Positions 1 to 64,000 of a stretch of 64,000 nucleotides of DNA are shown here, piece after piece. The DNA lies in NCBI RefSeq assembly GCF_014651375.1, contig NZ_BMWT01000002.1:315477-379476 (forward strand), in the 5' to 3' direction. A program made the position numbers and the translations under genes. The notes below the pieces were generated by a model, which saw nothing but the letters and a program-made list of their open reading frames with translations, had not been told where the DNA came from and ran no database searches. Within the stretch, counting starts at the first letter, position 1. The number at the start of each line of letters is the position of its first letter. The DNA is from Tateyamaria omphalii. Its GTDB lineage: Bacteria; Pseudomonadota; Alphaproteobacteria; Rhodobacterales; Rhodobacteraceae.

Positions 1-1044
1 CACATGTGCCGGCAGGTCCTTCCACTTGGTCTGCGCATCGAACTCATAGTGGGCCGCAATCGCCTCAATGGTCTGCAGAAAATAGGGTGACTTCCCCTTC
101 CGCCACGGCGCCAAAGCCCCGTCATAGACCTTCAATGTCTGATCCGGCACCACCAACCGTTCGTCAAAGAACAGCTCATGCCCCAACCCGTCGCAGGACG
201 GACACGCCCCGAAGGGTGCGTTGAAGGAAAACAGGCGCGGCTCAATCTCGGGAATGGTGAAGCCACTGACCGGACAGGCGAATTTCTCAGAAAACGTCGT
301 GCGTTCCGGCTCACCTTCGCTGGGTGCAGTCTCAAGGATCGCAATCCCATCCGCCAGGTCCAAAGCGGTGCGCAGCGAATCCGCCAACCGCGTCTCCAGC
401 CCTTCACGCACCACGATCCGATCTACCACCACATCGATGTCATGGCGGTACTTCTTGTCCAGCGTCGGCGGCTCGTCCAATTCGTAGAACGACCCATCCA
501 CTTTCACCCGCTGGAAGCCCTGCTTGCGCAGCTCCAGAAACTCCTTGCGGTACTCACCCTTCCGGTCGCGAATGATTGGCGCCAGCAGGTAGGCGCGCGT
601 CCCCTCCTCCATCGCCATGATGCGGTCGACCATGTCCTGCACCTGCTGCGCCTCGATGGGCTTACCGGTCGCCGGGGAATACGGCGTACCAACGCGGGCA
701 AAGAGCAGACGCATGTAGTCGTAAATCTCGGTCACGGTGCCGACGGTCGACCGGGGATTCTTCGACGTCGTCTTCTGCTCGATGGAAATCGCAGGGCTCA
801 GGCCGGAAATATGATCCACATCCGGCTTCTGCATCATGTCCAGGAACTGCCGCGCATAGGCCGACAGTGATTCCACATAGCGGCGCTGCCCCTCGGCATA
901 GATCGTGTCGAAGGCCAGTGACGACTTGCCCGACCCGGAAAGCCCAGTGATCACAACCAGTTGGTCGCGCGGGATATCCACGTCGATGGACTTGAGGTTG
1001 TGCTCGCGCGCGCCACGCACCTCGATATTCTTCTGCTCGGCCAT
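1..1044 (-). CDS. uvrA: UvrABC excinuclease subunit A (N-terminal part, runs off the window)
   Basis: This is the first 348 codons of UvrA, the ATPase that scans DNA for lesions and loads UvrB in nucleotide excision repair. The start [17 protein letters not shown] is the classic UvrA N-terminus, followed by a Walker A motif GLSGSGKS at residues 34-41 and the ABC-family stretch [21 protein letters not shown]. Near residues 257-285 is the first zinc-finger region; its first half reads CPVSG, so the usual second Cys of that CxxC is Ser, while the second half CPSC is intact. The 3' end lies beyond position 1. The gene stands alone upstream of an MFS gene on the same strand. Confidence 0.97.
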
Positions 1045-1131
1045 GTCAGCCCCCCGGATTAACGGTTTGTACATAGGTCAGATGGCCGGATGAGCCAACG
1101 AAAAAATGAGAACATGTCGTGAACATGCCGC

Positions 1132-2301
1132 TTACTGCCGGATGGTGTCAGTACGTCGCCGCGCAGCCATCCACGCATGGATCGCAATGCCGCACCCAAA
1201 GACAGCAATGCAGGTCCAAACCAGTCCGGGAAAGCCGGCGATACCCAGCACCGCCAACAACACCGGCGTGCCCAGCGTGTTGCCCAGATTGCCGGTCTGC
1301 GCCAATCCTCCATAGGCCTGCGATTGGTGCGCCGCCGTCTCGTTCAATTGTGGCACCGCCGCAAAGCTGGCACCCTGAACCAGCCCCAGCGCCCCCGCCA
1401 ACGCAAGACACGCCGCAGGCAGGCCTGGAGCCACCCAAAGCCACAACAGCGCCGCGATGCACAGAGTGAACCCGATCTGCACCAGCATGACGGCCGAGAT
1501 GAAGCGCAGCGCAAAGACACCCAGCGTGAGGGACACGGCAATCGAGGCCAACGGCATTGCCCCCATCACCCATGCCCGCCATTCAGGCGCGATATAAGGC
1601 GGCAGAACGGTCAGGATCGCCAGAAAACAGAACGTATAGAATATCCAACCCGCCCCGGGGGCCGCGATGCTGGGGGATCGGTAAATGGCTGCATGATTCC
1701 GCAGAATACCACGCAGGGACAGCGCGCCGTCTGGCGGCACTTCAAGCGGGCGCAGGAACAAGCCAAGGATCACGGCGAATACCGCCAGCCAAATGGCATG
1801 GGCCACAAACAAAGCAGGCACGCCCATCGCGTCCACCAAGGGTAACCCAAGGGCGACGAGCAGCGTGAATGCGACAGAGAAGAAGGTGCTCCAAAGTGTC
1901 AGGGTGAAGCCGCGGTGCCGCTCGGCGCTCAGTTGCGCAATCAGGGTCGGCGCCGCAACAACCAACGCCAGATGCGACACACCTTCAAGTGCGCGGCTCA
2001 GCAACATCAGGGGCAAGCTCGGCAACGTCGCCTGATACAATGACAGCAGCGCCCCGGCCCAAAGTCCCCACAGCATCGCACGGCGATACCGGATGCGCGC
2101 GACAACCAGCCCGGCCGCGACGCCCAAAAGGATACCCAGAAATCCAACAAGGGAAACGGTGAACCCGAGCGCGGCACCAGCATCGGGATAAACAGCAGGC
2201 AGCCTGTCAAAGATCACCGAAATCTTCGCGTACTGCCCGGCTGCCCCCAGCCCCGCGCCCCAAAGGGCAAAGACAAGAGGGAAGGATGTACGGTCGCTCA
2301 T
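1132..2301 (-). CDS. MFS transporter, 389 aa
   Basis: The protein is an integral inner-membrane protein with about 12 hydrophobic segments and a short N-terminus (MSDRTSFPLVFALWGAGLG), the usual size for a 12-helix major facilitator. After TM2 there is a basic loop (ARIRYRRAM), as is normal for the family's cytoplasmic loop between helices 2 and 3. The substrate cannot be read from the sequence. It lies about 40 bp downstream of the small secreted protein gene on the same strand and ends about 90 bp before the uvrA start. Family assignment is solid; function is open. Confidence 0.85.
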   Translation of the reverse strand: MSDRTSFPLVFALWGAGLGAAGQYAKISVIFDRLPAVYPDAGAALGFTVSLVGFLGILLGVAAGLVVARIRYRRAMLWGLWAGALLSLYQATLPSLPLMLLSRALEGVSHLALVVAAPTLIAQLSAERHRGFTLTLWSTFFSVAFTLLVALGLPLVDAMGVPALFVAHAIWLAVFAVILGLFLRPLEVPPDGALSLRGILRNHAAIYRSPSIAAPGAGWIFYTFCFLAILTVLPPYIAPEWRAWVMGAMPLASIAVSLTLGVFALRFISAVMLVQIGFTLCIAALLWLWVAPGLPAACLALAGALGLVQGASFAAVPQLNETAAHQSQAYGGLAQTGNLGNTLGTPVLLAVLGIAGFPGLVWTCIAVFGCGIAIHAWMAARRRTDTIRQ

Positions 2302-2342
2302 ACCCGACGCTCATCACAAGCGTCGGGGAGGTGCAAGGTCCA

Positions 2343-2744
2343 TTAACCGGCGGCTTCAAAGATTTGTACGCGGGTCACCGTGTTGCCGCTTCCAAAGACC
2401 AGAACACGAACGTAGCCGATGAACTGAGTCCGGATACGTTCGACCGTATGATAGGATGGATCATATTCGCATCGACCGGTGATCATCGCCCGCCGCTCTG
2501 GCGTCGTAAAGAACAGATCAACCGTGTCCGCAGAGTCGCGTTTGCCGAATTTGTGCACGTTTGCGCGGTCCTGCTGCACGATTCCACACACGTCATTCAA
2601 AGGCTGGCCACGCGAGTTGTAAGTGTCCTGTGGCGACAGCACCGCGTAGTACTCAAAAGTAAACTGCTGTGCAGAGGTCGGTGCGCCGGTCAGCCCCAAT
2701 CCAAAGAGGGCAGCGGCCAGTATCATTAAATTTCTTTTCATCAA
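2343..2744 (-). CDS. Small secreted hypothetical protein, 133 aa
   Basis: I do not recognise the family. The N-terminus MMKRNLMILAAALFGLGLTG followed by APTSAQQ is a good Sec signal peptide with probable cleavage after TSA (about residue 25), so the mature protein of about 108 residues should be periplasmic. It has two cysteines (in DVCGIV and GRCEYD), which could form a disulfide. The start is supported by the signal peptide. The gene sits between the lpdA terminator and an MFS gene, all on one strand, with its own short upstream region. Function unknown. Confidence 0.7.
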   Translation of the reverse strand: MMKRNLMILAAALFGLGLTGAPTSAQQFTFEYYAVLSPQDTYNSRGQPLNDVCGIVQQDRANVHKFGKRDSADTVDLFFTTPERRAMITGRCEYDPSYHTVERIRTQFIGYVRVLVFGSGNTVTRVQIFEAAG

Positions 2745-2760
2745 TCATTCCCCAGAATCA

Positions 2761-2799
2761 AAAAACCGATGACCGCAGGATAACGATCATCGGTTTTTT
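2761..2799 (-). terminator. Rho-independent terminator of lpdA
   Basis: A 12-bp perfect inverted repeat (AAAAACCGATGA at 2761-2772 and TCATCGGTTTTT at 2787-2798) surrounds a 14-nt loop. Because both arms end in A/T runs it could work in both directions, but only lpdA, reading in from the right, needs it. Confidence 0.8.
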
Positions 2800-2819
2800 C
2801 AGGCAATAAATGTCGTGCC

Positions 2820-4217
2820 TTACATGTGGATCACACGGTCATAGGCATCCAGCACGCTCTCGTGCATCATCTCGGACAGTGTCGGGTGCGGAAAGACGGT
2901 GTGCATCAAGTCTTCTTCCGTGGTCTCCAACGCCTGCCCCACGACATAGCCCTGGATCAGCTCCGTCACCTCGGCACCGATCATGTGAGCGCCCAGCAAC
3001 TCGCCCGTCTTGGCATCGAACACGGTCTTGATCATGCCCTCAGGCTCACCCAACGCAATCGCCTTGCCGTTGCCGATGAACGGGAACTTCCCGACCTTGA
3101 GTGTATAGCCCGCCTCTTTGGCCGCCGCTTCGGTCAGACCAACAGACGCGACTTGCGGGTGGCAGTAAGTGCATCCGGCGATGGAGTTGGGTTTGATCGG
3201 ATGAACATCGTTCTTGCCGGCGATCAGTTCAGCGACCATGACGCCCTCGTGTGACGCTTTGTGTGCCAACCACGGCGCGCCGGCGATGTCGCCAATTGCA
3301 TAGATCCCTTCGACACCGGTTCGGCAGTATTCGTCCGTCACGACGTGGGTGCGATCCACTTTCACGCCGAGTTTTTCAAGACCAAGTCCCTCGACATTCC
3401 CGACGATACCAACGGCAGAGATGACCGTGTCGAAATCATGTTTCTCGACCTTGCCACCCACCTCGATATGGGCCGTCACCTTACCTTTGGCGCGGTCAAG
3501 CTGCTTGACCATAGCCTTCTGCATGATCTTCATGCCCTGCTTTTCGAACGCCTTCTTGGCGAAGGCCGAAATGTCGGCATCTTCGACCGGCAGCACACGG
3601 TCCATGACTTCGACAACGGTCGTGTCAGCCCCAAGGGTGTTGTAGAAGCTGGCAAATTCGATCCCGATTGCGCCCGAGCCAATGACCAGCAGCTTTTTCG
3701 GCATCCGCTTTGGTGTCAGGGCTGCCTTGTAGGTCCAGACCAGATCTCCATCCGCCTCAAGCCCCGGCAGCTCGCGCGCCCGCGCGCCGGTGGCAAGGAT
3801 GATGCTTTTAGCCGTCAGCTCTTCGGTGCCCTTGTCGGTCTTGACGCTGACCTTGCCCTTGGCGGGGATCGTCCCCTCGCCCATGATGACCGTCACCTTG
3901 TTCTTTTTCAGCAGGCCTTTGACGCCACCGGACAGCTGCCCTGCAACTTTGCGTGACCGGTCAACAACCGCAGGCAAATCATAGTCAACGCCCTCTGCCT
4001 TCAAACCAAATTCCTTTGCGCGGTGCATCAGGTGGAACACTTCCGAACTACGCAACATCGCCTTGGTCGGAATACAGCCCCAGTTCAGGCAAATGCCGCC
4101 AAGATGCTCGCGCTCGACGACACAGGTGTTCAGCCCCAGTTGTGCCGCTCGAATGGCCGCCACATAGCCACCAGGGCCCGACCCGATCACCACCACATCA
4201 AAGGATTTCGCCGCCAT
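2820..4217 (-). CDS. lpdA: Dihydrolipoyl dehydrogenase (E3), 465 aa
   Basis: E3 is the FAD enzyme that reoxidises lipoyl groups of pyruvate and other 2-oxoacid dehydrogenase complexes, passing electrons to NAD+. The FAD-binding motif GSGPGG is at residues 12-17 and the redox-active disulfide is CLNWGC (C43/C48). A second Rossmann motif (GSGAIGIEFASF) and the C-terminal HPTLSEMMHE catalytic His/Glu segment are present, and the length is normal. The gene is unlinked to pdhABC at 20.4-24.1 kb, but the 18-bp palindrome 33-50 nt upstream of its ATG differs by one base from the one upstream of pdhA. That suggests co-regulation and use in the PDH complex. A terminator follows directly. Confidence 0.96.
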   Translation of the reverse strand: MAAKSFDVVVIGSGPGGYVAAIRAAQLGLNTCVVEREHLGGICLNWGCIPTKAMLRSSEVFHLMHRAKEFGLKAEGVDYDLPAVVDRSRKVAGQLSGGVKGLLKKNKVTVIMGEGTIPAKGKVSVKTDKGTEELTAKSIILATGARARELPGLEADGDLVWTYKAALTPKRMPKKLLVIGSGAIGIEFASFYNTLGADTTVVEVMDRVLPVEDADISAFAKKAFEKQGMKIMQKAMVKQLDRAKGKVTAHIEVGGKVEKHDFDTVISAVGIVGNVEGLGLEKLGVKVDRTHVVTDEYCRTGVEGIYAIGDIAGAPWLAHKASHEGVMVAELIAGKNDVHPIKPNSIAGCTYCHPQVASVGLTEAAAKEAGYTLKVGKFPFIGNGKAIALGEPEGMIKTVFDAKTGELLGAHMIGAEVTELIQGYVVGQALETTEEDLMHTVFPHPTLSEMMHESVLDAYDRVIHM

Positions 4218-4249
4218 TTCAATGCCCTCGCCAAACGCTGTGCCAAATT

Positions 4250-4267
4250 TAGTTTACCGTTAAACTA
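4250..4267. promoter_or_regulatory. Palindromic operator upstream of lpdA
   Basis: Read toward lpdA, the site is TAGTTTAACGGTAAACTA: 7-bp arms around a 4-nt spacer, with weaker symmetry continuing outward (CCAAA/TTTGG). It lies 33-50 nt before the ATG, where it would overlap a promoter. It matches the pdhA upstream site in 17 of 18 positions. The regulator is not identified in the window. Confidence 0.7.
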
Positions 4268-4310
4268 TTTTGGAACACTTCACAACGAAAGCATGGCGCG
4301 ACAAAACGCC

Positions 4311-4334
4311 TGACGCAAGGGAAGCCTTGCGCCA
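4311..4334 (-). terminator. Probable terminator of the DUF924 gene
   Basis: The stem TGGCGCAAGG / CCTTGCGTCA (minus-strand reading, one G-T pair) closes a CTTC tetraloop about 28 bp after the DUF924 stop. A short TTTT tract follows a few bases later. Confidence 0.6.
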
Positions 4335-4361
4335 GACAATCATTTAGACAGGAAAGAAATG

Positions 4362-4961
4362 TCAGGCGGCCTTGTCGGCCTGCAGTCCTTGCAGAACGGC
4401 GCCGTAACCACCGGCATCCAGATGTGTCTTTTCCGCTGCCGTCGTCGCCCGTCCCAGAACCGCATTGCGATGTGGAAAGCGACCAAACTCGCGGATCACT
4501 TCACGATGGGCACGGGCGTGCAACAGGAACACATCGTCTTCCATTCGCTCACAAATCAGGCGCACGGCCCGATCCTGGTCACACAGGTTTTCCGAATGCT
4601 CAAGCGGCATGTAAAAGAACTGGCGCGCGGGCGGATCAATGCGCATGTCCCACCCTTTCGCAATCGCCGACTTCGCCGCTGCCAGAGCCGCCTTGTCCGT
4701 GGAAAAGGCCGCGGCATCATCGCGAAACATATTGCGTGGGAACTGATCTGTCAGGATGATATACGCCAGCGCGCCGGACGGATATGTCAGCCAAAGCGCA
4801 AACTTGCCCTCCGTCGCCGCCTTCCACGCCTCACAAAAACGGTCGCGTATCTTTTGATCGAATGCAGCATCAGATTTAAACCAATCCTCCGGCGTGCACT
4901 CATCCAACCAGAAACTCAATACTTCGTCCGGACCAACCATGGTTTGTCTCCCGCTTCCCAT
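4362..4961 (-). CDS. DUF924 family protein, 199 aa
   Basis: The segments VLSFWLDECTPEDWF near the N-terminus, FPRNMFR in the middle and FFYMPLEHSE later on are the landmarks of the DUF924 family, a soluble all-helical protein with a TPR-like fold and no established biochemical role. The reading frame starts just upstream of the first conserved block (DEVLSFW), so the start could be a few codons later, at the residues around MVGPDEV. It lies upstream of lpdA on the same strand but is separated from it by a hairpin terminator and the lpdA operator, so it is probably a separate transcription unit. Confidence 0.85.
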   Translation of the reverse strand: MGSGRQTMVGPDEVLSFWLDECTPEDWFKSDAAFDQKIRDRFCEAWKAATEGKFALWLTYPSGALAYIILTDQFPRNMFRDDAAAFSTDKAALAAAKSAIAKGWDMRIDPPARQFFYMPLEHSENLCDQDRAVRLICERMEDDVFLLHARAHREVIREFGRFPHRNAVLGRATTAAEKTHLDAGGYGAVLQGLQADKAA

Positions 4962-5037
4962 GCCCCGTATTTAAATCGTTACATAAGTTTTCCACAGACC
5001 CCAATCACGAAATACGACAGGTGCGACACATTGCGTG

Positions 5038-6309
5038 TTAGGATGCCGCTTGCGCGTCATCTTCTGCCTCCAAATCAGCCTCGATGGCGTATTCTTGCGC
5101 AATCTCCATAGCGACCGGCGTGGTCGTGGCTTGGGACATGACAACATACGAACCCGTTTCCTCCACAGGGACAGCCGCCCGCTGTGTCCGGCGATAGGCC
5201 GCATAGCTCACAAGGGCGGCAAAAAGCACGCCGGTAAACATGTAGAAGCCCGATGGACCCACGGTTTCCATCAGCGCACCGACAATCAGCGGGCCAAAGA
5301 CGGCGCCCAACCCGTTGATAAACACCAACCCGCCCGAAGCAGCGGCCATGTCGTCATGATCAAGAAAATCGTTCGTGTGCGCCAGAAGCAGGGAGTAAAG
5401 CGGGTTCGACATACCCCCGACAACAAACGCCGACACCAGCAGCATGACAAAGTTGCCGCCCAGCAAAAGACCAAGCACTGAACCACCACCGCCAATCGCC
5501 GCGACAATCAGGATCAGGAAACGGCGGTCCATTCGGTCGGAAATCCAGCCAATGGGATATTGCAGCAGCATGGCACCGACAAAAAAGGTCGACACAAATG
5601 CCGAAATCTGCGCGACCGTCAGCCCCGCCGCAGTTCCATAAACCGCCGACATCCCGAATTGCGCGGCAAACACACCGCCCAGCAGGAACATCCCCACGCA
5701 GCCCAATGGCGATGTCTGGACAAGTGCACGCAGCGACATCGGCTTCGTTGTCTCAAAGGCCGGCACCGGACTGATCGACAACAGGATGGGTGTAATGGCC
5801 AACGACACCAGCACGGACGGAATGACAAAAAGGACAAAGCCGGATGGGTCAGCGGTCAGCAGAAGGTACTGGCTGACCACAATGCCAAAGGTCTGGACGA
5901 TCATGTACAGCGACAGGGCCTTGCCACGGTTCGAATTGTCGGCAGCATCGTTCAGCCAGCTTTCCGCCGTGACGTAGACAGCAGAAAAGCAAAACCCGAT
6001 GACAACGCGCCCAATGGTCCAAACCCAAGGGTCGGCAAAGGTCGGGTACAGGATCATCACCGCCGATATGAGCGACGCCAGCGCCGCAAAGACGCGCACA
6101 TGCCCCACACGCTGGATCATCCTTGGGGCCAACCGGCTCCCGCCCAGAAAACCAAGGAAGTAGGCCGACATCACAATCGACATCTCGGCGGTCGAGAAAC
6201 CCTCGATTTCGCCCCGGATACCCAGCAACGTGCCTTGCATCCCGTTGCCAACCATCAACAGACACATGCCAAACAACAGGGCCCAGGCGCTGGTCAGAAC
6301 TTGGAACAT
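5038..6309 (-). CDS. MFS transporter, 423 aa
   Basis: This is a 12-helix major facilitator beginning MFQVLTSAWALLFGMCLLM. I chose the ATG at 6309 because GGAG lies 9 nt upstream; a GTG ten codons earlier is open but has no such site. The family loop after TM2 reads LAPRMIQRVGHVRVF, and the protein ends in a hydrophilic acidic tail (EADLEAEDDAQA) after the last helix. Similar proteins are annotated as YcaD-like MFS permeases, though the substrate is unknown. Spacing to its neighbours suggests a single-gene unit. Confidence 0.85.
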   Translation of the reverse strand: MFQVLTSAWALLFGMCLLMVGNGMQGTLLGIRGEIEGFSTAEMSIVMSAYFLGFLGGSRLAPRMIQRVGHVRVFAALASLISAVMILYPTFADPWVWTIGRVVIGFCFSAVYVTAESWLNDAADNSNRGKALSLYMIVQTFGIVVSQYLLLTADPSGFVLFVIPSVLVSLAITPILLSISPVPAFETTKPMSLRALVQTSPLGCVGMFLLGGVFAAQFGMSAVYGTAAGLTVAQISAFVSTFFVGAMLLQYPIGWISDRMDRRFLILIVAAIGGGGSVLGLLLGGNFVMLLVSAFVVGGMSNPLYSLLLAHTNDFLDHDDMAAASGGLVFINGLGAVFGPLIVGALMETVGPSGFYMFTGVLFAALVSYAAYRRTQRAAVPVEETGSYVVMSQATTTPVAMEIAQEYAIEADLEAEDDAQAAS

Positions 6310-6402
6310 GATGTGGAACTCCGTGAATATTGGCGGCACCCTGCCCCAATCGTGCAGCCTGTGTCGCAGATATGTGCGACTATCGCGTGTCGGTTTCCGG
6401 TG

Positions 6403-7455
6403 TCACGTTTGCGGCAACAAAAGCGACGCGTCCCCATAGGAAAAGAACCGGTATTCCGACCCCACGGCATGCTCGTAAATGGCGCGAATGCGCTCGTGGC
6501 CCATCAGGGCCGACACCAGCATCATCAGTGTTGATTTCGGCAGGTGAAAATTGGTCATCAGCCCATCCGCCACGCCAAAGGTGAAACCGGGATAGATGAA
6601 GATGTCTGTTTCGCCCTCCCAAGGGGCGATGCCACCATCCCGCGCCATCGTCTCGATCAAACGCAGCGCCGTGGTGCCGACGGGAATCACCCGATTGCCC
6701 CGCGCTTTGGCGGCCGCAATATCCTGTGCGGCTTGGGCCGAAACCTGCCCCCACTCCGCATGCATCTTGTGTTTGGTCACATCATCCACCTTGACCGGCA
6801 GGAACGTGCCCGCCCCGACATGCAAGGTGACATGGGTGGTTTCGACCCCATGCGCCGCAAGCGCCTGCATCAGCGAATCGTCAAAGTGCAGCGATGCCGT
6901 AGGTGCCGCCACAGCACCGCTGTTTTTGGCCCAGATGGTTTGGTAGTCGGTCTTGTCCCGCGCATCCGCCGGGCGCTTGGCGGCGATGTAGGGCGGCAGC
7001 GGCATCGCTCCGGCCTCGGCCAGTGCGGCGTCGAAATCCTCACCCATCAGGTTGAAATGCAAATGCCCCTGCCCGTCAGCGCTGCCTTCGAGCGTCGCAG
7101 ACAGATCATCTGAAAATCGGATGACCTCTCCCGGTTTCACCTTCTTCAACGGTTTGACCAGCGCCGACCAAGTGCCGTCCGCGCGCGGCTCAAGCAAAGT
7201 GGCCTCGATCCGTGCTTCGGTCGGGCCTTGCGCACTTTCCCGCGCGCGGGTGCCGAACAGGCGCGCGGGGATCACGCGCGTGTCGTTCAGAACCAGCAAA
7301 TCCCCGGGACGCAGCCACGAAACAAGGTCGGTGACCACCCGATCGTGAATTGCATCCCCTTCGGCCACCAGCAAACGGGCTGACGACCGCGGCGACGCGG
7401 GACGCGTGGCAATCAGCGCTTCGGGCAGGTCAAAATCGAAATCATCCAGCTTCAT
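6403..7455 (-). CDS. queA: S-adenosylmethionine:tRNA ribosyltransferase-isomerase, 350 aa
   Basis: QueA transfers the ribosyl moiety of SAM to the preQ1 base in the wobble position of tRNAs to form epoxyqueuosine. The opening [23 protein letters not shown], the block [16 protein letters not shown] and the late segment [17 protein letters not shown] are characteristic, and the length is typical. I place the start at the ATG at 7455; a TTG seven codons upstream is open but adds a non-family extension. The gene begins 21 nt after the stop of the YhdP-like gene, so the two are probably co-transcribed. Confidence 0.95.
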
Positions 7456-7476
7456 GCGCGCCACGTAGCGACGCAA

Positions 7477-10400
7477 TCACCGTTCATCAATGCGTTTTTG
7501 CCGTTCAATCCGTCTTTGTTCGGCGCGGCTTGGTCCCGTGTCCTCAGGCGCGAAGGCCTCTGGCACCGCCGGCGCAACCTGCTCCCCCTCGACCCGGGGA
7601 ACTTCCGGCGCAGGGGCGCGGAAAATCTCGCGGAACACGCCCGGTGTCAGTGCCGATAGCGGATTGACCTGCACGCGCGGGCTCGCCGCCGGGCCACGCA
7701 GTCGGTAATTGAAGCCAATCAAACCCTCGCCGCGGCGGGGGGCTAAGATACCACCAATCCCGTTGATCAGAAACAGGGGTGAAATCACGCCCTGCATGTC
7801 CAGACGCCCCCCGGCCACATCGTACACACCATCCATGGACAACCCCATCGACGGCCCCGTCGCGCTGGCCTGTGTCAGCGTCATTGTGGATGGGGTCAGG
7901 CGAAAGGAGGCTTCGACATTCTGAAAGTGAATACCGCTGCCGCTCATCTGCTCCAGCAAACCCACAACACTCAGCGCGTTCAGAAGCGCGGCAATCGCGG
8001 GCGCATCCTGCACCCGCGTTTCCTGGACGTTCAACGTTCCGTCAAAGGCCGCATCCCCGACAGGCAGCAGGGTCAGGGACAGCGACCCGCCGCGCGCCTG
8101 TTTCAGAATACCGGCTGAGGCTGCCACCCCGCCCGCATCATCAGCCGTAATGCGGATCGCGCTGCGCCCGTTCTGCGGCAGCACCTGCCCCCGGATCACA
8201 GCCCCGCCATTCACTCGGGCGCGGAACTCTCCGTCCAACCCACGTGTCATGTTGAACTCACCCGTCACACCATTCAGTGCAATGGTGTCGGTGATCTGCA
8301 ACCGATCCAGGGTAAGGCTCAAGGGCCCGCCCCCCTGCTGCCCCCCCGTGCCCGCACCCGAGCCTCCAAAGTCTGCCGCGCGTAAGTCCAAAACGCCGCC
8401 GCGCACCTCGACAGCCGGTGCGGCGCCGGACCCGCGCCCCCACAGATCTACAGGCCCATTCATCCAGCTGCCCACCCGCACAGAACTGAAGCTAGCGCGT
8501 TCCAGCCCACCGCCTGGAATGAACGTGATAGCGCCCTCGGCCTGCAAGCCGGGCGCATCCAGCGCAATCCGATCCACGCGGGGCAATGGCCCAAGTTGCC
8601 CGGCAAGCGTCAGAGACGCCGCCGTTGACGCTGGCTTGGACCATCCCAGCGGCGGCGAAGACAGGCGCACCCCGCGCAGGTTGGTCGACAGAGCAAAAGA
8701 TGGGACACCGTCACCCGCCGGCAAGTCGATGGTGATGTCACCGGTGCCACGTCCCGTCACCAACCCGGCCGGGAGACCCAGTTGAAATGCGTCAATCGTG
8801 CGCTCCGACAGTTCTATGGTGCCCGCGACCTGACTGGGCTGGGGCGATCCGCGGCCCAATGGTTGGGCCCAAGCTGCATCAAATGGCACCCCATCCAAGG
8901 TTCCGACGCCAGACACCTCGACCCGGCTTTGCGAGGCGACAACGCGCAATGTGTCAGCCGCAAGACGCCGCCCTTCAATCAGCGTGGTGCTCAAGACGTC
9001 TCGGGCAGTCCCGGTTGCGTCATACTCGACGTCCTTTGGCTTCAACCCCTTTTTCATGGCAAAGGCCAACGTACCTGCAGCCTTCAAACGCCCATCGGCA
9101 AGCGTGGGAGACAACCCCGCATTCTCCATCACGTTGAGAGGCGGCAAATCCAGCAGCGACAAGCCCGCGGTCACTGTTCCATCCGTTTCCAGCCGAACAA
9201 CGGCAGGCACAGCGTCACGCGCGCGCACATCCGGAATAATGAACGATGACCCGCTTACATTAATGCGCCCCCCGAGCGGTGCAGTCACAAAACCCTGATC
9301 AACGGCTACAACAAAACGACCATCAAGCAATGTGGCACTGCCACGGGCCTGCTCAACCGGCGGCAGGGTTTTCAGGTATCGCACCCGCGCATCTTCATAG
9401 GCGAAACCCGCATAGGCGACCGTCGGGGTGCTGGGCGTGTCCCGCACCGCAACATCAACGTCGCGCATATAACCATCCTGTAAATTCTCCAGAACCCACT
9501 TGCGGGCCTTCGGAGCGTAGCGATCCGGCCAAAGCTCAAGCAGGCGGTCCGGCATCATACCGGCGACCTGGGCATCCAGTTCGTAGCTCCACCCGTCGCG
9601 CGCCGCCAACAAGGCGCCCCGCGCAATCAGGTCTTGCCCCTGATCCTGTAACAATGCCTGCCCGATGTCCAAACGGAATGGGTCAAGGCGCAACCTGAAA
9701 TCCAGCTGTGCCGCTTCCACCTCGATCGGTTCGGGAAACAGATTGTCGGGATTGGCGGTCAGTGCACTTGCCCGGAACTGACCGACCAGATCATCCAGGC
9801 CGCCATCATCATCCAGACCCAAAACCGCCTGACCATCGATCCGCGCGGTGATCCACGCACTCTCGACTGACAATTCATCAAAAGTCAGAACGGTGTCACC
9901 GGGATCATAGCTGAAATAGCTGCGCGCAGACTGAAACGGCACGGGTCGCGTTGCATCGGTGGGCTGAATGACACCAGCATCTATATTCAAGGACACATTG
10001 AGCGGATCCAAACTGCCATCCGCACCAACGCCGCCGCGCACTGCACCAGATATCGGGGCACGCACAACATCCAGCCATTCAAAAGGCGGGGCGAGAACCG
10101 CAATATCCCCGGCATCGACATCGTTGACCAAAACACCAAAGGTTGCAGCCGATTGGCCAACGCGGCCCTCGTAGTTCGCCTCCAGGGTGGCCACATCCTC
10201 GCCGCCACTCAACAAAGCAAGGTCGGAGGTTATACGCACCTCGTCTCCGTCGCGCGATAGGCGCATACGCCCGCCGTCGATCGTCCACGCTCTCGAAGAC
10301 CGGACATCCTCGATCCGCAAGGTCAGCGCCTGAATGTCACCTGACTTCAAAGCTGACAAACCGGGCAAAGTAAGAAGTTCGTCGACGCTTTCGATCAACA

Positions 10401-10896
10401 GGGCAAGGTTGGCTGCCTGCTGCGTGGGCCCGGTCAGGTCCAGCCCGCCGGACAGAATGACCGACCCGTCAATCTCGCGTCGCAGGCTGGCAAACACACC
10501 CGACACTCCAATGTCAGTTGGGCGAAACTCTCCCCTTACGAGATCGGTGATGGACAACCCGATCCGCATCTCGGAAAAACCGACAATCTCATCACCGGCT
10601 GTGTTCAGCACCTGCACATTGCTCATGCGAACCCTGGGCTTGCTACTGTCTTCGACAATCAGGTCCAGCGCATCAAAGCGCAGCGACGCCGCGCCCAAAG
10701 CCTCTCCTGCCCGCACCTCGATCCGATCGCGCACCCAATTCGGCGCAGCGACCGGTCGTCCAATGAGCACGTAAATGGCTGCACCCAGAAGGACGGCAAA
10801 GAAAAGACTGAAAAACAGGCTCCCCAACCCAAGGCGGCGCCACAGGCTTTTTTTCCGCCGGGTGGGCGGTTCAGGGATCGGGTCGGCACTGCTCAT
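7477..10896 (-). CDS. YhdP/AsmA-like envelope protein, 1139 aa
   Basis: This is a very long protein with a short basic cytoplasmic N-terminus (PPTRRKKSLWRRLGLG), one membrane anchor at about residues 25-46, and over 1000 residues of beta-rich periplasmic sequence. The N-terminal third matches the DUF3971 type and the last about 250 residues match the AsmA C-terminal type (GGRLDMQGVISPLFLINGIG). Family members such as YhdP and TamB form grooves thought to carry phospholipid between inner and outer membranes. The C-terminal tail after about residue 1090 is proline-rich and charged. It is divergent from bcp and sits directly upstream of queA. Confidence 0.85.
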   Translation of the reverse strand: MSSADPIPEPPTRRKKSLWRRLGLGSLFFSLFFAVLLGAAIYVLIGRPVAAPNWVRDRIEVRAGEALGAASLRFDALDLIVEDSSKPRVRMSNVQVLNTAGDEIVGFSEMRIGLSITDLVRGEFRPTDIGVSGVFASLRREIDGSVILSGGLDLTGPTQQAANLALLIESVDELLTLPGLSALKSGDIQALTLRIEDVRSSRAWTIDGGRMRLSRDGDEVRITSDLALLSGGEDVATLEANYEGRVGQSAATFGVLVNDVDAGDIAVLAPPFEWLDVVRAPISGAVRGGVGADGSLDPLNVSLNIDAGVIQPTDATRPVPFQSARSYFSYDPGDTVLTFDELSVESAWITARIDGQAVLGLDDDGGLDDLVGQFRASALTANPDNLFPEPIEVEAAQLDFRLRLDPFRLDIGQALLQDQGQDLIARGALLAARDGWSYELDAQVAGMMPDRLLELWPDRYAPKARKWVLENLQDGYMRDVDVAVRDTPSTPTVAYAGFAYEDARVRYLKTLPPVEQARGSATLLDGRFVVAVDQGFVTAPLGGRINVSGSSFIIPDVRARDAVPAVVRLETDGTVTAGLSLLDLPPLNVMENAGLSPTLADGRLKAAGTLAFAMKKGLKPKDVEYDATGTARDVLSTTLIEGRRLAADTLRVVASQSRVEVSGVGTLDGVPFDAAWAQPLGRGSPQPSQVAGTIELSERTIDAFQLGLPAGLVTGRGTGDITIDLPAGDGVPSFALSTNLRGVRLSSPPLGWSKPASTAASLTLAGQLGPLPRVDRIALDAPGLQAEGAITFIPGGGLERASFSSVRVGSWMNGPVDLWGRGSGAAPAVEVRGGVLDLRAADFGGSGAGTGGQQGGGPLSLTLDRLQITDTIALNGVTGEFNMTRGLDGEFRARVNGGAVIRGQVLPQNGRSAIRITADDAGGVAASAGILKQARGGSLSLTLLPVGDAAFDGTLNVQETRVQDAPAIAALLNALSVVGLLEQMSGSGIHFQNVEASFRLTPSTMTLTQASATGPSMGLSMDGVYDVAGGRLDMQGVISPLFLINGIGGILAPRRGEGLIGFNYRLRGPAASPRVQVNPLSALTPGVFREIFRAPAPEVPRVEGEQVAPAVPEAFAPEDTGPSRAEQRRIERQKRIDER

Positions 10897-10968
10897 GTCT
10901 TTATTCTTGTCTGCCCAGCCCTATCATGCCAGTCACAACTTTCCCAAGTCTTATGAAAAGGCCGAAAC

Positions 10969-11430
10969 ATGCTCGATATCGCCTCACCTGCCCCTGACTT
11001 TACCCTTCCTGACAGCGACGGAAATGATGTGACTCTGTCGGCGATGCAAGGCGGTCCGATCGTGCTTTTTTTCTATCCGCGGGATGACACCTCGGTTTGC
11101 ACCAAGGAATCGATCGCCTTTTCCGAACACCTTGCCGACTTTGAAGCCGCCGGCGCGAAGGTTTTTGGAATTTCCAAGGACAGCGTCGCAAGCCATGCAA
11201 AATTCGCCAAGAAAAGAGAGCTGACGGTGACGCTTTTGTCGGATGAAAACGACTCGGTCTGCGAGGACTACGGCGTTTGGAAAGAAAAAAACATGTACGG
11301 TAGAAAGTACATGGGCATCGAGCGCACCACATACCTCATTGACGCAAACGGAAGTGTCGCAATGACCTGGCCAAAGGTAAAAGTACCCGGTCACGTCGAA
11401 GCGGTATTGGCCGCCGTTAAAGCCCTGTGA
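10969..11430 (+). CDS. bcp: Bcp/PrxQ-type thioredoxin-dependent peroxiredoxin, 153 aa
   Basis: The protein reduces hydroperoxides with a peroxidatic cysteine, here C44 in RDDTSVCTKE. The family often has a resolving Cys five residues later; this protein has Ile there (CTKESI). The only other cysteine visible is C98 in DSVCEDYGVW, so it either uses C98 or an external thiol. The length is normal for Bcp. Its stop overlaps the next start by 4 bp (GTGA), indicating translational coupling to the hydrolase and then to the DUF455 gene. Confidence 0.93.
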   Translation: MLDIASPAPDFTLPDSDGNDVTLSAMQGGPIVLFFYPRDDTSVCTKESIAFSEHLADFEAAGAKVFGISKDSVASHAKFAKKRELTVTLLSDENDSVCEDYGVWKEKNMYGRKYMGIERTTYLIDANGSVAMTWPKVKVPGHVEAVLAAVKAL

Positions 11431-12248
11431 CCGGGTGGCATCTGCCCGAACGCTTCCAGACGTCAGCGGGGTTTGTTGCCGCTGGTCGAACCGGCGCAGG
11501 CCCCGCTCTGGTGCTGGCCCATGGTTGGCCCTGGTCGTCCTTTTCCTGGCACCGCGTGATTGCACGCCTGTCGGAACAGTACACCGTGCACTGGTACGAT
11601 ATGCCGGATTTCGGCGCTTCGGAACATCGGGCGGACCGTCCGAGCGGGATTGACGCGCAAGCACAAGTCTTTGCCGAGATGCTCGACCATTTCGACCTGC
11701 GCGCGCCCATTGTGTGGGCGCATGATTTCGGCGGTGCGATCACATTGCGGGCGCATCTGATGGGCGGTGTCGACTATGCCCGTCTGGTGCTGATGAACGT
11801 GGTGATGATGCGCCCATGGGGTTCTGGCTTTTTCGATCATGTGAAACGCCACGTCGATGTGTTCTCTGCCGTGCCGCCGCACATACATCGCGGTATTGTC
11901 GAAGCGTATGTCGGCGGCGCTTTCGCAGATGGCATCGCCGGGGACGACATGGAGCAATTGGTGGCACCCTGGCTGGATGCTGAGGGTCAGATCGCGTTCT
12001 ACGGCCAGTTCGCGCAAGCGGATGAGGGACTTACCGCGGCGTTCGAGGAAAAGCTCGATCAGGTCAGATGCCCCGTTCACATCTTGTGGGGCGCCAACGA
12101 TCCATGGATACCCTTGGCCCGCGGGCGTGACTTGGCTTTGGCAATGAACCGCCCACCGATGACAGAACTGCCGGGACTGGGACATATGCCGCAACTCGAA
12201 AACGCCGATGCAACGCTCCGGGCCGCCCTGCCCGCCCTCGCCCCATGA
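11427..12248 (+). CDS. Alpha/beta hydrolase with Asp nucleophile (dehalogenase or epoxide-hydrolase type), 273 aa
   Basis: This is an alpha/beta-hydrolase-fold enzyme with the oxyanion-hole motif HGWPWSS at residues 32-38. The nucleophile elbow reads AHDFGGA with Asp100, not Ser, which is the signature of haloalkane/haloacetate dehalogenases and epoxide hydrolases. The catalytic His is in LGHMPQLEN near the C-terminus. The start codon is GTG, overlapping the bcp stop; its own stop overlaps the DUF455 ATG (ATGA). The substrate cannot be deduced, but an ester-cleaving role is less likely than C-halogen or epoxide chemistry. Confidence 0.85.
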   Translation: MTGWHLPERFQTSAGFVAAGRTGAGPALVLAHGWPWSSFSWHRVIARLSEQYTVHWYDMPDFGASEHRADRPSGIDAQAQVFAEMLDHFDLRAPIVWAHDFGGAITLRAHLMGGVDYARLVLMNVVMMRPWGSGFFDHVKRHVDVFSAVPPHIHRGIVEAYVGGAFADGIAGDDMEQLVAPWLDAEGQIAFYGQFAQADEGLTAAFEEKLDQVRCPVHILWGANDPWIPLARGRDLALAMNRPPMTELPGLGHMPQLENADATLRAALPALAP

Positions 12249-13054
12249 TGCCCCTTGCACAGATGGCCGAAGCCGTGCTGCGCACCGCAGACGGCCGAGA
12301 AAAGACGGCCCTGTCGCGTAAGCTGGCTGCCGAGTGGAAAACGGCACGGGCCGACGGGCGCACGCCCGATATCGGCACCGCCTCTCCGCCAACGCACCCG
12401 GCGCGACCATCCACACCCGAACTGCTCAGCCCCCGTGACGTACCGCGCCGCCGCCCCGGCAGCCCGCAGGGACGCATCGCGCTGCTGCACGCCGTGGCCC
12501 ATATCGAACTCAATGCCGTCGACCTGCACTGGGACATCATCGCCCGCTTCACCCATGTGCCCATGCCCATGGGGTTCTATGACGATTGGGTGAAGGCGGC
12601 GGACGAAGAATCCAAACACTTCAACCTGATGTGCGACTGCCTCGAAGAGCTGGGCAGCCACTACGGTGCCCTTCCAGCTCATGCGGGCATGTGGCGCGCT
12701 GCCGAAGATACGGCAGAGGATTTCATGGGACGGCTGGCGGTTGTCCCCATGGTGCTCGAAGCCCGCGGGCTCGACGTGACGCCGGGCATGATCGACATCT
12801 TCCGCAAGGCGAAGCTCGACAGCGCCGTCGCCGCCCTCGAAACCATCTATTCCGAGGAAGTGGCCCATGTCGCTTACGGGTCGAAATGGTTCCATTTCCT
12901 GTGTGGCCGCGACAACCTCGACCCAAAGGACGCATTCCACGATCTGGTGCAACGTTACTTCCACAGCCCCCTCAAACCACCCTTCAACGAAGAGAAAAGA
13001 GCCGAGGCCGGCCTGCCCCCTGATTTCTACTGGCCGCTTGCGATAACAGACTGA
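12245..13054 (+). CDS. DUF455 family ferritin-like protein, 269 aa
   Basis: The segment LHAVAHIELNAVDLHWD, then KAADEESKHFNLMCDCLEEL and later EEVAHVAYGSKWF, provides repeated Glu/His positions typical of the ferritin-like di-iron fold of DUF455. No enzymatic role is established for the family; some relatives act as tRNA-hydroxylase-like oxygenases, so an oxidative function is possible. The N-terminal 80 residues are Pro/Arg-rich. It is the third gene of a tightly overlapped bcp - hydrolase - DUF455 unit, with ATGA overlap on its 5' side. Confidence 0.85.
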   Translation: MMPLAQMAEAVLRTADGREKTALSRKLAAEWKTARADGRTPDIGTASPPTHPARPSTPELLSPRDVPRRRPGSPQGRIALLHAVAHIELNAVDLHWDIIARFTHVPMPMGFYDDWVKAADEESKHFNLMCDCLEELGSHYGALPAHAGMWRAAEDTAEDFMGRLAVVPMVLEARGLDVTPGMIDIFRKAKLDSAVAALETIYSEEVAHVAYGSKWFHFLCGRDNLDPKDAFHDLVQRYFHSPLKPPFNEEKRAEAGLPPDFYWPLAITD

Positions 13055-13190
13055 TCCGTATGGAAATCATGCGCGGTTTTTCGCCAATTTGATACATTTC
13101 GGCACCGGTTTCGCTCAGAACGTAGCGTGAGACTTGCCGCCAAAGCGGTGTGACTTTATGCACAGGCGCTAAGGCGTTGTGTTTGGGGAT

Positions 13191-14564
13191 ATGAACGCCG
13201 TTGTGGGATGGGAACAAATAGGGACGAGCGTTTTGCGGACACGCCTCGGCATCAAGTGGCACGGACTTCTGGAAAAGTACTTTCCCGAACGCCGCGTCTT
13301 TCTCAAGTCAGACAATGATACGCGCTTCATCCGGCTTCGGCCTGGCACACAGCTGCTCGCCTTCGCGGGCAGTTCTTTTGTTGTGGCCTGGGCCATCGTC
13401 GCAACGGCCATCCTGCTCATGGACAGTATCGGGTCGGGCAATTTCCGCGAACAGGCCAAACGCGATCAAAGCACCTATCAGGCCCGCCTGAATGATCTCG
13501 CCGGGCAACGCGATGCCCGGGCCGAAGAAGCATTGGCCGCGCAAAACCGGTTCAACGCGGCGCTCGAACAGATCTCGGTGATGCAGTCGGAACTGCTGTC
13601 GTCAGAAACGCGCCGCCGCGAATTGGAAACCGGGATCGAAGTCATACAGGCCACTCTTCGCGGGACGATGAAGGACCGTGAAGCTGCGCGCGAACAACTC
13701 GCAGCGCTTCAGGATCAAGTGGAGACCGGTGGGGCAGGCACAGCACTTGCCGCAAACGCTGGTGGCGCACCCATGGATTTTGTGGCCGACGCACTGGCCA
13801 AAACTGCCGCTGAACGGGACAAGATCGAACAAGATGCCCAAGACGCGCTGCTCGCCGCCGACGAAATGGCGACAGAAATCGCGCTGATGCGCGAACAGAA
13901 CGACCAGATTTTCCGCCAGTTGGAAGAAGCGATGACAGTCTCTGTCGCGCCACTGGACAAGATGTTCCGCGCAGCAGGTATGCCAACAGACCGGATCATC
14001 AACCAGGTTCGTCGCGGCTATTCTGGTCAGGGCGGTCCACTGACGCCTCTGTCCTTCTCGACCCGCGGTGAAGAACCCAGCCCCGACACTCTGCGCGCCA
14101 ACCGTCTGCTCAACCAGATGGACACGCTGAACCTTTACCGGATCGCCGCGCAAAAGGCGCCCTTTGCCACACCGGTCAAGGACGCGTTCCGATTCACCTC
14201 CGGCTTCGGATTCCGCCGCGATCCCAAAACAGGCGGTCGCCGCATGCACAGAGGCGTGGACTTCGCCGCATCGGTCGGCACGCCACTCTATGCCACGGCG
14301 GACGGTGTAGTCACCCACGCAGGCTGGCAATCAGGCTATGGCCGACTTGTCAAAATTCAACATGAATTCGGAATAGAGACCCGCTACGCGCACCTTTCGA
14401 AACTGCGTGTGAAAGTTGGTCAAAAGGTCTCGCGCGGGGATCGTATTGGTGATATGGGAGCCTCTGGACGGGTAACCGGCGTGCATCTGCACTACGAAGT
14501 CCGCGTCGGCGGAAAAGCCGTCAACCCGATGATCTATATCAAGGCAGCCAACGATGTTTTCTAA
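13191..14564 (+). CDS. M23 family murein peptidase with coiled-coil region, 457 aa
   Basis: The C-terminal domain carries the M23 zinc ligands: H353 and the following Asp in HRGVDFA, and the HLHYE motif (H432/H434). M23 enzymes cut peptidoglycan cross-bridges or, when inactive, activate amidases. One membrane segment at about residues 60-80 is followed by about 170 residues of coiled coil, so the peptidase faces the periplasm. The start is uncertain: ATG at 13191 is given, but a TTG at 13233 would give the N-terminus LRTRLGIKWHGLLEKYFPERR, which I recall as usual for these roseobacterial proteins. It overlaps the bactofilin gene by 11 bp, the common peptidase-bactofilin pairing in cell-shape control. 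Confidence 0.88.
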   Translation: MNAVVGWEQIGTSVLRTRLGIKWHGLLEKYFPERRVFLKSDNDTRFIRLRPGTQLLAFAGSSFVVAWAIVATAILLMDSIGSGNFREQAKRDQSTYQARLNDLAGQRDARAEEALAAQNRFNAALEQISVMQSELLSSETRRRELETGIEVIQATLRGTMKDREAAREQLAALQDQVETGGAGTALAANAGGAPMDFVADALAKTAAERDKIEQDAQDALLAADEMATEIALMREQNDQIFRQLEEAMTVSVAPLDKMFRAAGMPTDRIINQVRRGYSGQGGPLTPLSFSTRGEEPSPDTLRANRLLNQMDTLNLYRIAAQKAPFATPVKDAFRFTSGFGFRRDPKTGGRRMHRGVDFAASVGTPLYATADGVVTHAGWQSGYGRLVKIQHEFGIETRYAHLSKLRVKVGQKVSRGDRIGDMGASGRVTGVHLHYEVRVGGKAVNPMIYIKAANDVF

Positions 14565-15063
14565 GAGCAAAATCAACGAACCTGGCCCCAACACAGATGC
14601 GGCCAAGCCCGCGGCACCGGCCGCCCCTGCCCCCGCAGCGCCCAAGCAAAGCGAATTCAAGGCCAGCGCGCCCAAGGCGAAACCGCCCGCCTCGCTTCTG
14701 TCGGCAGACCTGCATATCACGGGCAACATGAAGACAACCGGCGACATCCAGGTTGAAGGCACGGTCGAAGGCGACATTCGCGCCCACCTGCTGACGATTG
14801 GTGAAAGCGCCACGATCAAGGGCGAGGTCGTCGCGGACGACGTCGTTATCAACGGCCGCATCGTGGGCCGTGTCCGTGGCCTGAAAGTGCGCCTGACGTC
14901 GACCGCACGGGTCGAAGGTGACATCATTCACAAGACCATCGCCATCGAAAGCGGCGCCCACTTCGAGGGATCCGTGCAGCGTCAGGACGACCCCCTGAAC
15001 GCAGGCGGGAACAAGCCGAAGGCACCACAACAGCCAGCGCCAGCGCCGCAAAACAACGGCTAA
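14554..15063 (+). CDS. Bactofilin (polymer-forming cytoskeletal protein), 169 aa
   Basis: The central region from about residue 48 to 135 has the glycine/hydrophobic beta-helix pattern of bactofilins (ITGNMKTTGDIQVEGTVEGD, then IGESATIKGEVVADDVVING). The flanks are low-complexity Ala/Pro and should be disordered. Bactofilins polymerise without nucleotide into membrane-associated filaments and often scaffold M23 peptidases. The upstream M23 gene overlaps this start by 11 bp, so the two are co-translated. A strong terminator hairpin follows 22 bp after the stop, inside the reading frame annotated for the next gene. Confidence 0.93.
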   Translation: MFSKSKINEPGPNTDAAKPAAPAAPAPAAPKQSEFKASAPKAKPPASLLSADLHITGNMKTTGDIQVEGTVEGDIRAHLLTIGESATIKGEVVADDVVINGRIVGRVRGLKVRLTSTARVEGDIIHKTIAIESGAHFEGSVQRQDDPLNAGGNKPKAPQQPAPAPQNNG

Positions 15064-15075
15064 GGTCTTTTTCAC

Positions 15076-16542
15076 ATGACAGATAAACGGGCGCCCCAGA
15101 CCACTGCGGCGCCCGTTTTTCATCCTGGGTTCTGCGCAGAACGCAGCCGCCCCTACATCCTTGTCGCTGCGGTCCTCGCCTCTGCCCTTGGCATCATCGA
15201 CAGCACCGTTGTGGCTATCGCCCTGCCCGCCATGCGCGACAGCCTTGGCGCGGGACTGGTACAGGCGCAATGGATTCACAACGCCTATATGCTGACTCTT
15301 GCGGCCCTGATCCTCGTCGGTGGCGCCATGGGCGATCGCTTTGGACTGGGCCGCGTCTTCGGGTTTGGCATCGCCCTTTTTGTCGTGGCGTCGATGTTCT
15401 GCGCTTTGGCGCCCACGCCGCTCTTCATGATCATCGCCCGCGCGGTGCAGGGCGTTGGTGCGGCCATCATGGTGCCTGGCTCACTCGCCTTGATCGCACG
15501 CGCCTACCCGCGCGAGAGCCGGGGGCGTGCCATTGGAACTTGGGCGTCCGCCTCGGCGATCACCACTGCCGCGGGTCCGATCATCGGCGGGTTGACCCTG
15601 ACCATCGGCGGGCCGGATATGTGGCGCTGGATCTTTGCCATAAACCTGCCATTCGGTGCCCTGGCCCTTTACCTTCTCTACCGCCATCTGGGCGATGACC
15701 CAGTCAAAGACGACGCCCGTGTTGACGTGCCCGGCGCAGTGACGGCAACTGTCGCGCTGCTCTCAATTGCATGGGGCCTCACTTCGCTTGATCACGGTGG
15801 CGACGCGACGCTTTGGTTGATCGGTGGCACGATGATGCTGGTGGTTTTCCTTTGGACCCAAATGCGCAGCGACCACCCGATGATGCCGCTCACACTCTTC
15901 GCCTCCCGCCCGTTCTCTGCGGCGAATGCGCTGACGTTCACGCTATACTCCGCGCTGTCGATGATGTTCTTCTTCATGCCGATGACCTTCATCGCGGGCT
16001 GGGGCCTGACCGAGATAGAGGCGTCCGCAGCGTTCGCACCCATGTCGGTGTTCATTTCGCTCCTGTCTTCCCATGCGGGCAAATTGGCCGACCGGATCGG
16101 TCCTGCGCCGCTGCTTATGGGTGGCTCTCTTGTCGTTGCTACGGGCTACGCGGCCATGGCGTTCCTCGCGCCGTATCAGAATTTCTGGGGCCACATCCTG
16201 CCAGCCATGTGTCTGGTGGGCCTTGGTATGGCAGCCGTTGTGGCTCCGCTCTCAACCTCCATCATGACAGCCATCGACGAAACACAATCCGGCACCGCAT
16301 CGGGCATCAACAACGCCGTGACGCGCATGGCGGGCCTCATCTCGGTGGCAGCGGTCGGTGGGTTTGTTGCCGCGCTCTATACAAGCGCAGGCGGGACTGC
16401 CAGCTTCGGGATCGAGAGTGATACAGCGGGCCACGGTGCGGCCATGACAACGGCGTTTACAGGGCTCGCTTGGATCGCCACAGGCCTTGCGGTCATCAGC
16501 GCAGGGCTCGGCTGGCTGACCCGAAGTGTAAACGGAAATTAA
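15076..16542 (+). CDS. MFS drug exporter, DHA2-type with 14 predicted helices, up to 488 aa
   Basis: The sequence SALGIIDSTVVAIALPAM is the DHA2 motif of TM1 with its conserved Asp, and MGDRFGLGRVFGFG is motif A after TM2. The length (about 470-490) and about 14 hydrophobic segments fit H+-coupled multidrug exporters of the EmrB/QacA group. The first in-frame ATG (15076) precedes a strong terminator hairpin, so codons 4-15 encode the hairpin. Either the mRNA starts inside the frame and translation begins later, at an alternative start before RPYILVAAVL, or the gene is attenuated. The C-terminus ends shortly after TM14. Confidence 0.88.
   Translation: MTDKRAPQTTAAPVFHPGFCAERSRPYILVAAVLASALGIIDSTVVAIALPAMRDSLGAGLVQAQWIHNAYMLTLAALILVGGAMGDRFGLGRVFGFGIALFVVASMFCALAPTPLFMIIARAVQGVGAAIMVPGSLALIARAYPRESRGRAIGTWASASAITTAAGPIIGGLTLTIGGPDMWRWIFAINLPFGALALYLLYRHLGDDPVKDDARVDVPGAVTATVALLSIAWGLTSLDHGGDATLWLIGGTMMLVVFLWTQMRSDHPMMPLTLFASRPFSAANALTFTLYSALSMMFFFMPMTFIAGWGLTEIEASAAFAPMSVFISLLSSHAGKLADRIGPAPLLMGGSLVVATGYAAMAFLAPYQNFWGHILPAMCLVGLGMAAVVAPLSTSIMTAIDETQSGTASGINNAVTRMAGLISVAAVGGFVAALYTSAGGTASFGIESDTAGHGAAMTTAFTGLAWIATGLAVISAGLGWLTRSVNGN
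15085..15120 (+). terminator. Terminator of the bactofilin gene, lying inside the next reading frame
   Basis: The 11-bp perfect stem AAACGGGCGCC (15085-15095) / GGCGCCCGTTT (15108-15118) closes a 12-nt loop and ends in TTTTT. It starts 21 nt after the bactofilin stop and falls in codons 4-15 of the MFS frame if that begins at 15076. Confidence 0.8.
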
Positions 16543-16593
16543 CTTTTAACCACTTTTCAATCGTTGAAGATTGCGGGTTAAATCACTGCTCCA

Positions 16594-16624
16594 AAAGCAA
16601 AAAGGGCGCACTTAAAGTGCGCCC
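16594..16624 (-). terminator. Terminator between convergent MFS and cyclophilin genes
   Basis: The perfect 10-bp arms GGGCGCACTT (16604-16613) and AAGTGCGCCC (16615-16624) fold with a short loop. On the minus strand the stem is followed by TTTTTGCTTTT, so it terminates the cyclophilin operon. Confidence 0.75.
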
Positions 16625-16631
16625 CTTCAAC

Positions 16632-16649
16632 CTGTCCCCGCGGGGACAG
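16632..16649. repeat. 18-bp perfect palindrome, dispersed type
   Basis: CTGTCCCCGCGGGGACAG has no spacer and lies just 3' of the exported cyclophilin gene. Its 16-bp core TGTCCCCGCGGGGACA recurs at the centre of a 28-bp palindrome at 39469-39496, next to the GTA promoter region. Confidence 0.7.
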
Positions 16650-16653
16650 ATTT

Positions 16654-17214
16654 TTAGTCGGTAACAGACACCTTGGTCATCACGTCCGGCGCCCCTTCGA
16701 TCGCACCCGACCGCGGGTGCCCCCGCTTGATCTGGTCCAGCACCTCAAGCCCCGAGGTCACACGGCCCACAACGGTATATTGGCCATCCAGAAACGGCCC
16801 CGGTTGGAACATGATAAAGAACTGGCTGTTGGCACTGTTCGGGTTTTGCGAGCGGGCCATGCCCACCACGCCGCGATCAAAAGTGATGTCCGAAAACTCC
16901 GCAGGCAGGTCCGGCTGATCAGAGCCTCCGGTCCCGGCACGACGGCCATCATAGTCACCGCTCGTGTCCCCGAACTGCACGTCACCGGTCTGCGCCATGA
17001 AGCCGTCGATCACCCGGTGGAAGGCCACCCCGTCATACTCACCACCCTCGGCCAATGCCGTGATGCGCGCGACGTGTTGCGGCGCCGTGTCTTCGAGCAG
17101 GTCGATGGCGATGGTGCCATTGGCCTCACCGCTCACCGTGATCTCGAGACCCGACGCAAGGGCTGTCCCCGCCGGGACGGCAAGTGCTGCGGCGGCGATC
17201 AGGTTACGCCACAT
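16654..17214 (-). CDS. Periplasmic cyclophilin-type peptidyl-prolyl isomerase, 186 aa
   Basis: The catalytic core FHRVIDGFMAQTGDVQFG and NSQFFIMFQPGPFLDGQYTVVGRV are the cyclophilin signatures, so it isomerises X-Pro bonds. The first about 20 residues (MWRNLIAAAALAVPAGTALA) form a signal peptide, placing it in the periplasm. The start lies 11 nt inside the preceding cyclophilin gene, so the pair is translationally coupled. It is a paralogue of that gene with an export signal added. Compared with the cytosolic copy it has a short extra DTSGDYDGRRAG loop. Confidence 0.93.
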   Translation of the reverse strand: MWRNLIAAAALAVPAGTALASGLEITVSGEANGTIAIDLLEDTAPQHVARITALAEGGEYDGVAFHRVIDGFMAQTGDVQFGDTSGDYDGRRAGTGGSDQPDLPAEFSDITFDRGVVGMARSQNPNSANSQFFIMFQPGPFLDGQYTVVGRVTSGLEVLDQIKRGHPRSGAIEGAPDVMTKVSVTD

Positions 17215-17713
17215 CGGCGGCCACCTTCACGCTGATCATCCGGTCAGGCTCGGCAGGTGGCTCGCCACGCGTGATCGCATCGACGTGTTCCATGCCCGAC
17301 GTCACCTGGCCGTAGACGGTGTACTGCCCGTTCAGGAAATCATTGTCCTTGAAGTTGATGAAGAACTGGCTGTTCGCGCTGTCAGGGTTGGCCGAACGTG
17401 CAGCACCCAGCGACCCACGGGCGTGCGGGATCTTGGAGAACTCGGCTGGCAGGTCCGGCTTGTCCGACCCGCCTGTGCCCGCCATGCGGATGTTGAACCC
17501 GTCTTCCATGTCGCCGTGCTGCACATCGCCGGTCTGCGCCATGAAGCCGTCGATCACCCGGTGAAACGCGACGTTGTCATACTCGCCTGCCCGTGCGAGC
17601 TCTTTCATCCGCTCCACGTGCTTCGGGGCCACGTCGGGCAGCAGTTGAATCGTGACAGTGCCGCCTTTGAGTTCCATCAGGATCGTGTTTTCTGGGTCTT
17701 TGATCTCGGCCAT
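17204..17713 (-). CDS. ppiB: Cytosolic cyclophilin-type peptidyl-prolyl isomerase, 169 aa
   Basis: This is a leaderless cyclophilin with FHRVIDGFMAQTGDVQHG and NSQFFINFKDNDFLNGQYTV, the substrate-binding and catalytic segments of the family. It starts MAEIKDPENTILMELKGG, with no signal peptide. It is divergent from pgk, with about 130 bp between the two starts, and overlaps the exported paralogue downstream by 11 bp. The pair looks like a tandem duplication that has split between compartments. Confidence 0.93.
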   Translation of the reverse strand: MAEIKDPENTILMELKGGTVTIQLLPDVAPKHVERMKELARAGEYDNVAFHRVIDGFMAQTGDVQHGDMEDGFNIRMAGTGGSDKPDLPAEFSKIPHARGSLGAARSANPDSANSQFFINFKDNDFLNGQYTVYGQVTSGMEHVDAITRGEPPAEPDRMISVKVAADVA

Positions 17714-17842
17714 GTGTGCCTCTTTCCATTTGGTTTGGGCATCTACCTAAGCCGGTGGGCACGCAGGGACAAGTCACCCGGTTGACCCGAGCTGCATTTG
17801 CCGCGATGCAAGGGCCAACGCAGAGGCAAAGGAGTGTGCGAC

Positions 17843-19030
17843 ATGGGCTGGAAATCGCTGGATGACATGGATCTTTCGGGCAAGCGCGTGTTGACCCGCG
17901 TGGACATCAACGTCCCCATGGAAGACGGTCGCGTCACCGATGCCACCCGCATCGAGCGGATCGTCCCAACCATCACCGACATTCGCGCCAAGGGCGGCAG
18001 CCCTGTTCTGCTGGCCCATTTCGGACGCCCCAAAGGTCAGCCCAACCCGGACATGTCGCTGCAACCGCTCGTCCCTGCCCTCGAAGAGGCATTTGGCTGC
18101 CCAGTCACATTTGTAGAACGTCCCAGCCGGGACTGGATTGATGCGCAGCCCGCCGATGCGGTGATCCTTGTCGAGAACACGCGCTTCACCCCCATGGAAG
18201 AAGTCAACGACCCACAGATGGCTCAATTCCTTGCCACGCTCGGCGACGTTTACTGCAATGACGCGTTTTCAGCAGCGCACCGGGCACATGCCTCGACCAC
18301 CGGTGTGGCCCACCTTCTGCCCAACTGCGCGGGCCGCTTGATGCAGGCGGAACTCGAAGCGCTAGAGGCGGCTTTGTCCAACCCGAAGCGTCCGGTCGGA
18401 GCGGTTGTCGGCGGAGCCAAGGTTTCGACCAAGCTGGACCTGCTGCAGAACCTAGTGAAGAAGATCGACGTGCTGATCATCGGCGGCGGCATGGCGAACA
18501 CCTTCATCGCGGCCCAAGGCGCCGACCTCGGCGCTTCGCTGCAAGAGGCAGACCTGCACGATACAGCGCGGGACATCATGGCAGCGGCCAAGGATGCAGG
18601 CTGTACCGTGATCTTGCCAAAGGACGGACGTGTTGCGCGTGAGTTCAAGGCTGGTGCCGACCATGAGGTGATTGCCCTTGGGCAAAACACCAAGCTGGCG
18701 GATGACCAGATGGTATTGGACGCAGGCGATGATGCGGCAGAGACCATCGGACGGTGCTTTGACGATTTGGAAACCCTGATCTGGAACGGCCCCCTCGGCG
18801 CCTTTGAAATCGCACCATTCGACACGGCGACGATGGCGGCCGCCAAGGCGGCAGCGACACGGACCAAGGCAGGAAAGCTCGTGACCGTTGCAGGCGGTGG
18901 GGACACGGTAGCCGCGCTGAATCAGGCGGGTGTTGCCGATGACTTCACCTATATCTCTACCGCTGGGGGCGCATTCCTTGAATGGATGGAGGGCAAAGAG
19001 CTGCCCGGAGTTGCCGCCCTCACTCAATAG
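17843..19030 (+). CDS. pgk: Phosphoglycerate kinase, 395 aa
   Basis: PGK transfers the acyl phosphate of 1,3-bisphosphoglycerate to ADP in glycolysis, or the reverse in gluconeogenesis. Visible landmarks are [11 protein letters not shown] near the N-terminus, [19 protein letters not shown] in the hinge region and GGGDTVAAL in the nucleotide loop. The ATG at 17843 is preceded by AAGGAG at a good distance; an ATG 15 codons upstream lacks this. The gene is monocistronic as far as can be seen, divergent from the cyclophilins and followed 78 bp later by an SDR gene on the same strand. Confidence 0.97.
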
Positions 19031-19108
19031 TCAGAGCGATCCAGTTGGCGCAGACCCGCCTTGGCCCATATGATGCCCTATCGATCTGCATTGAATGGGG
19101 GGCATGAC

Positions 19109-19882
19109 ATGGCCTGGACACTGATCACCGGCGCATCCGAAGGATTGGGCGTGGAATTCGCGCGCATTGCGGCCAAGGAGGGCCGCAACATGATCCTGGC
19201 CGCACGCTCAAAGGATAAACTGGACGCCGTCGCCGAAGAGGCACGCAACCAAGGGGTTGAGGCCTTGGTGATCCCCGCCGACCTTTCGGACATGGCAGAG
19301 GTGGACCGGCTTTGGTCCGAGGCGACTGAGGGGCGTGAGATCGATGTGCTCGTGAACAATGCCGGCCTTGGCTACAACGGCCCGTTCAACGCCGGTCAGG
19401 GGTGGGACCGCGAGCTGGCCTCGATCAACGTGAACATGCTGGCGCTGACGCGACTGATGAAGCTGGCCATCCCACATATGCGGGGTTTGCCCAAGGGCCG
19501 TATCCTGAACGTGGCTTCTGTGGCCGGGTTCACCCCCGGCCCAAACATGGCGGTGTATCACGCAACGAAAGCCTACGTTCTGTCCCTGTCCGAAGCGGTG
19601 GCCGAGGAATTGCGCGGATCATCCGTGACGGTGACGGCACTGTGCCCCGGTGCGACGGCCACCAACTTTTTCGACGATGCAGACATGCACGGCGTGCGCC
19701 TGCTGAAAATGTCGAAACCGATGAATGCCAAGGATGTGGCCGAAGCCGGTTGGCTGCAGGCGCGGATCGGCAAACGGATCGTCGTGCCCGGCGCGATGAA
19801 CAAGGTCTTTGCCTTTTTGCCCCGCATTTCACCGCGCGGTCTGACAACGCGGATTGCCGCGCAAATGATGGGAAAACACTAA
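19109..19882 (+). CDS. Short-chain dehydrogenase/reductase, 257 aa
   Basis: The Rossmann motif GASEGLGVEFA at residues 7-17, NNAGLGYNGPF, and the Ser...YHATK catalytic segment identify a classical SDR that uses NAD(P)H. The C-terminal region (KRIVVPGAMNKVFAFLPRISPRGLTTRIA) is the type found in DltE/YqjQ-like SDRs, whose substrates are poorly known. The ATG at 19109 is preceded by a GGGGGG tract at about 7 nt; an earlier in-frame ATG at 19061 would add 16 residues before the conserved start MAWTLITGAS. It follows pgk at short distance but metabolic linkage is not evident. Confidence 0.9.
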   Translation: MAWTLITGASEGLGVEFARIAAKEGRNMILAARSKDKLDAVAEEARNQGVEALVIPADLSDMAEVDRLWSEATEGREIDVLVNNAGLGYNGPFNAGQGWDRELASINVNMLALTRLMKLAIPHMRGLPKGRILNVASVAGFTPGPNMAVYHATKAYVLSLSEAVAEELRGSSVTVTALCPGATATNFFDDADMHGVRLLKMSKPMNAKDVAEAGWLQARIGKRIVVPGAMNKVFAFLPRISPRGLTTRIAAQMMGKH

Positions 19883-19975
19883 ACCTTTTAAACAAAAGGG
19901 ATTCACAGCGCGAATCACCTGTGCCATAGTGCGTGCAACCGCCCAAAGAGGTGGGAACAAAGGCAGTCGTTTCAC

Positions 19976-20275
19976 ATGTCCCGTACCGCACGCCCCGCTT
20001 TGGGCACATTTATCTTCTTCTCGGTCGCGTTCGCTTTGGCGATCTATTTCACCTTTGCCGCCGTGCAGGGTGATTTTGGTTTGTTCCGCCGTGCCGAGAT
20101 TGAAGCAGAAGCGCGGGACTTGTCGCGTCAACTGGCAGACGTTCAATCCCAAGTGACCGAGATGGAAAATCTGACCAAGCGTTTATCGGACGATTATCTC
20201 GATCTTGATCTGCTGGACGAACAGACCCGCAGCGTGCTGGGCATGTTGCGCAGCGATGAAATCGTTATCCGCTGA
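19976..20275 (+). CDS. FtsB/DivIC-family septum formation initiator, 99 aa
   Basis: This small bitopic protein has one membrane segment (about residues 11-31, FIFFSVAFALAIYFTFAAVQG) followed by a coiled coil (residues 38-72) and the conserved end LLDEQTRSVLGMLRSDEIVI. FtsB-type proteins join FtsL and FtsQ in the division complex. Its position directly upstream of the PDH operon is typical for alphaproteobacteria, which supports the call. About 125 bp separate it from pdhA, with a palindromic operator in the gap. Confidence 0.88.
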   Translation: MSRTARPALGTFIFFSVAFALAIYFTFAAVQGDFGLFRRAEIEAEARDLSRQLADVQSQVTEMENLTKRLSDDYLDLDLLDEQTRSVLGMLRSDEIVIR

Positions 20276-20358
20276 CCCCCGTAAAACCGGTATTTACAAC
20301 ACAAGTTGCCCTTGCGGCAGATTGGCACTCGCGTCGCGTGCGCGAATCCTGTAGGGAA

Positions 20359-20376
20359 TAGTTTAACGCTAAACTA
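20359..20376. promoter_or_regulatory. Palindromic operator upstream of pdhA
   Basis: The site TAGTTTAACGCTAAACTA has 7-bp arms that extend to 11 bp (GGAATAGTTTA / TAAACTATTCC, 20355-20380) around a 4-nt spacer. It ends 24 nt before the pdhA ATG, immediately upstream of the GGGAGG ribosome-binding site. It differs by one base from the site upstream of lpdA. Confidence 0.72.
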
Positions 20377-20400
20377 TTCCTTGTCAGGGAGGTCACCACC

Positions 20401-21390
20401 ATGGCCGCGCGCAAAGCCCAAACGAAACCGAATGTTTCAGCGGAGGAGCTGAAGGGCTACTACCGCGACATGTTGTTGATCCGCCGGTTCGAAGAAAAAG
20501 CCGGTCAGCTTTATGGCATGGGTCTGATTGGTGGGTTCTGCCACCTGTATATCGGGCAGGAAGCCGTGGTTGTCGGTCTTGAGGCTGCAGCCGAGGAAGG
20601 CGACAAGCGCATCACATCGTACCGCGATCACGGCCATATGCTGGCCTGTGGCATGGACCCCAATGGCGTGATGGCCGAGCTGACGGGCCGCGAGGGCGGT
20701 TATTCCAAGGGCAAGGGCGGCTCCATGCACATGTTCTCGAAAGAGAAGCATTTCTATGGCGGTCACGGGATCGTTGCCGCACAGGTGCCGCTGGGTGCGG
20801 GCCTCGCCTTTGCTGACAAGTACAAGGAAAACGGGCGCGTTACCTTTACCTATTTCGGGGATGGGGCGGCGAACCAGGGTCAGGTTTATGAGGCCTATAA
20901 CATGGCCGAGCTATGGGACCTGCCGGTCGTCTTCGTCATCGAGAACAACCAGTACGCCATGGGCACCTCGACCAAGCGGTCGACCAAGTCGCCCAGCTAT
21001 TGGGAGCGTGGGGCGGCTTACGGCATTCCCGGCGAGGAAGTCGACGGCATGGATGTACTGGCGGTCAAGGCGGCGGGTCAGAAAGCCGTTGCCCACTGCC
21101 GGGCTGGCAAGGGGCCGTATATCCTTGAGATCAAGACATATCGGTATCGCGGCCACTCGATGTCCGACCCGGCCAAGTATCGCACCCGCGAGGAAGTGCA
21201 GAAGATGCGCGATGAGCGTGATCCGATCGAGGCCGTCCGGTCCATGCTGTTGACCGGCAAGCACGCGACCGAGGATGACCTGAAGGCCATCGACAAAGAG
21301 ATCAAGGAAATCGTGAACGCCTCGGCCGAGTTTGCGAAGGAAAGCCCCGAGCCTGCGCTCGACGAGCTTTGGACAGATATTTACGCCTGA
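20401..21390 (+). CDS. pdhA: Pyruvate dehydrogenase E1 component, alpha subunit, 329 aa
   Basis: E1-alpha binds thiamine diphosphate and, with E1-beta, decarboxylates pyruvate and transfers the acetyl group to lipoyl-E2. The TPP motif runs from GDGAANQG (about residue 153) to the ENNQ about 30 residues later; RRFEEKAGQLYGMGLIGGFC near the N-terminus and YRYRGHSMSDPAKYR are typical. A strong GGGAGG ribosome-binding site precedes the ATG. It is the first gene of pdhA-pdhB-pdhC, with 15- and 12-nt gaps, and the operator upstream is shared with lpdA. Confidence 0.97.
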   Translation: MAARKAQTKPNVSAEELKGYYRDMLLIRRFEEKAGQLYGMGLIGGFCHLYIGQEAVVVGLEAAAEEGDKRITSYRDHGHMLACGMDPNGVMAELTGREGGYSKGKGGSMHMFSKEKHFYGGHGIVAAQVPLGAGLAFADKYKENGRVTFTYFGDGAANQGQVYEAYNMAELWDLPVVFVIENNQYAMGTSTKRSTKSPSYWERGAAYGIPGEEVDGMDVLAVKAAGQKAVAHCRAGKGPYILEIKTYRYRGHSMSDPAKYRTREEVQKMRDERDPIEAVRSMLLTGKHATEDDLKAIDKEIKEIVNASAEFAKESPEPALDELWTDIYA

Positions 21391-21405
21391 GGGGAGACGA
21401 GACTT

Positions 21406-22770
21406 ATGGCAACCGAAATTCTCATGCCCGCCCTGTCCCCCACAATGGAGGAAGGCACGCTTGCAAAATGGCTGGTGAAAGAGGGCGATACGGTATCGTC
21501 CGGCGACATCATGGCCGAGATCGAGACCGACAAGGCGACGATGGAGTTCGAAGCGGTCGATGAGGGGATCGTGGGCAAGATTCTGATTGCGGAAGGCACC
21601 GAGGGCGTGAAGGTGAATACACCCATCGCCATTCTGGTCGAGGAAGGTGAAGAGGTTGGCGACGTGTCTGCCGCCCCTGCCCCCGCGGCCGAAGCCACCC
21701 CCGCGGTCGAAGCACCTGCGCCTGCTGCCGCTGCGGCGCCTGCCGCACCACAGGTCGACCTGACACCGGACTGGCCGGAAGGCACAGCCATGAAGGAACA
21801 GACGGTCCGCGAAGCGTTGCGCGACGCCATGGCCGAAGAAATGCGGTCCGATGACACGGTCTTCCTGATGGGCGAGGAAGTCGCCGAGTACCAGGGTGCC
21901 TACAAGGTATCCCAAGGGTTGCTGGACGAATTCGGTGCGAAGCGTGTGATCGATACGCCCATCACCGAACACGGCTTTGCTGGCATTGGCGTTGGTGCTG
22001 CGTTCGGCGGGTTGCGGCCAATCGTCGAGTTCATGACCTTCAACTTCGCCATGCAGGCAATCGACCAGATCATCAACTCAGCCGCCAAGACGCTGTATAT
22101 GTCCGGCGGCCAGATGGGTGCACCCATGGTGTTCCGTGGCCCCAACGGCGCTGCCGCCCGCGTGGGTGCCCAGCACTCTCAGGACTACGCCGCGTGGTAC
22201 ATGCAGGTGCCGGGCCTGAAGGTGGTCATGCCGTATTCGGCCTCGGACGCTAAAGGTCTGATGAAGACCGCGATCCGCGACAACAATCCGGTGATCTTCC
22301 TGGAAAACGAAATCCTCTACGGTCGCACGTTCGATGTGCCGGACATGGATGACTTCACCGTGCCCTTCGGCAAGGCCCGCATTTGGCGCGAGGGTGAAGA
22401 CGTGACCATCGTGTCCTTCGGCATCGGCATGCAATACGCTCTGGAGGCAGCCGACAAGCTGGCCGAGGAAGGAATAAGCGCCGAGGTCATCGACCTGCGC
22501 ACCCTGCGCCCGATGGACGCCGGCACGATCATCAATTCCGTGATGAAGACAAATCGCTGCGTGACCGTGGAAGAGGGCTGGCCCCAAGGCTCCGTCGGCA
22601 ACTACATCAGTTCGGTCATCATGCAGCAGGCGTTCGACTATCTTGATGCACCGGTCATCAACTGCACGGGCAAGGACGTGCCGATGCCCTATGCCGCCAA
22701 CCTTGAAAAGCACGCGCTGATCACCACTGCCGAGGTGATCGAAGCCGTCAAGCAAGTCACCTACCGCTAA
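21406..22770 (+). CDS. pdhB: Pyruvate dehydrogenase E1 component, beta subunit with N-terminal lipoyl domain, 454 aa
   Basis: Residues 1-80 are a complete lipoyl domain with the lipoylated lysine K43 in ETDKATME, followed by an Ala/Pro linker (about 85-120) and then the E1-beta transketolase-like domain ([13 protein letters not shown] onward). The extra lipoyl domain on E1-beta is a known feature of alphaproteobacterial PDH and is nearly identical to that of the E2 encoded next. The protein completes the TPP site with PdhA and delivers acetyl groups to lipoyl arms. It is the second gene of the pdh operon. Confidence 0.97.
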
Positions 22771-22782
22771 GGAGCCGCAGAC

Positions 22783-24081
22783 ATGCCGACAGAAATTCTC
22801 ATGCCCGCACTGTCTCCGACCATGGAGGAAGGCACGCTTGCGAAATGGCTGGTGAAGGAGGGGGAAACCGTATCTTCCGGTGATCTGCTGGCCGAGATCG
22901 AGACCGACAAGGCAACAATGGAATTCGAAGCCGTGGACGAAGGTGTTGTCGGCAAGATCCTTGTGGCTGAAGGCAGCGAAGGTGTGAAGGTGAATACACC
23001 TATCGCCGTGTTGCTAGAAGACGGCGAAAGCGCCGACGATATTGGCAGCGCAAGCGCCTCGCCGACACCTGCCGAGCCAGCTCCCGCTGAAGCTCCTGCC
23101 AGCGAACCTACAGCTGCGGTAGCCGCGGCATCTGCTCCGTCTGCGCCTAAGAGCAACGACGGAACCCGTATCTTTGCCTCCCCCCTTGCGCGACGAATTG
23201 CGGCGCAGAAAGGGCTCGACCTGAGTACGATCAAAGGGTCCGGACCGCATGGTCGGATCGTCAAGGCGGACGTCGAACAGGCAGAGGCTGCTCCCGCGCA
23301 AGCTGCACCAGCGACAGCAGCAGCCACACCGGCCGTAGCAGCCCCGGCAGGCCCCAGCAGCGACACCATTGCGAAGATGTACGAAGGTCGCGAATACGAA
23401 GAGATCAAACTCGACGGGATGCGGAAAACCATTGCTGCGCGGCTCACCGAAGCCAAGCAGACGGTTCCGCATTTCTATCTGCGGCGCGATATTAAGCTGG
23501 ATGCCTTGCTCGAATTCCGCGGCACCCTCAATGCACAACTGTCTGAACGCGGTGTGAAACTGTCGGTAAACGACTTCATCATCAAGGCTTGTGCCTTGGC
23601 GTTGCAGCAGGTGCCAGATGCAAACGCGGTCTGGGCAGGTGACAAAGTACTCAAGCTCACACCTTCAGACGTAGCGGTTGCCGTCGCAATTGAAGGCGGT
23701 TTGTTCACACCAGTGTTGCAAGACGCTCATCAGAAATCGCTGTCAGCTCTTTCCGCAGAGATGAAGGATCTAGCCGGTCGCGCTCGCGACCGCAAACTCG
23801 CGCCGCATGAATACCAAGGTGGCAGCTTTGCGATTTCCAACCTAGGCATGTTTGGCATCGACAACTTTGACGCCGTCATCAACCCACCACATGGCGCGAT
23901 CCTGGCGGTTGGAGCCGGTACAAAGAAACCCATTGTCGGGAAAGATGGAGAGGTCGACGTCGCAACGGTGATGTCTGTGACATTGTCGGTCGATCACCGC
24001 GTGATTGACGGGGCACTGGGTGCCCAACTGTTGCAAGCGATTGTCGACAACCTCGAAAACCCGCTGGCCATGCTGGCCTGA
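22783..24081 (+). CDS. pdhC: Dihydrolipoamide acetyltransferase (E2), 432 aa
   Basis: The domain order is a lipoyl domain (1-80, lipoyl K43), an Ala/Pro linker, a peripheral subunit-binding domain at about 129-166 (ASPLARRIAAQKG, then GSGPHGRIVKADV), a second linker, and the catalytic acetyltransferase domain ending with the active-site motif DHRVIDGALG. E2 forms the core of the PDH complex and makes acetyl-CoA. The separate E3 is encoded by lpdA 16 kb away. A bidirectional terminator follows 16 bp after the stop. Confidence 0.97.
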   Translation: MPTEILMPALSPTMEEGTLAKWLVKEGETVSSGDLLAEIETDKATMEFEAVDEGVVGKILVAEGSEGVKVNTPIAVLLEDGESADDIGSASASPTPAEPAPAEAPASEPTAAVAAASAPSAPKSNDGTRIFASPLARRIAAQKGLDLSTIKGSGPHGRIVKADVEQAEAAPAQAAPATAAATPAVAAPAGPSSDTIAKMYEGREYEEIKLDGMRKTIAARLTEAKQTVPHFYLRRDIKLDALLEFRGTLNAQLSERGVKLSVNDFIIKACALALQQVPDANAVWAGDKVLKLTPSDVAVAVAIEGGLFTPVLQDAHQKSLSALSAEMKDLAGRARDRKLAPHEYQGGSFAISNLGMFGIDNFDAVINPPHGAILAVGAGTKKPIVGKDGEVDVATVMSVTLSVDHRVIDGALGAQLLQAIVDNLENPLAMLA

Positions 24082-24097
24082 GGCGCGGCTCAAACGT

Positions 24098-24130
24098 AAA
24101 AAAGGCCGGAGCAGTGCTCCGGCCTTTTTT
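24098..24130. terminator. Bidirectional terminator between pdhC and cysE
   Basis: The 16-nt arms AAAAAAGGCCGGAGCA / TGCTCCGGCCTTTTTT are perfectly complementary around one base. Both strands end in a T run, serving pdhC on the plus strand and cysE on the minus strand. Confidence 0.88.
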
Positions 24131-24151
24131 GTTCAATGATGTGAAATACCC

Positions 24152-24961
24152 TTATTGGTCCTTGCCCAGCATGTGATTCATGGAGACGGACGGCTGATCA
24201 CAGCCCGCCTCACCCACGATGCGTGCTGGAATCCCCGCGACAGTCTTGCATGGAGGCACCTCTTCCAAAACGACAGACCCTGCAGCAATACGGCTGCAAT
24301 TTCCAACATGAATGTTGCCAAGAACCTTGGCACCTGCACCGATCAGTACGCCGTTACCGATCTTGGGATGACGATCCTCTTCTTCTTTGCCGGTCCCACC
24401 CAGAGTGACAGAATGCAGCATGGATACATTGTCACCCACAACCGCCGTTTCGCCAATCACGATGGAATGGGCATGGTCAATCATGATCCCTTTCCCGATA
24501 TGTGCGGCCGGGTGAATGTCTACGCCAAATATCTCGGATACGCGCATCTGAAAAAAGTAGGCCAGATCTGTATGACCCTCCTGCCAAAGAAAGTGGCCAA
24601 CACGATAGGCCTGCATCGCCTGATACCCTTTGAAATAAAGGATGGGCTGCAGCAACCGATGGCAAGCCGGATCACGTTCGTAAACTGCGACAAGATCGGC
24701 GCGCGCAGCTTCTACCAACGCCTGCGACTTCTGGTAAGCTTCCTCGACAATCTCGCGAACAACAACCATCGACATTTCGTTCGATGCCAGTTTGGCCGCG
24801 ATACGGTATGAGAGGGCTTTTTCCACAGATTTGTGATGGAGAATGCACGCGTGTACAAACCCACCGATCAGCGGTTCATCAGTAACGGCTTGGCGCGCTT
24901 CTTCTGTGATCTGGTCCCAAACCGGATCAATCGAAGCGACGTTTGTGCGTAGGTCAGCCAT
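24152..24961 (-). CDS. cysE: Serine O-acetyltransferase, 269 aa
   Basis: CysE acetylates serine with acetyl-CoA, the first step of cysteine synthesis. The N-terminal helical region (DPVWDQITEEARQAV) is followed by the left-handed beta-helix with DIHPAAHIGKGIMIDHAHSI and MLHSVTLGGTGK, and a C-terminal segment IPARIVG with a cysteine further on. The length is typical. It lies just beyond the last GTA gene on the same strand, the arrangement commonly seen beside roseobacterial GTA clusters, and shares its terminator with pdhC. Confidence 0.95.
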   Translation of the reverse strand: MADLRTNVASIDPVWDQITEEARQAVTDEPLIGGFVHACILHHKSVEKALSYRIAAKLASNEMSMVVVREIVEEAYQKSQALVEAARADLVAVYERDPACHRLLQPILYFKGYQAMQAYRVGHFLWQEGHTDLAYFFQMRVSEIFGVDIHPAAHIGKGIMIDHAHSIVIGETAVVGDNVSMLHSVTLGGTGKEEEDRHPKIGNGVLIGAGAKVLGNIHVGNCSRIAAGSVVLEEVPPCKTVAGIPARIVGEAGCDQPSVSMNHMLGKDQ

Positions 24962-25157
24962 AATGTGTCCTTTCGGGTTCTTCCTACCCTACTTAAGACC
25001 ATTTCTCCAAACGCAAACCCGTGATGTATCCCATGTCGAAATTGGATTGGTCGATCTCGTCGCTGCTGGCCTCAGCCTGACAACAGCCCGGTTCACAGCC
25101 CGCACACACAAACCCAGCAAGAGCCGACTTTGAGATGAAACCTTTTGTAGCCTCACA

Positions 25158-28100
25158 TCACTCCGTCCAGCGTGCTGTTGTGAATGGTCCTGGCCCAAAT
25201 CGGGCCGAGTTTTGAGCAACCGACACGTCAAAGTCTCCAACAAGCCCATCCGCTTGACGCATCGCATCGCTGTATATCCAGAACGGTGTTGAAACGACTG
25301 CCTCTCGGACGATCTGGCCCGACACTCCAACACGAACCGTGTAACTCTCGGTCTCTTCGGCCAATGGAACGTCCGGCAACGCCCAATCATCGCCATCCAA
25401 CCTCGTACGACGAATCCAACTGAATCTAATGTCGGAACCGCTATTTGAAAGAGTTAGATGAACCGGCGCATAAGGCCTCAAGCCATTCCCATTGAAAGCT
25501 TGAACTGTCTCCGTATACGAGGGGTTGTCGTAGCTTAGTTTTGATGGCCCAATGCGGAAGGTTTGCGAAACCCGACGCAAAGCCCGGCGAAGATTAATCT
25601 GCGACGGAATGCCATTTATGTGCACCAACCATGATCCTGCGGGCCATTCGTCAGGAATGAATGCATCCGTCCCGGCTTGCCCACGCAACCTATCGAAAAG
25701 CAGGTATTGGTCTGGCCCCAGCAGCTCGGCATTCTGAAACTGAATGAGCTCCCAATTGTCGGGTGACCCATCACCGATGGCAACGAGATTTCCACCATTC
25801 AGAAACGCTGTGTCTGGAATAGACTGCAAAGTCCCATGGATCATTTTAACTTCGAGCGGCGCGCCACGGTCAATTAGCCCGGGCACGGCGCGCAGCAAAG
25901 GCGAGGTTAGAAACCCAATACTCGCTCGTGCAGCGACCACAGTATTGAGCACAAAGTCAGAATCAGAAGACGATTGGTATACTGCCACGCCACCCGGCCA
26001 AGGTGAGCCTGTTACGGCCAAATGCGGCGCGTGTTCCAATTCATCACCAGCAAGCAGCGGCAAATCCATAAAAACCGAAGTCAAAGGGACAGGAGGAACG
26101 AACTCACGTACGCCCGCCAACTCGTCGGAAAGCTCCGATGGTGTGTACACTTCGGGTTCTATCCGTACAGCTTCTATCATCTGCATTTGGCCATGCTCTA
26201 CCCGATCCACACGGTACAGCCCGGCGCCTTCCGACTGATCTGCCGTTACCTCAATGACATCACCGGCTCCCACCCCGATACGGGACGGTGGCAACGCCAG
26301 TTTGATCGCTTCGCGCGCAATCCGCGCCTCGGTCAACCAGCGTTCCGCTACCTGCCGCCCCTCAGGACGGGTCAAGGCCATAGCGACCTCGCTGGTAGAC
26401 ACCGCATGCGTCTCGTCATCCGCAAGAATGGCTTCTTCAGACAGAACATCGAAATTTCCATCGGTCTGCACAAACCGAACGCGTACGCGCCCTGCCAGCT
26501 CGGCCTCAGATTCCCGCGACTGTTCCAAACGGCCATTAAGTTCCGAATGAATTGCAAGCGTTTCAGGTGGTAGCTCAATCGCTCCTCTTCCAGAACGGGA
26601 GACAAATTTCAGAACACCATCACGCTCAATTGCGTCAAAAGCAAAGCGCAACATCAACGGCTGCAAGGCCCCCCGCGCATCTGTGACGTCGTCGACGACG
26701 AACCCACGCACGTATCCGAACAATTCCGACGTATCGTAGTGCCGAAGTCCCGAACGTTCACAAATTTCGCCCACGACCGATGCCAGGGAACGGCCTGACG
26801 TGCGGCCATTGATCCAATGGCCACGCGGATAGTTCTCGCCATCGGACCATTTTCGCAGCGAATTCGGGAAAAATGGATATGGCCTTGCATCCCAAGCCCA
26901 TACAAAGGCCCGCGACATGTCGACCATCGGAGCCCCATACTCTGATGAAACGGGATTATTCCCGGGTGCCCGCCAATACGAATGCATGGCTCTCAGATAC
27001 TGTTTCTGAATCAGGTCATCCCGTGCACCGTTTGAATACCTTGGCAGACTGCTTTCCGATGACTTCTGATCAAGGAACTTGTTCGGCTGGTTCGTACCCT
27101 TGTCGATTGCTGCACAACCAAGTTCAGTGAACCAGATTGGTTTGGATTCCGGTAGCCAAGCGGTGGGAAGTACAGACCGGACACCTCCAATGCGTTCGTG
27201 GTGCGGTTGGCTCCACCAATTGCGAATATCCTTGTATCGATAGACCCAAGGCTCATCATATGCACCATCTGTGATCGGGGTCCTGAGTTGTGCAGCACGC
27301 GCATCCTCAGACCGATAGTACCAATCATACCCTTCGCCGCCCTCTATATTGGAACGCAAATAGCCGACATCGTAGATACTATTCCATTCCGCATCGGCAT
27401 GATCATCACCATCGCGCCAATCAGATATCGGCATGTAATTGTCGATGCCAATGAAGTCGATATTCTCGTCTGCCCAAAGTGGATCCAGATGAAAAAAACG
27501 GTCATCAGTCCCATCTTGCGGCTGGTAACCAAAGTACTCGCTCCAATCAGCCGCATAGCTGATCTTGGTGCCTGGCCCAAGGATCGCCCGAACATTTGCT
27601 GCCAGCTGTCTCAACTTCTGGACGGCATAGAACTGGTTCGCTACGCCACGAATTTGCGTTAATCCACGCATTTCCGATCCAATACAGAACGCGTCCACTC
27701 CCCCGGCCTGACGGCACAATGCCGCATAGTGTAAAATGAAACGCGACAACGTCCATTCCTGTGGCCCGGTGTACTGATTGTTGCTGTAAATGTTAAAATG
27801 CGATGCGGTCACATTGCCAAAAAAGGCGTCAACTTCAGCCGCGGCTGCAGCGGTCCCGTCCGGTGACCCTTCAACACCCGGCGCGCGTGACAAGGTGATC
27901 CTGCCTCGCCATGGCAAGTGAGGTTGCGTTTCGCCCGGTGCGTAAGGGTTGGGAAGCTCATTGCCCTCCAGCTGATCCATCAGAATGAACGGATAAAACA
28001 TGACTTTCTTACCCGATGCATTCATCGCCTGAATGGCTTGGACAACTGAAGCATCAGCGGGCGTACCGCCATAGATCGGACGGTTATTAATTTGGGCAAT

Positions 28101-29108
28101 CTCGGCAACCCAGTGACGCGGTACACCAGCCACAGACCACGGCATGTTCTCACCCTCGATGTCGCGCCGCTCAACCTTTGGCTGGATCCTGCACGACCCA
28201 CAGCGCAAGTCATTCCCGAACCACGACACGATCAACGAGACTGCCTCACAATTCGGCAGTTCGTCACGAAGCGCATCGAGCGACACATTGAAATCGGGTT
28301 GCCCAGCAGGCGTATTGATGTTCGCACTCCATCGGCCCCGATTGGCATCGACGTAGTTGACCGGCGCAGTCGCCAGCGCATACTCGCCCGTCCCTGGCAT
28401 GAGCGCGACGGCTTCAACCGCCCGCGCCATCTCCTCATGCGCGCCCTCTTCATCCGGTTGCTCCGGGCGTATCACCTCGAACGAAAACTGCGGAACACGA
28501 TTGCCAAAGCGACCCAAGGCCAGATTCTCAATCACCACATAAGCTGTCCCGCGATAGGCAGGCACCAGACCCTGGCCCTCAATGGCTTCCATCAACGGAT
28601 CAGGCAGTTGGTCCTCGGTCCCCTTGTAGACACGCATATTCAGCTCATTGACGGCCACTTCTTCACCATCGGCCCAAACCCGGCCGATGCGCGTAATCTC
28701 TCCTTCGCAAACAGCCATCGCCATGCTTACAGAATAGCTGTATTCACGCACTTCCGGTTCGGGAGCAGGCGCAGGGCGACCACCCTTACCGCCCCCTCCT
28801 CCTCCGCCGCCGCCAGTCACAGTTACTGTCTCAAGAAAATCCGAAGACCAGATCACCTGCCCGCCCAAGCGCATACGCCCGTAAAGCTGAGAAATTGGCG
28901 CACCTTCACCCGAGTTGGAGAGGCGAAAACGGTCAACCTTGCCGTGTTCGACAACCTCAGACCCCTGCCCCATCACACGTTGGTCAATAACACGGCCCAA
29001 AGTCGCACCAATGGCACGACCGATGACGGCAGATGACACCCCGAGAACCGAGCCCCCAATCGAGCCGCCGATAGCCGCGCCTGCGGCAGAAAGTACTACG
29101 GTCGCCAT
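25158..29108 (-). CDS. GTA gp15, tail-tip host-contact protein ('megatron'), 1316 aa
   Basis: This is the largest GTA protein, forming the tip of the baseplate that meets the recipient cell. The N-terminus (MATVVLSAAGAAIGGSIGGS) is Gly/Ala-rich, a run of nine glycines lies at residues 99-107, and the middle section holds the GTA TIM-barrel-like domain (about 430-760, including DWSEYFGYQPQDGTDDRFF and IDFIGIDNYMP) followed by a phage-tail type domain. The length matches R. capsulatus Rcc01698. The start ATG overlaps the stop of the gp14 gene. It is the last gene of the cluster. Confidence 0.93.
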   Translation of the reverse strand: MATVVLSAAGAAIGGSIGGSVLGVSSAVIGRAIGATLGRVIDQRVMGQGSEVVEHGKVDRFRLSNSGEGAPISQLYGRMRLGGQVIWSSDFLETVTVTGGGGGGGGGKGGRPAPAPEPEVREYSYSVSMAMAVCEGEITRIGRVWADGEEVAVNELNMRVYKGTEDQLPDPLMEAIEGQGLVPAYRGTAYVVIENLALGRFGNRVPQFSFEVIRPEQPDEEGAHEEMARAVEAVALMPGTGEYALATAPVNYVDANRGRWSANINTPAGQPDFNVSLDALRDELPNCEAVSLIVSWFGNDLRCGSCRIQPKVERRDIEGENMPWSVAGVPRHWVAEIAQINNRPIYGGTPADASVVQAIQAMNASGKKVMFYPFILMDQLEGNELPNPYAPGETQPHLPWRGRITLSRAPGVEGSPDGTAAAAAEVDAFFGNVTASHFNIYSNNQYTGPQEWTLSRFILHYAALCRQAGGVDAFCIGSEMRGLTQIRGVANQFYAVQKLRQLAANVRAILGPGTKISYAADWSEYFGYQPQDGTDDRFFHLDPLWADENIDFIGIDNYMPISDWRDGDDHADAEWNSIYDVGYLRSNIEGGEGYDWYYRSEDARAAQLRTPITDGAYDEPWVYRYKDIRNWWSQPHHERIGGVRSVLPTAWLPESKPIWFTELGCAAIDKGTNQPNKFLDQKSSESSLPRYSNGARDDLIQKQYLRAMHSYWRAPGNNPVSSEYGAPMVDMSRAFVWAWDARPYPFFPNSLRKWSDGENYPRGHWINGRTSGRSLASVVGEICERSGLRHYDTSELFGYVRGFVVDDVTDARGALQPLMLRFAFDAIERDGVLKFVSRSGRGAIELPPETLAIHSELNGRLEQSRESEAELAGRVRVRFVQTDGNFDVLSEEAILADDETHAVSTSEVAMALTRPEGRQVAERWLTEARIAREAIKLALPPSRIGVGAGDVIEVTADQSEGAGLYRVDRVEHGQMQMIEAVRIEPEVYTPSELSDELAGVREFVPPVPLTSVFMDLPLLAGDELEHAPHLAVTGSPWPGGVAVYQSSSDSDFVLNTVVAARASIGFLTSPLLRAVPGLIDRGAPLEVKMIHGTLQSIPDTAFLNGGNLVAIGDGSPDNWELIQFQNAELLGPDQYLLFDRLRGQAGTDAFIPDEWPAGSWLVHINGIPSQINLRRALRRVSQTFRIGPSKLSYDNPSYTETVQAFNGNGLRPYAPVHLTLSNSGSDIRFSWIRRTRLDGDDWALPDVPLAEETESYTVRVGVSGQIVREAVVSTPFWIYSDAMRQADGLVGDFDVSVAQNSARFGPGPFTTARWTE

Positions 29109-29557
29109 CAGTCGGCCTCCACATCAGGGAATTGAAAGCGGGCCACGACCCGTCGGGCCCAAGGTGCACTGAGCGGGCTCTCGACAACGCCGTGGCCGCT
29201 ATAGGCATGAATGAACTTGGGCGTGGTGCCGACCTCGGACTGAATGCCGAGATGTTTGGCCACGCCGCCGTCGCGCATACGAAACAGGATCACATCTCCA
29301 AGTGCAGCGTGCGACGCAACCTTTGGGGACAGATGGCGCATTGCCGCTGCCCAAAGCTGCTCTTGCCCCTGTGGTTCAGACCAATCCATACTATATGCAG
29401 GCGGACGTTCCGGTTCACTGCCGATCACGGCACGCCAAACACCGCGGATAAGCCCAAGGCAATCTGTACCGGCCCCACGTGCCGCCATCTGATGAATGTA
29501 TGGCGTACCAATCCATGTGCGCGCCTGATCGACGATCAAAGAAGATTGTACCGTCAT
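29108..29557 (-). CDS. GTA gp14, NlpC/P60-type cell-wall peptidase, 149 aa
   Basis: The NlpC/P60 signature is seen in the catalytic cysteine C33 (GAGTDCLGLIRGVWR) and the later histidine in KFIHAYSGHGVVE. In the GTA this enzyme sits in the baseplate and opens peptidoglycan so that DNA can enter the recipient. The length is normal for Rcc01697-like proteins. It overlaps its neighbours by 1-4 bases on both sides, consistent with translational coupling. Confidence 0.92.
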   Translation of the reverse strand: MTVQSSLIVDQARTWIGTPYIHQMAARGAGTDCLGLIRGVWRAVIGSEPERPPAYSMDWSEPQGQEQLWAAAMRHLSPKVASHAALGDVILFRMRDGGVAKHLGIQSEVGTTPKFIHAYSGHGVVESPLSAPWARRVVARFQFPDVEAD

Positions 29558-30444
29558 CGTAAACTACCCCCGCTGTTAGCCCGTCCGGATGTCGGATACG
29601 CCATCATCCAATCATCGCTGGGGAGATCCGGGAAACCTTGAAAGTTCAACAAGTTGGCGAACTTCAGGCGGCAGGTATCGAAGCGTTTGTCGCAACCGGC
29701 CGTCAACCGCACTTGGTCGAGTGCACTGACTTGCCCGCGAATTGCTTCCCAAAGCTCGATCCGACGCACATCGTTCTCGATCACATCGCGCTTGATCATC
29801 CCCCAGAGGCCGCTTGCAGGGCCAGACACGACGTCAAGGCGCCCACGCATGAACCACTGGGATTCAAAGCGACTCATGTCTTCCCATTCAAAGATGCGCC
29901 CTTCGATCACGCGATCAGGCTGTCCTTCGAACCGGTATCCCGGCTGGTCCAAATTGAAGCGGCACGCCCGGTCGCCGAGAACGGCGGTACAAGGTTTTTG
30001 GTATATGCGCCCCAGCGGACGATTCAGTGCCTCGGTCAATCCGCGCAGTTCGGCATGAAAGGCTCCACCAGAGCGCCGTAACTCACCGATCGATCCCCGA
30101 AACTGCAACCAGCGCACATCAGGATTAGCCCAGTTTACCAACCACGCACGGACCTCCGCATTGTCAAAACGCCCTGCTTCGATTTCATCTTCGCGCACGG
30201 ACGCATCGGTCAACACGCCCAGCGCTTCGGTGTTGTCGACACTCAAACCAGTACTCTGCGCCAGAGCCGCAGCAGACAAACCAGTGTCGGCGCGAAACTC
30301 AATCCCATCAAAGGTCAGCGGCGTGTCATGATCCGTAAACCCAAAGGTCTTGCCGTCCGTGCGCAGAATGGCCCATGCCCGACACAGGGTTGTCACACCT
30401 TCAGCGGTGTGCGCCAGGAACTCTTCGCTCTGCCCACTCATCAC
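29554..30444 (-). CDS. GTA gp13, baseplate hub protein (DUF2163), 296 aa
   Basis: The protein belongs to the DUF2163/DUF2163_C pair that forms the central hub of siphovirus-like GTA tails. Cysteines in KPCTAVLGDRACRF and in CDKRFDTCRLKFANLLNFQG are conserved in this family; in the R. capsulatus particle the hub is reported to hold an iron-sulfur cluster, and these four cysteines are the likely ligands (family knowledge, not proven here). The end GFPDLPSDDWMMAYP is typical. It overlaps gp12 and gp14 by 4 bases. Confidence 0.9.
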   Translation of the reverse strand: MMSGQSEEFLAHTAEGVTTLCRAWAILRTDGKTFGFTDHDTPLTFDGIEFRADTGLSAAALAQSTGLSVDNTEALGVLTDASVREDEIEAGRFDNAEVRAWLVNWANPDVRWLQFRGSIGELRRSGGAFHAELRGLTEALNRPLGRIYQKPCTAVLGDRACRFNLDQPGYRFEGQPDRVIEGRIFEWEDMSRFESQWFMRGRLDVVSGPASGLWGMIKRDVIENDVRRIELWEAIRGQVSALDQVRLTAGCDKRFDTCRLKFANLLNFQGFPDLPSDDWMMAYPTSGRANSGGSLR

Positions 30445-31073
30445 AAACGCACCTCAACAATGGGCACGTTGGGCACAGTTCCGGCTTGAAAACTCGCCAC
30501 GGACGTTTGGATCTGGTCCGTGTCAAAGCGTACGGGCACATCAAATTCAAAACCGGCAGTGATCTCTTCATCCAATTCCGGTGGATGCTGAAAGGTGAGA
30601 AGCCCAGTGCTCAGTTCGACGTCGTAGTCGACCCCTTCCTGCATCTCGTCACGTCCCAATCCCACACGCACGGTTCCTGCAACAGGCTTGGAGATAGGAC
30701 GGGAATAGGCAAACTCTCCGGAACGGTAGGTCTTCAGCAGTGGAAACGTTGCCTTTACCCCGTCCCCGGTGGCAATTGTCTGGTCCATGAACGTAGGGTC
30801 AACACTGGCGGCACCAGACTTGAAGTCCGCCCAATCCTTCCAGCGAAACCCGTACATCTGCCCCATGCGCGCCTCAAAAAACGCGATCAGGGTCTCCACA
30901 TCGTCCAGTGACCGCATCCCCAGTCCCGCGTCATAGCGGCGTCGCGAATGCGCCCAGGGCGTGTTGCGTTCCTCGAACCCGTTGGCAAGCGTAACAACTT
31001 CTGTCCGGCGCTCCGGCCCGCCGACCGAGCCAAAGCTCAAGGACGCGGGAAATCGAACCTCGTGAAAATTCAT
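30441..31073 (-). CDS. GTA gp12, distal tail protein (DUF2460), 210 aa
   Basis: The opening MNFHEVRFPASLSFGSVGGP, with RRRYDAGLGMRSLDDVETLIAFFEAR, matches DUF2460/TIGR02217 proteins, the distal tail subunit that links the tail tube to the baseplate. Near the middle, YGFRWKDWADFKSG is strongly conserved in the family. The length equals that of Rcc01695-type proteins. It overlaps the gp13 start by 4 bases and follows gp11 by 23 bases. Confidence 0.92.
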   Translation of the reverse strand: MNFHEVRFPASLSFGSVGGPERRTEVVTLANGFEERNTPWAHSRRRYDAGLGMRSLDDVETLIAFFEARMGQMYGFRWKDWADFKSGAASVDPTFMDQTIATGDGVKATFPLLKTYRSGEFAYSRPISKPVAGTVRVGLGRDEMQEGVDYDVELSTGLLTFQHPPELDEEITAGFEFDVPVRFDTDQIQTSVASFQAGTVPNVPIVEVRL

Positions 31074-31096
31074 GGCCTTGGCTCCCCTTCAATTTG

Positions 31097-31762
31097 TTAT
31101 CTGTTGCGGTTCGCGCGGCTCAGCGCGCGGTTCATCTGTGCGGCGATCTGGTTTTGCGATCGGGCAAAGCCCTGCACATCCGGTGTGGTAATATTCATCA
31201 CGACGGTCGGACCGCCCTGCCCGCCGCCGCCACGCACACCCAGCTTGCCATCAGGACCACGGGCCAGCGGCATGATGGCCTCTGGCCCCGCCTCCCCCAT
31301 AACGCCCATGCCACCGCGCATGCCAAAGGGCGTCGCAGAACTGACAACTCCGCCAGACGCAAAGGGCATAACGCGCCCCTGACTGAACGGCGCGCCATCG
31401 GCAAAGGGCAAGATTGTCTCGAACAATTTGCCTGCGCCCGTAGCCAGCAATCCACCGAAGTGATCGGTGACGGGCTTGATCGCCGCATTGTAGGTCGCGT
31501 TGATCATCGAGTTGGCCAAACCATCCAGCGCATCCGACAGGCTCATGCCGTCAAAGACCAAGCCATCGAAGGCCTTGCGCAATCCACGCGACAACCCTTT
31601 CTCAAGCGTCGCCACGTCCTTGTTGGTCGCCGCCAGACTCTCACGCATGCTGCGCAATTCGCTGTCGAAACCGGTGACCATGTCCGAGGTTGCGCTTAGC
31701 GTGAAGCGCAAGTCTTCGGCGTTCTCGTCAAGGTTCTCGATCTCATCTCGGTAATCAGTCAT
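31097..31762 (-). CDS. GTA gp11, tape measure protein, 221 aa
   Basis: A short tape-measure-like protein: an N-terminal helical/coiled region (residues 1-90) is followed by a glycine-rich segment (FGMRGGMGVMGEAGPEAIMPL) typical of phage tail tape measure C-termini. It sets tail length and fills the tube; at about 220 residues it is short, in line with the short tail of GTAs. It overlaps the upstream gp10.1 gene by 4 bases. Confidence 0.88.
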   Translation of the reverse strand: MTDYRDEIENLDENAEDLRFTLSATSDMVTGFDSELRSMRESLAATNKDVATLEKGLSRGLRKAFDGLVFDGMSLSDALDGLANSMINATYNAAIKPVTDHFGGLLATGAGKLFETILPFADGAPFSQGRVMPFASGGVVSSATPFGMRGGMGVMGEAGPEAIMPLARGPDGKLGVRGGGGQGGPTVVMNITTPDVQGFARSQNQIAAQMNRALSRANRNR

Positions 31763-31965
31763 TCCGGATCCCCTTCCGACCTTTCATCCGGCCAGGCCGC
31801 CATCAACGCATCCAGACCGTCGCTCAACAGCGGTGCGGCCTGACCCGGTGTGCCCAGCATCATCTGCAATTCCGCAGGGGTCAGCGCCCAGAACGCCTCT
31901 GGCGTCAGGCGCAGCCCCTGCAGCCCGGCCCGCATCAGCGCAGGCCAGTCCAATGTCTTTGTCAT
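31759..31965 (-). CDS. GTA gp10.1, small phage-tail assembly protein, 68 aa
   Basis: This tiny protein contains the TIGR02216-type core LDWPALMRAGLQGLRLTPEAFWALTPAEL, found in GTA and related lambda-like tail operons between the tail chaperone and tape measure genes. The place in the operon (g10 - g10.1 - g11), with 4-base overlaps at both ends, supports the call. It probably acts as a tail-assembly chaperone partner of gp10, comparable to the GT part of other phages' G/GT pair. Confidence 0.85.
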   Translation of the reverse strand: MTKTLDWPALMRAGLQGLRLTPEAFWALTPAELQMMLGTPGQAAPLLSDGLDALMAAWPDERSEGDPE

Positions 31966-32279
31966 GCCTCAGGCACCACGAAGGCGCGCGCGATCAGCTC
32001 AGCCGCCGCCCGGGCAGCCCCCATGGGCCCACCCGCAATGTCGGCGTGATCCAACCTATTGGCATCAAAGGCACAGCCGCCTCCAAGCAAACCAGCCTTC
32101 AACACGGCCAGAACATCGGCACTTGAAAAGCGGCCCTGCTCGAACCGCTCCACCAAGGCAACCAGCGATGGCTCTGCCAATGCCGCCTCAAGCCCCGCCA
32201 AAGCACCAAGGGTCAACCGCATCACCTGAGGCTGACCATCGATCACCAGCGTGACCTCTCCCCTCCACGGATTGGTCAT
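31962..32279 (-). CDS. GTA gp10, tail assembly chaperone, 105 aa
   Basis: The sequence starts MTNPWRGEVTLVIDGQPQVM and contains TLGALAGLEAAL, the pattern of GTA gp10 (gene transfer agent family protein, Rcc01692). It is expected to coat the tape measure during tail assembly. Its start overlaps the stop of the major tail gene by a single base (TGATG arrangement), and its stop overlaps gp10.1 by 4. Confidence 0.88.
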   Translation of the reverse strand: MTNPWRGEVTLVIDGQPQVMRLTLGALAGLEAALAEPSLVALVERFEQGRFSSADVLAVLKAGLLGGGCAFDANRLDHADIAGGPMGAARAAAELIARAFVVPEA

Positions 32280-32698
32280 CAGGCCACAAGCGCCGTAAAG
32301 GTCAGCGCACCGGCAGAGGCCAACGACACCTCGTAGGTCGCCTCGCCATTGTGGCTGCCGCTGTACTCAAGTGAGGTCACCTGAAACGGCCCCTCGACAA
32401 TGCCAAAGTCGGGGATGATTACCTGAAAATCCGGCGTCTCACCGTCAAAGAAGATCTGGCGCGCACGCTCATCCGTGCCCTCGTCCTTGAAGACACCCGC
32501 ACCGGTGATATTGGCCGACCGTACACCAGCACCCGCCAACAGCTCACGCCACCCGCCCTGGCTTTCAAGGCTCGTGACATCCACGCTCTCTGCGTTGAAG
32601 CTGACGCGCGTGGCCCGCAGACCCGCAATGGTTTCGAACTGCCCGTCCGAGGTCATATCGACCTTCAGAAGCAGGTCCTTTCCGTTCTGAGCACCCAT
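32279..32698 (-). CDS. GTA gp9, major tail tube protein, 139 aa
   Basis: This is a TP901-1-type major tail protein: MGAQNGKDLLLKVDM, RATRVSFNAESVDVTSLES and an Ig-like beta pattern to the end (LEYSGSHNGEATYEVSLAS). It polymerises into hexameric rings that form the tail tube. The size is the expected 135-140 residues. It follows the tail terminator gene by 12 bases and is in the canonical GTA position. Confidence 0.92.
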   Translation of the reverse strand: MGAQNGKDLLLKVDMTSDGQFETIAGLRATRVSFNAESVDVTSLESQGGWRELLAGAGVRSANITGAGVFKDEGTDERARQIFFDGETPDFQVIIPDFGIVEGPFQVTSLEYSGSHNGEATYEVSLASAGALTFTALVA

Positions 32699-32710
32699 GG
32701 GTTTTCTCCG

Positions 32711-33136
32711 TTAGATAATGGTTGATGAGTTGTCTTCGGTCCGCGCACGGAACGTCAGGTCGATACGTCGGCCTGTGCCCTTGTCGATCTTGACAGCACG
32801 CGCCCGTTCAAATCGCAGGGACACCAGCCGCCCACGATCAAGCATCAGATCAGCGTCATGCAGAACGTCGCAAACCGCACCCGCGACCTGCTTGGCGGCA
32901 AGGAAGCCCGGCGCTTCGGTGACGACCGACACGACAAAACTGTGAACAGCTCCGCCACCGGTCTTGTCATCCGCAACACGCACCGTTTCCGGACCAAGGC
33001 TGACATACATGTTTGGCAGTGCGCCGCTGGGCAAAGCGTCATAGACGGCGTCTCCAACGGCATTCCCAACCGCGACGTCATCCGCAATGGCCGTAAATAC
33101 GGCGCTTTGCAGGGCTGCAGAAATGGCATAGCTCAT
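32711..33136 (-). CDS. GTA gp8, tail terminator (DUF3168), 141 aa
   Basis: The core LPNMYVSLGPETVRV followed by HSFVVSVVTEAPGFLAAKQVAGAVCDVL marks DUF3168, a phage tail terminator/tail-completion family. It caps the tail tube before head joining. The length is normal and the gene overlaps the upstream gp7 gene by 4 bases. Confidence 0.9.
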   Translation of the reverse strand: MSYAISAALQSAVFTAIADDVAVGNAVGDAVYDALPSGALPNMYVSLGPETVRVADDKTGGGAVHSFVVSVVTEAPGFLAAKQVAGAVCDVLHDADLMLDRGRLVSLRFERARAVKIDKGTGRRIDLTFRARTEDNSSTII

Positions 33137-33471
33137 ACCGCGACCTCCTCGTCCGCCATGCAGATCAGGTAGCGCCCCTCAGGGTCACGCTCGGCAACAC
33201 TGCGGATATGGAAGACACGGTTGCCATCCCGGAAGCGCTGCTCGGGCACCGGGCGCTCCGGATGATCCACGGGGGCACCGCGCACAACAACGGCATACGG
33301 AACGGCAGACGCCGCCGCACCGGTCACAACGGTCTCACGACCCGTCCGGGCCGTGAGCTCGGCCCACAACACACCCAAGGGCATCCAGCGTTCCGTAAAA
33401 CCGCCAGCGCCGTCGGGCAGGCGTGACGGGCTTTCCAGGGTCAAGCGCCGGTTCAGGCGCGGCGGTTTCAT
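33133..33471 (-). CDS. GTA gp7, head-tail stopper protein, 112 aa
   Basis: A phage head-tail adaptor-type protein (SPP1 gp16-like family) with RLTLESPSRLPDGAGGFTERW and the late segment RDGNRVFHIRSVAERDPEGR. It seals the connector below the adaptor gp6. It overlaps gp6 and gp8 by 4 bases each, as expected for a coupled morphogenesis operon. Confidence 0.9.
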   Translation of the reverse strand: MKPPRLNRRLTLESPSRLPDGAGGFTERWMPLGVLWAELTARTGRETVVTGAAASAVPYAVVVRGAPVDHPERPVPEQRFRDGNRVFHIRSVAERDPEGRYLICMADEEVAV

Positions 33472-34064
33472 CGTGCGCCCCCGCCCAAACGCATGGGCTT
33501 ATACCGCTCAATCAGACTGGTCACACCAAACGGCATGCACCCCTCGCTCAAGGTCGTCTCATTGCGGAATTCATAGTAATGTGACGCCAAAAGCATCACG
33601 GCCTGCGCCAAATCCGCCGGAACGTCGGACCACACCGCACCGAACCCGGCAGTGAAAGCCACGCGCATGGACCCGGCAGCCGGGACTGCTGGCAACTCAT
33701 GCTTAACAGACCGCACCCGAGGCCTGTGTGGATCACGCTCCAACCAGTAAGTATCGGTAGCGACAGCAGTTTCAGTGCCGACACGATCCACCAAACTCAC
33801 ACTGCTCACACCCGTTACCGGAGCGACGGGCACTGCAATCGCATCCGGCGTAGCCAGCGACACAACAGACAAGGTGAAATCACGCTCGATCAACACTTTG
33901 CCGGTGCGTGCCTCGACCGCCGCGATCGCCGCACGCAGGAAACTGACAAGCACCGCGTCCTGCACGGTATCATTGCCAAACCCGCTGCCCAGACGCAGAT
34001 GCGCCTTGAATTCTTCGACCGGCAGCGCGGCGTCAGGCACCGTGGTCTCTTCGTTCAACATCAT
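33468..34064 (-). CDS. GTA gp6, head-tail connector (adaptor), 198 aa
   Basis: This is a phiE125 gp8-type connector: the N-terminal segment LPVEEFKAHLRLGSGFGND is the family's opening and LAQAVMLLASHYYEFRNE its conserved helix near the end. I set the start at the ATG at 34064 because GGAG lies 7 nt before it; the frame is open for 21 more codons upstream but without family sequence. It sits between the capsid gene (about 160 bp away) and gp7. Confidence 0.9.
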   Translation of the reverse strand: MMLNEETTVPDAALPVEEFKAHLRLGSGFGNDTVQDAVLVSFLRAAIAAVEARTGKVLIERDFTLSVVSLATPDAIAVPVAPVTGVSSVSLVDRVGTETAVATDTYWLERDPHRPRVRSVKHELPAVPAAGSMRVAFTAGFGAVWSDVPADLAQAVMLLASHYYEFRNETTLSEGCMPFGVTSLIERYKPMRLGGGAR

Positions 34065-34225
34065 GGAACATCTCCAGGAAAATTCTGCCCCTCGGCTCCA
34101 AAGGCCCGGGCGCGCGCCAGTCCGCATTGCTCGGACGGAGGGGAGCAGCTAGACAACACGGCGCACTTCCAGCGCGCACCCGGAACCGGGGGCGGTCACC
34201 CCCCCCGGCCATCCGCATTTGCCGC

Positions 34226-35404
34226 TTAGGCGAGTGCGAATTTCAGCAGCTTGATCGCAGCAAAGTCGCTGACGTCACCGCCCACGCGCTTGGTGGCATA
34301 GAACAGGACATGAGGCTTGGCGCTGAAAGGGTCACGCAGCACACGCAGGTCCGGGCGCTCGGCCACGGTATAGCCAGCGCTGAAGTCACCGAAAGCAATG
34401 GCATCAGCACCAGACGCCGCATCGGGCATGTCCTCGGCAATCAGCACCGGATAGCCCATCAGCGTTGCCGGCTGTCCAGCGGTCAGGCCATCAGACCAAA
34501 GGAAACGACCGTCATTGTCCTTGAGCTTGCGGACAAGTCCCGCGGTTTTCGAGTTCATGACAAAGGTTGCATTGGCACGGTACTCGGCACCCAGCGCATA
34601 GACCACGTCAATGATGGCGTCGGCGGTGACGTCGCCATCAACACCCGACGGGACGTAGCCAAGGTTGCCCCAAGCCCAGACATCATTGTCGACAGATGTG
34701 TGGTTCAGGAAGCCGCGAGGCTTGTCGATACCATCGCCGTTGACGAAAGCTGTTGCCTCGGCGCGCGCGAACTTGTCCGCAATGCGACCCGCCAGCCATG
34801 CTTCGATGTCAAAGGCACTGTCGTCCAACAGGCGCTGGGACGCACGCGGCAAAGCCGACAACTCGTGCAGCGGAATGGTGATCCGGTCGATGGACGGTGT
34901 GTCGGTTTCGGCTTGCGTCCCAGTCTCGGTTGCCCAACCCGCGCCTACGTCGGTGTGATCCACCAGCACGTCAAAGGAGGTCGCCTCGACATTTACCACA
35001 GAGGCAATCGACCGGATCGACGCAGTTGCGTTCAGAACCGATTTCACGGTCTCCGACGTCTGCGGATCGACCAGATACCCACCGTCCGAATTCACAGCCG
35101 TAGACAGCGATTTGCCTTCCATCTCCAGGCCGCGCAGGCCCTCGTCTTCGCCCGAACGCAGATAGGCGTTGAACGCCTTCTGATGGGGGGCACCCGCATC
35201 GACGGCACCTGCCAGAGGGGTGCGCGCCGCAGTCATGTTTTTCCGATCCAGCATGGTCAGTCGCTCTTCCGTTTGTTGAATTTTGGTTTGAAAATCGGCC
35301 TGGAAGCCTTTGAATTCGGTCACGAAACCCGTTACGGCCTCTGCAACCTCCTGAGCCGGGGACAAACCTTCCCCGGCCCGAGCCTTGATCTCGGTCTTGC
35401 TCAT
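34226..35404 (-). CDS. GTA gp5, HK97-type major capsid protein, 392 aa
   Basis: The protein begins MSKTEIKARAGEG with a helical N-terminal scaffold-like delta region (to about residue 100; the segment QTKIQQTEERLTMLD is coiled coil), followed by the HK97 capsid fold (GGYLVDPQTSETV, then ALPRASQRLLDDSAFD). The delta part is removed by the gp4 protease. AAGGA 8 nt before the ATG at 35404 supports this start; the frame is open another 63 codons upstream across the gp4-gp5 gap, but that stretch is non-family sequence. Confidence 0.95.
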   Translation of the reverse strand: MSKTEIKARAGEGLSPAQEVAEAVTGFVTEFKGFQADFQTKIQQTEERLTMLDRKNMTAARTPLAGAVDAGAPHQKAFNAYLRSGEDEGLRGLEMEGKSLSTAVNSDGGYLVDPQTSETVKSVLNATASIRSIASVVNVEATSFDVLVDHTDVGAGWATETGTQAETDTPSIDRITIPLHELSALPRASQRLLDDSAFDIEAWLAGRIADKFARAEATAFVNGDGIDKPRGFLNHTSVDNDVWAWGNLGYVPSGVDGDVTADAIIDVVYALGAEYRANATFVMNSKTAGLVRKLKDNDGRFLWSDGLTAGQPATLMGYPVLIAEDMPDAASGADAIAFGDFSAGYTVAERPDLRVLRDPFSAKPHVLFYATKRVGGDVSDFAAIKLLKFALA

Positions 35405-35445
35405 CAGCATGTCCTTGATGGTTGGTGTGAAACGGCCCTGCGCGT

Positions 35446-36009
35446 TCAGCGCTGCGCCAACTCCGCGCGCGCAGCCCGCAGGGCCGCCGCCATGTCGCGC
35501 AAGGTCGCGTCCTGATCCGAAGGCATCTCCTCGGACTTGGCCGCCACCCGCGCACTGGGCAGCATCGGGAAGGTCACCAGCGACACTTCCCAAAGCTCCA
35601 GTTCGGTCAAGAGCCGCTGGCCCTTGTCATTCTTCGTGGCCTTTACGGTGCGATAGCCGATGGACAGACCATCAATGGCTCCCGCCCCGATCAGCTCTGC
35701 CGCCTCACGGCCCTTGGCGATCGAGGGCAGCAAGCGCCCCTTCACCCACAGACCCTTGGCATCCTCCCGCACCTCGTCCCACACGCCTATGGGAAAGGCC
35801 GGGTCATGCTGCCACAGCATCTTCACGTTGCGCCCTTCGGCGGCAATGGCCTTCAGGGACGCCGCATAGGCTCCCTTGCTCACCACGTCACCGCCCTGAT
35901 CACAGGCGTCAAACAGGCTGGCATAACCCTCAATAACCGTGCCATCCTGCACTTCGACGCCTTCGCCAAATCGCGCAAATTTCGTCTCCAGACCGGTCTC
36001 TGCCTGCAT
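35446..36009 (-). CDS. GTA gp4, HK97-type prohead protease, 187 aa
   Basis: The HK97 prohead protease family is recognised from IEGYASLFDACDQGGDVVSKGAY and from the segment LWQHDPAFPIGVWDEVREDAKGL, which contains the catalytic His. The Ser is in the later IDGLSIGYR. It cleaves the capsid delta domain and matures the head. AAGGAG lies 7 nt before the ATG at 36009, which I prefer to two upstream ATG/ATA-region starts. The gene ends 41 bp before the capsid start. Confidence 0.92.
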   Translation of the reverse strand: MQAETGLETKFARFGEGVEVQDGTVIEGYASLFDACDQGGDVVSKGAYAASLKAIAAEGRNVKMLWQHDPAFPIGVWDEVREDAKGLWVKGRLLPSIAKGREAAELIGAGAIDGLSIGYRTVKATKNDKGQRLLTELELWEVSLVTFPMLPSARVAAKSEEMPSDQDATLRDMAAALRAARAELAQR

Positions 36010-36036
36010 CTGCATTCTCCTTCTCAATGCGGCCCA

Positions 36037-36264
36037 CTAGTGGGGTATCGCCGCCATGATCGATTGAAACCCGGTCGCCAGCACCACCGCGACAACGCCA
36101 TAAACGGTCAGCCACAGCCGCTTCTCCAACCGCTCCATCAACGTCTCCAACCGCTTCAAACGGTCGGAGATATTGGCGAAATGCACCTCGGTCAGGCGCT
36201 CATGGGCCTCCAACTTCAGCCCCGGCCCACATGCAAACTTTTCCCAAAGCTTCGCATCATCCAT
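36037..36264 (-). CDS. GTA gp3.5, small membrane protein, 75 aa
   Basis: This is the small gene between portal and protease that is conserved in RcGTA clusters (Rcc01685). The sequence MDDAKLWEKFACGPGLKLEA is followed by a short coiled coil (ISDRLKRLETLMERLEKRL) and a single C-terminal hydrophobic segment (VYGVVAVVLATGF), so it should be tail-anchored. Its function is not known. The ATG at 36264 has GAGG 9 nt upstream and lies 8 nt inside the portal gene. Confidence 0.82.
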   Translation of the reverse strand: MDDAKLWEKFACGPGLKLEAHERLTEVHFANISDRLKRLETLMERLEKRLWLTVYGVVAVVLATGFQSIMAAIPH

Positions 36265-37441
36265 CCGCACCGTCCTCGGCCAAGGCCGGCAGGCCCAGCA
36301 AACGGCGCTTCTCGGCGACGGTCAGGAAGTCTGCGCCCGCCACGCGCGCCCATTGCGCATCCCGCTCGGTCGACAAGGCCGGGACCTGGTCCAGATCCGG
36401 CGACAGCACCACATCCTCGTCGGTATGCGCCCCAAGCCACTCGGCCAGCGCCGCGGCAACGCGGGTCGCCAAAGGCAACACGGTCAGACGGTAGAACGCC
36501 CGGTTGGCCTCCTGATAGTTGGCATAGGTCGCATCACCCTGAATACCCAGCAACATCGGTGGCACCCCAAAGGCCAATGCGATCTCCCGCGCCGCAGCGT
36601 CCTTGGTTTTCTGGAACTCCATGTCCGAGGGTGAAAAGCCCATCGGCTTCCAGTCCAGACCACCTTCCAGCAACATCGGACGCCCCGCATTGCGCGCGCC
36701 CGAATGGTTGGTCTCGATCTCACTCACCAGCCGGTCATACTGATCGCCCGACAATTGCGACTGCCCATCCGACCCGCGATACACAATGGCCCCCGAAGGC
36801 CGCGCCGCATTGTCCAGCAATGACTTCGACCACCTCGACGCCGCTGTATGCACGTCCAGCGCCATGGCGGCCGCCTGCATCGGCGAAAAGCCGTAATGAT
36901 CATCCTGCGGATGAAAGCTCTTGATATGACAGATCGGGCTCACCGGCCCCGTGGCATCAAACCGATGCTTGGCACCGCCTACCGCATACTCATAAGCCAC
37001 CGGCCAGCCATCCGCGCCCGGCACCACTGACATCCGATCCGACCGCAGCACATGCAACTCCAACGGCGCGCCGCTCTCACCCGCCACCGCCTCGACATAA
37101 GCGTTTCCGGACAACAGCAGCTGCGCATAGAGCGCCTCCAACAACTCGGCCCGCCCCTGCCCCGGATTGGGCCGCTTGATCAGCGACAGGATCGGATGGG
37201 TCTCAAACCGCTGCTCCATGTCCTGCAACACCAAGGGCAACGCCGCCGCAGCTTCGGCAATCAGCTTGACCGACCGAAACCCGACCGGGTTCCCCGAAAA
37301 ACCTGCGCGCGTCAAAGACACCGCATCACGCGGGCTCCACGCCACGCGGCCCCCTGTCTGCCAGGCCACGACCTTCCCCGTCGCGCTTGCCTTCTGCTCT
37401 GGTTGTTCCGCCACAGCCCGGTTCCGAAAGAAATCAAACAC
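36257..37441 (-). CDS. GTA gp3, HK97-type portal protein, 394 aa
   Basis: Portal proteins form the dodecameric DNA gate at one vertex of the head. The start MFDFFRNRAVAEQPEQKAS, the block VKLIAEAAAALPLVL, the RPNPGQGRAELLEALYAQLLLSGNAYVE segment and GVPPMLLGIQGDATYANYQEANRAFYR are family landmarks, and the length fits. It overlaps gp3.5 by 8 bases. A terminator-like hairpin lies in the 150-bp gap between gp2 and this gene. Confidence 0.94.
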   Translation of the reverse strand: MFDFFRNRAVAEQPEQKASATGKVVAWQTGGRVAWSPRDAVSLTRAGFSGNPVGFRSVKLIAEAAAALPLVLQDMEQRFETHPILSLIKRPNPGQGRAELLEALYAQLLLSGNAYVEAVAGESGAPLELHVLRSDRMSVVPGADGWPVAYEYAVGGAKHRFDATGPVSPICHIKSFHPQDDHYGFSPMQAAAMALDVHTAASRWSKSLLDNAARPSGAIVYRGSDGQSQLSGDQYDRLVSEIETNHSGARNAGRPMLLEGGLDWKPMGFSPSDMEFQKTKDAAAREIALAFGVPPMLLGIQGDATYANYQEANRAFYRLTVLPLATRVAAALAEWLGAHTDEDVVLSPDLDQVPALSTERDAQWARVAGADFLTVAEKRRLLGLPALAEDGADG

Positions 37442-37486
37442 GAAGGGTCTCCTTTTGATCCCAAAGGGCCGACCGGCCCGTCGTCC

Positions 37487-37517
37487 AAAGAAAAAGGCGG
37501 CTCAAAAAGAACCGCCT
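37487..37517 (-). terminator. Terminator-like hairpin between GTA gp2 and gp3
   Basis: On the minus strand a 9-bp stem AGGCGGTTC / GAGCCGCCT (one G-T pair) closes a TTTTT loop and is followed directly by TTTTTCTTT. It stands in the gp2-gp3 gap, oriented to stop transcription coming from gp1-gp2. Confidence 0.7.
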
Positions 37518-37594
37518 CATCGCAAGGGCCATGCCCCTGCTTCATTTCGCCAAATAAACCGCCCACGGAGGGGACGACGCCACAGGCAGTGACG

Positions 37595-38965
37595 TCACAA
37601 ACTCCGCACGCCCGGTCGCCGATACGCATTCGCCGGCTCAATCATCAACTCATGCAACGCCCAGACCAACGCATCCACCCGGTCAGGCGATCCCTCACCC
37701 TCATAGCCAACGCGGGTCATGCGGGTCATCTGATCCTCCAGATCCCCCAAGCCAAGGGCATGGGTCACCCGATCCTGCTCATAAAGGGCTGCCACCGGCT
37801 CTGCCCGCGCCACCTTGCCTTTCGAGGCATGAACGGTCTTGAGCGACACCAGCGGATCCACCTGCCGGATCACCTCGCTCACCAACTGTCCGCCCTGGTT
37901 CACCTCGGCCACCAACCGATCGGCATTGTACGTGTCCATAGCGTCTATTGCCGCCTTCGCCCATTGGGTGGGACTGGCGCCCTGCACGGTGCAATCCGCA
38001 ATCACATGGGCACGCCAGTCCTGCGGCGGCCCATCCATCGACACGCCCGCAACAACGATCCCACACGCATCAGAAGAGCGGCCTGCACTCACCGCCGGGT
38101 CCAGTGCCACAACTACGCGATCCAGCTTCGGTTTCCGCTTCCGACGCACCCCATCCAGCATTGCCGTGGTCCACAAAGCCCCCTCGGCATCGCTCAACAA
38201 GATACCTTCCAACTCCTGCCGCCCCAACCGGGTTCCAGCATAGCGACGGCGCACTTCCTCCAGGAACGACCCAGCCAGATTGGCGGCATTCGCCTCGGTC
38301 GGCGCATGGGTGACAACAGTCGACGACTGCGCCAGCAAATCCTTCAAAACATCCACGTTGCGGGGCGTGGTGGTCACGCACACACGCGGATCATCGCCCA
38401 GCCGCAACGCAAACTGCAGCATGTCCCAGGTCTCCTGCCCACGCTTCCACTTGGCCAGCTCATCAACCCAGGCACAATCAAATTGCGGCCCCCGCAGACC
38501 CTCGGGGTCATGGGCCGTGTGAATGGTCGCGACAGCCCCGTTGGGCCATTCCAGCATCTTCCGGGTCGCATGGAACTTTGGGCGGCGATCAGACGGCGTG
38601 CACACCAAAAGCCCGCTCTCGCCAAAAATCATCACCTCGCGGACTTGCTCGATGGTTTCACCAACCAGTGCAACCCGCTTGGCCTTGCCCTTGTCCAACG
38701 GCATCGGTCCCTCGACCATGGACCGGACCCATTCGGCCCCGGCGCGCGTCTTGCCAGCGCCGCGCCCGCCCATGATCACCCAGGACCGCCAATCGCCTTC
38801 AGGCGGCAACTGATGCTCCATCGCCCAGAATTCAAACAGAAAAGGGAGGGCGCCCAAGGCGCCCTCTCCCAACTCACTCAGAAACTGTTCCTGCGCCTCC
38901 ACAGGCGCGGAGGCGACCAAGCGCGCACCGTACCTCAGCTCGGGCAAAGTCAAGGTCGAAGGCAT
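37595..38965 (-). CDS. GTA gp2, terminase large subunit, 456 aa
   Basis: This is the packaging motor ATPase/nuclease. Walker A is GGRGAGKT (residues 66-73), a Walker B-like CAWVDELAKW follows, and the RNase-H-like nuclease domain is marked by VALDPAVSAGRSSDACG. The start is uncertain: an ATG at 38965 is used, but TTG at 38920 gives an N-terminus (LVASAPVEAQEQFLSELGEG) closer to relatives, and the frame is open to a TTG at 39010. All these overlap the 3' end of gp1. GTAs package host DNA head-full style, so the nuclease has no sequence specificity to infer. Confidence 0.93.
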   Translation of the reverse strand: MPSTLTLPELRYGARLVASAPVEAQEQFLSELGEGALGALPFLFEFWAMEHQLPPEGDWRSWVIMGGRGAGKTRAGAEWVRSMVEGPMPLDKGKAKRVALVGETIEQVREVMIFGESGLLVCTPSDRRPKFHATRKMLEWPNGAVATIHTAHDPEGLRGPQFDCAWVDELAKWKRGQETWDMLQFALRLGDDPRVCVTTTPRNVDVLKDLLAQSSTVVTHAPTEANAANLAGSFLEEVRRRYAGTRLGRQELEGILLSDAEGALWTTAMLDGVRRKRKPKLDRVVVALDPAVSAGRSSDACGIVVAGVSMDGPPQDWRAHVIADCTVQGASPTQWAKAAIDAMDTYNADRLVAEVNQGGQLVSEVIRQVDPLVSLKTVHASKGKVARAEPVAALYEQDRVTHALGLGDLEDQMTRMTRVGYEGEGSPDRVDALVWALHELMIEPANAYRRPGVRSL

Positions 38966-39218
38966 ACCCGTTCTGGGCGATGCCGGTTCGGGCTTGTCGA
39001 AATTCGTCAAGCTTCTTCTCCATACCTTCCAGGTTCACGATCAGCTTGTTCAACGTGACAAGCTGGCTGTTCACCTCAGTTTCCTTCACATCCTCCCCGG
39101 CTTCTGCCTTTCTTGTGAAGGCTTTGAAGTGCTTTCGCATAGTCGTCAGGGTGTCGTGCATCGACGAGACAAGCTCCTCGCTGCGGTCGCCCTCAGCCTC
39201 CGGGGTAATCAATGCCAT
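38874..39218 (-). CDS. GTA gp1, terminase small subunit, 114 aa
   Basis: This gene sits in the position of Rcc01682, shown elsewhere to be the small terminase. The protein is largely helical with a long central coiled coil (about residues 40-75, NSQLVTLNKLIVNLEGMEKK), and ends with GYAFDLDFARAEVRCALGRL. I set the start at the ATG at 39218, preceded by AGAGG; the open frame continues 45 codons upstream without support. The 3' end overlaps the large subunit gene by 47-92 bases depending on that gene's start. Confidence 0.85.
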   Translation of the reverse strand: MALITPEAEGDRSEELVSSMHDTLTTMRKHFKAFTRKAEAGEDVKETEVNSQLVTLNKLIVNLEGMEKKLDEFRQARTGIAQNGYAFDLDFARAEVRCALGRLRACGGAGTVSE

Positions 39219-39418
39219 GTGATATGACCTCTCATGCGTTGGGATAGCTCCGCACGAGAGAAATAGAAAAGCGACCTCCGGGTCACCCCGGGGCCGCTTG
39301 CCCACTTCTTCTAGCTTGTCACAAGTTATACGTGTGACCGTTCGCAAAGTCAAGCGAATTCGACTTGAGGAAAAGCCCCTAACCGTACGGTATGATTAAC
39401 AAAATCTTACTTCATTGG

Positions 39419-39433
39419 TTAAGATACGGTTAA
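39419..39433 (-). promoter_or_regulatory. CtrA-type binding site upstream of the GTA cluster
   Basis: Read on the minus strand the site is TTAACCGTATCTTAACC, which is TTAA-N7-TTAAC, the full CtrA consensus. It lies about 200 bp upstream of the gp1 ATG in an AT-richer stretch. CtrA controls GTA expression in Rhodobacteraceae, directly or through gafA. Binding here is inferred from the motif only; a TTAAC half-site also occurs at about 39395. Confidence 0.62.
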
Positions 39434-39468
39434 CGCAACCCGTAAGCCTTTGATCCCCCACAACAACA

Positions 39469-39544
39469 CTTGTTTGTCCCCGCGGGGACAAACAAGCGGA
39501 GGACACCTCCGCCTTACGAATGATCCCTTGCGTCCCGTAAGGCG
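39469..39544. repeat. Palindrome cluster (28-bp perfect palindrome plus two hairpins)
   Basis: The 14-bp arms at 39469-39482 and 39483-39496 (core TGTCCCCGCGGGGACA) are exactly complementary without a loop. They are followed by GCGGAGG-ACA-CCTCCGC (39496-39512) and then by CGCCTTACG / CGTAAGGCG arms (39510-39518, 39536-39544), which compete for the same bases. A 23-nt part (39496-39518) recurs inverted inside the NAD(P)HX repair gene at 62697-62719. No long T run follows on the minus strand, so I call it a repeat rather than a terminator. Confidence 0.75.
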
Positions 39545-39559
39545 AACGTGTCGTCCGCC

Positions 39560-40726
39560 CTATCCATCATCCGACTGGTTCGCCCGCTCCGCCTCGATCT
39601 CACGCCAACGGGCCACGTTGCGATTGTGCTCATCCAGCGTCTCGGCAAAGGCGTGTCCACCAGTCCCATCCGCGACAAAGAACACGAAGTTCGTCGTATC
39701 GGGTTGTGCAGCAGCCATCAGGCTCTCACGCCCCGGATTGGCAATTGGTGTCGGTGGCAGACCCTGAATGACATAGGTGTTCCAAGGCGTCGCAGCACGC
39801 AGCTCAGACCGGCGCAGACCGCGGCCAAGCACACCCTGCCCCTTGGTGATGCCATAAATCACCGTCGGGTCCGTCTGCAGGCGCATGCCACGGTTCAACC
39901 GGTTCACAAAGACCGACGCCACCTGACGCCGCTCCTCCGCCACCCCGGTCTCCTTCTCGATGATCGAAGCAAGGGTCAGCAGGTCCTCAGGGCTCTCCAG
40001 CGGCAGCTCCGCGTCGCGAGCCTCCCACGCAGCAGACACCCACAGCTCCTGCTGCTCTGCCATCTGCGCCAAAATATCTGCACGGTTGTCACCACTACGT
40101 ACTTCATAACTGTCAGGGGCTAGCGCGCCTTCCGGCGGAACCTCGGCCACCTCACCATCCAGCACATCCATGTTGCGCAAGGCATCCACGACCTGCCAGC
40201 TCGTCACGCCCTCGGCCAGCGCCACACGATACCGCGTGTCCTGCGCAGCGCGCACCTCGGTATAGATCTCGGGTGCGTCTTCCTCGCCCGGCTGGAACTC
40301 TGCCCGTTCAACAAAGCGGTTGGTTGCCGGGTCCAGTTCCCGCACCTGCGCACTCAGCCGATTCACCCCGATGCGATAGACCACTTCTGTACCGCAGGTA
40401 CTGGCGCCACCACGGGTCACAACATCCACGATCTCTTCCATGGACGCGCCGGGTTCCACCAAGAAACTCCCGGCCTTCAACTCGCTTGTCTTGCCCGCGT
40501 ATTCCGCCCCGGTCCGGAAAATCCAACCGTGGTTGACCGCCCCTTGTTCCTCAAGGTCCGCGCTCACACGACGAAAGTTCGATCCCCGATCCACCTGAAC
40601 GCAGATCGCTTCGGTCAGGGGACCAGCCCCTTCATATTGGCCACGTCCCCATAGGATCAGACCGCCCACAACGAACAGGGCCACGATCAGGAATGTCAGC
40701 GCGTTCGAGGCGATGGATCGCCACAT
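39560..40726 (-). CDS. mltG: Endolytic murein transglycosylase MltG, 388 aa
   Basis: MltG (YceG family) cleaves nascent glycan strands at the inner membrane. One N-terminal membrane anchor (ALTFLIVALFVVGGLILWG) precedes the catalytic domain with the conserved LASIIEKETGVAEERRQVAS (catalytic Glu) and RLQTDPTVIYGI, and PYNTY-like TPWNTYVIQGLPPTPIANPG. Its start overlaps the fabF stop by one base (TGATG). The last gene of the fabD-fabG-acpP-fabF-mltG block; no clear terminator stem with a T run follows before the palindrome cluster. Confidence 0.95.
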   Translation of the reverse strand: MWRSIASNALTFLIVALFVVGGLILWGRGQYEGAGPLTEAICVQVDRGSNFRRVSADLEEQGAVNHGWIFRTGAEYAGKTSELKAGSFLVEPGASMEEIVDVVTRGGASTCGTEVVYRIGVNRLSAQVRELDPATNRFVERAEFQPGEEDAPEIYTEVRAAQDTRYRVALAEGVTSWQVVDALRNMDVLDGEVAEVPPEGALAPDSYEVRSGDNRADILAQMAEQQELWVSAAWEARDAELPLESPEDLLTLASIIEKETGVAEERRQVASVFVNRLNRGMRLQTDPTVIYGITKGQGVLGRGLRRSELRAATPWNTYVIQGLPPTPIANPGRESLMAAAQPDTTNFVFFVADGTGGHAFAETLDEHNRNVARWREIEAERANQSDDG

Positions 40727-41985
40727 CAGCTGACCTTTCCAAAGATCACGCTGGCATTGGTGCCACCAAAGCCAAAGCTGTTGGACAGGGCCACATCAAC
40801 CTTACGCTCCCGCTTGGCATTGGGCGCCAGGTCAACAGACGTTTCAACGGCAGGATTATCCAAGTTGATCGTCGGTGGGCAAACCTGATCACGGATCGCC
40901 AGGATTGAAAAAATCGCTTCAATCGCACCCGCAGCCCCCAGCAAGTGGCCGGTCGCCGACTTGGTCGATGACATGGTCACGTTGGCTGCATGATCGCCCA
41001 GCAACCGCTCAACCGCTCCCAACTCGATGGTATCGGCCATTGTCGATGTGCCATGCGCGTTGATATAGTCGATATCCGAAGGCTCCAGCCCCGCATTGCG
41101 CAGCGCGGCCCGCATCGACCGCTCACCGCCCTCGCCGTCCTCGGATGGTGCAGTGATGTGATAGGCGTCGCCCGACAGGCCATAGCCCCGGACTTCCGCA
41201 TAAATCTTGGCTCCGCGCGCGACTGCGTGCTCATATTCCTCAAGCACAACGATGCCAGCACCCTCACCCATAACAAACCCGTCGCGGTCCTCATCATAGG
41301 GGCGGCTCGCGGATTGCGGATCGTCAGCACGCTTGGTCGACAGTGCCTTGCAGGCGTTAAACCCGGCAATGCCGATCTTGCAAATGGCCGCCTCGGCTCC
41401 GCCGGCGATCATCACATCCGCATCACCATGCTGGATCAAACGGCTCGCATCGCCAATGGCGTGTGCACCGGTGGAACAGGCTGTTACCACCGAATGGTTC
41501 GGCCCTTTGAAGCCGTACTTGATGCTCACCTGACCCGAAATAAGGTTGATCAGCGCGCCGGGAACAAAGAAGGGCGACACGCGGCGCGGCCCCTTCTCTT
41601 CCATCATCACGGCGGTGTTCGCGATTGAGTTCAGGCCACCAATCCCAGAACCGATCAGGACGCCCGTGCGTTCAAGGCTCTCAGTGTCCTCAGGCATCCA
41701 GCCGGAATCCTCGACCGCCTGCTGAGCCGCCGCCAGACCGAACATGATAAAGGTATCGACCTTGCGCTGTTCCTTGGGCGCCATGTAGGCATCGCCATTG
41801 AACGTGCCATCGGTGCCGTCCCCGCGGGGCACTTCGCAGGCGTATGTTGTGGCCAGCCCCTCGGGATCGAACTGCGTGATCGGACCGGCGCCCGATTGTC
41901 CGTCCAGAATACGGCTCCAGCTTGCCTCGACCCCGTCCGCCAATGGCGTCACCAGTCCAAGACCTGTCACGACAACTCTGCGCAT
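40726..41985 (-). CDS. fabF: Beta-ketoacyl-ACP synthase II, 419 aa
   Basis: FabF condenses malonyl-ACP with acyl-ACP during chain elongation. The catalytic triad is visible: C170 in VVTACSTGAHAIG, the first His in NAHGTSTMADT and the second in KSATGHLLGAAG. The start MRRVVVTGLGLVTPL and the length are typical. It is followed by mltG (TGATG overlap). On the 5' side the expected close link to acpP is broken by a 420-bp spacer and a GNAT gene. Confidence 0.96.
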   Translation of the reverse strand: MRRVVVTGLGLVTPLADGVEASWSRILDGQSGAGPITQFDPEGLATTYACEVPRGDGTDGTFNGDAYMAPKEQRKVDTFIMFGLAAAQQAVEDSGWMPEDTESLERTGVLIGSGIGGLNSIANTAVMMEEKGPRRVSPFFVPGALINLISGQVSIKYGFKGPNHSVVTACSTGAHAIGDASRLIQHGDADVMIAGGAEAAICKIGIAGFNACKALSTKRADDPQSASRPYDEDRDGFVMGEGAGIVVLEEYEHAVARGAKIYAEVRGYGLSGDAYHITAPSEDGEGGERSMRAALRNAGLEPSDIDYINAHGTSTMADTIELGAVERLLGDHAANVTMSSTKSATGHLLGAAGAIEAIFSILAIRDQVCPPTINLDNPAVETSVDLAPNAKRERKVDVALSNSFGFGGTNASVIFGKVS

Positions 41986-42407
41986 CTGCTCATGCCCCTC
42001 TCGTTTCTGGATCGCCTCTTACCGCGCCCGCACATACCTGTTCAAGTCCCGAGCGGGTGCGGACCTTTCGCTTCGGAGCCGCCTTTGCTGCGGCGGAGAG
42101 GGCGGATGAGCGGATACGAGCCAAGTCCAATCACCGAGGGGCCCCACTTTGTGGGGATGCGGTTGTTTGACTTGGGGCGCAGCCGATCGTCTGCCATGTC
42201 CAAAGCACCAAAGGCGGGTCAGAGGCGAAAGACCTTTCGCTTGGGTGAGCCTGAAGCGTTTTTCTCAGCACTGCAACAGCGTGGAGCAGCGCGCCTTCTG
42301 CGAAAGCACTCTCCCCCCGCCACTTTTTCACTCAGCGAAAAGGTGCTTTAACGCGTCAAATAATAATGTAACGCGCCGCCAGGCGCGCATTCGGATCACG
42401 TCGGCGA
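41986..42407. other. 420-bp spacer in the fatty-acid synthesis block
   Basis: I find no convincing gene. Short open frames exist on both strands (e.g. 66 codons at 42131-42331, minus) but have no family features and low-complexity composition. The spacer contains a duplicated GACCTTTCGCTT word (about 42062 and 42229), an inverted repeat around CCCACTTTGTGGGG (42144), and must carry the fabF promoter. It may be the residue of an insertion together with the GNAT gene. Confidence 0.5.
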
Positions 42408-42944
42408 TCAGCGCTGTGGCGGCGCCTTGCGCGACAACAACCGGATCGGTCCATCCTTGTCCTCGGCCATGCGCATATCCACATACCCAAGCTGTTCCGC
42501 TATTCGCGCTGATGCTGCGTGATCTGGGTCCATCATGCAGACCAAAGGGCCCGTCACCACGCGATCAAACCAATCATGGGCCGCCTGCGCAGCCTCTATC
42601 CCCAAACCAACGCCCTGCGCTTCGGGCGCCAGAACCCAGCCCGCTTCCGGCACAGAATCAAAGTCCTCGCCAAGCCCGCGCGCGCCGTGAAAAAAGCCCA
42701 CCTGTCCGACCAGACGTTTGGAACTGTGTTCTTCGATGCCCCACTGGCCAAATCCGGTCACTTGCCAGTGGCCCGCGATGTTCAGAAAAGACCGCCACGA
42801 CTCGTCGCGCGTGCGCGGCGTGCCACCGATGTAAATCGCGACATCGGGCATCGCCCAAATCTCGGCAAAGCGATCAAATTCGCCTGGCCGCATTGCGCGC
42901 AAGGTCACGCGCGCCGTGTTGATGGTCGGCACATGTCTGCCCAT
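42408..42944 (-). CDS. GNAT family N-acetyltransferase (RimJ/RimL-like), 178 aa
   Basis: The sequence INTARVTLRAMRPGEFDRFAEIW at the N-terminus and the acetyl-CoA-binding region (LAPEAQGVGLGIEAAQAAHDWF) match the GNAT_3/RimJ-L group, which acetylates protein N-termini or small molecules. The ATG at 42944 has AGGA 8 nt upstream. It lies in an unusual place, between acpP and fabF on the same strand. A link to fatty-acid synthesis is not indicated by sequence. Confidence 0.87.
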   Translation of the reverse strand: MGRHVPTINTARVTLRAMRPGEFDRFAEIWAMPDVAIYIGGTPRTRDESWRSFLNIAGHWQVTGFGQWGIEEHSSKRLVGQVGFFHGARGLGEDFDSVPEAGWVLAPEAQGVGLGIEAAQAAHDWFDRVVTGPLVCMMDPDHAASARIAEQLGYVDMRMAEDKDGPIRLLSRKAPPQR

Positions 42945-43030
42945 GTATGTTGTCCTGCCCGAACGATTTGTCGTTTTGGGCAAGTGTGTCTGCGCAATGC
43001 AACTATGGCAAGAGCCCATTGCACAGACAT

Positions 43031-43065
43031 AAAAAAACGGCGCTCTTTCGCAAGAAAGAACGCCG
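43031..43065 (-). terminator. Terminator of acpP
   Basis: The 12-bp stem CGGCGTTCTTTC / GAAAGAGCGCCG (one mismatch pair) closes a TTGC loop and is followed by TTTTTTT on the minus strand, 27 bp after the acpP stop. It separates acpP from the GNAT and fabF genes. Confidence 0.88.
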
Positions 43066-43091
43066 CCAATTCAGGCAATTGCCCGGAATGC

Positions 43092-43325
43092 TTACGAGGC
43101 TTTCGAGATGAAGCCCACTGCGTCGCCAAAGGTCTGGATGGTTTCGGCCGCGTCATCAGGAATCTCGATGCCGAACTCTTCTTCGAAGGCCATCACCAGT
43201 TCCACGGTGTCCAGGCTGTCTGCGCCCAGGTCATCGATGAAGGACGCGTTTTCGCTGACCTTTTCTTCGTCCACACCCAGGTGCTCTACAACGATCTTTT
43301 TCACGCGATCGGCGATGTCGCTCAT
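43092..43325 (-). CDS. acpP: Acyl carrier protein, 77 aa
   Basis: ACP carries growing acyl chains on a 4'-phosphopantetheine arm attached to S37 in [18 protein letters not shown]. The sequence is acidic and of standard length. It follows fabG by about 180 bp and is terminated by a strong hairpin, so most acpP mRNA should end here, consistent with its usual very high expression. Confidence 0.97.
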
Positions 43326-43508
43326 ATGACTGTCCTCATTTTACCGGGGCAAGTATTCGCGCCCCCAAGTGGTGTCCCCGTGCAAGCAGGGCTCTGGTCT
43401 TGCCCCCCTGGGGCGGTGAAGCAACAGACCATTTGCACGGTCTGCCGCCGGAATCTGCGCCGCCTATAGCACATCCCGTAAAGATGGCAATACGCGGCGT
43501 GTTAGCGC

Positions 43509-44246
43509 CTACAACATGGCCATGCCGCCATTGACGTGCAAGGTCGTTCCCGTGACATAGGCCGCCTCCGGGCTGGCAAGATAAAGCGTTGCAGCAGCAA
43601 TTTCATGCGCTTCGCCCATGCGACCGGCAGGAATTTGCCCCATGATTCCAGACTTTTGGTCGTCGGTCAGCTTGTCTGTCATGGCCGTGGCGATAAAGCC
43701 CGGCGCAATTGCGTTCACCGTGATGCCCCGGCTTGCAACCTCGTAAGCGAGGCTCTTGGACATGCCAACCATCCCGGCCTTGGACGCGGCATAATTCGCC
43801 TGCCCCGGGTTGCCCGTCGCGCCCACAACCGAACTGATATTCACGATCCGGCCCCAGCGCGCTTTCATCATGCCGCGCATGACGCCCTTGCACAGCTTGA
43901 AGGTGGATGTGAGGTTCACATTGATCACCGACTGCCATTCCTCGTCCGACATACGCATGAAAAGGTTATCCCGCGTGATCCCTGCGTTGTTCACAAGGAT
44001 ATCGACCGACCCCATTGCCTCGGTCGCCTGCTTGGGCAGCGTATCCACGGCCTCGGGATCGCTCAGGTTGCACGGCAGGACATGTGCCCGGTCACCCAAT
44101 TCACCCGCCAGTGCCTCAAGCGGGTCGGTGCGTGTACCGCTCAGCCCCACGGTCGCGCCTGCGCCATGCAGCGTGCGCGCAATCTCGGCCCCGATGCCGC
44201 CCGATGCGCCCGTGATCAGCGCGGATTTTCCTCTCAGATCAAACAT
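43509..44246 (-). CDS. fabG: 3-oxoacyl-ACP reductase, 245 aa
   Basis: FabG reduces 3-oxoacyl-ACP with NADPH. The Rossmann motif is ITGASGGIGAEIA, and the catalytic Ser/Tyr/Lys are in ISSVVGATGNPGQANYAASKAG. The ATG at 44246 is preceded by AAAGAGG; an upstream ATG at 44294 is not supported. It is followed by acpP and preceded by a GyrI-like gene that separates it from fabD. Confidence 0.95.
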   Translation of the reverse strand: MFDLRGKSALITGASGGIGAEIARTLHGAGATVGLSGTRTDPLEALAGELGDRAHVLPCNLSDPEAVDTLPKQATEAMGSVDILVNNAGITRDNLFMRMSDEEWQSVINVNLTSTFKLCKGVMRGMMKARWGRIVNISSVVGATGNPGQANYAASKAGMVGMSKSLAYEVASRGITVNAIAPGFIATAMTDKLTDDQKSGIMGQIPAGRMGEAHEIAAATLYLASPEAAYVTGTTLHVNGGMAML

Positions 44247-44260
44247 ATGAACCTCTTTCG

Positions 44261-44698
44261 TTAAGTCTGGGCCACGTCCATGTAGACGTCGCAAATGTTC
44301 AGGGACGCGTCCTTGGCCATGAAACGGTAGACCTCTCGCGCCCAGCCGGTCCGCGTCAGGCCCCGGGTTTCGACCTCTGCGGTCAGGGCCTGATAAACGC
44401 GCGGCAGCGTGTCAAAGGCGCCATGATGACGAATATGGAGGGCCTGTGCCGCATCCACATCAAACATCTGGAAGCCCGGCAGAGGTTTGGGCAGCGGTAC
44501 TCCGATCCGGATGTCCATATCGCCACCCTCCACCCGGTACAGAGCCGTCTGCGGCCCTGCAAAGAAGATACCCGCCTGCCCCAGCAGCGAATCCATCCGC
44601 CCGAACACATCCGGGATCAGCTGGAACCGGCGGGCAAACGGCACCGTATCAATCACGCCACCCAAGGTTTCGGGCGGCAGGGTGACCAGATCAGCCAT
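44261..44698 (-). CDS. GyrI-like small-molecule-binding domain protein, 145 aa
   Basis: The pattern LPPETLGGVIDTVPFARRF, the FAGPQTALYRVEGGDMDIRIG strand pair and ALHIRHHGAFDTLPRVYQALTAEV with a later REVYRF is that of the GyrI/SOUL-like effector-binding domain, found alone or on MerR/AraC regulators. Alone it may bind or hydrolyse small ligands. The ATG at 44698 overlaps the fabD stop by 8 bases, so translation is coupled to fabD; it ends 14 bp before fabG. This insertion between fabD and fabG is unusual outside this group. Assignment is by pattern only. Confidence 0.65.
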   Translation of the reverse strand: MADLVTLPPETLGGVIDTVPFARRFQLIPDVFGRMDSLLGQAGIFFAGPQTALYRVEGGDMDIRIGVPLPKPLPGFQMFDVDAAQALHIRHHGAFDTLPRVYQALTAEVETRGLTRTGWAREVYRFMAKDASLNICDVYMDVAQT

Positions 44699-45623
44699 CA
44701 ACGGCTGCCTTTACATCATCCGGTGTGCATACGGGACGGGTGGCGATGGAGCGGTCGATGCGGCGGATCATGCCTGACAGCGCCTTGCCTGCGCCGATCT
44801 CCCAGATCTCGGTCACGCCTTGCTGGCCCATATACAGGACGGTTTCACGCCAGCGCACCGAACCTGTCACCTGCGACACGAGATGTGCGCGCAGGTCATC
44901 AGGTGTGCTGCAGGCCGTGACCGTCACATTTGGAATCACTGGAACGGCGGGGGCATGGATGTCGACGCCACCAAGCGCATCGGCCATCGCGCGGGCTGCG
45001 GGCTCCATCAGGCTGCAATGGAACGGTGCAGAGACAGGCAGCATCACGGCGCGTTTGGCGCCTTTTTCCTTGGCGATATCGACGGCTCGTTCAACAGCAC
45101 CCAAATGGCCCGATACGACCACTTGACCCGGATCATTGTCATTCGCGGCTTGGCACACTTCACCCTGTGCCGCCTCGGACGCCACGGCCGTAGCCGTTTC
45201 AAAATCCAGACCCAGCAGCGCGGCCATAGCACCCACGCCAACCGGCACGGCCTCTTGCATGGCCTGCCCGCGCGTGCGGAGCAGCCGGGCAGTGTCGGCG
45301 ACACTCAGCGCGCCCGCCGCACAGAGGGCGGAGTATTCCCCAAGCGAGTGTCCTGCGACGAAGCTGGCCTTGTCGACGCCGATCCCTTCGGCCTCAAGCG
45401 CACGCATGGCGGCCACTGATGTCGCCATCAGCGCCGGTTGCGCGTTCTGGGTCAGGGTCAGCGTGTCCTGCTCACCTTCCCAGATCAGCGTGCTGAGCTT
45501 TTCGCCCAGCGCCTCGTCCACCTCGTCGAACACTGCGCGCGCTGCCGGGTAGGCATCGGCCAATGCCTTACCCATTCCGATTGTCTGTGCGCCCTGTCCC
45601 GGAAATACAAATGCCACGCTCAT
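44691..45623 (-). CDS. fabD: Malonyl-CoA:ACP transacylase, 310 aa
   Basis: FabD loads malonyl groups from CoA onto ACP. The N-terminal FPGQGAQ motif (residues 7-13), the nucleophile S93 in GHSLGEYSA and the later catalytic His in SAPFHCSLM are present. GAGGGG 7 nt upstream supports the ATG at 45623. It is the first gene of the block and is divergent from the cytochrome b561-YceI fusion, with 168 bp between starts. Confidence 0.96.
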   Translation of the reverse strand: MSVAFVFPGQGAQTIGMGKALADAYPAARAVFDEVDEALGEKLSTLIWEGEQDTLTLTQNAQPALMATSVAAMRALEAEGIGVDKASFVAGHSLGEYSALCAAGALSVADTARLLRTRGQAMQEAVPVGVGAMAALLGLDFETATAVASEAAQGEVCQAANDNDPGQVVVSGHLGAVERAVDIAKEKGAKRAVMLPVSAPFHCSLMEPAARAMADALGGVDIHAPAVPVIPNVTVTACSTPDDLRAHLVSQVTGSVRWRETVLYMGQQGVTEIWEIGAGKALSGMIRRIDRSIATRPVCTPDDVKAAVDG

Positions 45624-45791
45624 GGCCTGCCCCCTCGTTGTCGTTTCCACCGGGTGTAATGGCCCTGTCCGCGCCAGACAAGGGATCGGTGCACGGCATC
45701 TGTGCGGGAATTGCGTGTTGCACTGCGCGCACGTCGCATAACATTGGGTGCAAAGGTGTTAGACCTACACGCAAATGCCCGGAGACCACTC

Positions 45792-47018
45792 ATGTCCCTT
45801 GCCAATACCGCCGACCGCTACGGCAGCCTGTCCAAGACTTTTCACTGGCTGACCGCCCTTCTGATCCTGACGCTGTTTCCCTTGGGACTGATCGCGAACA
45901 ACATGGCGTATGAGTTGCAAGCGCTATCCACGCCGGCGGATGATCTTGTCGCCCGCACAGCCTGGCTGTTTTCACTGCACAAGACATTAGGCGTCACGGT
46001 TTTCTTCGTGGCGCTGCTGCGCATTCTGTGGGCACTGAGCCAGCCGAAGCCGGGCTTGCTGCACCCTGATCGCAAACTGGAGAGCCTTGCCGCAGAAACT
46101 GTACACTGGCTTCTCTACGGCAGCCTTGTCGTTGTGCCCCTGTCCGGGTGGATACACCACGCCGCCGCCAGCGGCTTTGCTCCGATCTGGTGGCCTTTTG
46201 GCCAAAACCTCCCGCTGGTCCCCAAATCCGAAGCAGTTGCCGCGGCCATGGGCGGGGCGCACTGGGTGCTGACAAAGGTGCTGGGCGTTGCTTTGCTCCT
46301 GCATATCGCGGGCGCCCTCAAACACCACGTCATCGACAAGGATGCCACCCTGCGCCGCATGTGGTTCGGGCGCACCGACGTTCCCCAAACCGAACCTGAC
46401 CACAAACATGCAGCCCCAATCACGGCAGCGATTGCCTTGTGGGCGCTTGCGCTGTCGGGTGGCGCGGCCTTGGGCGTCTATGCCCCGCACGGGGACGGGA
46501 CGGCAATCGCCGAACTGGAAGAGGTTCAATCCGACTGGCAGGTTCAGGACGGCACATTGGCCATCACGGTGACCCAGCTTGGATCCGAAGTGGATGGGCA
46601 ATTTGCAGATTGGACCGCCGCGATCAGCTTTGACGAAACCGTTGAAAACGGCACAGCCGGCACGGTTGAGGTCATGGTGGCGATTGGCTCACTCACCCTT
46701 GGCTCAGTCACCGATCAGGCGATGGGACCGGACTTCTTCAACGCTGCCGACTTCCCGACAGCAACGTTCTCGGCAGACATTATTCCGGTGGTCGATGGGT
46801 ACGAAGCCCAAGGCACACTCACAATCAAAGGCCAATCTGTCCCGATCACCCTGCCTTTTGGCTTGTCGGTCGATGGCGACACCGCCTCGATGACCGGTGG
46901 CCTGACATTAGACCGCCGCAGCTTCGGGATCGGAGACACCATGGCTGACGAAAGCTCACTCGCCTTTTCCGTCTCTGTGGACGTCAACCTGACCGCCCAG
47001 CGCGCCGCAGCGGAATAA
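45792..47018 (+). CDS. Cytochrome b561 - YceI fusion protein, 408 aa
   Basis: Residues 1-180 are a four-helix cytochrome b561-type membrane domain with heme-ligand histidines in KTFHWLTA, SLHKTLG, TVHWLLYG and LLHIAGALKHH. A further helix (about 208-224) leads to a C-terminal YceI-like domain (about 235-408; VQDGTLAITVTQLGSEVDGQF, FFNAADFPTATFSADI, LTLDRRSFGIGD). YceI domains are lipocalin-like isoprenoid-binding folds, so the fusion may connect a quinone or polyisoprenoid carrier to a redox heme. GGAG 7 nt before the ATG supports this start. A stand-alone YceI is encoded at 53816-54385. Confidence 0.9.
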   Translation: MSLANTADRYGSLSKTFHWLTALLILTLFPLGLIANNMAYELQALSTPADDLVARTAWLFSLHKTLGVTVFFVALLRILWALSQPKPGLLHPDRKLESLAAETVHWLLYGSLVVVPLSGWIHHAAASGFAPIWWPFGQNLPLVPKSEAVAAAMGGAHWVLTKVLGVALLLHIAGALKHHVIDKDATLRRMWFGRTDVPQTEPDHKHAAPITAAIALWALALSGGAALGVYAPHGDGTAIAELEEVQSDWQVQDGTLAITVTQLGSEVDGQFADWTAAISFDETVENGTAGTVEVMVAIGSLTLGSVTDQAMGPDFFNAADFPTATFSADIIPVVDGYEAQGTLTIKGQSVPITLPFGLSVDGDTASMTGGLTLDRRSFGIGDTMADESSLAFSVSVDVNLTAQRAAAE

Positions 47019-47055
47019 AAAACGAAGTCAAAACCCCTTCCCTGTTTCAAAAAAA

Positions 47056-48400
47056 TACCATGCTGGACGGCGGCGCGGCTGACTGCTGCGATGCCGGAAC
47101 ATTCCAATCATAGGAGTTTCCAGCATGGTAAAGAAAGCAACACGCATTTCGCGGTTTGTGGCGGCAATTGAAGACTGGCCTGTCGTCGTGGGCCTTGATG
47201 TTCACACGAAGACCTATTCGATTGCGCTCTTTTCAAAAGACGGCGGTTTGGTGGAGAGTTACACCTGTCCGGCAGGCGAGGCTGCACTGGCACATCAGTT
47301 GGCAGAACGCGGCATCAACACTGACCATGTCGTCTATGAGTCGGGGCCAACCGGCTTTTCGCTTTCGCGGGTTTTGACGGACGAGGGTTTCAACATGTCA
47401 GTCATTGCAGCCTCTCGCACTCCACGTGGATATGCAGGGAGCGCGAAAGAATGACCGGCTGGATGCGGTGAAACTGGCGACGTACGATGCGCGAGGGCTG
47501 TTGCGCCCCATTGCGATCACGACTGTCGAACAAGAGGGCTACCGAGCGTTGGTGCGTCGCCGCAAACGGATCGCGGAGAGCCGGGGCAAGATCAAACAGA
47601 AGATCAAGGGTTTCTTGCTGGCGTCTGGCATTGATGAACCACACAGCATCCAAAAGTGGTCATTCGCAGCATCCGCCGACCTCATGGCGCTGAATGTGCC
47701 GCCTCAGCACCACATAGCTCTTGCCTCAATGGTGCGCGAGTATCTGTTTTTGCTATCAGAAGACAAAATGCTGCGTGCGGAGATCCGAACGGCAACCAAG
47801 CGCATGCACGCTCAATCCTTCGAACGGCTGACGTCCATCGTCGGGTTGGGAGAGACAGCCGCATCCAACTTTCTGGCCGAACTGTTCTCGCCAGAGAGAT
47901 GCAACAGGCCGGAAGTAAGTGACTTCGCATCTCGGATTGGCCCCAGTGGTCAGTCAGAGCGGCGGCAGTGCAGCCCGCGTCAGGATCAGGCCGGTGGGCC
48001 AGAAACGCCTTCGCGGTATTCTCATCGAAGCTGCATGGCAATGGACTTCGCGCGCCTCGGAGGCCAAGGACCTCTACAATCGACATTTTGCGAAGCATGG
48101 GATCGGGCAGAAAGCCATTATAGCTGTTGCCCGCAAGCTCGCAATCAAGTTTTGGCAGCTCGCGGTGGACACACAGCCTGCGCCCATGGGGGATGCTGCG
48201 CGCGGGGCCCGGTCGGCATAACCGACAGTAAAAAAGGGCAGCATCCCCATCAACCAGCGCGTACCGAAAGAGGTGCTTAGTGACCTCACATGATCCTGTC
48301 AGGCACGAATAAGAAAAGGCTTGCGCAGCTCGGTGAACGGTGGTGGTTCGGCCTCCGAACTCGGTGCCTTTGACAGGCACCGTGAGTTCTGCTGCGGCCA
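47056..48400 (+). mobile_element. Degenerate IS110-family element
   Basis: The element consists of a frameshifted DEDD transposase gene, a 12-bp inverted repeat (TACCATGCTGGA at 47056-47067 and its complement at 47119-47130, the latter overlapping the start codon) and a structured 3' non-coding region to about 48400. The exact ends are not certain, since IS110-type elements do not make clean terminal repeats or target duplications. It marks the left border of the accessory island. Confidence 0.65.
47125..48221 (+). pseudogene. IS110-family transposase, broken by two frameshifts
   Basis: Three consecutive frames together give one transposase. The first segment (to about 47440) has GLDVHTKTYSIAL and VVYESGPTGFSL, the second (to about 47920) has KNDRLDAVKLATYDARGLLRP, i.e. 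the DEDD catalytic residues of the RuvC-like domain, and the helix-hairpin region LTSIVGLGE. The third has TSHLGLAPVVSQSGGSAARVR and RGILIEAAWQWT, the C-terminal Tnp domain with the family's serine. Each junction needs the loss of one base to restore the frame. No slippery sequence with expected -1 logic was seen, so I treat it as inactivated. Confidence 0.85.
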
Positions 48401-48480
48401 ATGCCCAATGTCTCAGGTGCGGACCAGTGCTGCCATTCAAAGCGACAAACTGAACGGCCGCTTTTGAACCTTCAGAGAAT
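48222..48480 (+). ncRNA. Candidate IS110/IS1111-type bridge RNA region
   Basis: The non-coding stretch 3' of the transposase contains tight hairpins: GTTCGG-CCT-CCGAAC (48346-48360), and a longer one with arms GAACTCGGTGCC (48357-48368) and GGCACCGTGAGTTC (48376-48389) around TTTGACA, with a 2-nt bulge. IS110-family elements carry a guide (bridge) RNA in their non-coding end, 3' of the gene in IS1111-like members. The structure here fits the idea but is not proof, and the transposase is dead. Confidence 0.35.
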
Positions 48481-48495
48481 TAAAGCCTTTCCAGC

Positions 48496-48523
48496 TTGAC
48501 GATATGTGCGGACCGCACATAAT
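48496..48523 (+). promoter_or_regulatory. Promoter of the GNAT gene with MarR-type operator
   Basis: A -35 TTGACG (48496-48501) and -10 CATAAT (48518-48523) are spaced by 16 bp, and the palindrome GTGCG-GAC-CGCAC (48506-48518, extended TATG...CATA) fills the space. The same arrangement occurs at the VOC and marR promoters, so it is likely bound by the MarR-family protein encoded at 52998. Confidence 0.7.
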
Positions 48524-48545
48524 GGCGTTGAAAGGCGAAAGCACC

Positions 48546-49109
48546 ATGATTGACTATGAAACCAAGCCGCTCGATGCGCGCACCTGGGACGATTTTGCGG
48601 GCCTTGTTGAGGAGAACAATGGCGTCTGGAGCGGGTGCTGGTGCATGTGGTATCATGGGAAAGAAGTTGCGGACGCCTCGGTGGAACAAAAGCGCGCGAT
48701 GAAAGAGGCGCGCGTCAAAGCCGGCGAAGCACACGCCGCCCTTGTTTTTCACGACGGCAAGTGTGTCGGATGGTGCCAGTTCGGCTCAACTTCTGAGTTG
48801 CCACGCATTCACAACGCGCGGGCCTACCAAAAGGATAACCACAAGCTACCGGACTGGCGTATCACGTGCTTCTTCTCCGGCAAAGGACATCGAGGGGGTG
48901 GCGTCGCCTCAGCAGCTCTCACAGGGGCAGTCGAACAGATCAAGGCCCTCGGCGGAGGGCGGGTTGAGGGCTATCCAGAAGACATCGAAGGCCGCAAGGC
49001 GGCGCCTGCGTTTCTGTTCAACGGTGCGCTGCACATGTTTGATAGGTTGGGTTTTGAGCGATCTCGCAAAATCGGAAAGCACAAATGGGTCGTCACGCTT
49101 GATCTCTAG
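48546..49109 (+). CDS. GNAT family N-acetyltransferase, 187 aa
   Basis: A GNAT acetyltransferase with the WCMWYHGKE segment in the N-terminal part and the acetyl-CoA loop FFSGKGHRGGGVASAALTGAVEQI. The substrate is unknown. I set the start at ATG 48546, which lies 23 nt after the -10 box; upstream ATGs at 48504 and 48522 fall inside the operator and the -10. It is convergent with the broken ogt gene. The operator shared with marR suggests it belongs to the same stress or resistance regulon. Confidence 0.85.
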   Translation: MIDYETKPLDARTWDDFAGLVEENNGVWSGCWCMWYHGKEVADASVEQKRAMKEARVKAGEAHAALVFHDGKCVGWCQFGSTSELPRIHNARAYQKDNHKLPDWRITCFFSGKGHRGGGVASAALTGAVEQIKALGGGRVEGYPEDIEGRKAAPAFLFNGALHMFDRLGFERSRKIGKHKWVVTLDL

Positions 49110-49122
49110 TTCTCGGTTACAG

Positions 49123-49505
49123 CTATGACCGCGTTTTCACGGACAGAGGCAAGTGGGCGAACAGACCCGGCCCGCCAACCGTCGCGCCTTCGATTGCCAG
49201 CATCTTCAGTTTGAGTTCCACCCCGCCAGGTGCCGAAAATCCGGTGAGACGTCCGCCCGCACCCAAGACACGGTGGCACGGAACAATGATGGGACGAGGA
49301 TTTGGCCCAGGGCTTGCCCGACCTCTCTCGCCTGATGTTTTTCACCAACCTCGATCGCGATCGCGCCGTAGGTCGACGTCTCGCCAGGAGCCAGCGCTGG
49401 TGTCGCAGTACAGACCAGTGCTGCAAATGGACCTATGTCTTCAAAATCACAAGCGATGAACGAAAGGTTCGTCCGATCCCCCTCGAGAAGAGCAGTTATC
49501 GCCAT
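49123..49505 (-). pseudogene. ogt: Methylated-DNA-protein cysteine methyltransferase, frameshifted
   Basis: The 5' frame encodes the MGMT segment [19 protein letters not shown] then AREVGQALG; the 3' frame encodes [20 protein letters not shown] and [20 protein letters not shown], including the PCHRV active site with its alkyl-acceptor cysteine. The two are joined only if one base is added near 49304-49309 (GGCCC instead of an expected GGGCCC). The N-terminal domain is short compared with Ada/Ogt proteins. If the base is really missing, no PCHRV protein can be made. It is the last gene of the VOC-led run. A sequencing error in the homopolymer is a real alternative. Confidence 0.82.
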
Positions 49506-49616
49506 GATCGCCCCTTGAATAGTCTCAGGTGGCGAACCCTCTTTCGCGCCACGCTATGCCGCAACGTCCAATGGGTGTCGGGAACAGTGCGAACTCAGCG
49601 ATGCTTGCATTGCCGG

Positions 49617-50770
49617 TCATCCGCTCACGTCTTTAGGCGGCTCAGGCAGTCGCCAGAAGGCCAACGTCGCCACTGCAATGGTCACGCTTACGAACAGCAG
49701 AGCGGCCCGCGCGGCCTCGATACCGTAATCCGCAGCCAGCGTAACTGCGGTTCCGCTGCGCCACTGCATCGCGGCGACACCGCCGAACATTGCCATCGTG
49801 AACACGCTCAATGCCCGGCCCGTCATCTCCGCCGTGTATGAGGAACGCACGTCCGCGTATTGCATGGTAACACATCCACCGGACAACCCGGTGAAGACTG
49901 CAAGCGCCGTATCGAACCCCGCGTTCCATCCAGGGGCAAGCCCCGCAAACTGCACCGCACAGGTAGCGCTGAACCAAATGATAATCTTGCGGCGTCCGCT
50001 TGGTCCCGGGTCGATGCGCCCGAATAGATATGGACCGATAATGACGGCAATAGAGATGACCAGCGCGATGTGACCGACTTCGATGAGCGAAAAGCCATAG
50101 CGCTCCGTCAAAAACGGACCGATCCAGAGGCCACGCAAGGTCATGAAGGCCGCATGAGTGACAGCACCAAGACAGCAGATGCCAAGCGTATGCGGTTGCG
50201 CAATAACCGACCCCAGGCCGCGCGGTTCGGTTCTGATGGACTGGTTTTGCGTCCCATGCTTGTGCGGCTCTTTTTCCAGGAACCAGAACACTGCGATCCA
50301 GCTGAGTGCCGCCAGGACCATACCTCGATGACCCAAGCCAGGAGCGTGCCCGTCATCAGCATGCCGACGCCACCCGTTGCGAGGATGATTCCCGACAAGG
50401 ATGCGAACCTCTCCGACCGGTAGCGGCGGGCCACCAGCAACATTGCGACCAGAAGCGCGGGCGCGCAGCCTAATCCGAGCAGACACTGCCCGAGGATCAG
50501 AACGTCCACCCGTTGCGCCAGGGCTGAAACGGCGCCACCGATCAGCGCCACGACGAAGGCGACGAGAACGGTGCTCCTGGGTCCGTACCGATCGAGCGAT
50601 ATGCCAACGGCCGGTTGGGCCAGCGCGAAGGCCAGATGAAAAGACCCGGCGATTGCACCAAGCGCTTGGGCTGAAGCATTGAACTCGTCCGCCAAAGGTT
50701 CGGCTGCAATACCGGTGACAGTGCGGAAAGCGTGGCTGAGGACAAAGACGAAGACCAGAGCTGCCAGCAT
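49617..50770 (-). pseudogene. MFS exporter, frameshifted in the middle
   Basis: The 5' frame (50770 to about 50310) encodes the N-terminal half with FRTVTGIAAEPLADEFNAS, motif A-like LDRYGPRSTVLVAFVVAL and TGGVGMLMTGTLLAWVIEVWSWR. The 3' frame resumes with LSWIAVFWFLEKEPHKHG and runs through the C-terminal six helices to 49617. Adding one base near 50309-50312 joins them into an about 384-residue 12-helix transporter. Its place in the VOC-led run suggests an export step; the substrate is unknown. As it stands it is probably non-functional. Confidence 0.82.
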
Positions 50771-50863
50771 CAGGGGGACGCTCTTTTCCGGATGCTGAGT
50801 TGCTGGTTCAGACGGCAGGTGGGGGGCTCTACCTGTGTCGTGTGGCTTCCTCTTCTGAAAGCC

Positions 50864-51679
50864 TCACCGCATCAAACCGTTAAGCTCTGGATAAGGCATT
50901 CCGCCCTCAACCCAACCGAATGTGCCATCGTTATGAAGCTCTTGCGCCGCAGCTTGCAGTCGGCCCGCAATGGCACTGTAGAATTGCGAACCAACGCTGA
51001 TACGGCGGACCCCGCGCGCCGCGAAATCGGACACCGTTCCTTCGTTTCCGACACCCGCCAAAACATTGATCGGCGTTTGGACGTGGCCAACAACTTTATC
51101 GACATCCGCAAGTGTCATGAGCGCGGGTGCAAACAGCAGGTCGGCCCCCGCTTCTTCGTATAGGGTCAGACGGGCGAGGATCTCATCAAGGTCGCAGGCT
51201 CCCGCAAAAAGACCATCCGCGCGTGCGCAGAGAACGAAAGGGCGATCCAAAACGCGTGCTGCTTCGACGGCGGCAATGATCCGTTCTTTCGCCAGTTCCC
51301 GGTCAAAAAGAGGCGCTGCGGGATCGCCAGTTGTATCTTCGATGGACCCGCCTGCAAGACCTACATCTGCAGCAAGGCGGATCGTTTCCGCGACAGTTTC
51401 GGGGGAAGCGCCAAACCCATTCAGCAAATCGCCAGAGACAGGGACGTCGACCGCGTCCACGATCGCCTTGGCGTTTGCCAAAGCGAGGTCGCGCGACGTT
51501 GCGCCATACTTTTGCCCGATCGCCCATGCAAACCCTGCACTGGTGGTGCCGAGACCCGAGAAGCCTGTGGCTTCAAGCATTCTCGCAGAGCCCGCATCCC
51601 ACGCATTCGCCATCACGAAACATCCGCTTGCATGCAGCTCCCGAAAACGCTCAGCCTTTTGCTCTGTAGTCAAGGTCAA
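50864..51679 (-). CDS. Isocitrate lyase / PEP mutase superfamily protein, 271 aa
   Basis: The enzyme belongs to the TIM-barrel superfamily that cleaves or forms C-C and C-P bonds next to carboxylates (2-methylisocitrate lyase, oxaloacetate decarboxylase, PEP mutase). Visible are FVMANAWDAGSARMLEATGF at the N-terminus, the acid cluster DGLFAGACDLDEIL and the Mg-binding GGSIEDTTGD. The KKCGH catalytic motif of isocitrate lyase is not present, so a lyase of small 2-oxo or malate-like acids is likely. It is the third gene of the VOC-led run. Confidence 0.88.
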   Translation of the reverse strand: MTLTTEQKAERFRELHASGCFVMANAWDAGSARMLEATGFSGLGTTSAGFAWAIGQKYGATSRDLALANAKAIVDAVDVPVSGDLLNGFGASPETVAETIRLAADVGLAGGSIEDTTGDPAAPLFDRELAKERIIAAVEAARVLDRPFVLCARADGLFAGACDLDEILARLTLYEEAGADLLFAPALMTLADVDKVVGHVQTPINVLAGVGNEGTVSDFAARGVRRISVGSQFYSAIAGRLQAAAQELHNDGTFGWVEGGMPYPELNGLMR

Positions 51680-51725
51680 GTCTTTCTCCTTCTGTTACTC
51701 ATTGCATCACTACGCGTGGCGCGAT

Positions 51726-52337
51726 TCACAGAACCGCATAAAACCGATGAATCGGCCCGCCGTTGCCGGTGCGCGATTTGCTGACTGCCACAATATTGTT
51801 CAACCAGGCGTAGCGCGGATCGCCGGTCTCAAATCGCGGTGCGGCTCGGAAGTAGTAGCGCCATGCGCCATCTGGATCGTCAGCCTTGGCGACATCCGCC
51901 GCATATTCGGCATCTTCGGGGCGCGACCAGAAACGCCCAAGCCATTGGACGTAAATCAATGCGTTGTCATGGGTTTCCCATGTGAAGCGCACATCAAGCA
52001 CGCCAACACCATCCGGGCGAACGTGCACCCAATCCGCTGCAGCGTCATTTGTCACCCGCCCCCGAATATGCGGGCCATCAATGGTCCCCCCGGTCACATT
52101 GAAGATCAGGCCTTGTCCATTTGGCCCTGCGCCCGTGGTCGTTGGCGGCGTTTGAACCTGAACTCTGGCCTCTGTCAGAAACAGCAGCTCGGGCGGAGCT
52201 TCGGCATCCCATCCGTCTGGGCTGAGCACAACCCCACCGCCGTTAGGGTTCATGCCGTGTGCCTGGCTTTCGCCAGCCAGCGCGGTCGCCCCCAGTGCGC
52301 CAGCTCCTATGAGCAAGTTTCTTCGAGTTTGGTCCAT
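51726..52337 (-). CDS. Exported DUF3237 protein, 203 aa
   Basis: The N-terminus MDQTRRNLLIGAGALGATALAG has a twin-arginine (TRRNLL) export signal, so the protein should be sent folded to the periplasm. The rest is DUF3237, with the signature VTGGTIDGPHIRGRV and the later LDVRFTWETHDNALIYVQWLGRFW. DUF3237 is a beta-barrel of unknown function often found beside small-molecule enzymes. It lies 21 bp after the VOC gene and 46 bp before the PEP mutase-like gene, so they are co-transcribed. Confidence 0.87.
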   Translation of the reverse strand: MDQTRRNLLIGAGALGATALAGESQAHGMNPNGGGVVLSPDGWDAEAPPELLFLTEARVQVQTPPTTTGAGPNGQGLIFNVTGGTIDGPHIRGRVTNDAAADWVHVRPDGVGVLDVRFTWETHDNALIYVQWLGRFWSRPEDAEYAADVAKADDPDGAWRYYFRAAPRFETGDPRYAWLNNIVAVSKSRTGNGGPIHRFYAVL

Positions 52338-52358
52338 CGGATACCGTCCTTGTTCGTG

Positions 52359-52892
52359 TTACGAGTTTGAGGCTTGATAGAGTTCGATCAGCTCTCTGCT
52401 TGGCCCTTGCAGAAAGGCTATGCGCATCGGTTCCGGTCGCGTGCCGGACATGATCACATCCAGCGGCGTGCCGTCCCATTCTTCGTTGGGCACAGGAATT
52501 TCGAACCGCACTCTACCAGCTGAGAGCGCCTGCGCGTAGGCGGCATCCACGTCCGCAACCGAGAGGGCGAGATGGTTCATCGGAAAACCGGGCGGAGACA
52601 TCTCGCTATCACCCGCAGGGCGCAATTCGATGTATCGGCTTTCACCTGCTTCAAGGAACACACTCGCCACCGTGAACGGGAATCTGCGCGTGCCGCGCAC
52701 ACCGACGATGTCATCGAACTCTTCTCGGAGGGTGAGCCCAAGGCCTTCGGTGTAAAAGCGGGCTGATGCCTCCATGTCGGACACAAAGAGACTGACGTGA
52801 TGCAGAACGGGGCCGGTCATCGGGCCGAACACCCGATCCTCCAGCTTAGTCACCCCTGTTTCCCCTTCGATCTCTTGCCCTTCTGCGGACAT
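52359..52892 (-). CDS. VOC-fold (glyoxalase/bleomycin-resistance type) protein, 177 aa
   Basis: The domain VLHHVSLFVSDMEASARFYTEGLGL is the opening of vicinal oxygen chelate proteins, and the second half MNHLALSVADVDAAYAQALSAG with a metal-binding Glu region follows. VOC enzymes include glyoxalases, fosfomycin-modifying enzymes and bleomycin-binding proteins; the sequence does not choose among them. The ATG at 52892 has GAGG 8 nt upstream. It is the first gene of the minus-strand run under the MarR operator at 52939-52951. Confidence 0.88.
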   Translation of the reverse strand: MSAEGQEIEGETGVTKLEDRVFGPMTGPVLHHVSLFVSDMEASARFYTEGLGLTLREEFDDIVGVRGTRRFPFTVASVFLEAGESRYIELRPAGDSEMSPPGFPMNHLALSVADVDAAYAQALSAGRVRFEIPVPNEEWDGTPLDVIMSGTRPEPMRIAFLQGPSRELIELYQASNS

Positions 52893-52933
52893 CACGCAAA
52901 CCTCGCATTGCCGTTCGATCTTGCGCGATCAAA

Positions 52934-52961
52934 AATACGTGCGCTCCGCACATATCGTCAA
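52934..52961 (-). promoter_or_regulatory. VOC-operon promoter with MarR-type operator
   Basis: On the minus strand -35 TTGACG (52961-52956) and -10 CGTATT (52939-52934) are 16 bp apart, and the palindrome GTGCG-CTC-CGCAC occupies 52939-52951. Read from the VOC side, the stretch CTTGACGATATGTGCGGA is the same as at the GNAT promoter. Confidence 0.7.
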
Positions 52962-52989
52962 GTTGAAAATCGTGCGGTGCGCACATAAT
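52962..52989 (+). promoter_or_regulatory. marR promoter with MarR-type operator
   Basis: The palindrome GTGCG-GTG-CGCAC (52972-52984) lies between GTTGAA (52962-52967) and CATAAT (52984-52989). Its centre is 33 bp from that of the VOC operator, so the two dimers would sit on about the same face of the DNA. Autoregulation is expected. Confidence 0.68.
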
Positions 52990-52997
52990 GTGGTGCC

Positions 52998-53504
52998 ATG
53001 ACAAACAGAACAGCTAATCTTCTTGGGGTCGTTGGCCTTGCCGTGGCGGATCGGATCGAGCATGTCGCGCGCGAAATCCTAGGCCGCGTCGGCGAAACAC
53101 CTGCCGCACTGGTCGTCATCGGGCACGGCACCGGGCTATCCAACGATGCGCTTCGCCGCATCCTTGGCCGATCGCACCCGGGAACTGTGAGGCTCGTCGA
53201 TCGGCTTGTTGCTGATGGCCTTGTTGAGCGCACCGAAGGCCAAGACCGACGTGCCGTTGCGCTGCGGCTCACGGACCAGGGTCATGCCGTTCGCGACGAA
53301 CTCCTTGACGGACGCCTGTCTGCTGTGGACGCTCTTCTGGAAACTCTCTCATCAAGGGAACGCGATTTATTGGATGCACTCTTAACGAAGATCCTGACCT
53401 CTTTGGACGCGACGATCGACGAACGGCGAACACTCTGCCGGCTCTGCGACGTTCAGGTCTGCGAAAACTGTCCAATACCGGCCAGTGAGGGTAGAGTGGC
53501 ATGA
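52998..53504 (+). CDS. MarR-family transcriptional regulator with C-terminal Cys cluster, 168 aa
   Basis: A winged-helix regulator with a long N-terminal dimerisation helix, the recognition region GLSNDALRRILGRSHPGTVR and wing (EGQDRRAVALRLT). At the C-terminus is C147-x2-C150-x4-C155-x2-C158 (CRLCDVQVCENC), which could bind zinc or an iron-sulfur cluster or act as a redox switch. MarR proteins usually repress until a ligand or oxidant releases them. Three near-identical palindromes in the window (two at its own divergent promoter, one upstream of the GNAT gene) are its likely targets. Confidence 0.9.
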   Translation: MTNRTANLLGVVGLAVADRIEHVAREILGRVGETPAALVVIGHGTGLSNDALRRILGRSHPGTVRLVDRLVADGLVERTEGQDRRAVALRLTDQGHAVRDELLDGRLSAVDALLETLSSRERDLLDALLTKILTSLDATIDERRTLCRLCDVQVCENCPIPASEGRVA

Positions 53505-53815
53505 CACAGCAAAGGTCGAAACAAGACCGCCCGTAACCTGTCCTCAAAAGTCGCCATTCGTCGATTACGCAGCATTGGACAAACTGGGCTCTCAGCCAAC
53601 ATTGAGAGATTGGCTTTGCAATAGCGGCATTCAGTGGTTGGGCTTGACACTAGTCCACATAAGAAAATCCCCGCCGGAGGCAAATCACGGGAGGGCCTGA
53701 AAAGGCCCTCCTGAATTAAATCGTGTCGCGTGTATGCGCGGCCTTTCGACAGCAGCCACGAAAAAAGCCGCGCGATTGTCTCGCGCGGCTTTCAAAGGTT
53801 TCGTGAGTGATGGTC
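53505..53815. other. Spacer between marR and yceI
   Basis: There is no gene in this 311-bp stretch. It contains a hairpin GGAGGGCCT-GAAA-AGGCCCTCC (53690-53711), probably ending marR transcription although no T run follows, a TTGACA box at 53644-53649 with no good -10, and the yceI terminator. Confidence 0.6.
53759..53792 (-). terminator. Terminator of yceI
   Basis: The 12-bp stem AAAGCCGCGCGA (53764-53775) / TCGCGCGGCTTT (53781-53792) closes a 5-nt loop and ends in TTTTTT on the minus strand, about 24 bp after the yceI stop. Confidence 0.85.
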
Positions 53816-54385
53816 TTATTCAGCCTTCTGGGCTTCCACTGAAATCTGCACTTGTACTTCGTCGCTGACGGCCGGTGCAAAAGCACCCAGGTTAAAGTCC
53901 GACCGCAGCAAGGTGGTTGTCGCGTTGAAACCGGCCCAGTCTTTCTGGTTCAGGGGATTGGCGCCCGCTTGGTTCAGCGTCGCCTCCAGCACAACAGACT
54001 TGGTGACGTCATTCATTGTCAGATCGCCAGTAATCTGCGCGGTGCCATCGCCGGTGACTTCAATGCCGGTGGATGTGAAGGAAATGACGTCTTCATCCGT
54101 GGCCCCGAAGAAATCGTCGGACATGAAGTGGCCGTCGCGCTGTTCCCAGCCTGTGAACATCGATTTGGTCGGCATCGACACGGTTACACTGGAGTTTGCC
54201 GGGTCTGCCTGGTCGAACATGATCTCGCCTTCAAAGCCCGAGAACATGCCCCATGTGGTCGAGAAGCCGAGGTGGTTGTAGGAAAACAGGATTTGGCTGT
54301 GGCTCGAATCCAAAGTGTAGCGATCGGCTGCAAACGCGAATGATGCAGTTGAGGCCAGCGCTGTGGCAAGAAGAAGGGATTTCAT
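53816..54385 (-). CDS. yceI: YceI family periplasmic protein, 189 aa
   Basis: YceI proteins are lipocalin-like and bind polyisoprenoids. The signal peptide MKSLLLATALASTASFAFA is followed by DRYTLDSSHSQILFSYNHLGFSTTWG, GEIMFDQADPANSSVTV, and the conserved LTMNDVTKSVVLEATLNQAG. I set the start at the ATG at 54385; the frame is open 60 codons more without family sequence. It is independent of the b561-YceI fusion at 45792, so the cell has both forms. Confidence 0.93.
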   Translation of the reverse strand: MKSLLLATALASTASFAFAADRYTLDSSHSQILFSYNHLGFSTTWGMFSGFEGEIMFDQADPANSSVTVSMPTKSMFTGWEQRDGHFMSDDFFGATDEDVISFTSTGIEVTGDGTAQITGDLTMNDVTKSVVLEATLNQAGANPLNQKDWAGFNATTTLLRSDFNLGAFAPAVSDEVQVQISVEAQKAE

Positions 54386-54519
54386 GGGGCGTGCTCCACA
54401 AGTGTTTATGTATGCTGACAAGATGTCGCATATTGCTGCAGAGGCAACTGCACATCCGTCAACATATCGTGCGCATGGCTGAACATCGCTCATGCGCACG
54501 AAGAGCATCCGAAAGGATT

Positions 54520-55005
54520 TCAGAGTTTGCCGGCGTCCTGCAAAGCGCCGTAGACGCTGGACCACGCATCCGCATCAGGCAGGGATACAGCCGCCAGAAG
54601 CGCACCGTTCGCGGCGGTCAGCCGGATCACATTGCCCACGGCTTCCGCACGTCCCAAATCACGAATGGCAATGCGACGGATCACTGAGGTGCGGCGGCCC
54701 CGCTGGCGTGCGATGCGGACTTCGCGGCGTACGGTATCAATCTGCACTTCCGGGTCCTGCCCTCGGGACATGTCCTGCATCAAAGCAAGACCGGCGAACC
54801 CGAGGAAAAGCGACACACCCAGCTTCATCACCAAAAGATCGATGGCCATTTGTGCCCCGGGCTCGATCCACAGACCAAGCGAGGCCAAAACCAGCACGGC
54901 TCCGAGTGCGCGGCTTGCGATCCCCCTCGCCCCTAGTGACCAGATGCGCGTACTCTCGGGTCCGTGTTGTTCGGTGTGGGGCGTTGTATCGAATGTGGCA
55001 GTCAT
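54520..55005 (-). CDS. Two-helix membrane protein of unknown function, 161 aa
   Basis: I do not recognise the family with certainty. Two hydrophobic segments (about residues 35-50, LGAVLVLASLGLWIEPG, and about 55-75, LLVMKLGVSLFLGFAGL) are followed by a cytoplasmic-like domain rich in Arg and beta-strand pattern (VQIDTVRREVRIARQRG), which resembles a PH-type domain. The ATG at 55005 has GGAGG 9 nt upstream; an earlier start at 55047 adds 14 residues. It is divergent from rpsF with about 240 bp between them. Confidence 0.65.
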   Translation of the reverse strand: MTATFDTTPHTEQHGPESTRIWSLGARGIASRALGAVLVLASLGLWIEPGAQMAIDLLVMKLGVSLFLGFAGLALMQDMSRGQDPEVQIDTVRREVRIARQRGRRTSVIRRIAIRDLGRAEAVGNVIRLTAANGALLAAVSLPDADAWSSVYGALQDAGKL

Positions 55006-55244
55006 GGCAGTGATCCTCCAGCGTGTTGCGGAGACACTGATCATCAAAAATGACTAAAATACGGCCCATCCAAGGAAAGCCTCGGGTGACGTAACGGAAC
55101 AAACTCCCTCTTGCGTCGCGGTCCCACCGGTGTATACGGGCGCATCCCTGCAAACCCGTTTTGCCGCGCAGTCTCTCGTGACCGTCCCGCAGGGCCTTGA
55201 TGGACCGGTCTATGAAATGCGCCTTGATAGAAGTGGAGAAGTCC

Positions 55245-55598
55245 ATGCCTCTTTATGAGCATGTGATGATTGCCCGTCAGGACCTGTCGAACACGCAGGC
55301 CGAGGGTCTCATCGAACATTTTGGCACCGTCCTCGCCGACAATGGCGGCACCCTCGTTGATAACGAGTACTGGGGTGTGAAGACGATGGCCTACAAGATC
55401 AACAAGAACCGCAAGGGCCACTACGCCTACCTGCGCACCAATGCACCGGCCACCGCCGTGCAGGAGATGGAGCGCCTGATGCGTCTGCATGACGATGTCA
55501 TGCGCGTTCTGACGATCAAGGTGGACGAGCACGCCGAAGGCCCCTCGATCCAGATGCAGAAACGTGACGAACGCGACAGCCGTCGCGAGCGCCGCTAA
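55245..55598 (+). CDS. rpsF: 30S ribosomal protein S6, 117 aa
   Basis: S6 binds 16S rRNA together with S18. MPLYEHVMIARQDLSNTQAEG and the later EYWGVKTMAYKINKNRKGHY are diagnostic. The ATG at 55245 has GGAG 6 nt upstream; an ATG 16 codons earlier lacks such support. It is the first gene of rpsF-rpsR-rplI, with gaps of 16 and 12 bp. Confidence 0.96.
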   Translation: MPLYEHVMIARQDLSNTQAEGLIEHFGTVLADNGGTLVDNEYWGVKTMAYKINKNRKGHYAYLRTNAPATAVQEMERLMRLHDDVMRVLTIKVDEHAEGPSIQMQKRDERDSRRERR

Positions 55599-55614
55599 GA
55601 GAGGGAGCTAAACC

Positions 55615-55842
55615 ATGGCTGCAAAACCGTTTTTCCGCCGTCGTAAAGTGTGCCCCTTCTCGGGCGAGAACGCACCCAAGATCGACTACAAGGACACGCG
55701 CCTGCTGCAACGCTATATCTCTGAGCGTGGCAAAATCGTGCCTTCCCGTATCACCGCCGTATCGGCCAAGAAGCAACGCGAGCTGGCCCGTGCCATCAAG
55801 CGCGCCCGTTTCCTCGCCCTGCTGCCCTACGCCGTGAAATAA
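55615..55842 (+). CDS. rpsR: 30S ribosomal protein S18, 75 aa
   Basis: S18 pairs with S6 in the platform of the small subunit. The sequence [22 protein letters not shown] and the end [11 protein letters not shown] are typical, and the size is normal. It lies between rpsF and rplI in the standard ribosomal operon. Confidence 0.97.
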
Positions 55843-55854
55843 GGAGCGACTGAC

Positions 55855-56499
55855 ATGCAAGTTATCCTTCTCGAACGTGTGGCCAAGCTGGGCCAGATGG
55901 GCGACGTCGTTGACGTCAAGCCTGGCTACGCCCGCAACTACCTGCTGCTGCAGAAAAAGGCGCTGGTCGCATCGCCCGCCAACATCGCAGACTTCGAGTC
56001 GCAAAAAGCGCAGCTTGAAGCCCGCAACCTCGAAACCAAGAAAGAAGCCGAAGCGCTGGGTGAAAAGCTGGATGGCCAGCAATTCATCGTGATTCGTCAG
56101 GCGTCGGACGGTGGGAACCTCTATGGCTCCGTCACGCCCCGCGATGCTGCGGACGTGGCAACTGCCGAAGGTTTCACCGTTGACCGCAAACAGGTTGTGA
56201 TCCCCAACCCCATCAAGGAACTGGGCCTGCACGACGTGCACGTGACCCTGCACCCTGAAGTGGACGTGGTTATCCAGCTCAACGTGGCCCGCTCGGAAGA
56301 AGAAGCCGAGTTGCAGGCGTCGGGTAAATCGATCCAGGAGCTGGCCGCCGAAGAGGAAGCCGCTGCCGAGTTCGAAATCCAGGAGCTGTTCGACGACATC
56401 GGTGCCGCGGCATCCGAAGACGAAGAGCTGGCGGAATCCGCAGGCATCGCCGCAGACGACGCTGCCGAAGGCGACGCGGAAGAAGAGCCCAAGGCCTGA
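55855..56499 (+). CDS. rplI: 50S ribosomal protein L9, 214 aa with acidic C-terminal tail
   Basis: L9 binds 23S rRNA domain V and helps keep the reading frame. [21 protein letters not shown] and [16 protein letters not shown] form the N-terminal domain, with the long connecting helix and the C-terminal RNA-binding domain up to about residue 145. After that the protein has about 65 residues rich in Glu/Ala ([15 protein letters not shown] onward), an extension common in alphaproteobacteria. A strong terminator follows 24 bp after the stop. Confidence 0.96.
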
Positions 56500-56522
56500 T
56501 CCTTTTTCGGATTAAAACAAGC

Positions 56523-56554
56523 AAACCGCGTCCCCTTGGGGCGCGGTTTTTTTT
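56523..56554 (+). terminator. Terminator of rpsF-rpsR-rplI
   Basis: The 8-bp outer stem AAACCGCG / CGCGGTTT with an inner CCCC-TT-GGGG stem is followed by a run of eight T (56547-56554). Confidence 0.9.
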
Positions 56555-56604
56555 GTCGCCCTGCCCCATTTGACCTTTGCGCTTTGCATCGCCAAGGTGC
56601 GCGC

Positions 56605-57168
56605 ATGTTGCGACGCCTTGGCCTGTTTCTATTTGCACTTGCAGCCTGCGATGACGCGGAGCTGGGCGGCGATCCTGCCACCATCGTCATGGCCCCCCGC
56701 CCCTTTGCCCAGACCGAGGCCGAGATCGCCTTTGCCGCAGACCTATTCAACGGCCTGCAGGCGCAATCGATTGACGAGGGGCGTGAGTATTGCGGATTGA
56801 TCGGGGTGGATGCTGACGGGGCCTACGTTGCCACAACAGCCCGGCGTGGGGGAAAAGCGACTTGCTTGCCACCTGCTTCTGCAGGCGCAAACGTTACAGT
56901 TTTGGCGTCTTACCATACCCACGGGCACTACAAGCCTGCCTTCTTGACTGAGATTCCGTCCTATGACGACATTCGGACAGACATTGAGGATGGCACCGAT
57001 GGCTATGTCGCCACCCCGGGCGGGCGCCTGTGGTACATTGATGCGCGCGCGCAGGAGGCCCGACTGATCTGTGGCACGCGATGTCTGGTGAGTGACGCGG
57101 ATTTCCAAGAAGATCCAGCATTTCCCGTGTTTCCGCGATACACATTGCAAGACCTCAGATCTTTCTGA
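56605..57168 (+). CDS. DUF4329 lipoprotein, 187 aa
   Basis: The start MLRRLGLFLFALAACDDAE contains a lipobox (ALAAC), so the protein should be lipid-anchored. The remainder is DUF4329: EIAFAADLFNGLQAQSIDEG, REYCGLIGVDADG, SYHTHGHYKPAF, and IPSYDDIRTDIEDGTDGYV followed by TPGGRLWYID. The HTHG and PS-D segments are like those of metal-dependent deubiquitinase-type (JAMM-like) folds, but I cannot assign activity. The ATG at 56605 is preferred; the frame extends 23 codons upstream into the rplI terminator region. Confidence 0.82.
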   Translation: MLRRLGLFLFALAACDDAELGGDPATIVMAPRPFAQTEAEIAFAADLFNGLQAQSIDEGREYCGLIGVDADGAYVATTARRGGKATCLPPASAGANVTVLASYHTHGHYKPAFLTEIPSYDDIRTDIEDGTDGYVATPGGRLWYIDARAQEARLICGTRCLVSDADFQEDPAFPVFPRYTLQDLRSF

Positions 57169-57420
57169 GGCCGTATCAGCGCAGCATACGGTACGTCCCG
57201 ATCGCAGTCCTTGCACAAAATCCCGGCTTTCATGGGCGGGACTATGCGCACTTTACACGGCATTCTACATTGCTTCACGGTTCGGGGGCCACTAGACACG
57301 GCATGTGGCGCACCGGCGCGCCATAGCTCGAACAAGACGACGTCAGCCGGTCGAACGACCCAGACACACCAGATGACTCCGCCGTATTTCGAGCGTCGGC
57401 TTTGCAAGGAGCGTCATGGA

Positions 57421-57933
57421 ATGACCCATACCCCCCGCGATCGATTGCTGCGTGAAATCCGCATTCAGGCCACGCGGCTGCTCAAGGCAGCGCGCCAGGG
57501 CGATGCGACAGCAATTGACCGTCTGAACGGGCGCTTGAAACGTCGGCACGCGCTGGACGTCATTGCGCGCCAGCTTGGCGGCGCACCCTATGTTGACCTG
57601 GTTTCGGCGCCAGAGAGAACACCGCTGGCTGATCCATCCCGTTTCTTCGATCAACCGATGGCAACCTATTGGAACCACTGGTTCCGCCGCTATGACGAAG
57701 CGCTTGCGCACAGGACCATGGCCGGTGGCTACCTTTTTCCCTTTCGGCAACAATTCGTGGTCGTTGAGGAGCACCTGCTGCGCGCACTTGGTATCGATCC
57801 AGAACATCCAGACTGGGCACGGATCGCGTTCAACTGGGCGCGACCTGCAGACCCGGCGGCCTTCCTTCGTCTGAACGCAGTATTGTGTGATGCCGGGTTC
57901 GCCGAACAGGAGGTGACGCATGCAGCCCAATGA
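57421..57933 (+). CDS. Hypothetical protein, 170 aa
   Basis: I do not recognise the family. The first 60 residues are predicted helices (DRLLREIRIQATRLLKAARQG), followed by a Trp/Phe/Tyr-rich part (ATYWNHWFRRYDEALAHRTM). No signal peptide or membrane segment is seen. The ATG at 57421 has AAGGAG 9 nt upstream. It overlaps the downstream acetyltransferase gene by 14 bp, so the two are translated together; the pair looks like one functional unit. Confidence 0.7.
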   Translation: MTHTPRDRLLREIRIQATRLLKAARQGDATAIDRLNGRLKRRHALDVIARQLGGAPYVDLVSAPERTPLADPSRFFDQPMATYWNHWFRRYDEALAHRTMAGGYLFPFRQQFVVVEEHLLRALGIDPEHPDWARIAFNWARPADPAAFLRLNAVLCDAGFAEQEVTHAAQ

Positions 57934-58606
57934 CGGCGATACGCCCCCGTTTCGACTTCCTGACCCACGGCTTCGCAATCCGCTTATGCTGCCTCAGGGT
58001 GTGCGGGACCCGGCGACCGTTTTTCTGACAGAGGTCATCGACCACCCAAACATACAGGTTGGCGATTGGACCTACTACAACGACAGGACCCTGCCGGAGA
58101 ATTATGCCGAGACCTTGGCCCCCTATCTGTTTCCGGGCGCGCCGGAACATCTGCGGATCGGTCGTTTCTGCCAGATCGCGCAAGGGGTTCAGTTTGTGAC
58201 GGCAACGGCAAACCATCCGATGACTGGTGCGTCGACCTTTCCCTTTGCCGTATTTGATCCGCCGCGTTTCGGGAGCTATCGGGCCTCGTTGCCACGCGGG
58301 CGCGATACGATTGTCGGGCACGATTGCTGGATCGGGCGCGAAGCCATGCTGTTGCCCGGTGCAGAGCTGGGCAATGGGGTCATTGTTGCGGCGCGCAGCG
58401 TTGTGCGTGGACCCGTTCCCGACTTTGCAGTGGTCGCAGGCAACCCAGCCAAGGTCATTCGCATGCGTTATGACGACCAGACAATTCAACGTTTGAATGC
58501 GTTGGCGTGGTGGTCTTGGGCTTCCGATCAGATCGAGCGTGCTATCGGTGCCATCGAGGCGGGCGACGTCGCTGCGTTGGAACAACATTTCAACACGACC
58601 GCTTAA
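57920..58606 (+). CDS. CatB-related (xenobiotic) O-acetyltransferase, 228 aa
   Basis: This is a left-handed beta-helix acetyltransferase of the Vat/CatB type: DWTYYNDRTLPENYAE, RIGRFCQIAQGVQFVTATAN, then IVGHDCWIGREAMLLPGAEL and a late VVAGNPAKVIRMRYDD. Its members acetylate streptogramins or chloramphenicol, but most chromosomal copies have unknown substrates. The catalytic His is expected in the ATANHPM region. The start ATG overlaps the previous gene by 14 bp. Confidence 0.9.
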   Translation: MQPNDGDTPPFRLPDPRLRNPLMLPQGVRDPATVFLTEVIDHPNIQVGDWTYYNDRTLPENYAETLAPYLFPGAPEHLRIGRFCQIAQGVQFVTATANHPMTGASTFPFAVFDPPRFGSYRASLPRGRDTIVGHDCWIGREAMLLPGAELGNGVIVAARSVVRGPVPDFAVVAGNPAKVIRMRYDDQTIQRLNALAWWSWASDQIERAIGAIEAGDVAALEQHFNTTA

Positions 58607-58680
58607 GACCGTTTAAGTGTCGGTCCGACGGATCGTGCGGTGCCGTCATCCGGTCGGGCAATTACAGGACGAGAGAACGA

Positions 58681-58710
58681 AAAAGGGCTGCGCCAAGCAG
58701 CGCAGCCCTG
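58681..58710 (-). terminator. Terminator of tig
   Basis: The 10-bp stem AGGGCTGCGC (58685-58694) / GCGCAGCCCT (58701-58710) is followed by TTTTTC on the minus strand. A second hairpin TATCGCC-TAA-GGCGATA (58719-58735) stands directly at the tig stop. Confidence 0.82.
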
Positions 58711-58736
58711 AAAGGAATATCGCCTAAGGCGATAAC

Positions 58737-60071
58737 TTAGTCTTCTTCTTCCAGTGCCTCGACGGCCTTTTGCAGATCGTCCTTGCTGACATCCTTATCC
58801 TTGACCGACGCGCTTTCGACGATGTGGTCAACCACTTTGTCCTCGAACAGCGGCGCGCGCAGCTGCTGCTGCATCTGCTGGTTCTGCTGCACGAATTCAA
58901 AGAACTGGCGTTCCTGGCCCGGATATTGACGGGCTTGTTGCATGATGGCCTGGCTCATTTCGGCGTCAGTCACTTCGACTTCGGCCTTCTGACCCAGCTC
59001 GGCCAGCAGGAGGCCAAGGCGTACGCGGCGCTCGGCCAGCGTGTTATGCTCGTCCGTCGGCTCGATCTCTGGGTGGTCGTGCCCTTCGACGTCCGGGTTT
59101 TCTTCGTGCCACAGCTGGTGTGCAATCTGCTTGGCTTCCGCTTCGACAAGCGAGGGCGGCAGGTCGAATTTGACGATGTCATCCAGCTGATCGAGCAGCG
59201 CACGCTTCATAACAGCGCGGGCGGCACCGCCATATTCACCTTCCAATTGCTCGGTGATGCGGGATTTCAGACCGTCCAGATCTTCGGCGCCGTATTTCTT
59301 GGCCAGTTCATCGTCGATCTCGGCAGCGACGGGTTCTTTGACCTCTTTGATGGTGCACTCAAAGACGGCTTCTTTGCCCTTGAGGTTCTCGGCCTGGTAA
59401 TCTTCGGGGAACGTGACCGTCACGGCCTTTTCCTCGCCCGCTTTCACACCGACCAGCTGATCTTCAAAACCGGGGATGAAAGAGTTCGAGCCCAGCACCA
59501 ACGGGTAATCTTCCGCGGCACCGCCATCAAAGGCTTCGCCGTCGACCTTGCCCAGGAAGTCAAAGACAATCTGGTCGCCGTCCTTGGCCTTGGAGCCTTT
59601 CTTGCGCGCTTTGAAGTCTTGTGCGTTTTCCGCCAGCGATCCGAGCGTTTCTTCCACCGCCGCGTCGTCTGCTTTCACAACCAGGCGTTCCAGTTTGACC
59701 TTGCTCAGGTCAACCTCGGGGATCTCGGGCAGCGCTTCGTAAGACATTTCGACGTGGACGTCGTCGCCTTCTTTCCAGTCCTCGTTGGTCATCTTGACCT
59801 CGGGCTGCATGGCGGGGCGGTCACCGCTGTCTTCGAAGTGCTTGTTCATGGCGCCATCGATGCTTTCCTGCATCGCTTCGCCCATCAGACGCTGACCAAA
59901 CTGCTTTTTCAGCAGAGCCATGGGCACTTTGCCCTTGCGAAAGCCCTTCATCTCGACTTCGGGCTGAGCCTCGGTCAGTTTTTCGTTGACCTTGTCGTCC
60001 AGTTCGGCGGCGGTCACGGTGATGGCATAGCCGCGTTTCAGCCCTTCGTTCAGCGTCTCGGTGACCTGCAT
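58737..60071 (-). CDS. tig: Trigger factor, 444 aa
   Basis: Trigger factor is the ribosome-bound chaperone and prolyl isomerase for nascent chains. The ribosome-binding signature is [17 protein letters not shown], the FKBP-like PPIase domain follows (about 150-245, [21 protein letters not shown]), and the C-terminal arms complete it. The ATG at 60071 ([17 protein letters not shown]) has GGGAG 5 nt upstream; the frame is open 53 more codons without family sequence. The gene is monocistronic with strong hairpins 3'. Confidence 0.96.
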
Positions 60072-60391
60072 GTGTGCTCCCATAGCATTAAAGCCCCGTC
60101 CATGGGGGCTGATCGGAAATTCGCGCCCTTCTATGCAGCGCGGATGCCGTGTGCAAGGGGATTGGCGCATGTCATGTAAAAATGGGTGGATTGAGAGTGC
60201 GACCCAAGGTGACGCATGCGTGCTCGCCAATCCTGCGTGCCGTTACGATGGGGCGGCGGCGTGTCTGTTCGGGTGCGTGGGAGCTGGCTCCAGACGGATA
60301 CGCCTGAAAATACTCTGTCAGCGCCCCACCGTGTAGACGTAGAGTCGTCGTGGAGGCACCCAAGATGAATACCTCCACTTGCACCGCAGAC
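60072..60391. other. Spacer between tig and the methyltransferase gene
   Basis: This 320-bp stretch must carry the tig promoter. Short open frames (e.g. 70 codons, minus, 60172-60384) have no family features. I see no recognisable RNA gene or repeat in it. Confidence 0.5.
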
Positions 60392-61177
60392 CTAGCGTTT
60401 CACACCAAGCCGCAGCACCTGACCACCACTCTGGCTGTGAAAATTGGGACTTAGGTCAAGTCCGGCCTCATCAAACAGCTTATGCAGCCAGTCTTGGCTT
60501 GTGATCGCGATACCATAGTTGTCCCACCGACCCGTATCACCCCAGACAAATCCTTTTTCGGCCAAAGTTTTGTCTGCATCCTTGCGCGGGCCCAGTATCC
60601 TTGTGATCCAATTGGTTGTGTTTTGGCGGGTATAGAAGCTTTCCATCTGACGCTCGGTCAGAACGGAAATCACTGCAATGCCACCGGGCTTCAACTTCCG
60701 GCCAATCTCTTTCAACGTGTATTCAGCCGATGGCTCGGACAGGTGGCTGAATACCGAGTTGGCAAAGACCAGATCAAACATGCCATCACCGAACGGGATC
60801 GGCCCCATGCTTTCGACAACCTTGTGCTGCATGTCTGGTAGAAGTCCGTTTGCGCTTTCAATGAGCTTGGGATGCGTATCAACGCCGCACACCTGACCAT
60901 TCGGGAAGTTGTATCGGATGAGGCGCGTCATGCGGCCCCAACCGCAGCCATAATCCAAAACGTTCCATTCCGGGGCAATCTGCCGAACCTTGGCAATGTC
61001 GTTTTGCATCCGGGTCCAGATATCGATCGCACCCTTGGCCGTTTTCTTTCCGGAATGACCATTGGTTATGACCTGTATGTCCTCGGGCGGGAACGGGATC
61101 AGGTCCGTGCGTTCCCCTTCTGCGTGCGCGACGTAAATTTCGTGCCAGTCTTCTTGTGAAATATCGTGAGTATTCAT
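60392..61177 (-). CDS. Class I SAM-dependent methyltransferase, 261 aa
   Basis: The SAM-binding motif I is VLDYGCGWGRMTRLIRYNF, followed by the acidic motif II (VCGVDTHP) and the DLVFANSVFSHLSEPSAEYT region, as in Methyltransf_11/25 proteins. N- and C-terminal parts (HDISQEDWHEIYVAHAEGER; SQDWLHKLFDEAGLDL) do not identify the acceptor. It is flanked by tig and a tRNA gene and appears monocistronic. Confidence 0.87.
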   Translation of the reverse strand: MNTHDISQEDWHEIYVAHAEGERTDLIPFPPEDIQVITNGHSGKKTAKGAIDIWTRMQNDIAKVRQIAPEWNVLDYGCGWGRMTRLIRYNFPNGQVCGVDTHPKLIESANGLLPDMQHKVVESMGPIPFGDGMFDLVFANSVFSHLSEPSAEYTLKEIGRKLKPGGIAVISVLTERQMESFYTRQNTTNWITRILGPRKDADKTLAEKGFVWGDTGRWDNYGIAITSQDWLHKLFDEAGLDLSPNFHSQSGGQVLRLGVKR

Positions 61178-61480
61178 GGCGTCTCCAAAGGATTTGACGC
61201 CCGCCGGATTTCACAACCCATACGTGAAGTCCAGTGTGCTTTTTTATCGCAGGGCGTCTATCGCGGCTGCAGCAGTGCGATGCCGGCCAACCACACTTGA
61301 GAGCAACAAATTTCAGGCGGAAAGACCTCACTGATCTCGACGCGTGCATCTGGGTGAAGGCCGGGCATACTCGGCATTTGGGCAAGGGCAATTGCCGCTT
61401 CTTCTATACCTCAAAACTGGTCAAGCAATTCGCAACCTGATGGGGACAAAGACGTGCTTCTTCAAAAAACACTTATAACT
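61178..61480. other. Spacer between the methyltransferase gene and tRNA-Leu
   Basis: No gene is visible in these 303 bp apart from short open frames without family signal (e.g. 68 codons on the plus strand at 61234). It holds the methyltransferase promoter and the 3' flank of the tRNA gene. Confidence 0.5.
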
Positions 61481-61565
61481 TGGTGCGGGCGGGGAGACTC
61501 GAACTCCCACACCTTGCGGCGCCAGAACCTAAATCTGGTGCGTCTACCAATTCCGCCACGCCCGC
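61481..61565 (-). tRNA. tRNA-Leu (anticodon UAG), CCA encoded
   Basis: On the minus strand the acceptor arms GCGGGCG and CGCCCGC pair, the anticodon stem CCAGA / TCTGG encloses TTTAGGT with anticodon TAG, and a long variable arm (GCGCCGCAAGGTGT region) marks a class II Leu tRNA. The T arm contains GTTCGAGTC. The 3' CCA is encoded (61481-61483). Confidence 0.95.
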
Positions 61566-61692
61566 GTCCTCGGCCCCTTTAGCAAAGCAATTCGAAGGAT
61601 GCGAGACGTATTTGCGTAAAAACCACGCGACATTAAGGACCTGTTCAGCTATTGTGCCCGTAACCTAGAGGCAGGTTACAGAAAGAGACGCC

Positions 61693-62196
61693 ATGAAACC
61701 GAATACGGTCGGGCGCGAAACAGGCGGGCAGATGCCCCCCTTGCGCATTGACATTGAACATGTCGGGCTTGTGTCCGGCACCCTTATTCTGACAGCGGAT
61801 GGAGAAATACCCGTCGAATATCTCTCGGCCGGTGACAGGATCATCACGCGAAATGCCGGCCTTGTGCCGCTGACCGCCAGTCAATCCTATCGCACCACGG
61901 ACGAGGCGGTGAAAATCGCCGCCGGGTCGCTGGGGCATACCAAGCCCACGCACAACGTTATTATCCCCGCGGCCCAAATGGTGCTTGTGCGGGACTGGCG
62001 GGCCAAGGCATTGCGCGGGGCGGCACAGGCCGTGATGCCCGCCGGATGCCTGATTGATGATGAGTTCATCACATCGCTGGGCCCGCGTGAGATGACTCTG
62101 GTGCGAATGGGCTTTGAATCGCCCCATATCGTTTATGCCGATGGCTTGGAGCTGTCGGTGCCAGCGATGACAATGGCTGGGGCCGCGGCCGCCTAG
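61693..62196 (+). CDS. Stand-alone Hint-domain protein, 167 aa
   Basis: The segment VGLVSGTLILTADGEIPVEY followed by LSAGDRIITRNAGLVPL is the Hint (hedgehog/intein) domain of the roseobacterial Hint_2 type; SLGHTKPTHNVIIPAAQMVLVRDWRAK and AGCLIDDEFIT complete the fold. The usual nucleophile Cys at the start of such domains appears as Ser in VSGTL, so a self-splicing or cleavage activity is uncertain. Its stop overlaps the opposite-strand NAD(P)HX repair gene stop in CTAG (62193-62196). Confidence 0.85.
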   Translation: MKPNTVGRETGGQMPPLRIDIEHVGLVSGTLILTADGEIPVEYLSAGDRIITRNAGLVPLTASQSYRTTDEAVKIAAGSLGHTKPTHNVIIPAAQMVLVRDWRAKALRGAAQAVMPAGCLIDDEFITSLGPREMTLVRMGFESPHIVYADGLELSVPAMTMAGAAAA

Positions 62197-63887
62197 GCAC
62201 CGATGTCACGCAGGACCTGCGGCAATATCTCGGGCAGATCCTCCGCGATCAGACCCGGGCCAAAGGCGCGGGCGCATTCTACATGAAGCCATGCGGCGAT
62301 TTCCGCCGCATCCATGGGCTCAAGCCCACGGGCCAGCAAGCCCGTGATGAACCCGGCCAGCACATCCCCTGCCCCAGCCGTCGCCAGCCAAGGCGCCTCG
62401 CGCCCATAGGCCGCTGCATGGACCGAGCAGCGACCGTCCGGGTGGGCAATTACCGTGTCGGGTCCTTTGAACAGGATGATCGCGCCGCACCGGGCCGCCG
62501 CATCCCGGGTTGCATCAACCTTCGAGTAAGCCGGACCTCGGTCCGGCACCCCACTCAGTTTCTCTGCGATGTCCGGAAACAGCCGCGCGAACTCTCCGCC
62601 ATGCGGGGTCAGCACCGCATGTTCGTTCAACGCCTCCATCCGCCGTGCATCCTGCGCAATCAGCGTCAGAGCATCCGCATCGAACACAACGTGGCGCGTA
62701 AGGCGGAGGTGTCCTCCGCCCAGAACGGCATCGACTAGCGCCGCCGCGTGATCATTCAACCCGAGGCCCGGACCCAGGCAAAGCGCATTGATCCGCTCAT
62801 CGTCGAGCAGATCGGTTAACGCATCAGCATCGCCGATACGCGCCAACATAAGGGCCGTGATATGTGACGCCACTTCCATCTGCGCGGCAGGCGGCGTACC
62901 AAGTGTTACCAGACCCGCCCCGATCCGCAGCGCTCCGAGTGCGGCAAGGCGCGCAGCACCTGTGCGCCCGGCCCCACCCGTAAGGACCAAAGCATGACCA
63001 TGATCGAACTTGTGGCGTCCCGCGCTGGATCGCTTGGCAACCAGATCGTAGGGCCAGATCTTGCGACTGCCACCGCGGGTTGGGTCAAAGTCCACAAGAC
63101 AAGCGACCTCCGGGTCACGCGTCATGCGAAGATGCGCAGGATGCCGATCTTCCTCGCCCAGACCAATATCGACGACCCTCAGCGCATAGTTTTGCTGCCC
63201 AAGGTAGTGACCCACCTTACGCCTGTGGAACGTCACCGTCAGGTCGGTTTGCAACAGACGCTTGGACGCATCTTCCTTCCACCAGCGCCAATGCGCATCG
63301 ACATCATCCTCAATATCCTTGGGATACTCGGGCATCAGAATGTGCCCACTGTCGCAATCCATTCCGGAGGGACAGTCCACAGCAACCACGTGGTACGGGA
63401 CAAGCCACGGATGTTCATCTCCCACATCGCGCTTGCGCACGGCTTCATGTGCCACGGCACAGTCCAAGGGAATGGCACGCGTCAATCCGGTGCCGAACAT
63501 GGCATCGACCATCAGGGCCGGGCGCCGTCCTTTTGAAACTGCCGATACATCAAGCGGTTTAACCTCGCCCATACCTGCCCAAAGGTCGTAGTTTGACTGT
63601 GCATCCGGTGGCAGTTTGTCTGGATCACCATAGAGAAACACCTCGACCGCCCAGCCTCGGGCTTTCAGCAAACGCGCAACCACAAAGCCATCGCCGCCAT
63701 TGTTGCCCGGCCCACATAGAACCACCGCCCGTTGTTTACGGTCGCTCAACTCTGGCCATTCTTCGAACACTGCCTCGACGACACCTGCCCCAGCGCGCTC
63801 CATCAACTCGAACCCGGTCACCTCACCCGACTCAATCGCAGCCTGTTCGATGGCCCGCATCTGGGCCGCTGTCAGCAGCTCGGTCAT
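62193..63887 (-). CDS. nnr: Bifunctional NAD(P)H-hydrate epimerase / ADP-dependent NAD(P)HX dehydratase, 564 aa
   Basis: This repairs hydrated NADH and NADPH. The N-terminal YjeF_N epimerase domain (about 1-230) has VVLCGPGNNGGDGFVVARLL and MVDAMFGTGLTRAI. The C-terminal ribokinase-like dehydratase has VLTGGAGRTGAARLAALGAL, LCLGPGLGLNDHAAALVDAV, VLTPHGGEFARLFP and GAGDVLAGFITGLLARG. Between VDAVLGGG and HVVFDADAL the frame reads through a dispersed 24-nt palindrome (62697-62720), giving GGGHLRLTR, an insertion relative to the usual compact loop. The ATG at 63887 has GGGG 8 nt upstream. Confidence 0.93.
   Translation of the reverse strand: MTELLTAAQMRAIEQAAIESGEVTGFELMERAGAGVVEAVFEEWPELSDRKQRAVVLCGPGNNGGDGFVVARLLKARGWAVEVFLYGDPDKLPPDAQSNYDLWAGMGEVKPLDVSAVSKGRRPALMVDAMFGTGLTRAIPLDCAVAHEAVRKRDVGDEHPWLVPYHVVAVDCPSGMDCDSGHILMPEYPKDIEDDVDAHWRWWKEDASKRLLQTDLTVTFHRRKVGHYLGQQNYALRVVDIGLGEEDRHPAHLRMTRDPEVACLVDFDPTRGGSRKIWPYDLVAKRSSAGRHKFDHGHALVLTGGAGRTGAARLAALGALRIGAGLVTLGTPPAAQMEVASHITALMLARIGDADALTDLLDDERINALCLGPGLGLNDHAAALVDAVLGGGHLRLTRHVVFDADALTLIAQDARRMEALNEHAVLTPHGGEFARLFPDIAEKLSGVPDRGPAYSKVDATRDAAARCGAIILFKGPDTVIAHPDGRCSVHAAAYGREAPWLATAGAGDVLAGFITGLLARGLEPMDAAEIAAWLHVECARAFGPGLIAEDLPEILPQVLRDIGA
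62697..62720 (-). repeat. REP-like palindrome copy inside nnr
   Basis: On the minus strand the sequence is GGCGGAGG-ACA-CCTCCGCC followed by TTACG. Its 23 nt from GCGGAGG to TTACG are identical to 39496-39518 in the mltG-GTA spacer. It is in frame in nnr (62193-63887). Confidence 0.85.
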
Positions 63888-64000
63888 GCACAAATCCCCA
63901 AAGTTTTCATTTTGCTCATTTTTTATGCGCATCGCCCATTTCAAGGGCGCTCACCTCACAATCGCGTCTCATCCACCCCAATCTCTACCGCATCCCATGG

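Follow-up and report, generated by a model that had tools for sequence, protein, structure and literature searches.

The cassette and its island

In the window (the whole stretch of DNA that was analysed, 64,000 nucleotides from Tateyamaria omphalii), a marR gene, the operon divergent from it and a GNAT acetyltransferase gene form a cassette (Table 1). Sequence comparison indicates that this cassette is part of a 6.6-kb insertion missing from genus mates: the island flanks are contiguous in genome G208 (locus L177), and both lie near each other in 17 of the 18 genus-mate loci compared (only the left flank was found at L193). Nineteen genus mates contain no close homologue of the cassette MarR. 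A plasmid search with the cassette DNA returned one record only, which matches 4% of the cassette.

Table 1. Genes, promoters and predicted operators of the island, in window positions
Feature	Position	Strand	Remarks
Inserted island, 6.6 kb	47055..53663		broken IS110-type transposase gene and cassette
GNAT promoter	48496..48523	+	TTGACG 48496-48501, 16-bp spacer, CATAAT 48518-48523; operator 48506-48518 within spacer
GNAT acetyltransferase gene, 186 aa	48549..49109	+	Pfam Acetyltransf_1, 1.6e-4
ogt (O6-methylguanine-DNA methyltransferase)	49132..49553	-	two frames in window copy
MFS transporter gene	49620..50809	-	frame break near 50300
PEP mutase / isocitrate lyase superfamily protein, 271 aa	50864..51679	-	Pfam PEP_mutase, 3.9e-64
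DUF3237 protein, 203 aa	51726..52337	-	Pfam DUF3237, 2.4e-33; recurs as neighbour of this kind of MarR
VOC (glyoxalase/dioxygenase superfamily) protein	52359..52895	-	Pfam Glyoxalase, 1.7e-14; leads the minus-strand run
VOC-operon promoter	52934..52961	-	TTGACG 52961-52956, 16-bp spacer, CGTATT 52939-52934; operator 52939-52951 within spacer
marR promoter	52962..52989	+	GTTGAA 52962-52967, 16 bp, CATAAT 52984-52989; operator 52972-52984 within spacer
MarR-family regulator, 168 aa	52998..53504	+	C-terminal CRLCDVQVCENCP; Pfam MarR_2, 7.3e-8; alignments and tree

The GNAT protein is 84-89% identical to its counterparts at L035, L036 and L038, and its structure model matches only the generic GNAT fold (TM ~0.5), giving no hint of a substrate. 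The closest solved chain to the PEP-mutase-like protein is 4lsb (2.2e-62), and the N-terminus of the DUF3237 protein, read by eye, looks twin-arginine-like. The MFS and ogt genes are each divided between two frames in the window, a feature that the first-pass annotation overlooked. An additional N-terminal fragment of ogt, up to 49680, contains stops; ogt is one open frame at L038, L035 and L127, and the MFS counterpart at L038 is an unbroken frame of 410 aa. Because of these splits, the distal half of the operon is probably dead in the window copy, where the working regulon probably consists of marR, the VOC, DUF3237 and PEP-mutase-like genes, and GNAT.

Operator sites and their distribution

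The palindrome GTGCG-N3-CGCAC had been reported at three positions in the window, filling the gap between the -35 and -10 boxes of the GNAT, VOC and marR promoters, and both observations hold: exact copies of GTGCGNNNCGCAC lie at the three operators of Table 1 and nowhere else in the window, each placed as in a promoter spacer of 16 bp. The boxes were assigned by eye from the window sequence, and marR can alternatively be given the -35 box TTGAAA and a 15-bp spacer. In the divergent pair, the two -35 boxes abut (CGTCAA followed directly by GTTGAAA), and the two sites at marR are indeed 33 bp apart, a spacing kept at L035, L036, L037 and L038. The longer stretch said to be common to the GNAT and VOC promoters is even more extensive than described, the two being 88% alike over 34 nt in inverted orientation, and one was therefore likely copied from the other.

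The bare 13-mer was rejected as evidence, since it is no more common in the genome than its reversed control (14 places versus 15); with one mismatch, it is found 7 times in the window versus 6.9 expected. The remaining 11 genomic sites of this form lack the ATA, and 10 of them fall, by a crude test, within open reading frames 90 or more codons long. The extended form GTGCGNNNCGCACATA occurs exactly at three places in the 4.75-Mb genome, all within the cassette, versus a chance expectation of ~0.2 (base-composition arithmetic assuming ~60% GC). The genome search did not find it at unrelated genes, and no further MarR target with an exact extended site emerged from the whole-genome scan. Every exact extended site in the six carrier genomes scanned is likewise in the cassette. 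Ten genomes with this MarR together contain 23 distinct exact sites; 22 of these precede marR, its divergent operon or GNAT, and the 23rd, in G342, is within a radical-SAM gene and was taken as chance. Allowing one mismatch in the extended form gives little or zero excess over the control in carriers G218, G220 and G221. The ordinary frequency of the bare 13-mer would suit chance palindromes or hairpin-forming repeats with no protein partner, but the position of the sites in three promoter spacers, the restriction of the exact extended form, its conservation across families, and an Rfam scan of 47000-54500 with nothing above the gathering score leave such an origin a negligible prospect.

The cassette with all three sites was found in four further genomes: G217, G220, G219 (on two contigs) and G554, which belongs to a different family and has a cassette with fewer genes. 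By locus, the gene set and palindromes recur at L035, L038 of Ruegeria sp. R13_0, L037 together with L067 (across two contigs, without the PEP-mutase-like gene) and L127 (a smaller gene set), and the operator precedes GNAT at L035, L038, L067 and L127. At the marR and GNAT sites, the arms are unchanged despite variation in N3; at the VOC site, the N3 letters are invariant among five close relatives, so the conservation of that site is less informative there. Close MarR relatives at L101 and L102 have the twin site, and the other cassette genes were not found nearby. Six of the 385 genomes contain the closest DUF3237 relatives (E<1e-100), each time adjoining such a MarR or one gene off, and plasmids yielded only distant DUF3237 relatives, none reaching 80% coverage.

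The likely copying of a promoter raises the alternative that MarR control is confined to marR and the divergent operon, with the GNAT site being a relic of promoter duplication that has no regulatory role. L036 would fit this alternative, in that its GNAT and marR genes are kept while the GNAT site is lost and the marR site has one mismatch; control of GNAT is thus not indispensable. However, the GNAT site is exact in G000, G217, G219, G220 and G554, with changes in N3 and none in the arms, and it persists in G554 despite identities of 65-73% between the MarR, DUF3237 and GNAT proteins there and those of the window. On this evidence, a relic is very unlikely, and GNAT is retained here as a predicted target of the MarR.

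The regulator and its operator code

The window MarR scores 32.9 bits against Pfam MarR_2 (cut-off 27) and 22 against the older Pfam MarR model, below its cut-off of 24.6. Its only cysteines (147, 150, 155 and 158) form a C-terminal tail, CxxC..C..CP, in which all four are invariant in 11 aligned homologues. A structure model built from a five-row alignment (pLDDT 47) was too poor and was set aside. The C-terminal Cys4 MarR subfamily is defined here by this tail together with an upstream TRTGC-N5-GCAYA; the window protein has the tail, and both of its upstream sites are one mismatch from the pattern. Inspection by eye of the window and plasmid relatives yielded the pattern, which was then applied to a class sample of 385 genomes, allowing up to one mismatch in the 200 bp upstream. 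It was found upstream of 11 of 18 Cys4-tail homologues, 9 of them exact, the 18 not being independent since L111-L114 are close kin; no recognisable operator occurs at the other seven (L105, L110-L115). None of the six tail-less homologues in the sample, scanned from the estimated gene start, has the pattern upstream, and 29 further MarR loci taken from the family search also lack it.

Relatives on plasmids, of which 10 were examined among 20 listed from 183 plasmid records with a MarR match, are 35-43% identical to the window protein and keep the Cys4 tail. They adjoin DUF417 genes in Methylorubrum, Sinorhizobium, Rhizobium, Sphingomonas and Klebsiella, and their neighbours (DUF417, MsrA, OsmC and others) differ from those in the window cassette. 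A related operator lies upstream in six of the eight scanned (none is recognisable at L063 and L098), L062 and L099 having been excluded from the promoter count because the marR start is disrupted or broken up. Among those examined, the tail also occurs in a few gammaproteobacterial plasmids and one Rhodococcus plasmid.

Operator type tracks the MarR tree: the nine proteins with the window type of operator form a single clade (97/97), and SN[DH] at 48-50 is present in 9 of 9 TGTGC proteins versus 0 of 10 TATGC proteins, which makes one residue within SN[DH] a candidate for the specificity difference. This co-variation bears on the alternative that a different host regulator binds the palindrome and marR is merely adjacent. 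MarR binding is itself predicted from sequence, which leaves that alternative some room, but exact extended sites are all cassette-borne in the six genomes scanned, the sites accompany MarR into other families, where its neighbours differ, the genus mates lack a close MarR homologue, and GNAT homologues outside cassettes are never preceded by the operator (0 of 32); together with the tree, these points render another regulator highly improbable.

Neither RcrR, which is TetR-like, nor RclR, which is AraC-like, is a Cys4-tailed MarR. The plasmid relatives nevertheless appear DUF417-linked, as are these regulators of E. coli hypochlorite regulons, which are linked to the DUF417 membrane proteins RcrB and RclC (PMC9600549, in the portions available). 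EmrR/MprA, SlyA and MarR proper rank among the top matches of the window protein in NCBIfam and PDB and have the winged-helix MarR domain in common with it, whereas the matches do not extend over its Cys tail and its score against the EmrR/MprA equivalog NF008122 is 46.7 bits versus a cut-off of 157. In arrangement, the marR/VOC pair resembles SydR of Sinorhizobium meliloti, a MarR-type regulator whose divergent pair has an identical inverted repeat in each of its two promoters, the halves being repressed separately (PMC11633110, in the sections available). The differences, as far as those sections go, are the SydR operator, TATCGCGATA versus the TGTGCG-N3-CGCACA-like cassette sites; the redox cysteine, C16 in helix 1 of SydR versus window cysteines all within 147-158; and the third, distant site at GNAT, none being described there for SydR (PMC11633110). 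The regulatory logic is that of an ordinary MarR; the subfamily, its operator code and the cassette were not found in the literature searched. No MarR with such a Cys4 tail, no such gene set (as the first-pass annotation had claimed) and no paper on a MarR tied to Ada or alkylation was found in the open-licence literature searched, nor was a paper on the DUF417-linked plasmid MarRs.

Proposed regulation and significance

The cassette MarR is very probably an autoregulating repressor acting on three predicted operators. At the sequence level, marR has a palindromic operator in its own promoter and another in that of its divergent target. A MarR dimer would bind each copy, here GTGCG-N3-CGCACATA and TRTGC-N5-GCAYA across the subfamily; since every copy occupies the stretch between -35 and -10, bound MarR would exclude RNA polymerase. 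Three promoters would be blocked in this way: those of marR, the divergent VOC-DUF3237-PEP-mutase-like-(MFS-ogt) operon and GNAT, 4.4 kb off. The first-pass annotation had proposed that MarR controls these same genes, and comparison among genomes strongly supports this except that MFS and ogt are frame-broken in the window.

The inducer, which would free all three promoters simultaneously, would most likely be an electrophile, oxidant or alkylating agent reacting with the four-cysteine tail, and the chances that it acts via the tail are judged to be about even. The alternative, which contests solely the inducer part of the explanation, is that MarR represses as proposed but responds to a small ligand, for example an aromatic acid on which the VOC, DUF3237 and lyase-like enzymes act, the tail serving only as a structural zinc knuckle. 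A transporter together with VOC and PEP-mutase/isocitrate-lyase enzymes suits catabolism, and decarboxylation of a lignan intermediate was predicted for the DUF3237 protein PinX on account of its resemblance to the decarboxylases PhcG and PhcF (PMC12607616, in the parts available). On the other hand, ogt in several cassettes and DUF417, MsrA or OsmC near plasmid relatives suit chemical stress better, and the four tail cysteines do not vary in the aligned homologues; a small ligand is judged less likely than not. A more specific version of sensing through the tail, and a rather unlikely one, is that the tail binds metal (zinc or iron-sulfur) and senses an alkylating or electrophilic agent by direct reaction with it, as Ada reacts directly with an alkylating agent, and that the ogt, GNAT, VOC, DUF3237, PEP-mutase-like and MFS genes of the cassette make up a mobile unit for detoxifying that agent and repairing its damage.

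The analysis provides a predicted pairing of regulator and operator for a subfamily of MarR proteins carried on alphaproteobacterial plasmids and islands, with an operator code that shifts with the protein tree (TGTGC versus TATGC). It also links one branch of DUF3237, a little-known family, to a single regulator. The cassette occurs in several marine bacteria, carrying its own repressor gene and three matching predicted sites, and the likeness of its promoters suggests that it enlarged its regulon by copying an operator-bearing promoter.

Putative operator sites and their distribution

The first-pass annotation had claimed three exact copies of GTGCG-N3-CGCAC at the promoters of the GNAT gene, the VOC operon and marR, and all three are present at the positions given for them, each flanked by a plausible -35 and -10 box. 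The bare 13-mer occurs at 14 places in the 4.75-Mb genome versus 15 for the reversed control. The extended form common to all three sites, GTGCGNNNCGCACATA, occurs at exactly three, all in the cassette, so that in its exact form it is confined to the proposed regulon and does not recur at unrelated genes. The remaining 11 GTGCGN3CGCAC sites all lack ATA, and ten of them lie inside open frames of at least 90 codons (a crude test in GC-rich DNA). The bare 13-mer is also contained in a repeated hairpin-like element common to two genome places (GGCGCACCTG..GGTGCGCCCCGCACGTCA; L001 and L004, near 1501). Allowing one mismatch, the extended pattern is in some carrier genomes not clearly more frequent than the control.

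Across the ten genomes scanned, the exact extended site was found at 23 distinct places (three each in the window's genome G000, G217, G219, G220 and G554; two each in G320, G560 and G342; one each in G218 and G221). Twenty-two of them precede marR, the operon divergent from it or GNAT; the exception falls within a radical-SAM gene of G342. No operator, with one mismatch allowed, was found within about 250 bp of 32 GNAT homologues outside cassettes (24 from the class sample and 8 from the family sample).

Island context and distribution of the cassette

By profile, the cassette genes encode MarR, VOC, DUF3237, PEP mutase/isocitrate lyase superfamily, MFS, ogt and GNAT proteins; MFS and ogt are each broken over two frames in the window and are single frames in Ruegeria sp. 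R13_0 (L038). Of 18 genus-mate loci compared, 17 have both island flanks at a short distance from each other, and the other (L193) showed the left flank only. No close homologue of the window MarR was found in 19 other genomes of the genus or in 197 further genomes sampled from the family, the best match there having 40% identity across residues 25-138.

Coordinates of features in the window and in the Shimia MAG
Feature	Position	Remarks
Inserted island	47055-53663	6.6 kb; holds entire cassette; flanks contiguous in genome G208
IS110-type transposase gene	47125-48280	left end of island; split over two frames
DUF3237 gene	51726-52337	twin-arginine-like signal RRNLLIGAGALGATALAG at protein N-terminus (read by eye), unlike the aligned stretch from L131
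Shimia MAG marR	L039 8238-8291; L040 1-96	split between contigs; unrelated sequence beyond codon 79

A genome-contig scan recovered six loci with a MarR 76-90% identical to the window's over matched segments. The same gene set with the palindrome, which the annotation had proposed seeking in related genomes, is carried in full by L035 and L038, with the complete gene order, all three exact sites and the 33-bp spacing (the L035 MFS has an internal gap relative to that of L038). L037 retains the twin site, lacks the PEP-mutase-like gene and ends within MFS; a blind palindrome scan of its genome gave one further place, immediately before a contig-end GNAT gene (L067), and the two contigs likely join. 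L036 is decayed, with VOC, PEP-mutase-like and MFS genes lost, ogt broken, the GNAT site lost and one mismatch in the marR site. The Shimia MAG cassette (L039/L040) also looks to be in decay, with one site in place of two and a stop in VOC; its PEP-mutase-like gene is broken. In another family, G554 carries a small version (L127; marR divergent from DUF3237-ogt, plus a convergent GNAT) with both twin and GNAT sites, whose MarR, DUF3237 and GNAT proteins are 65-73% identical to those of the window.

A MarR subfamily and its proposed operator code

The window MarR and its plasmid relatives have in common a C-terminal four-cysteine tail, and TATGC-N5-GCATA, or a sequence near it, lies upstream of six of eight plasmid relatives scanned. 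The rule TRTGC-N5-GCAYA, derived from these relatives and the window, was then tested on a class sample of 385 genomes, 22 of which have a MarR match at 1e-15. With at most one mismatch, it was found upstream of 11/18 tail-bearing homologues (nine exact; the 11 include the G554 cassette, as L103), 0/6 tail-less homologues and 0/29 further MarR loci from the family search, for which gene starts were estimated; the tail-bearing L105 and L110-L115 lack it. The MarR tree groups nine TGTGC-type proteins in a single clade (support 97/97). The neighbours of this clade, joined at 84/78, are four TATGC-type proteins, each encoded next to DUF3237 or separated from it by one VOC gene. A tenth TGTGC-type protein, L123, has one-mismatch sites and is placed outside the clade. 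Residues 48-50 read SN[DH] in 9/9 of the TGTGC clade and 0/10 TATGC proteins aligned, and this co-variation of operator and protein is the strongest evidence that the palindrome belongs to this MarR. No match to the subfamily, operator code or cassette was found in the open-licence papers searched, judged mostly by listings.

Several plasmid four-cysteine MarRs (L060, L061, L062, L064, L065 and L097) have DUF417 (RclC-like) genes nearby, in some cases together with MsrA, OsmC or YeeE/YedE genes, and L063 adjoins a haloalkane dehalogenase gene; these loci are possibly reactive-chlorine or electrophile regulons.

Probable repression, possible inducers and the DUF3237 partner

In regulatory logic the system matches an ordinary local MarR repressor. 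The -35 boxes of the divergent VOC and marR promoters touch, with one operator per spacer, and MarR bound there would repress by occlusion, as is general in MarR biology. SydR of Sinorhizobium meliloti (PMC11633110) offers a worked example of repression with a similar layout. The GNAT promoter appears to have been copied from the VOC promoter, to which it is 88% alike over 34 nt, inverted. The tail, invariant in 11/11 aligned homologues, together with the neighbours ogt, DUF417 and MsrA, suggests a reactive chemical as inducer. An aromatic ligand is suggested instead by DUF3237 proteins being named, in PMC12607616, as decarboxylases in lignin-compound pathways.

DUF3237 adjoins 5/18 tail-bearing MarRs of the class sample. 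Its close kind (E <1e-100) occurs in six of the 385 genomes; the genomes behind the three weaker matches (1e-62 to 1e-53) have no match to such a MarR. Because the close kind stands beside or one gene from a tail-bearing MarR in all six, DUF3237 looks like an old partner of this regulator, to which the other cassette genes would be additions.
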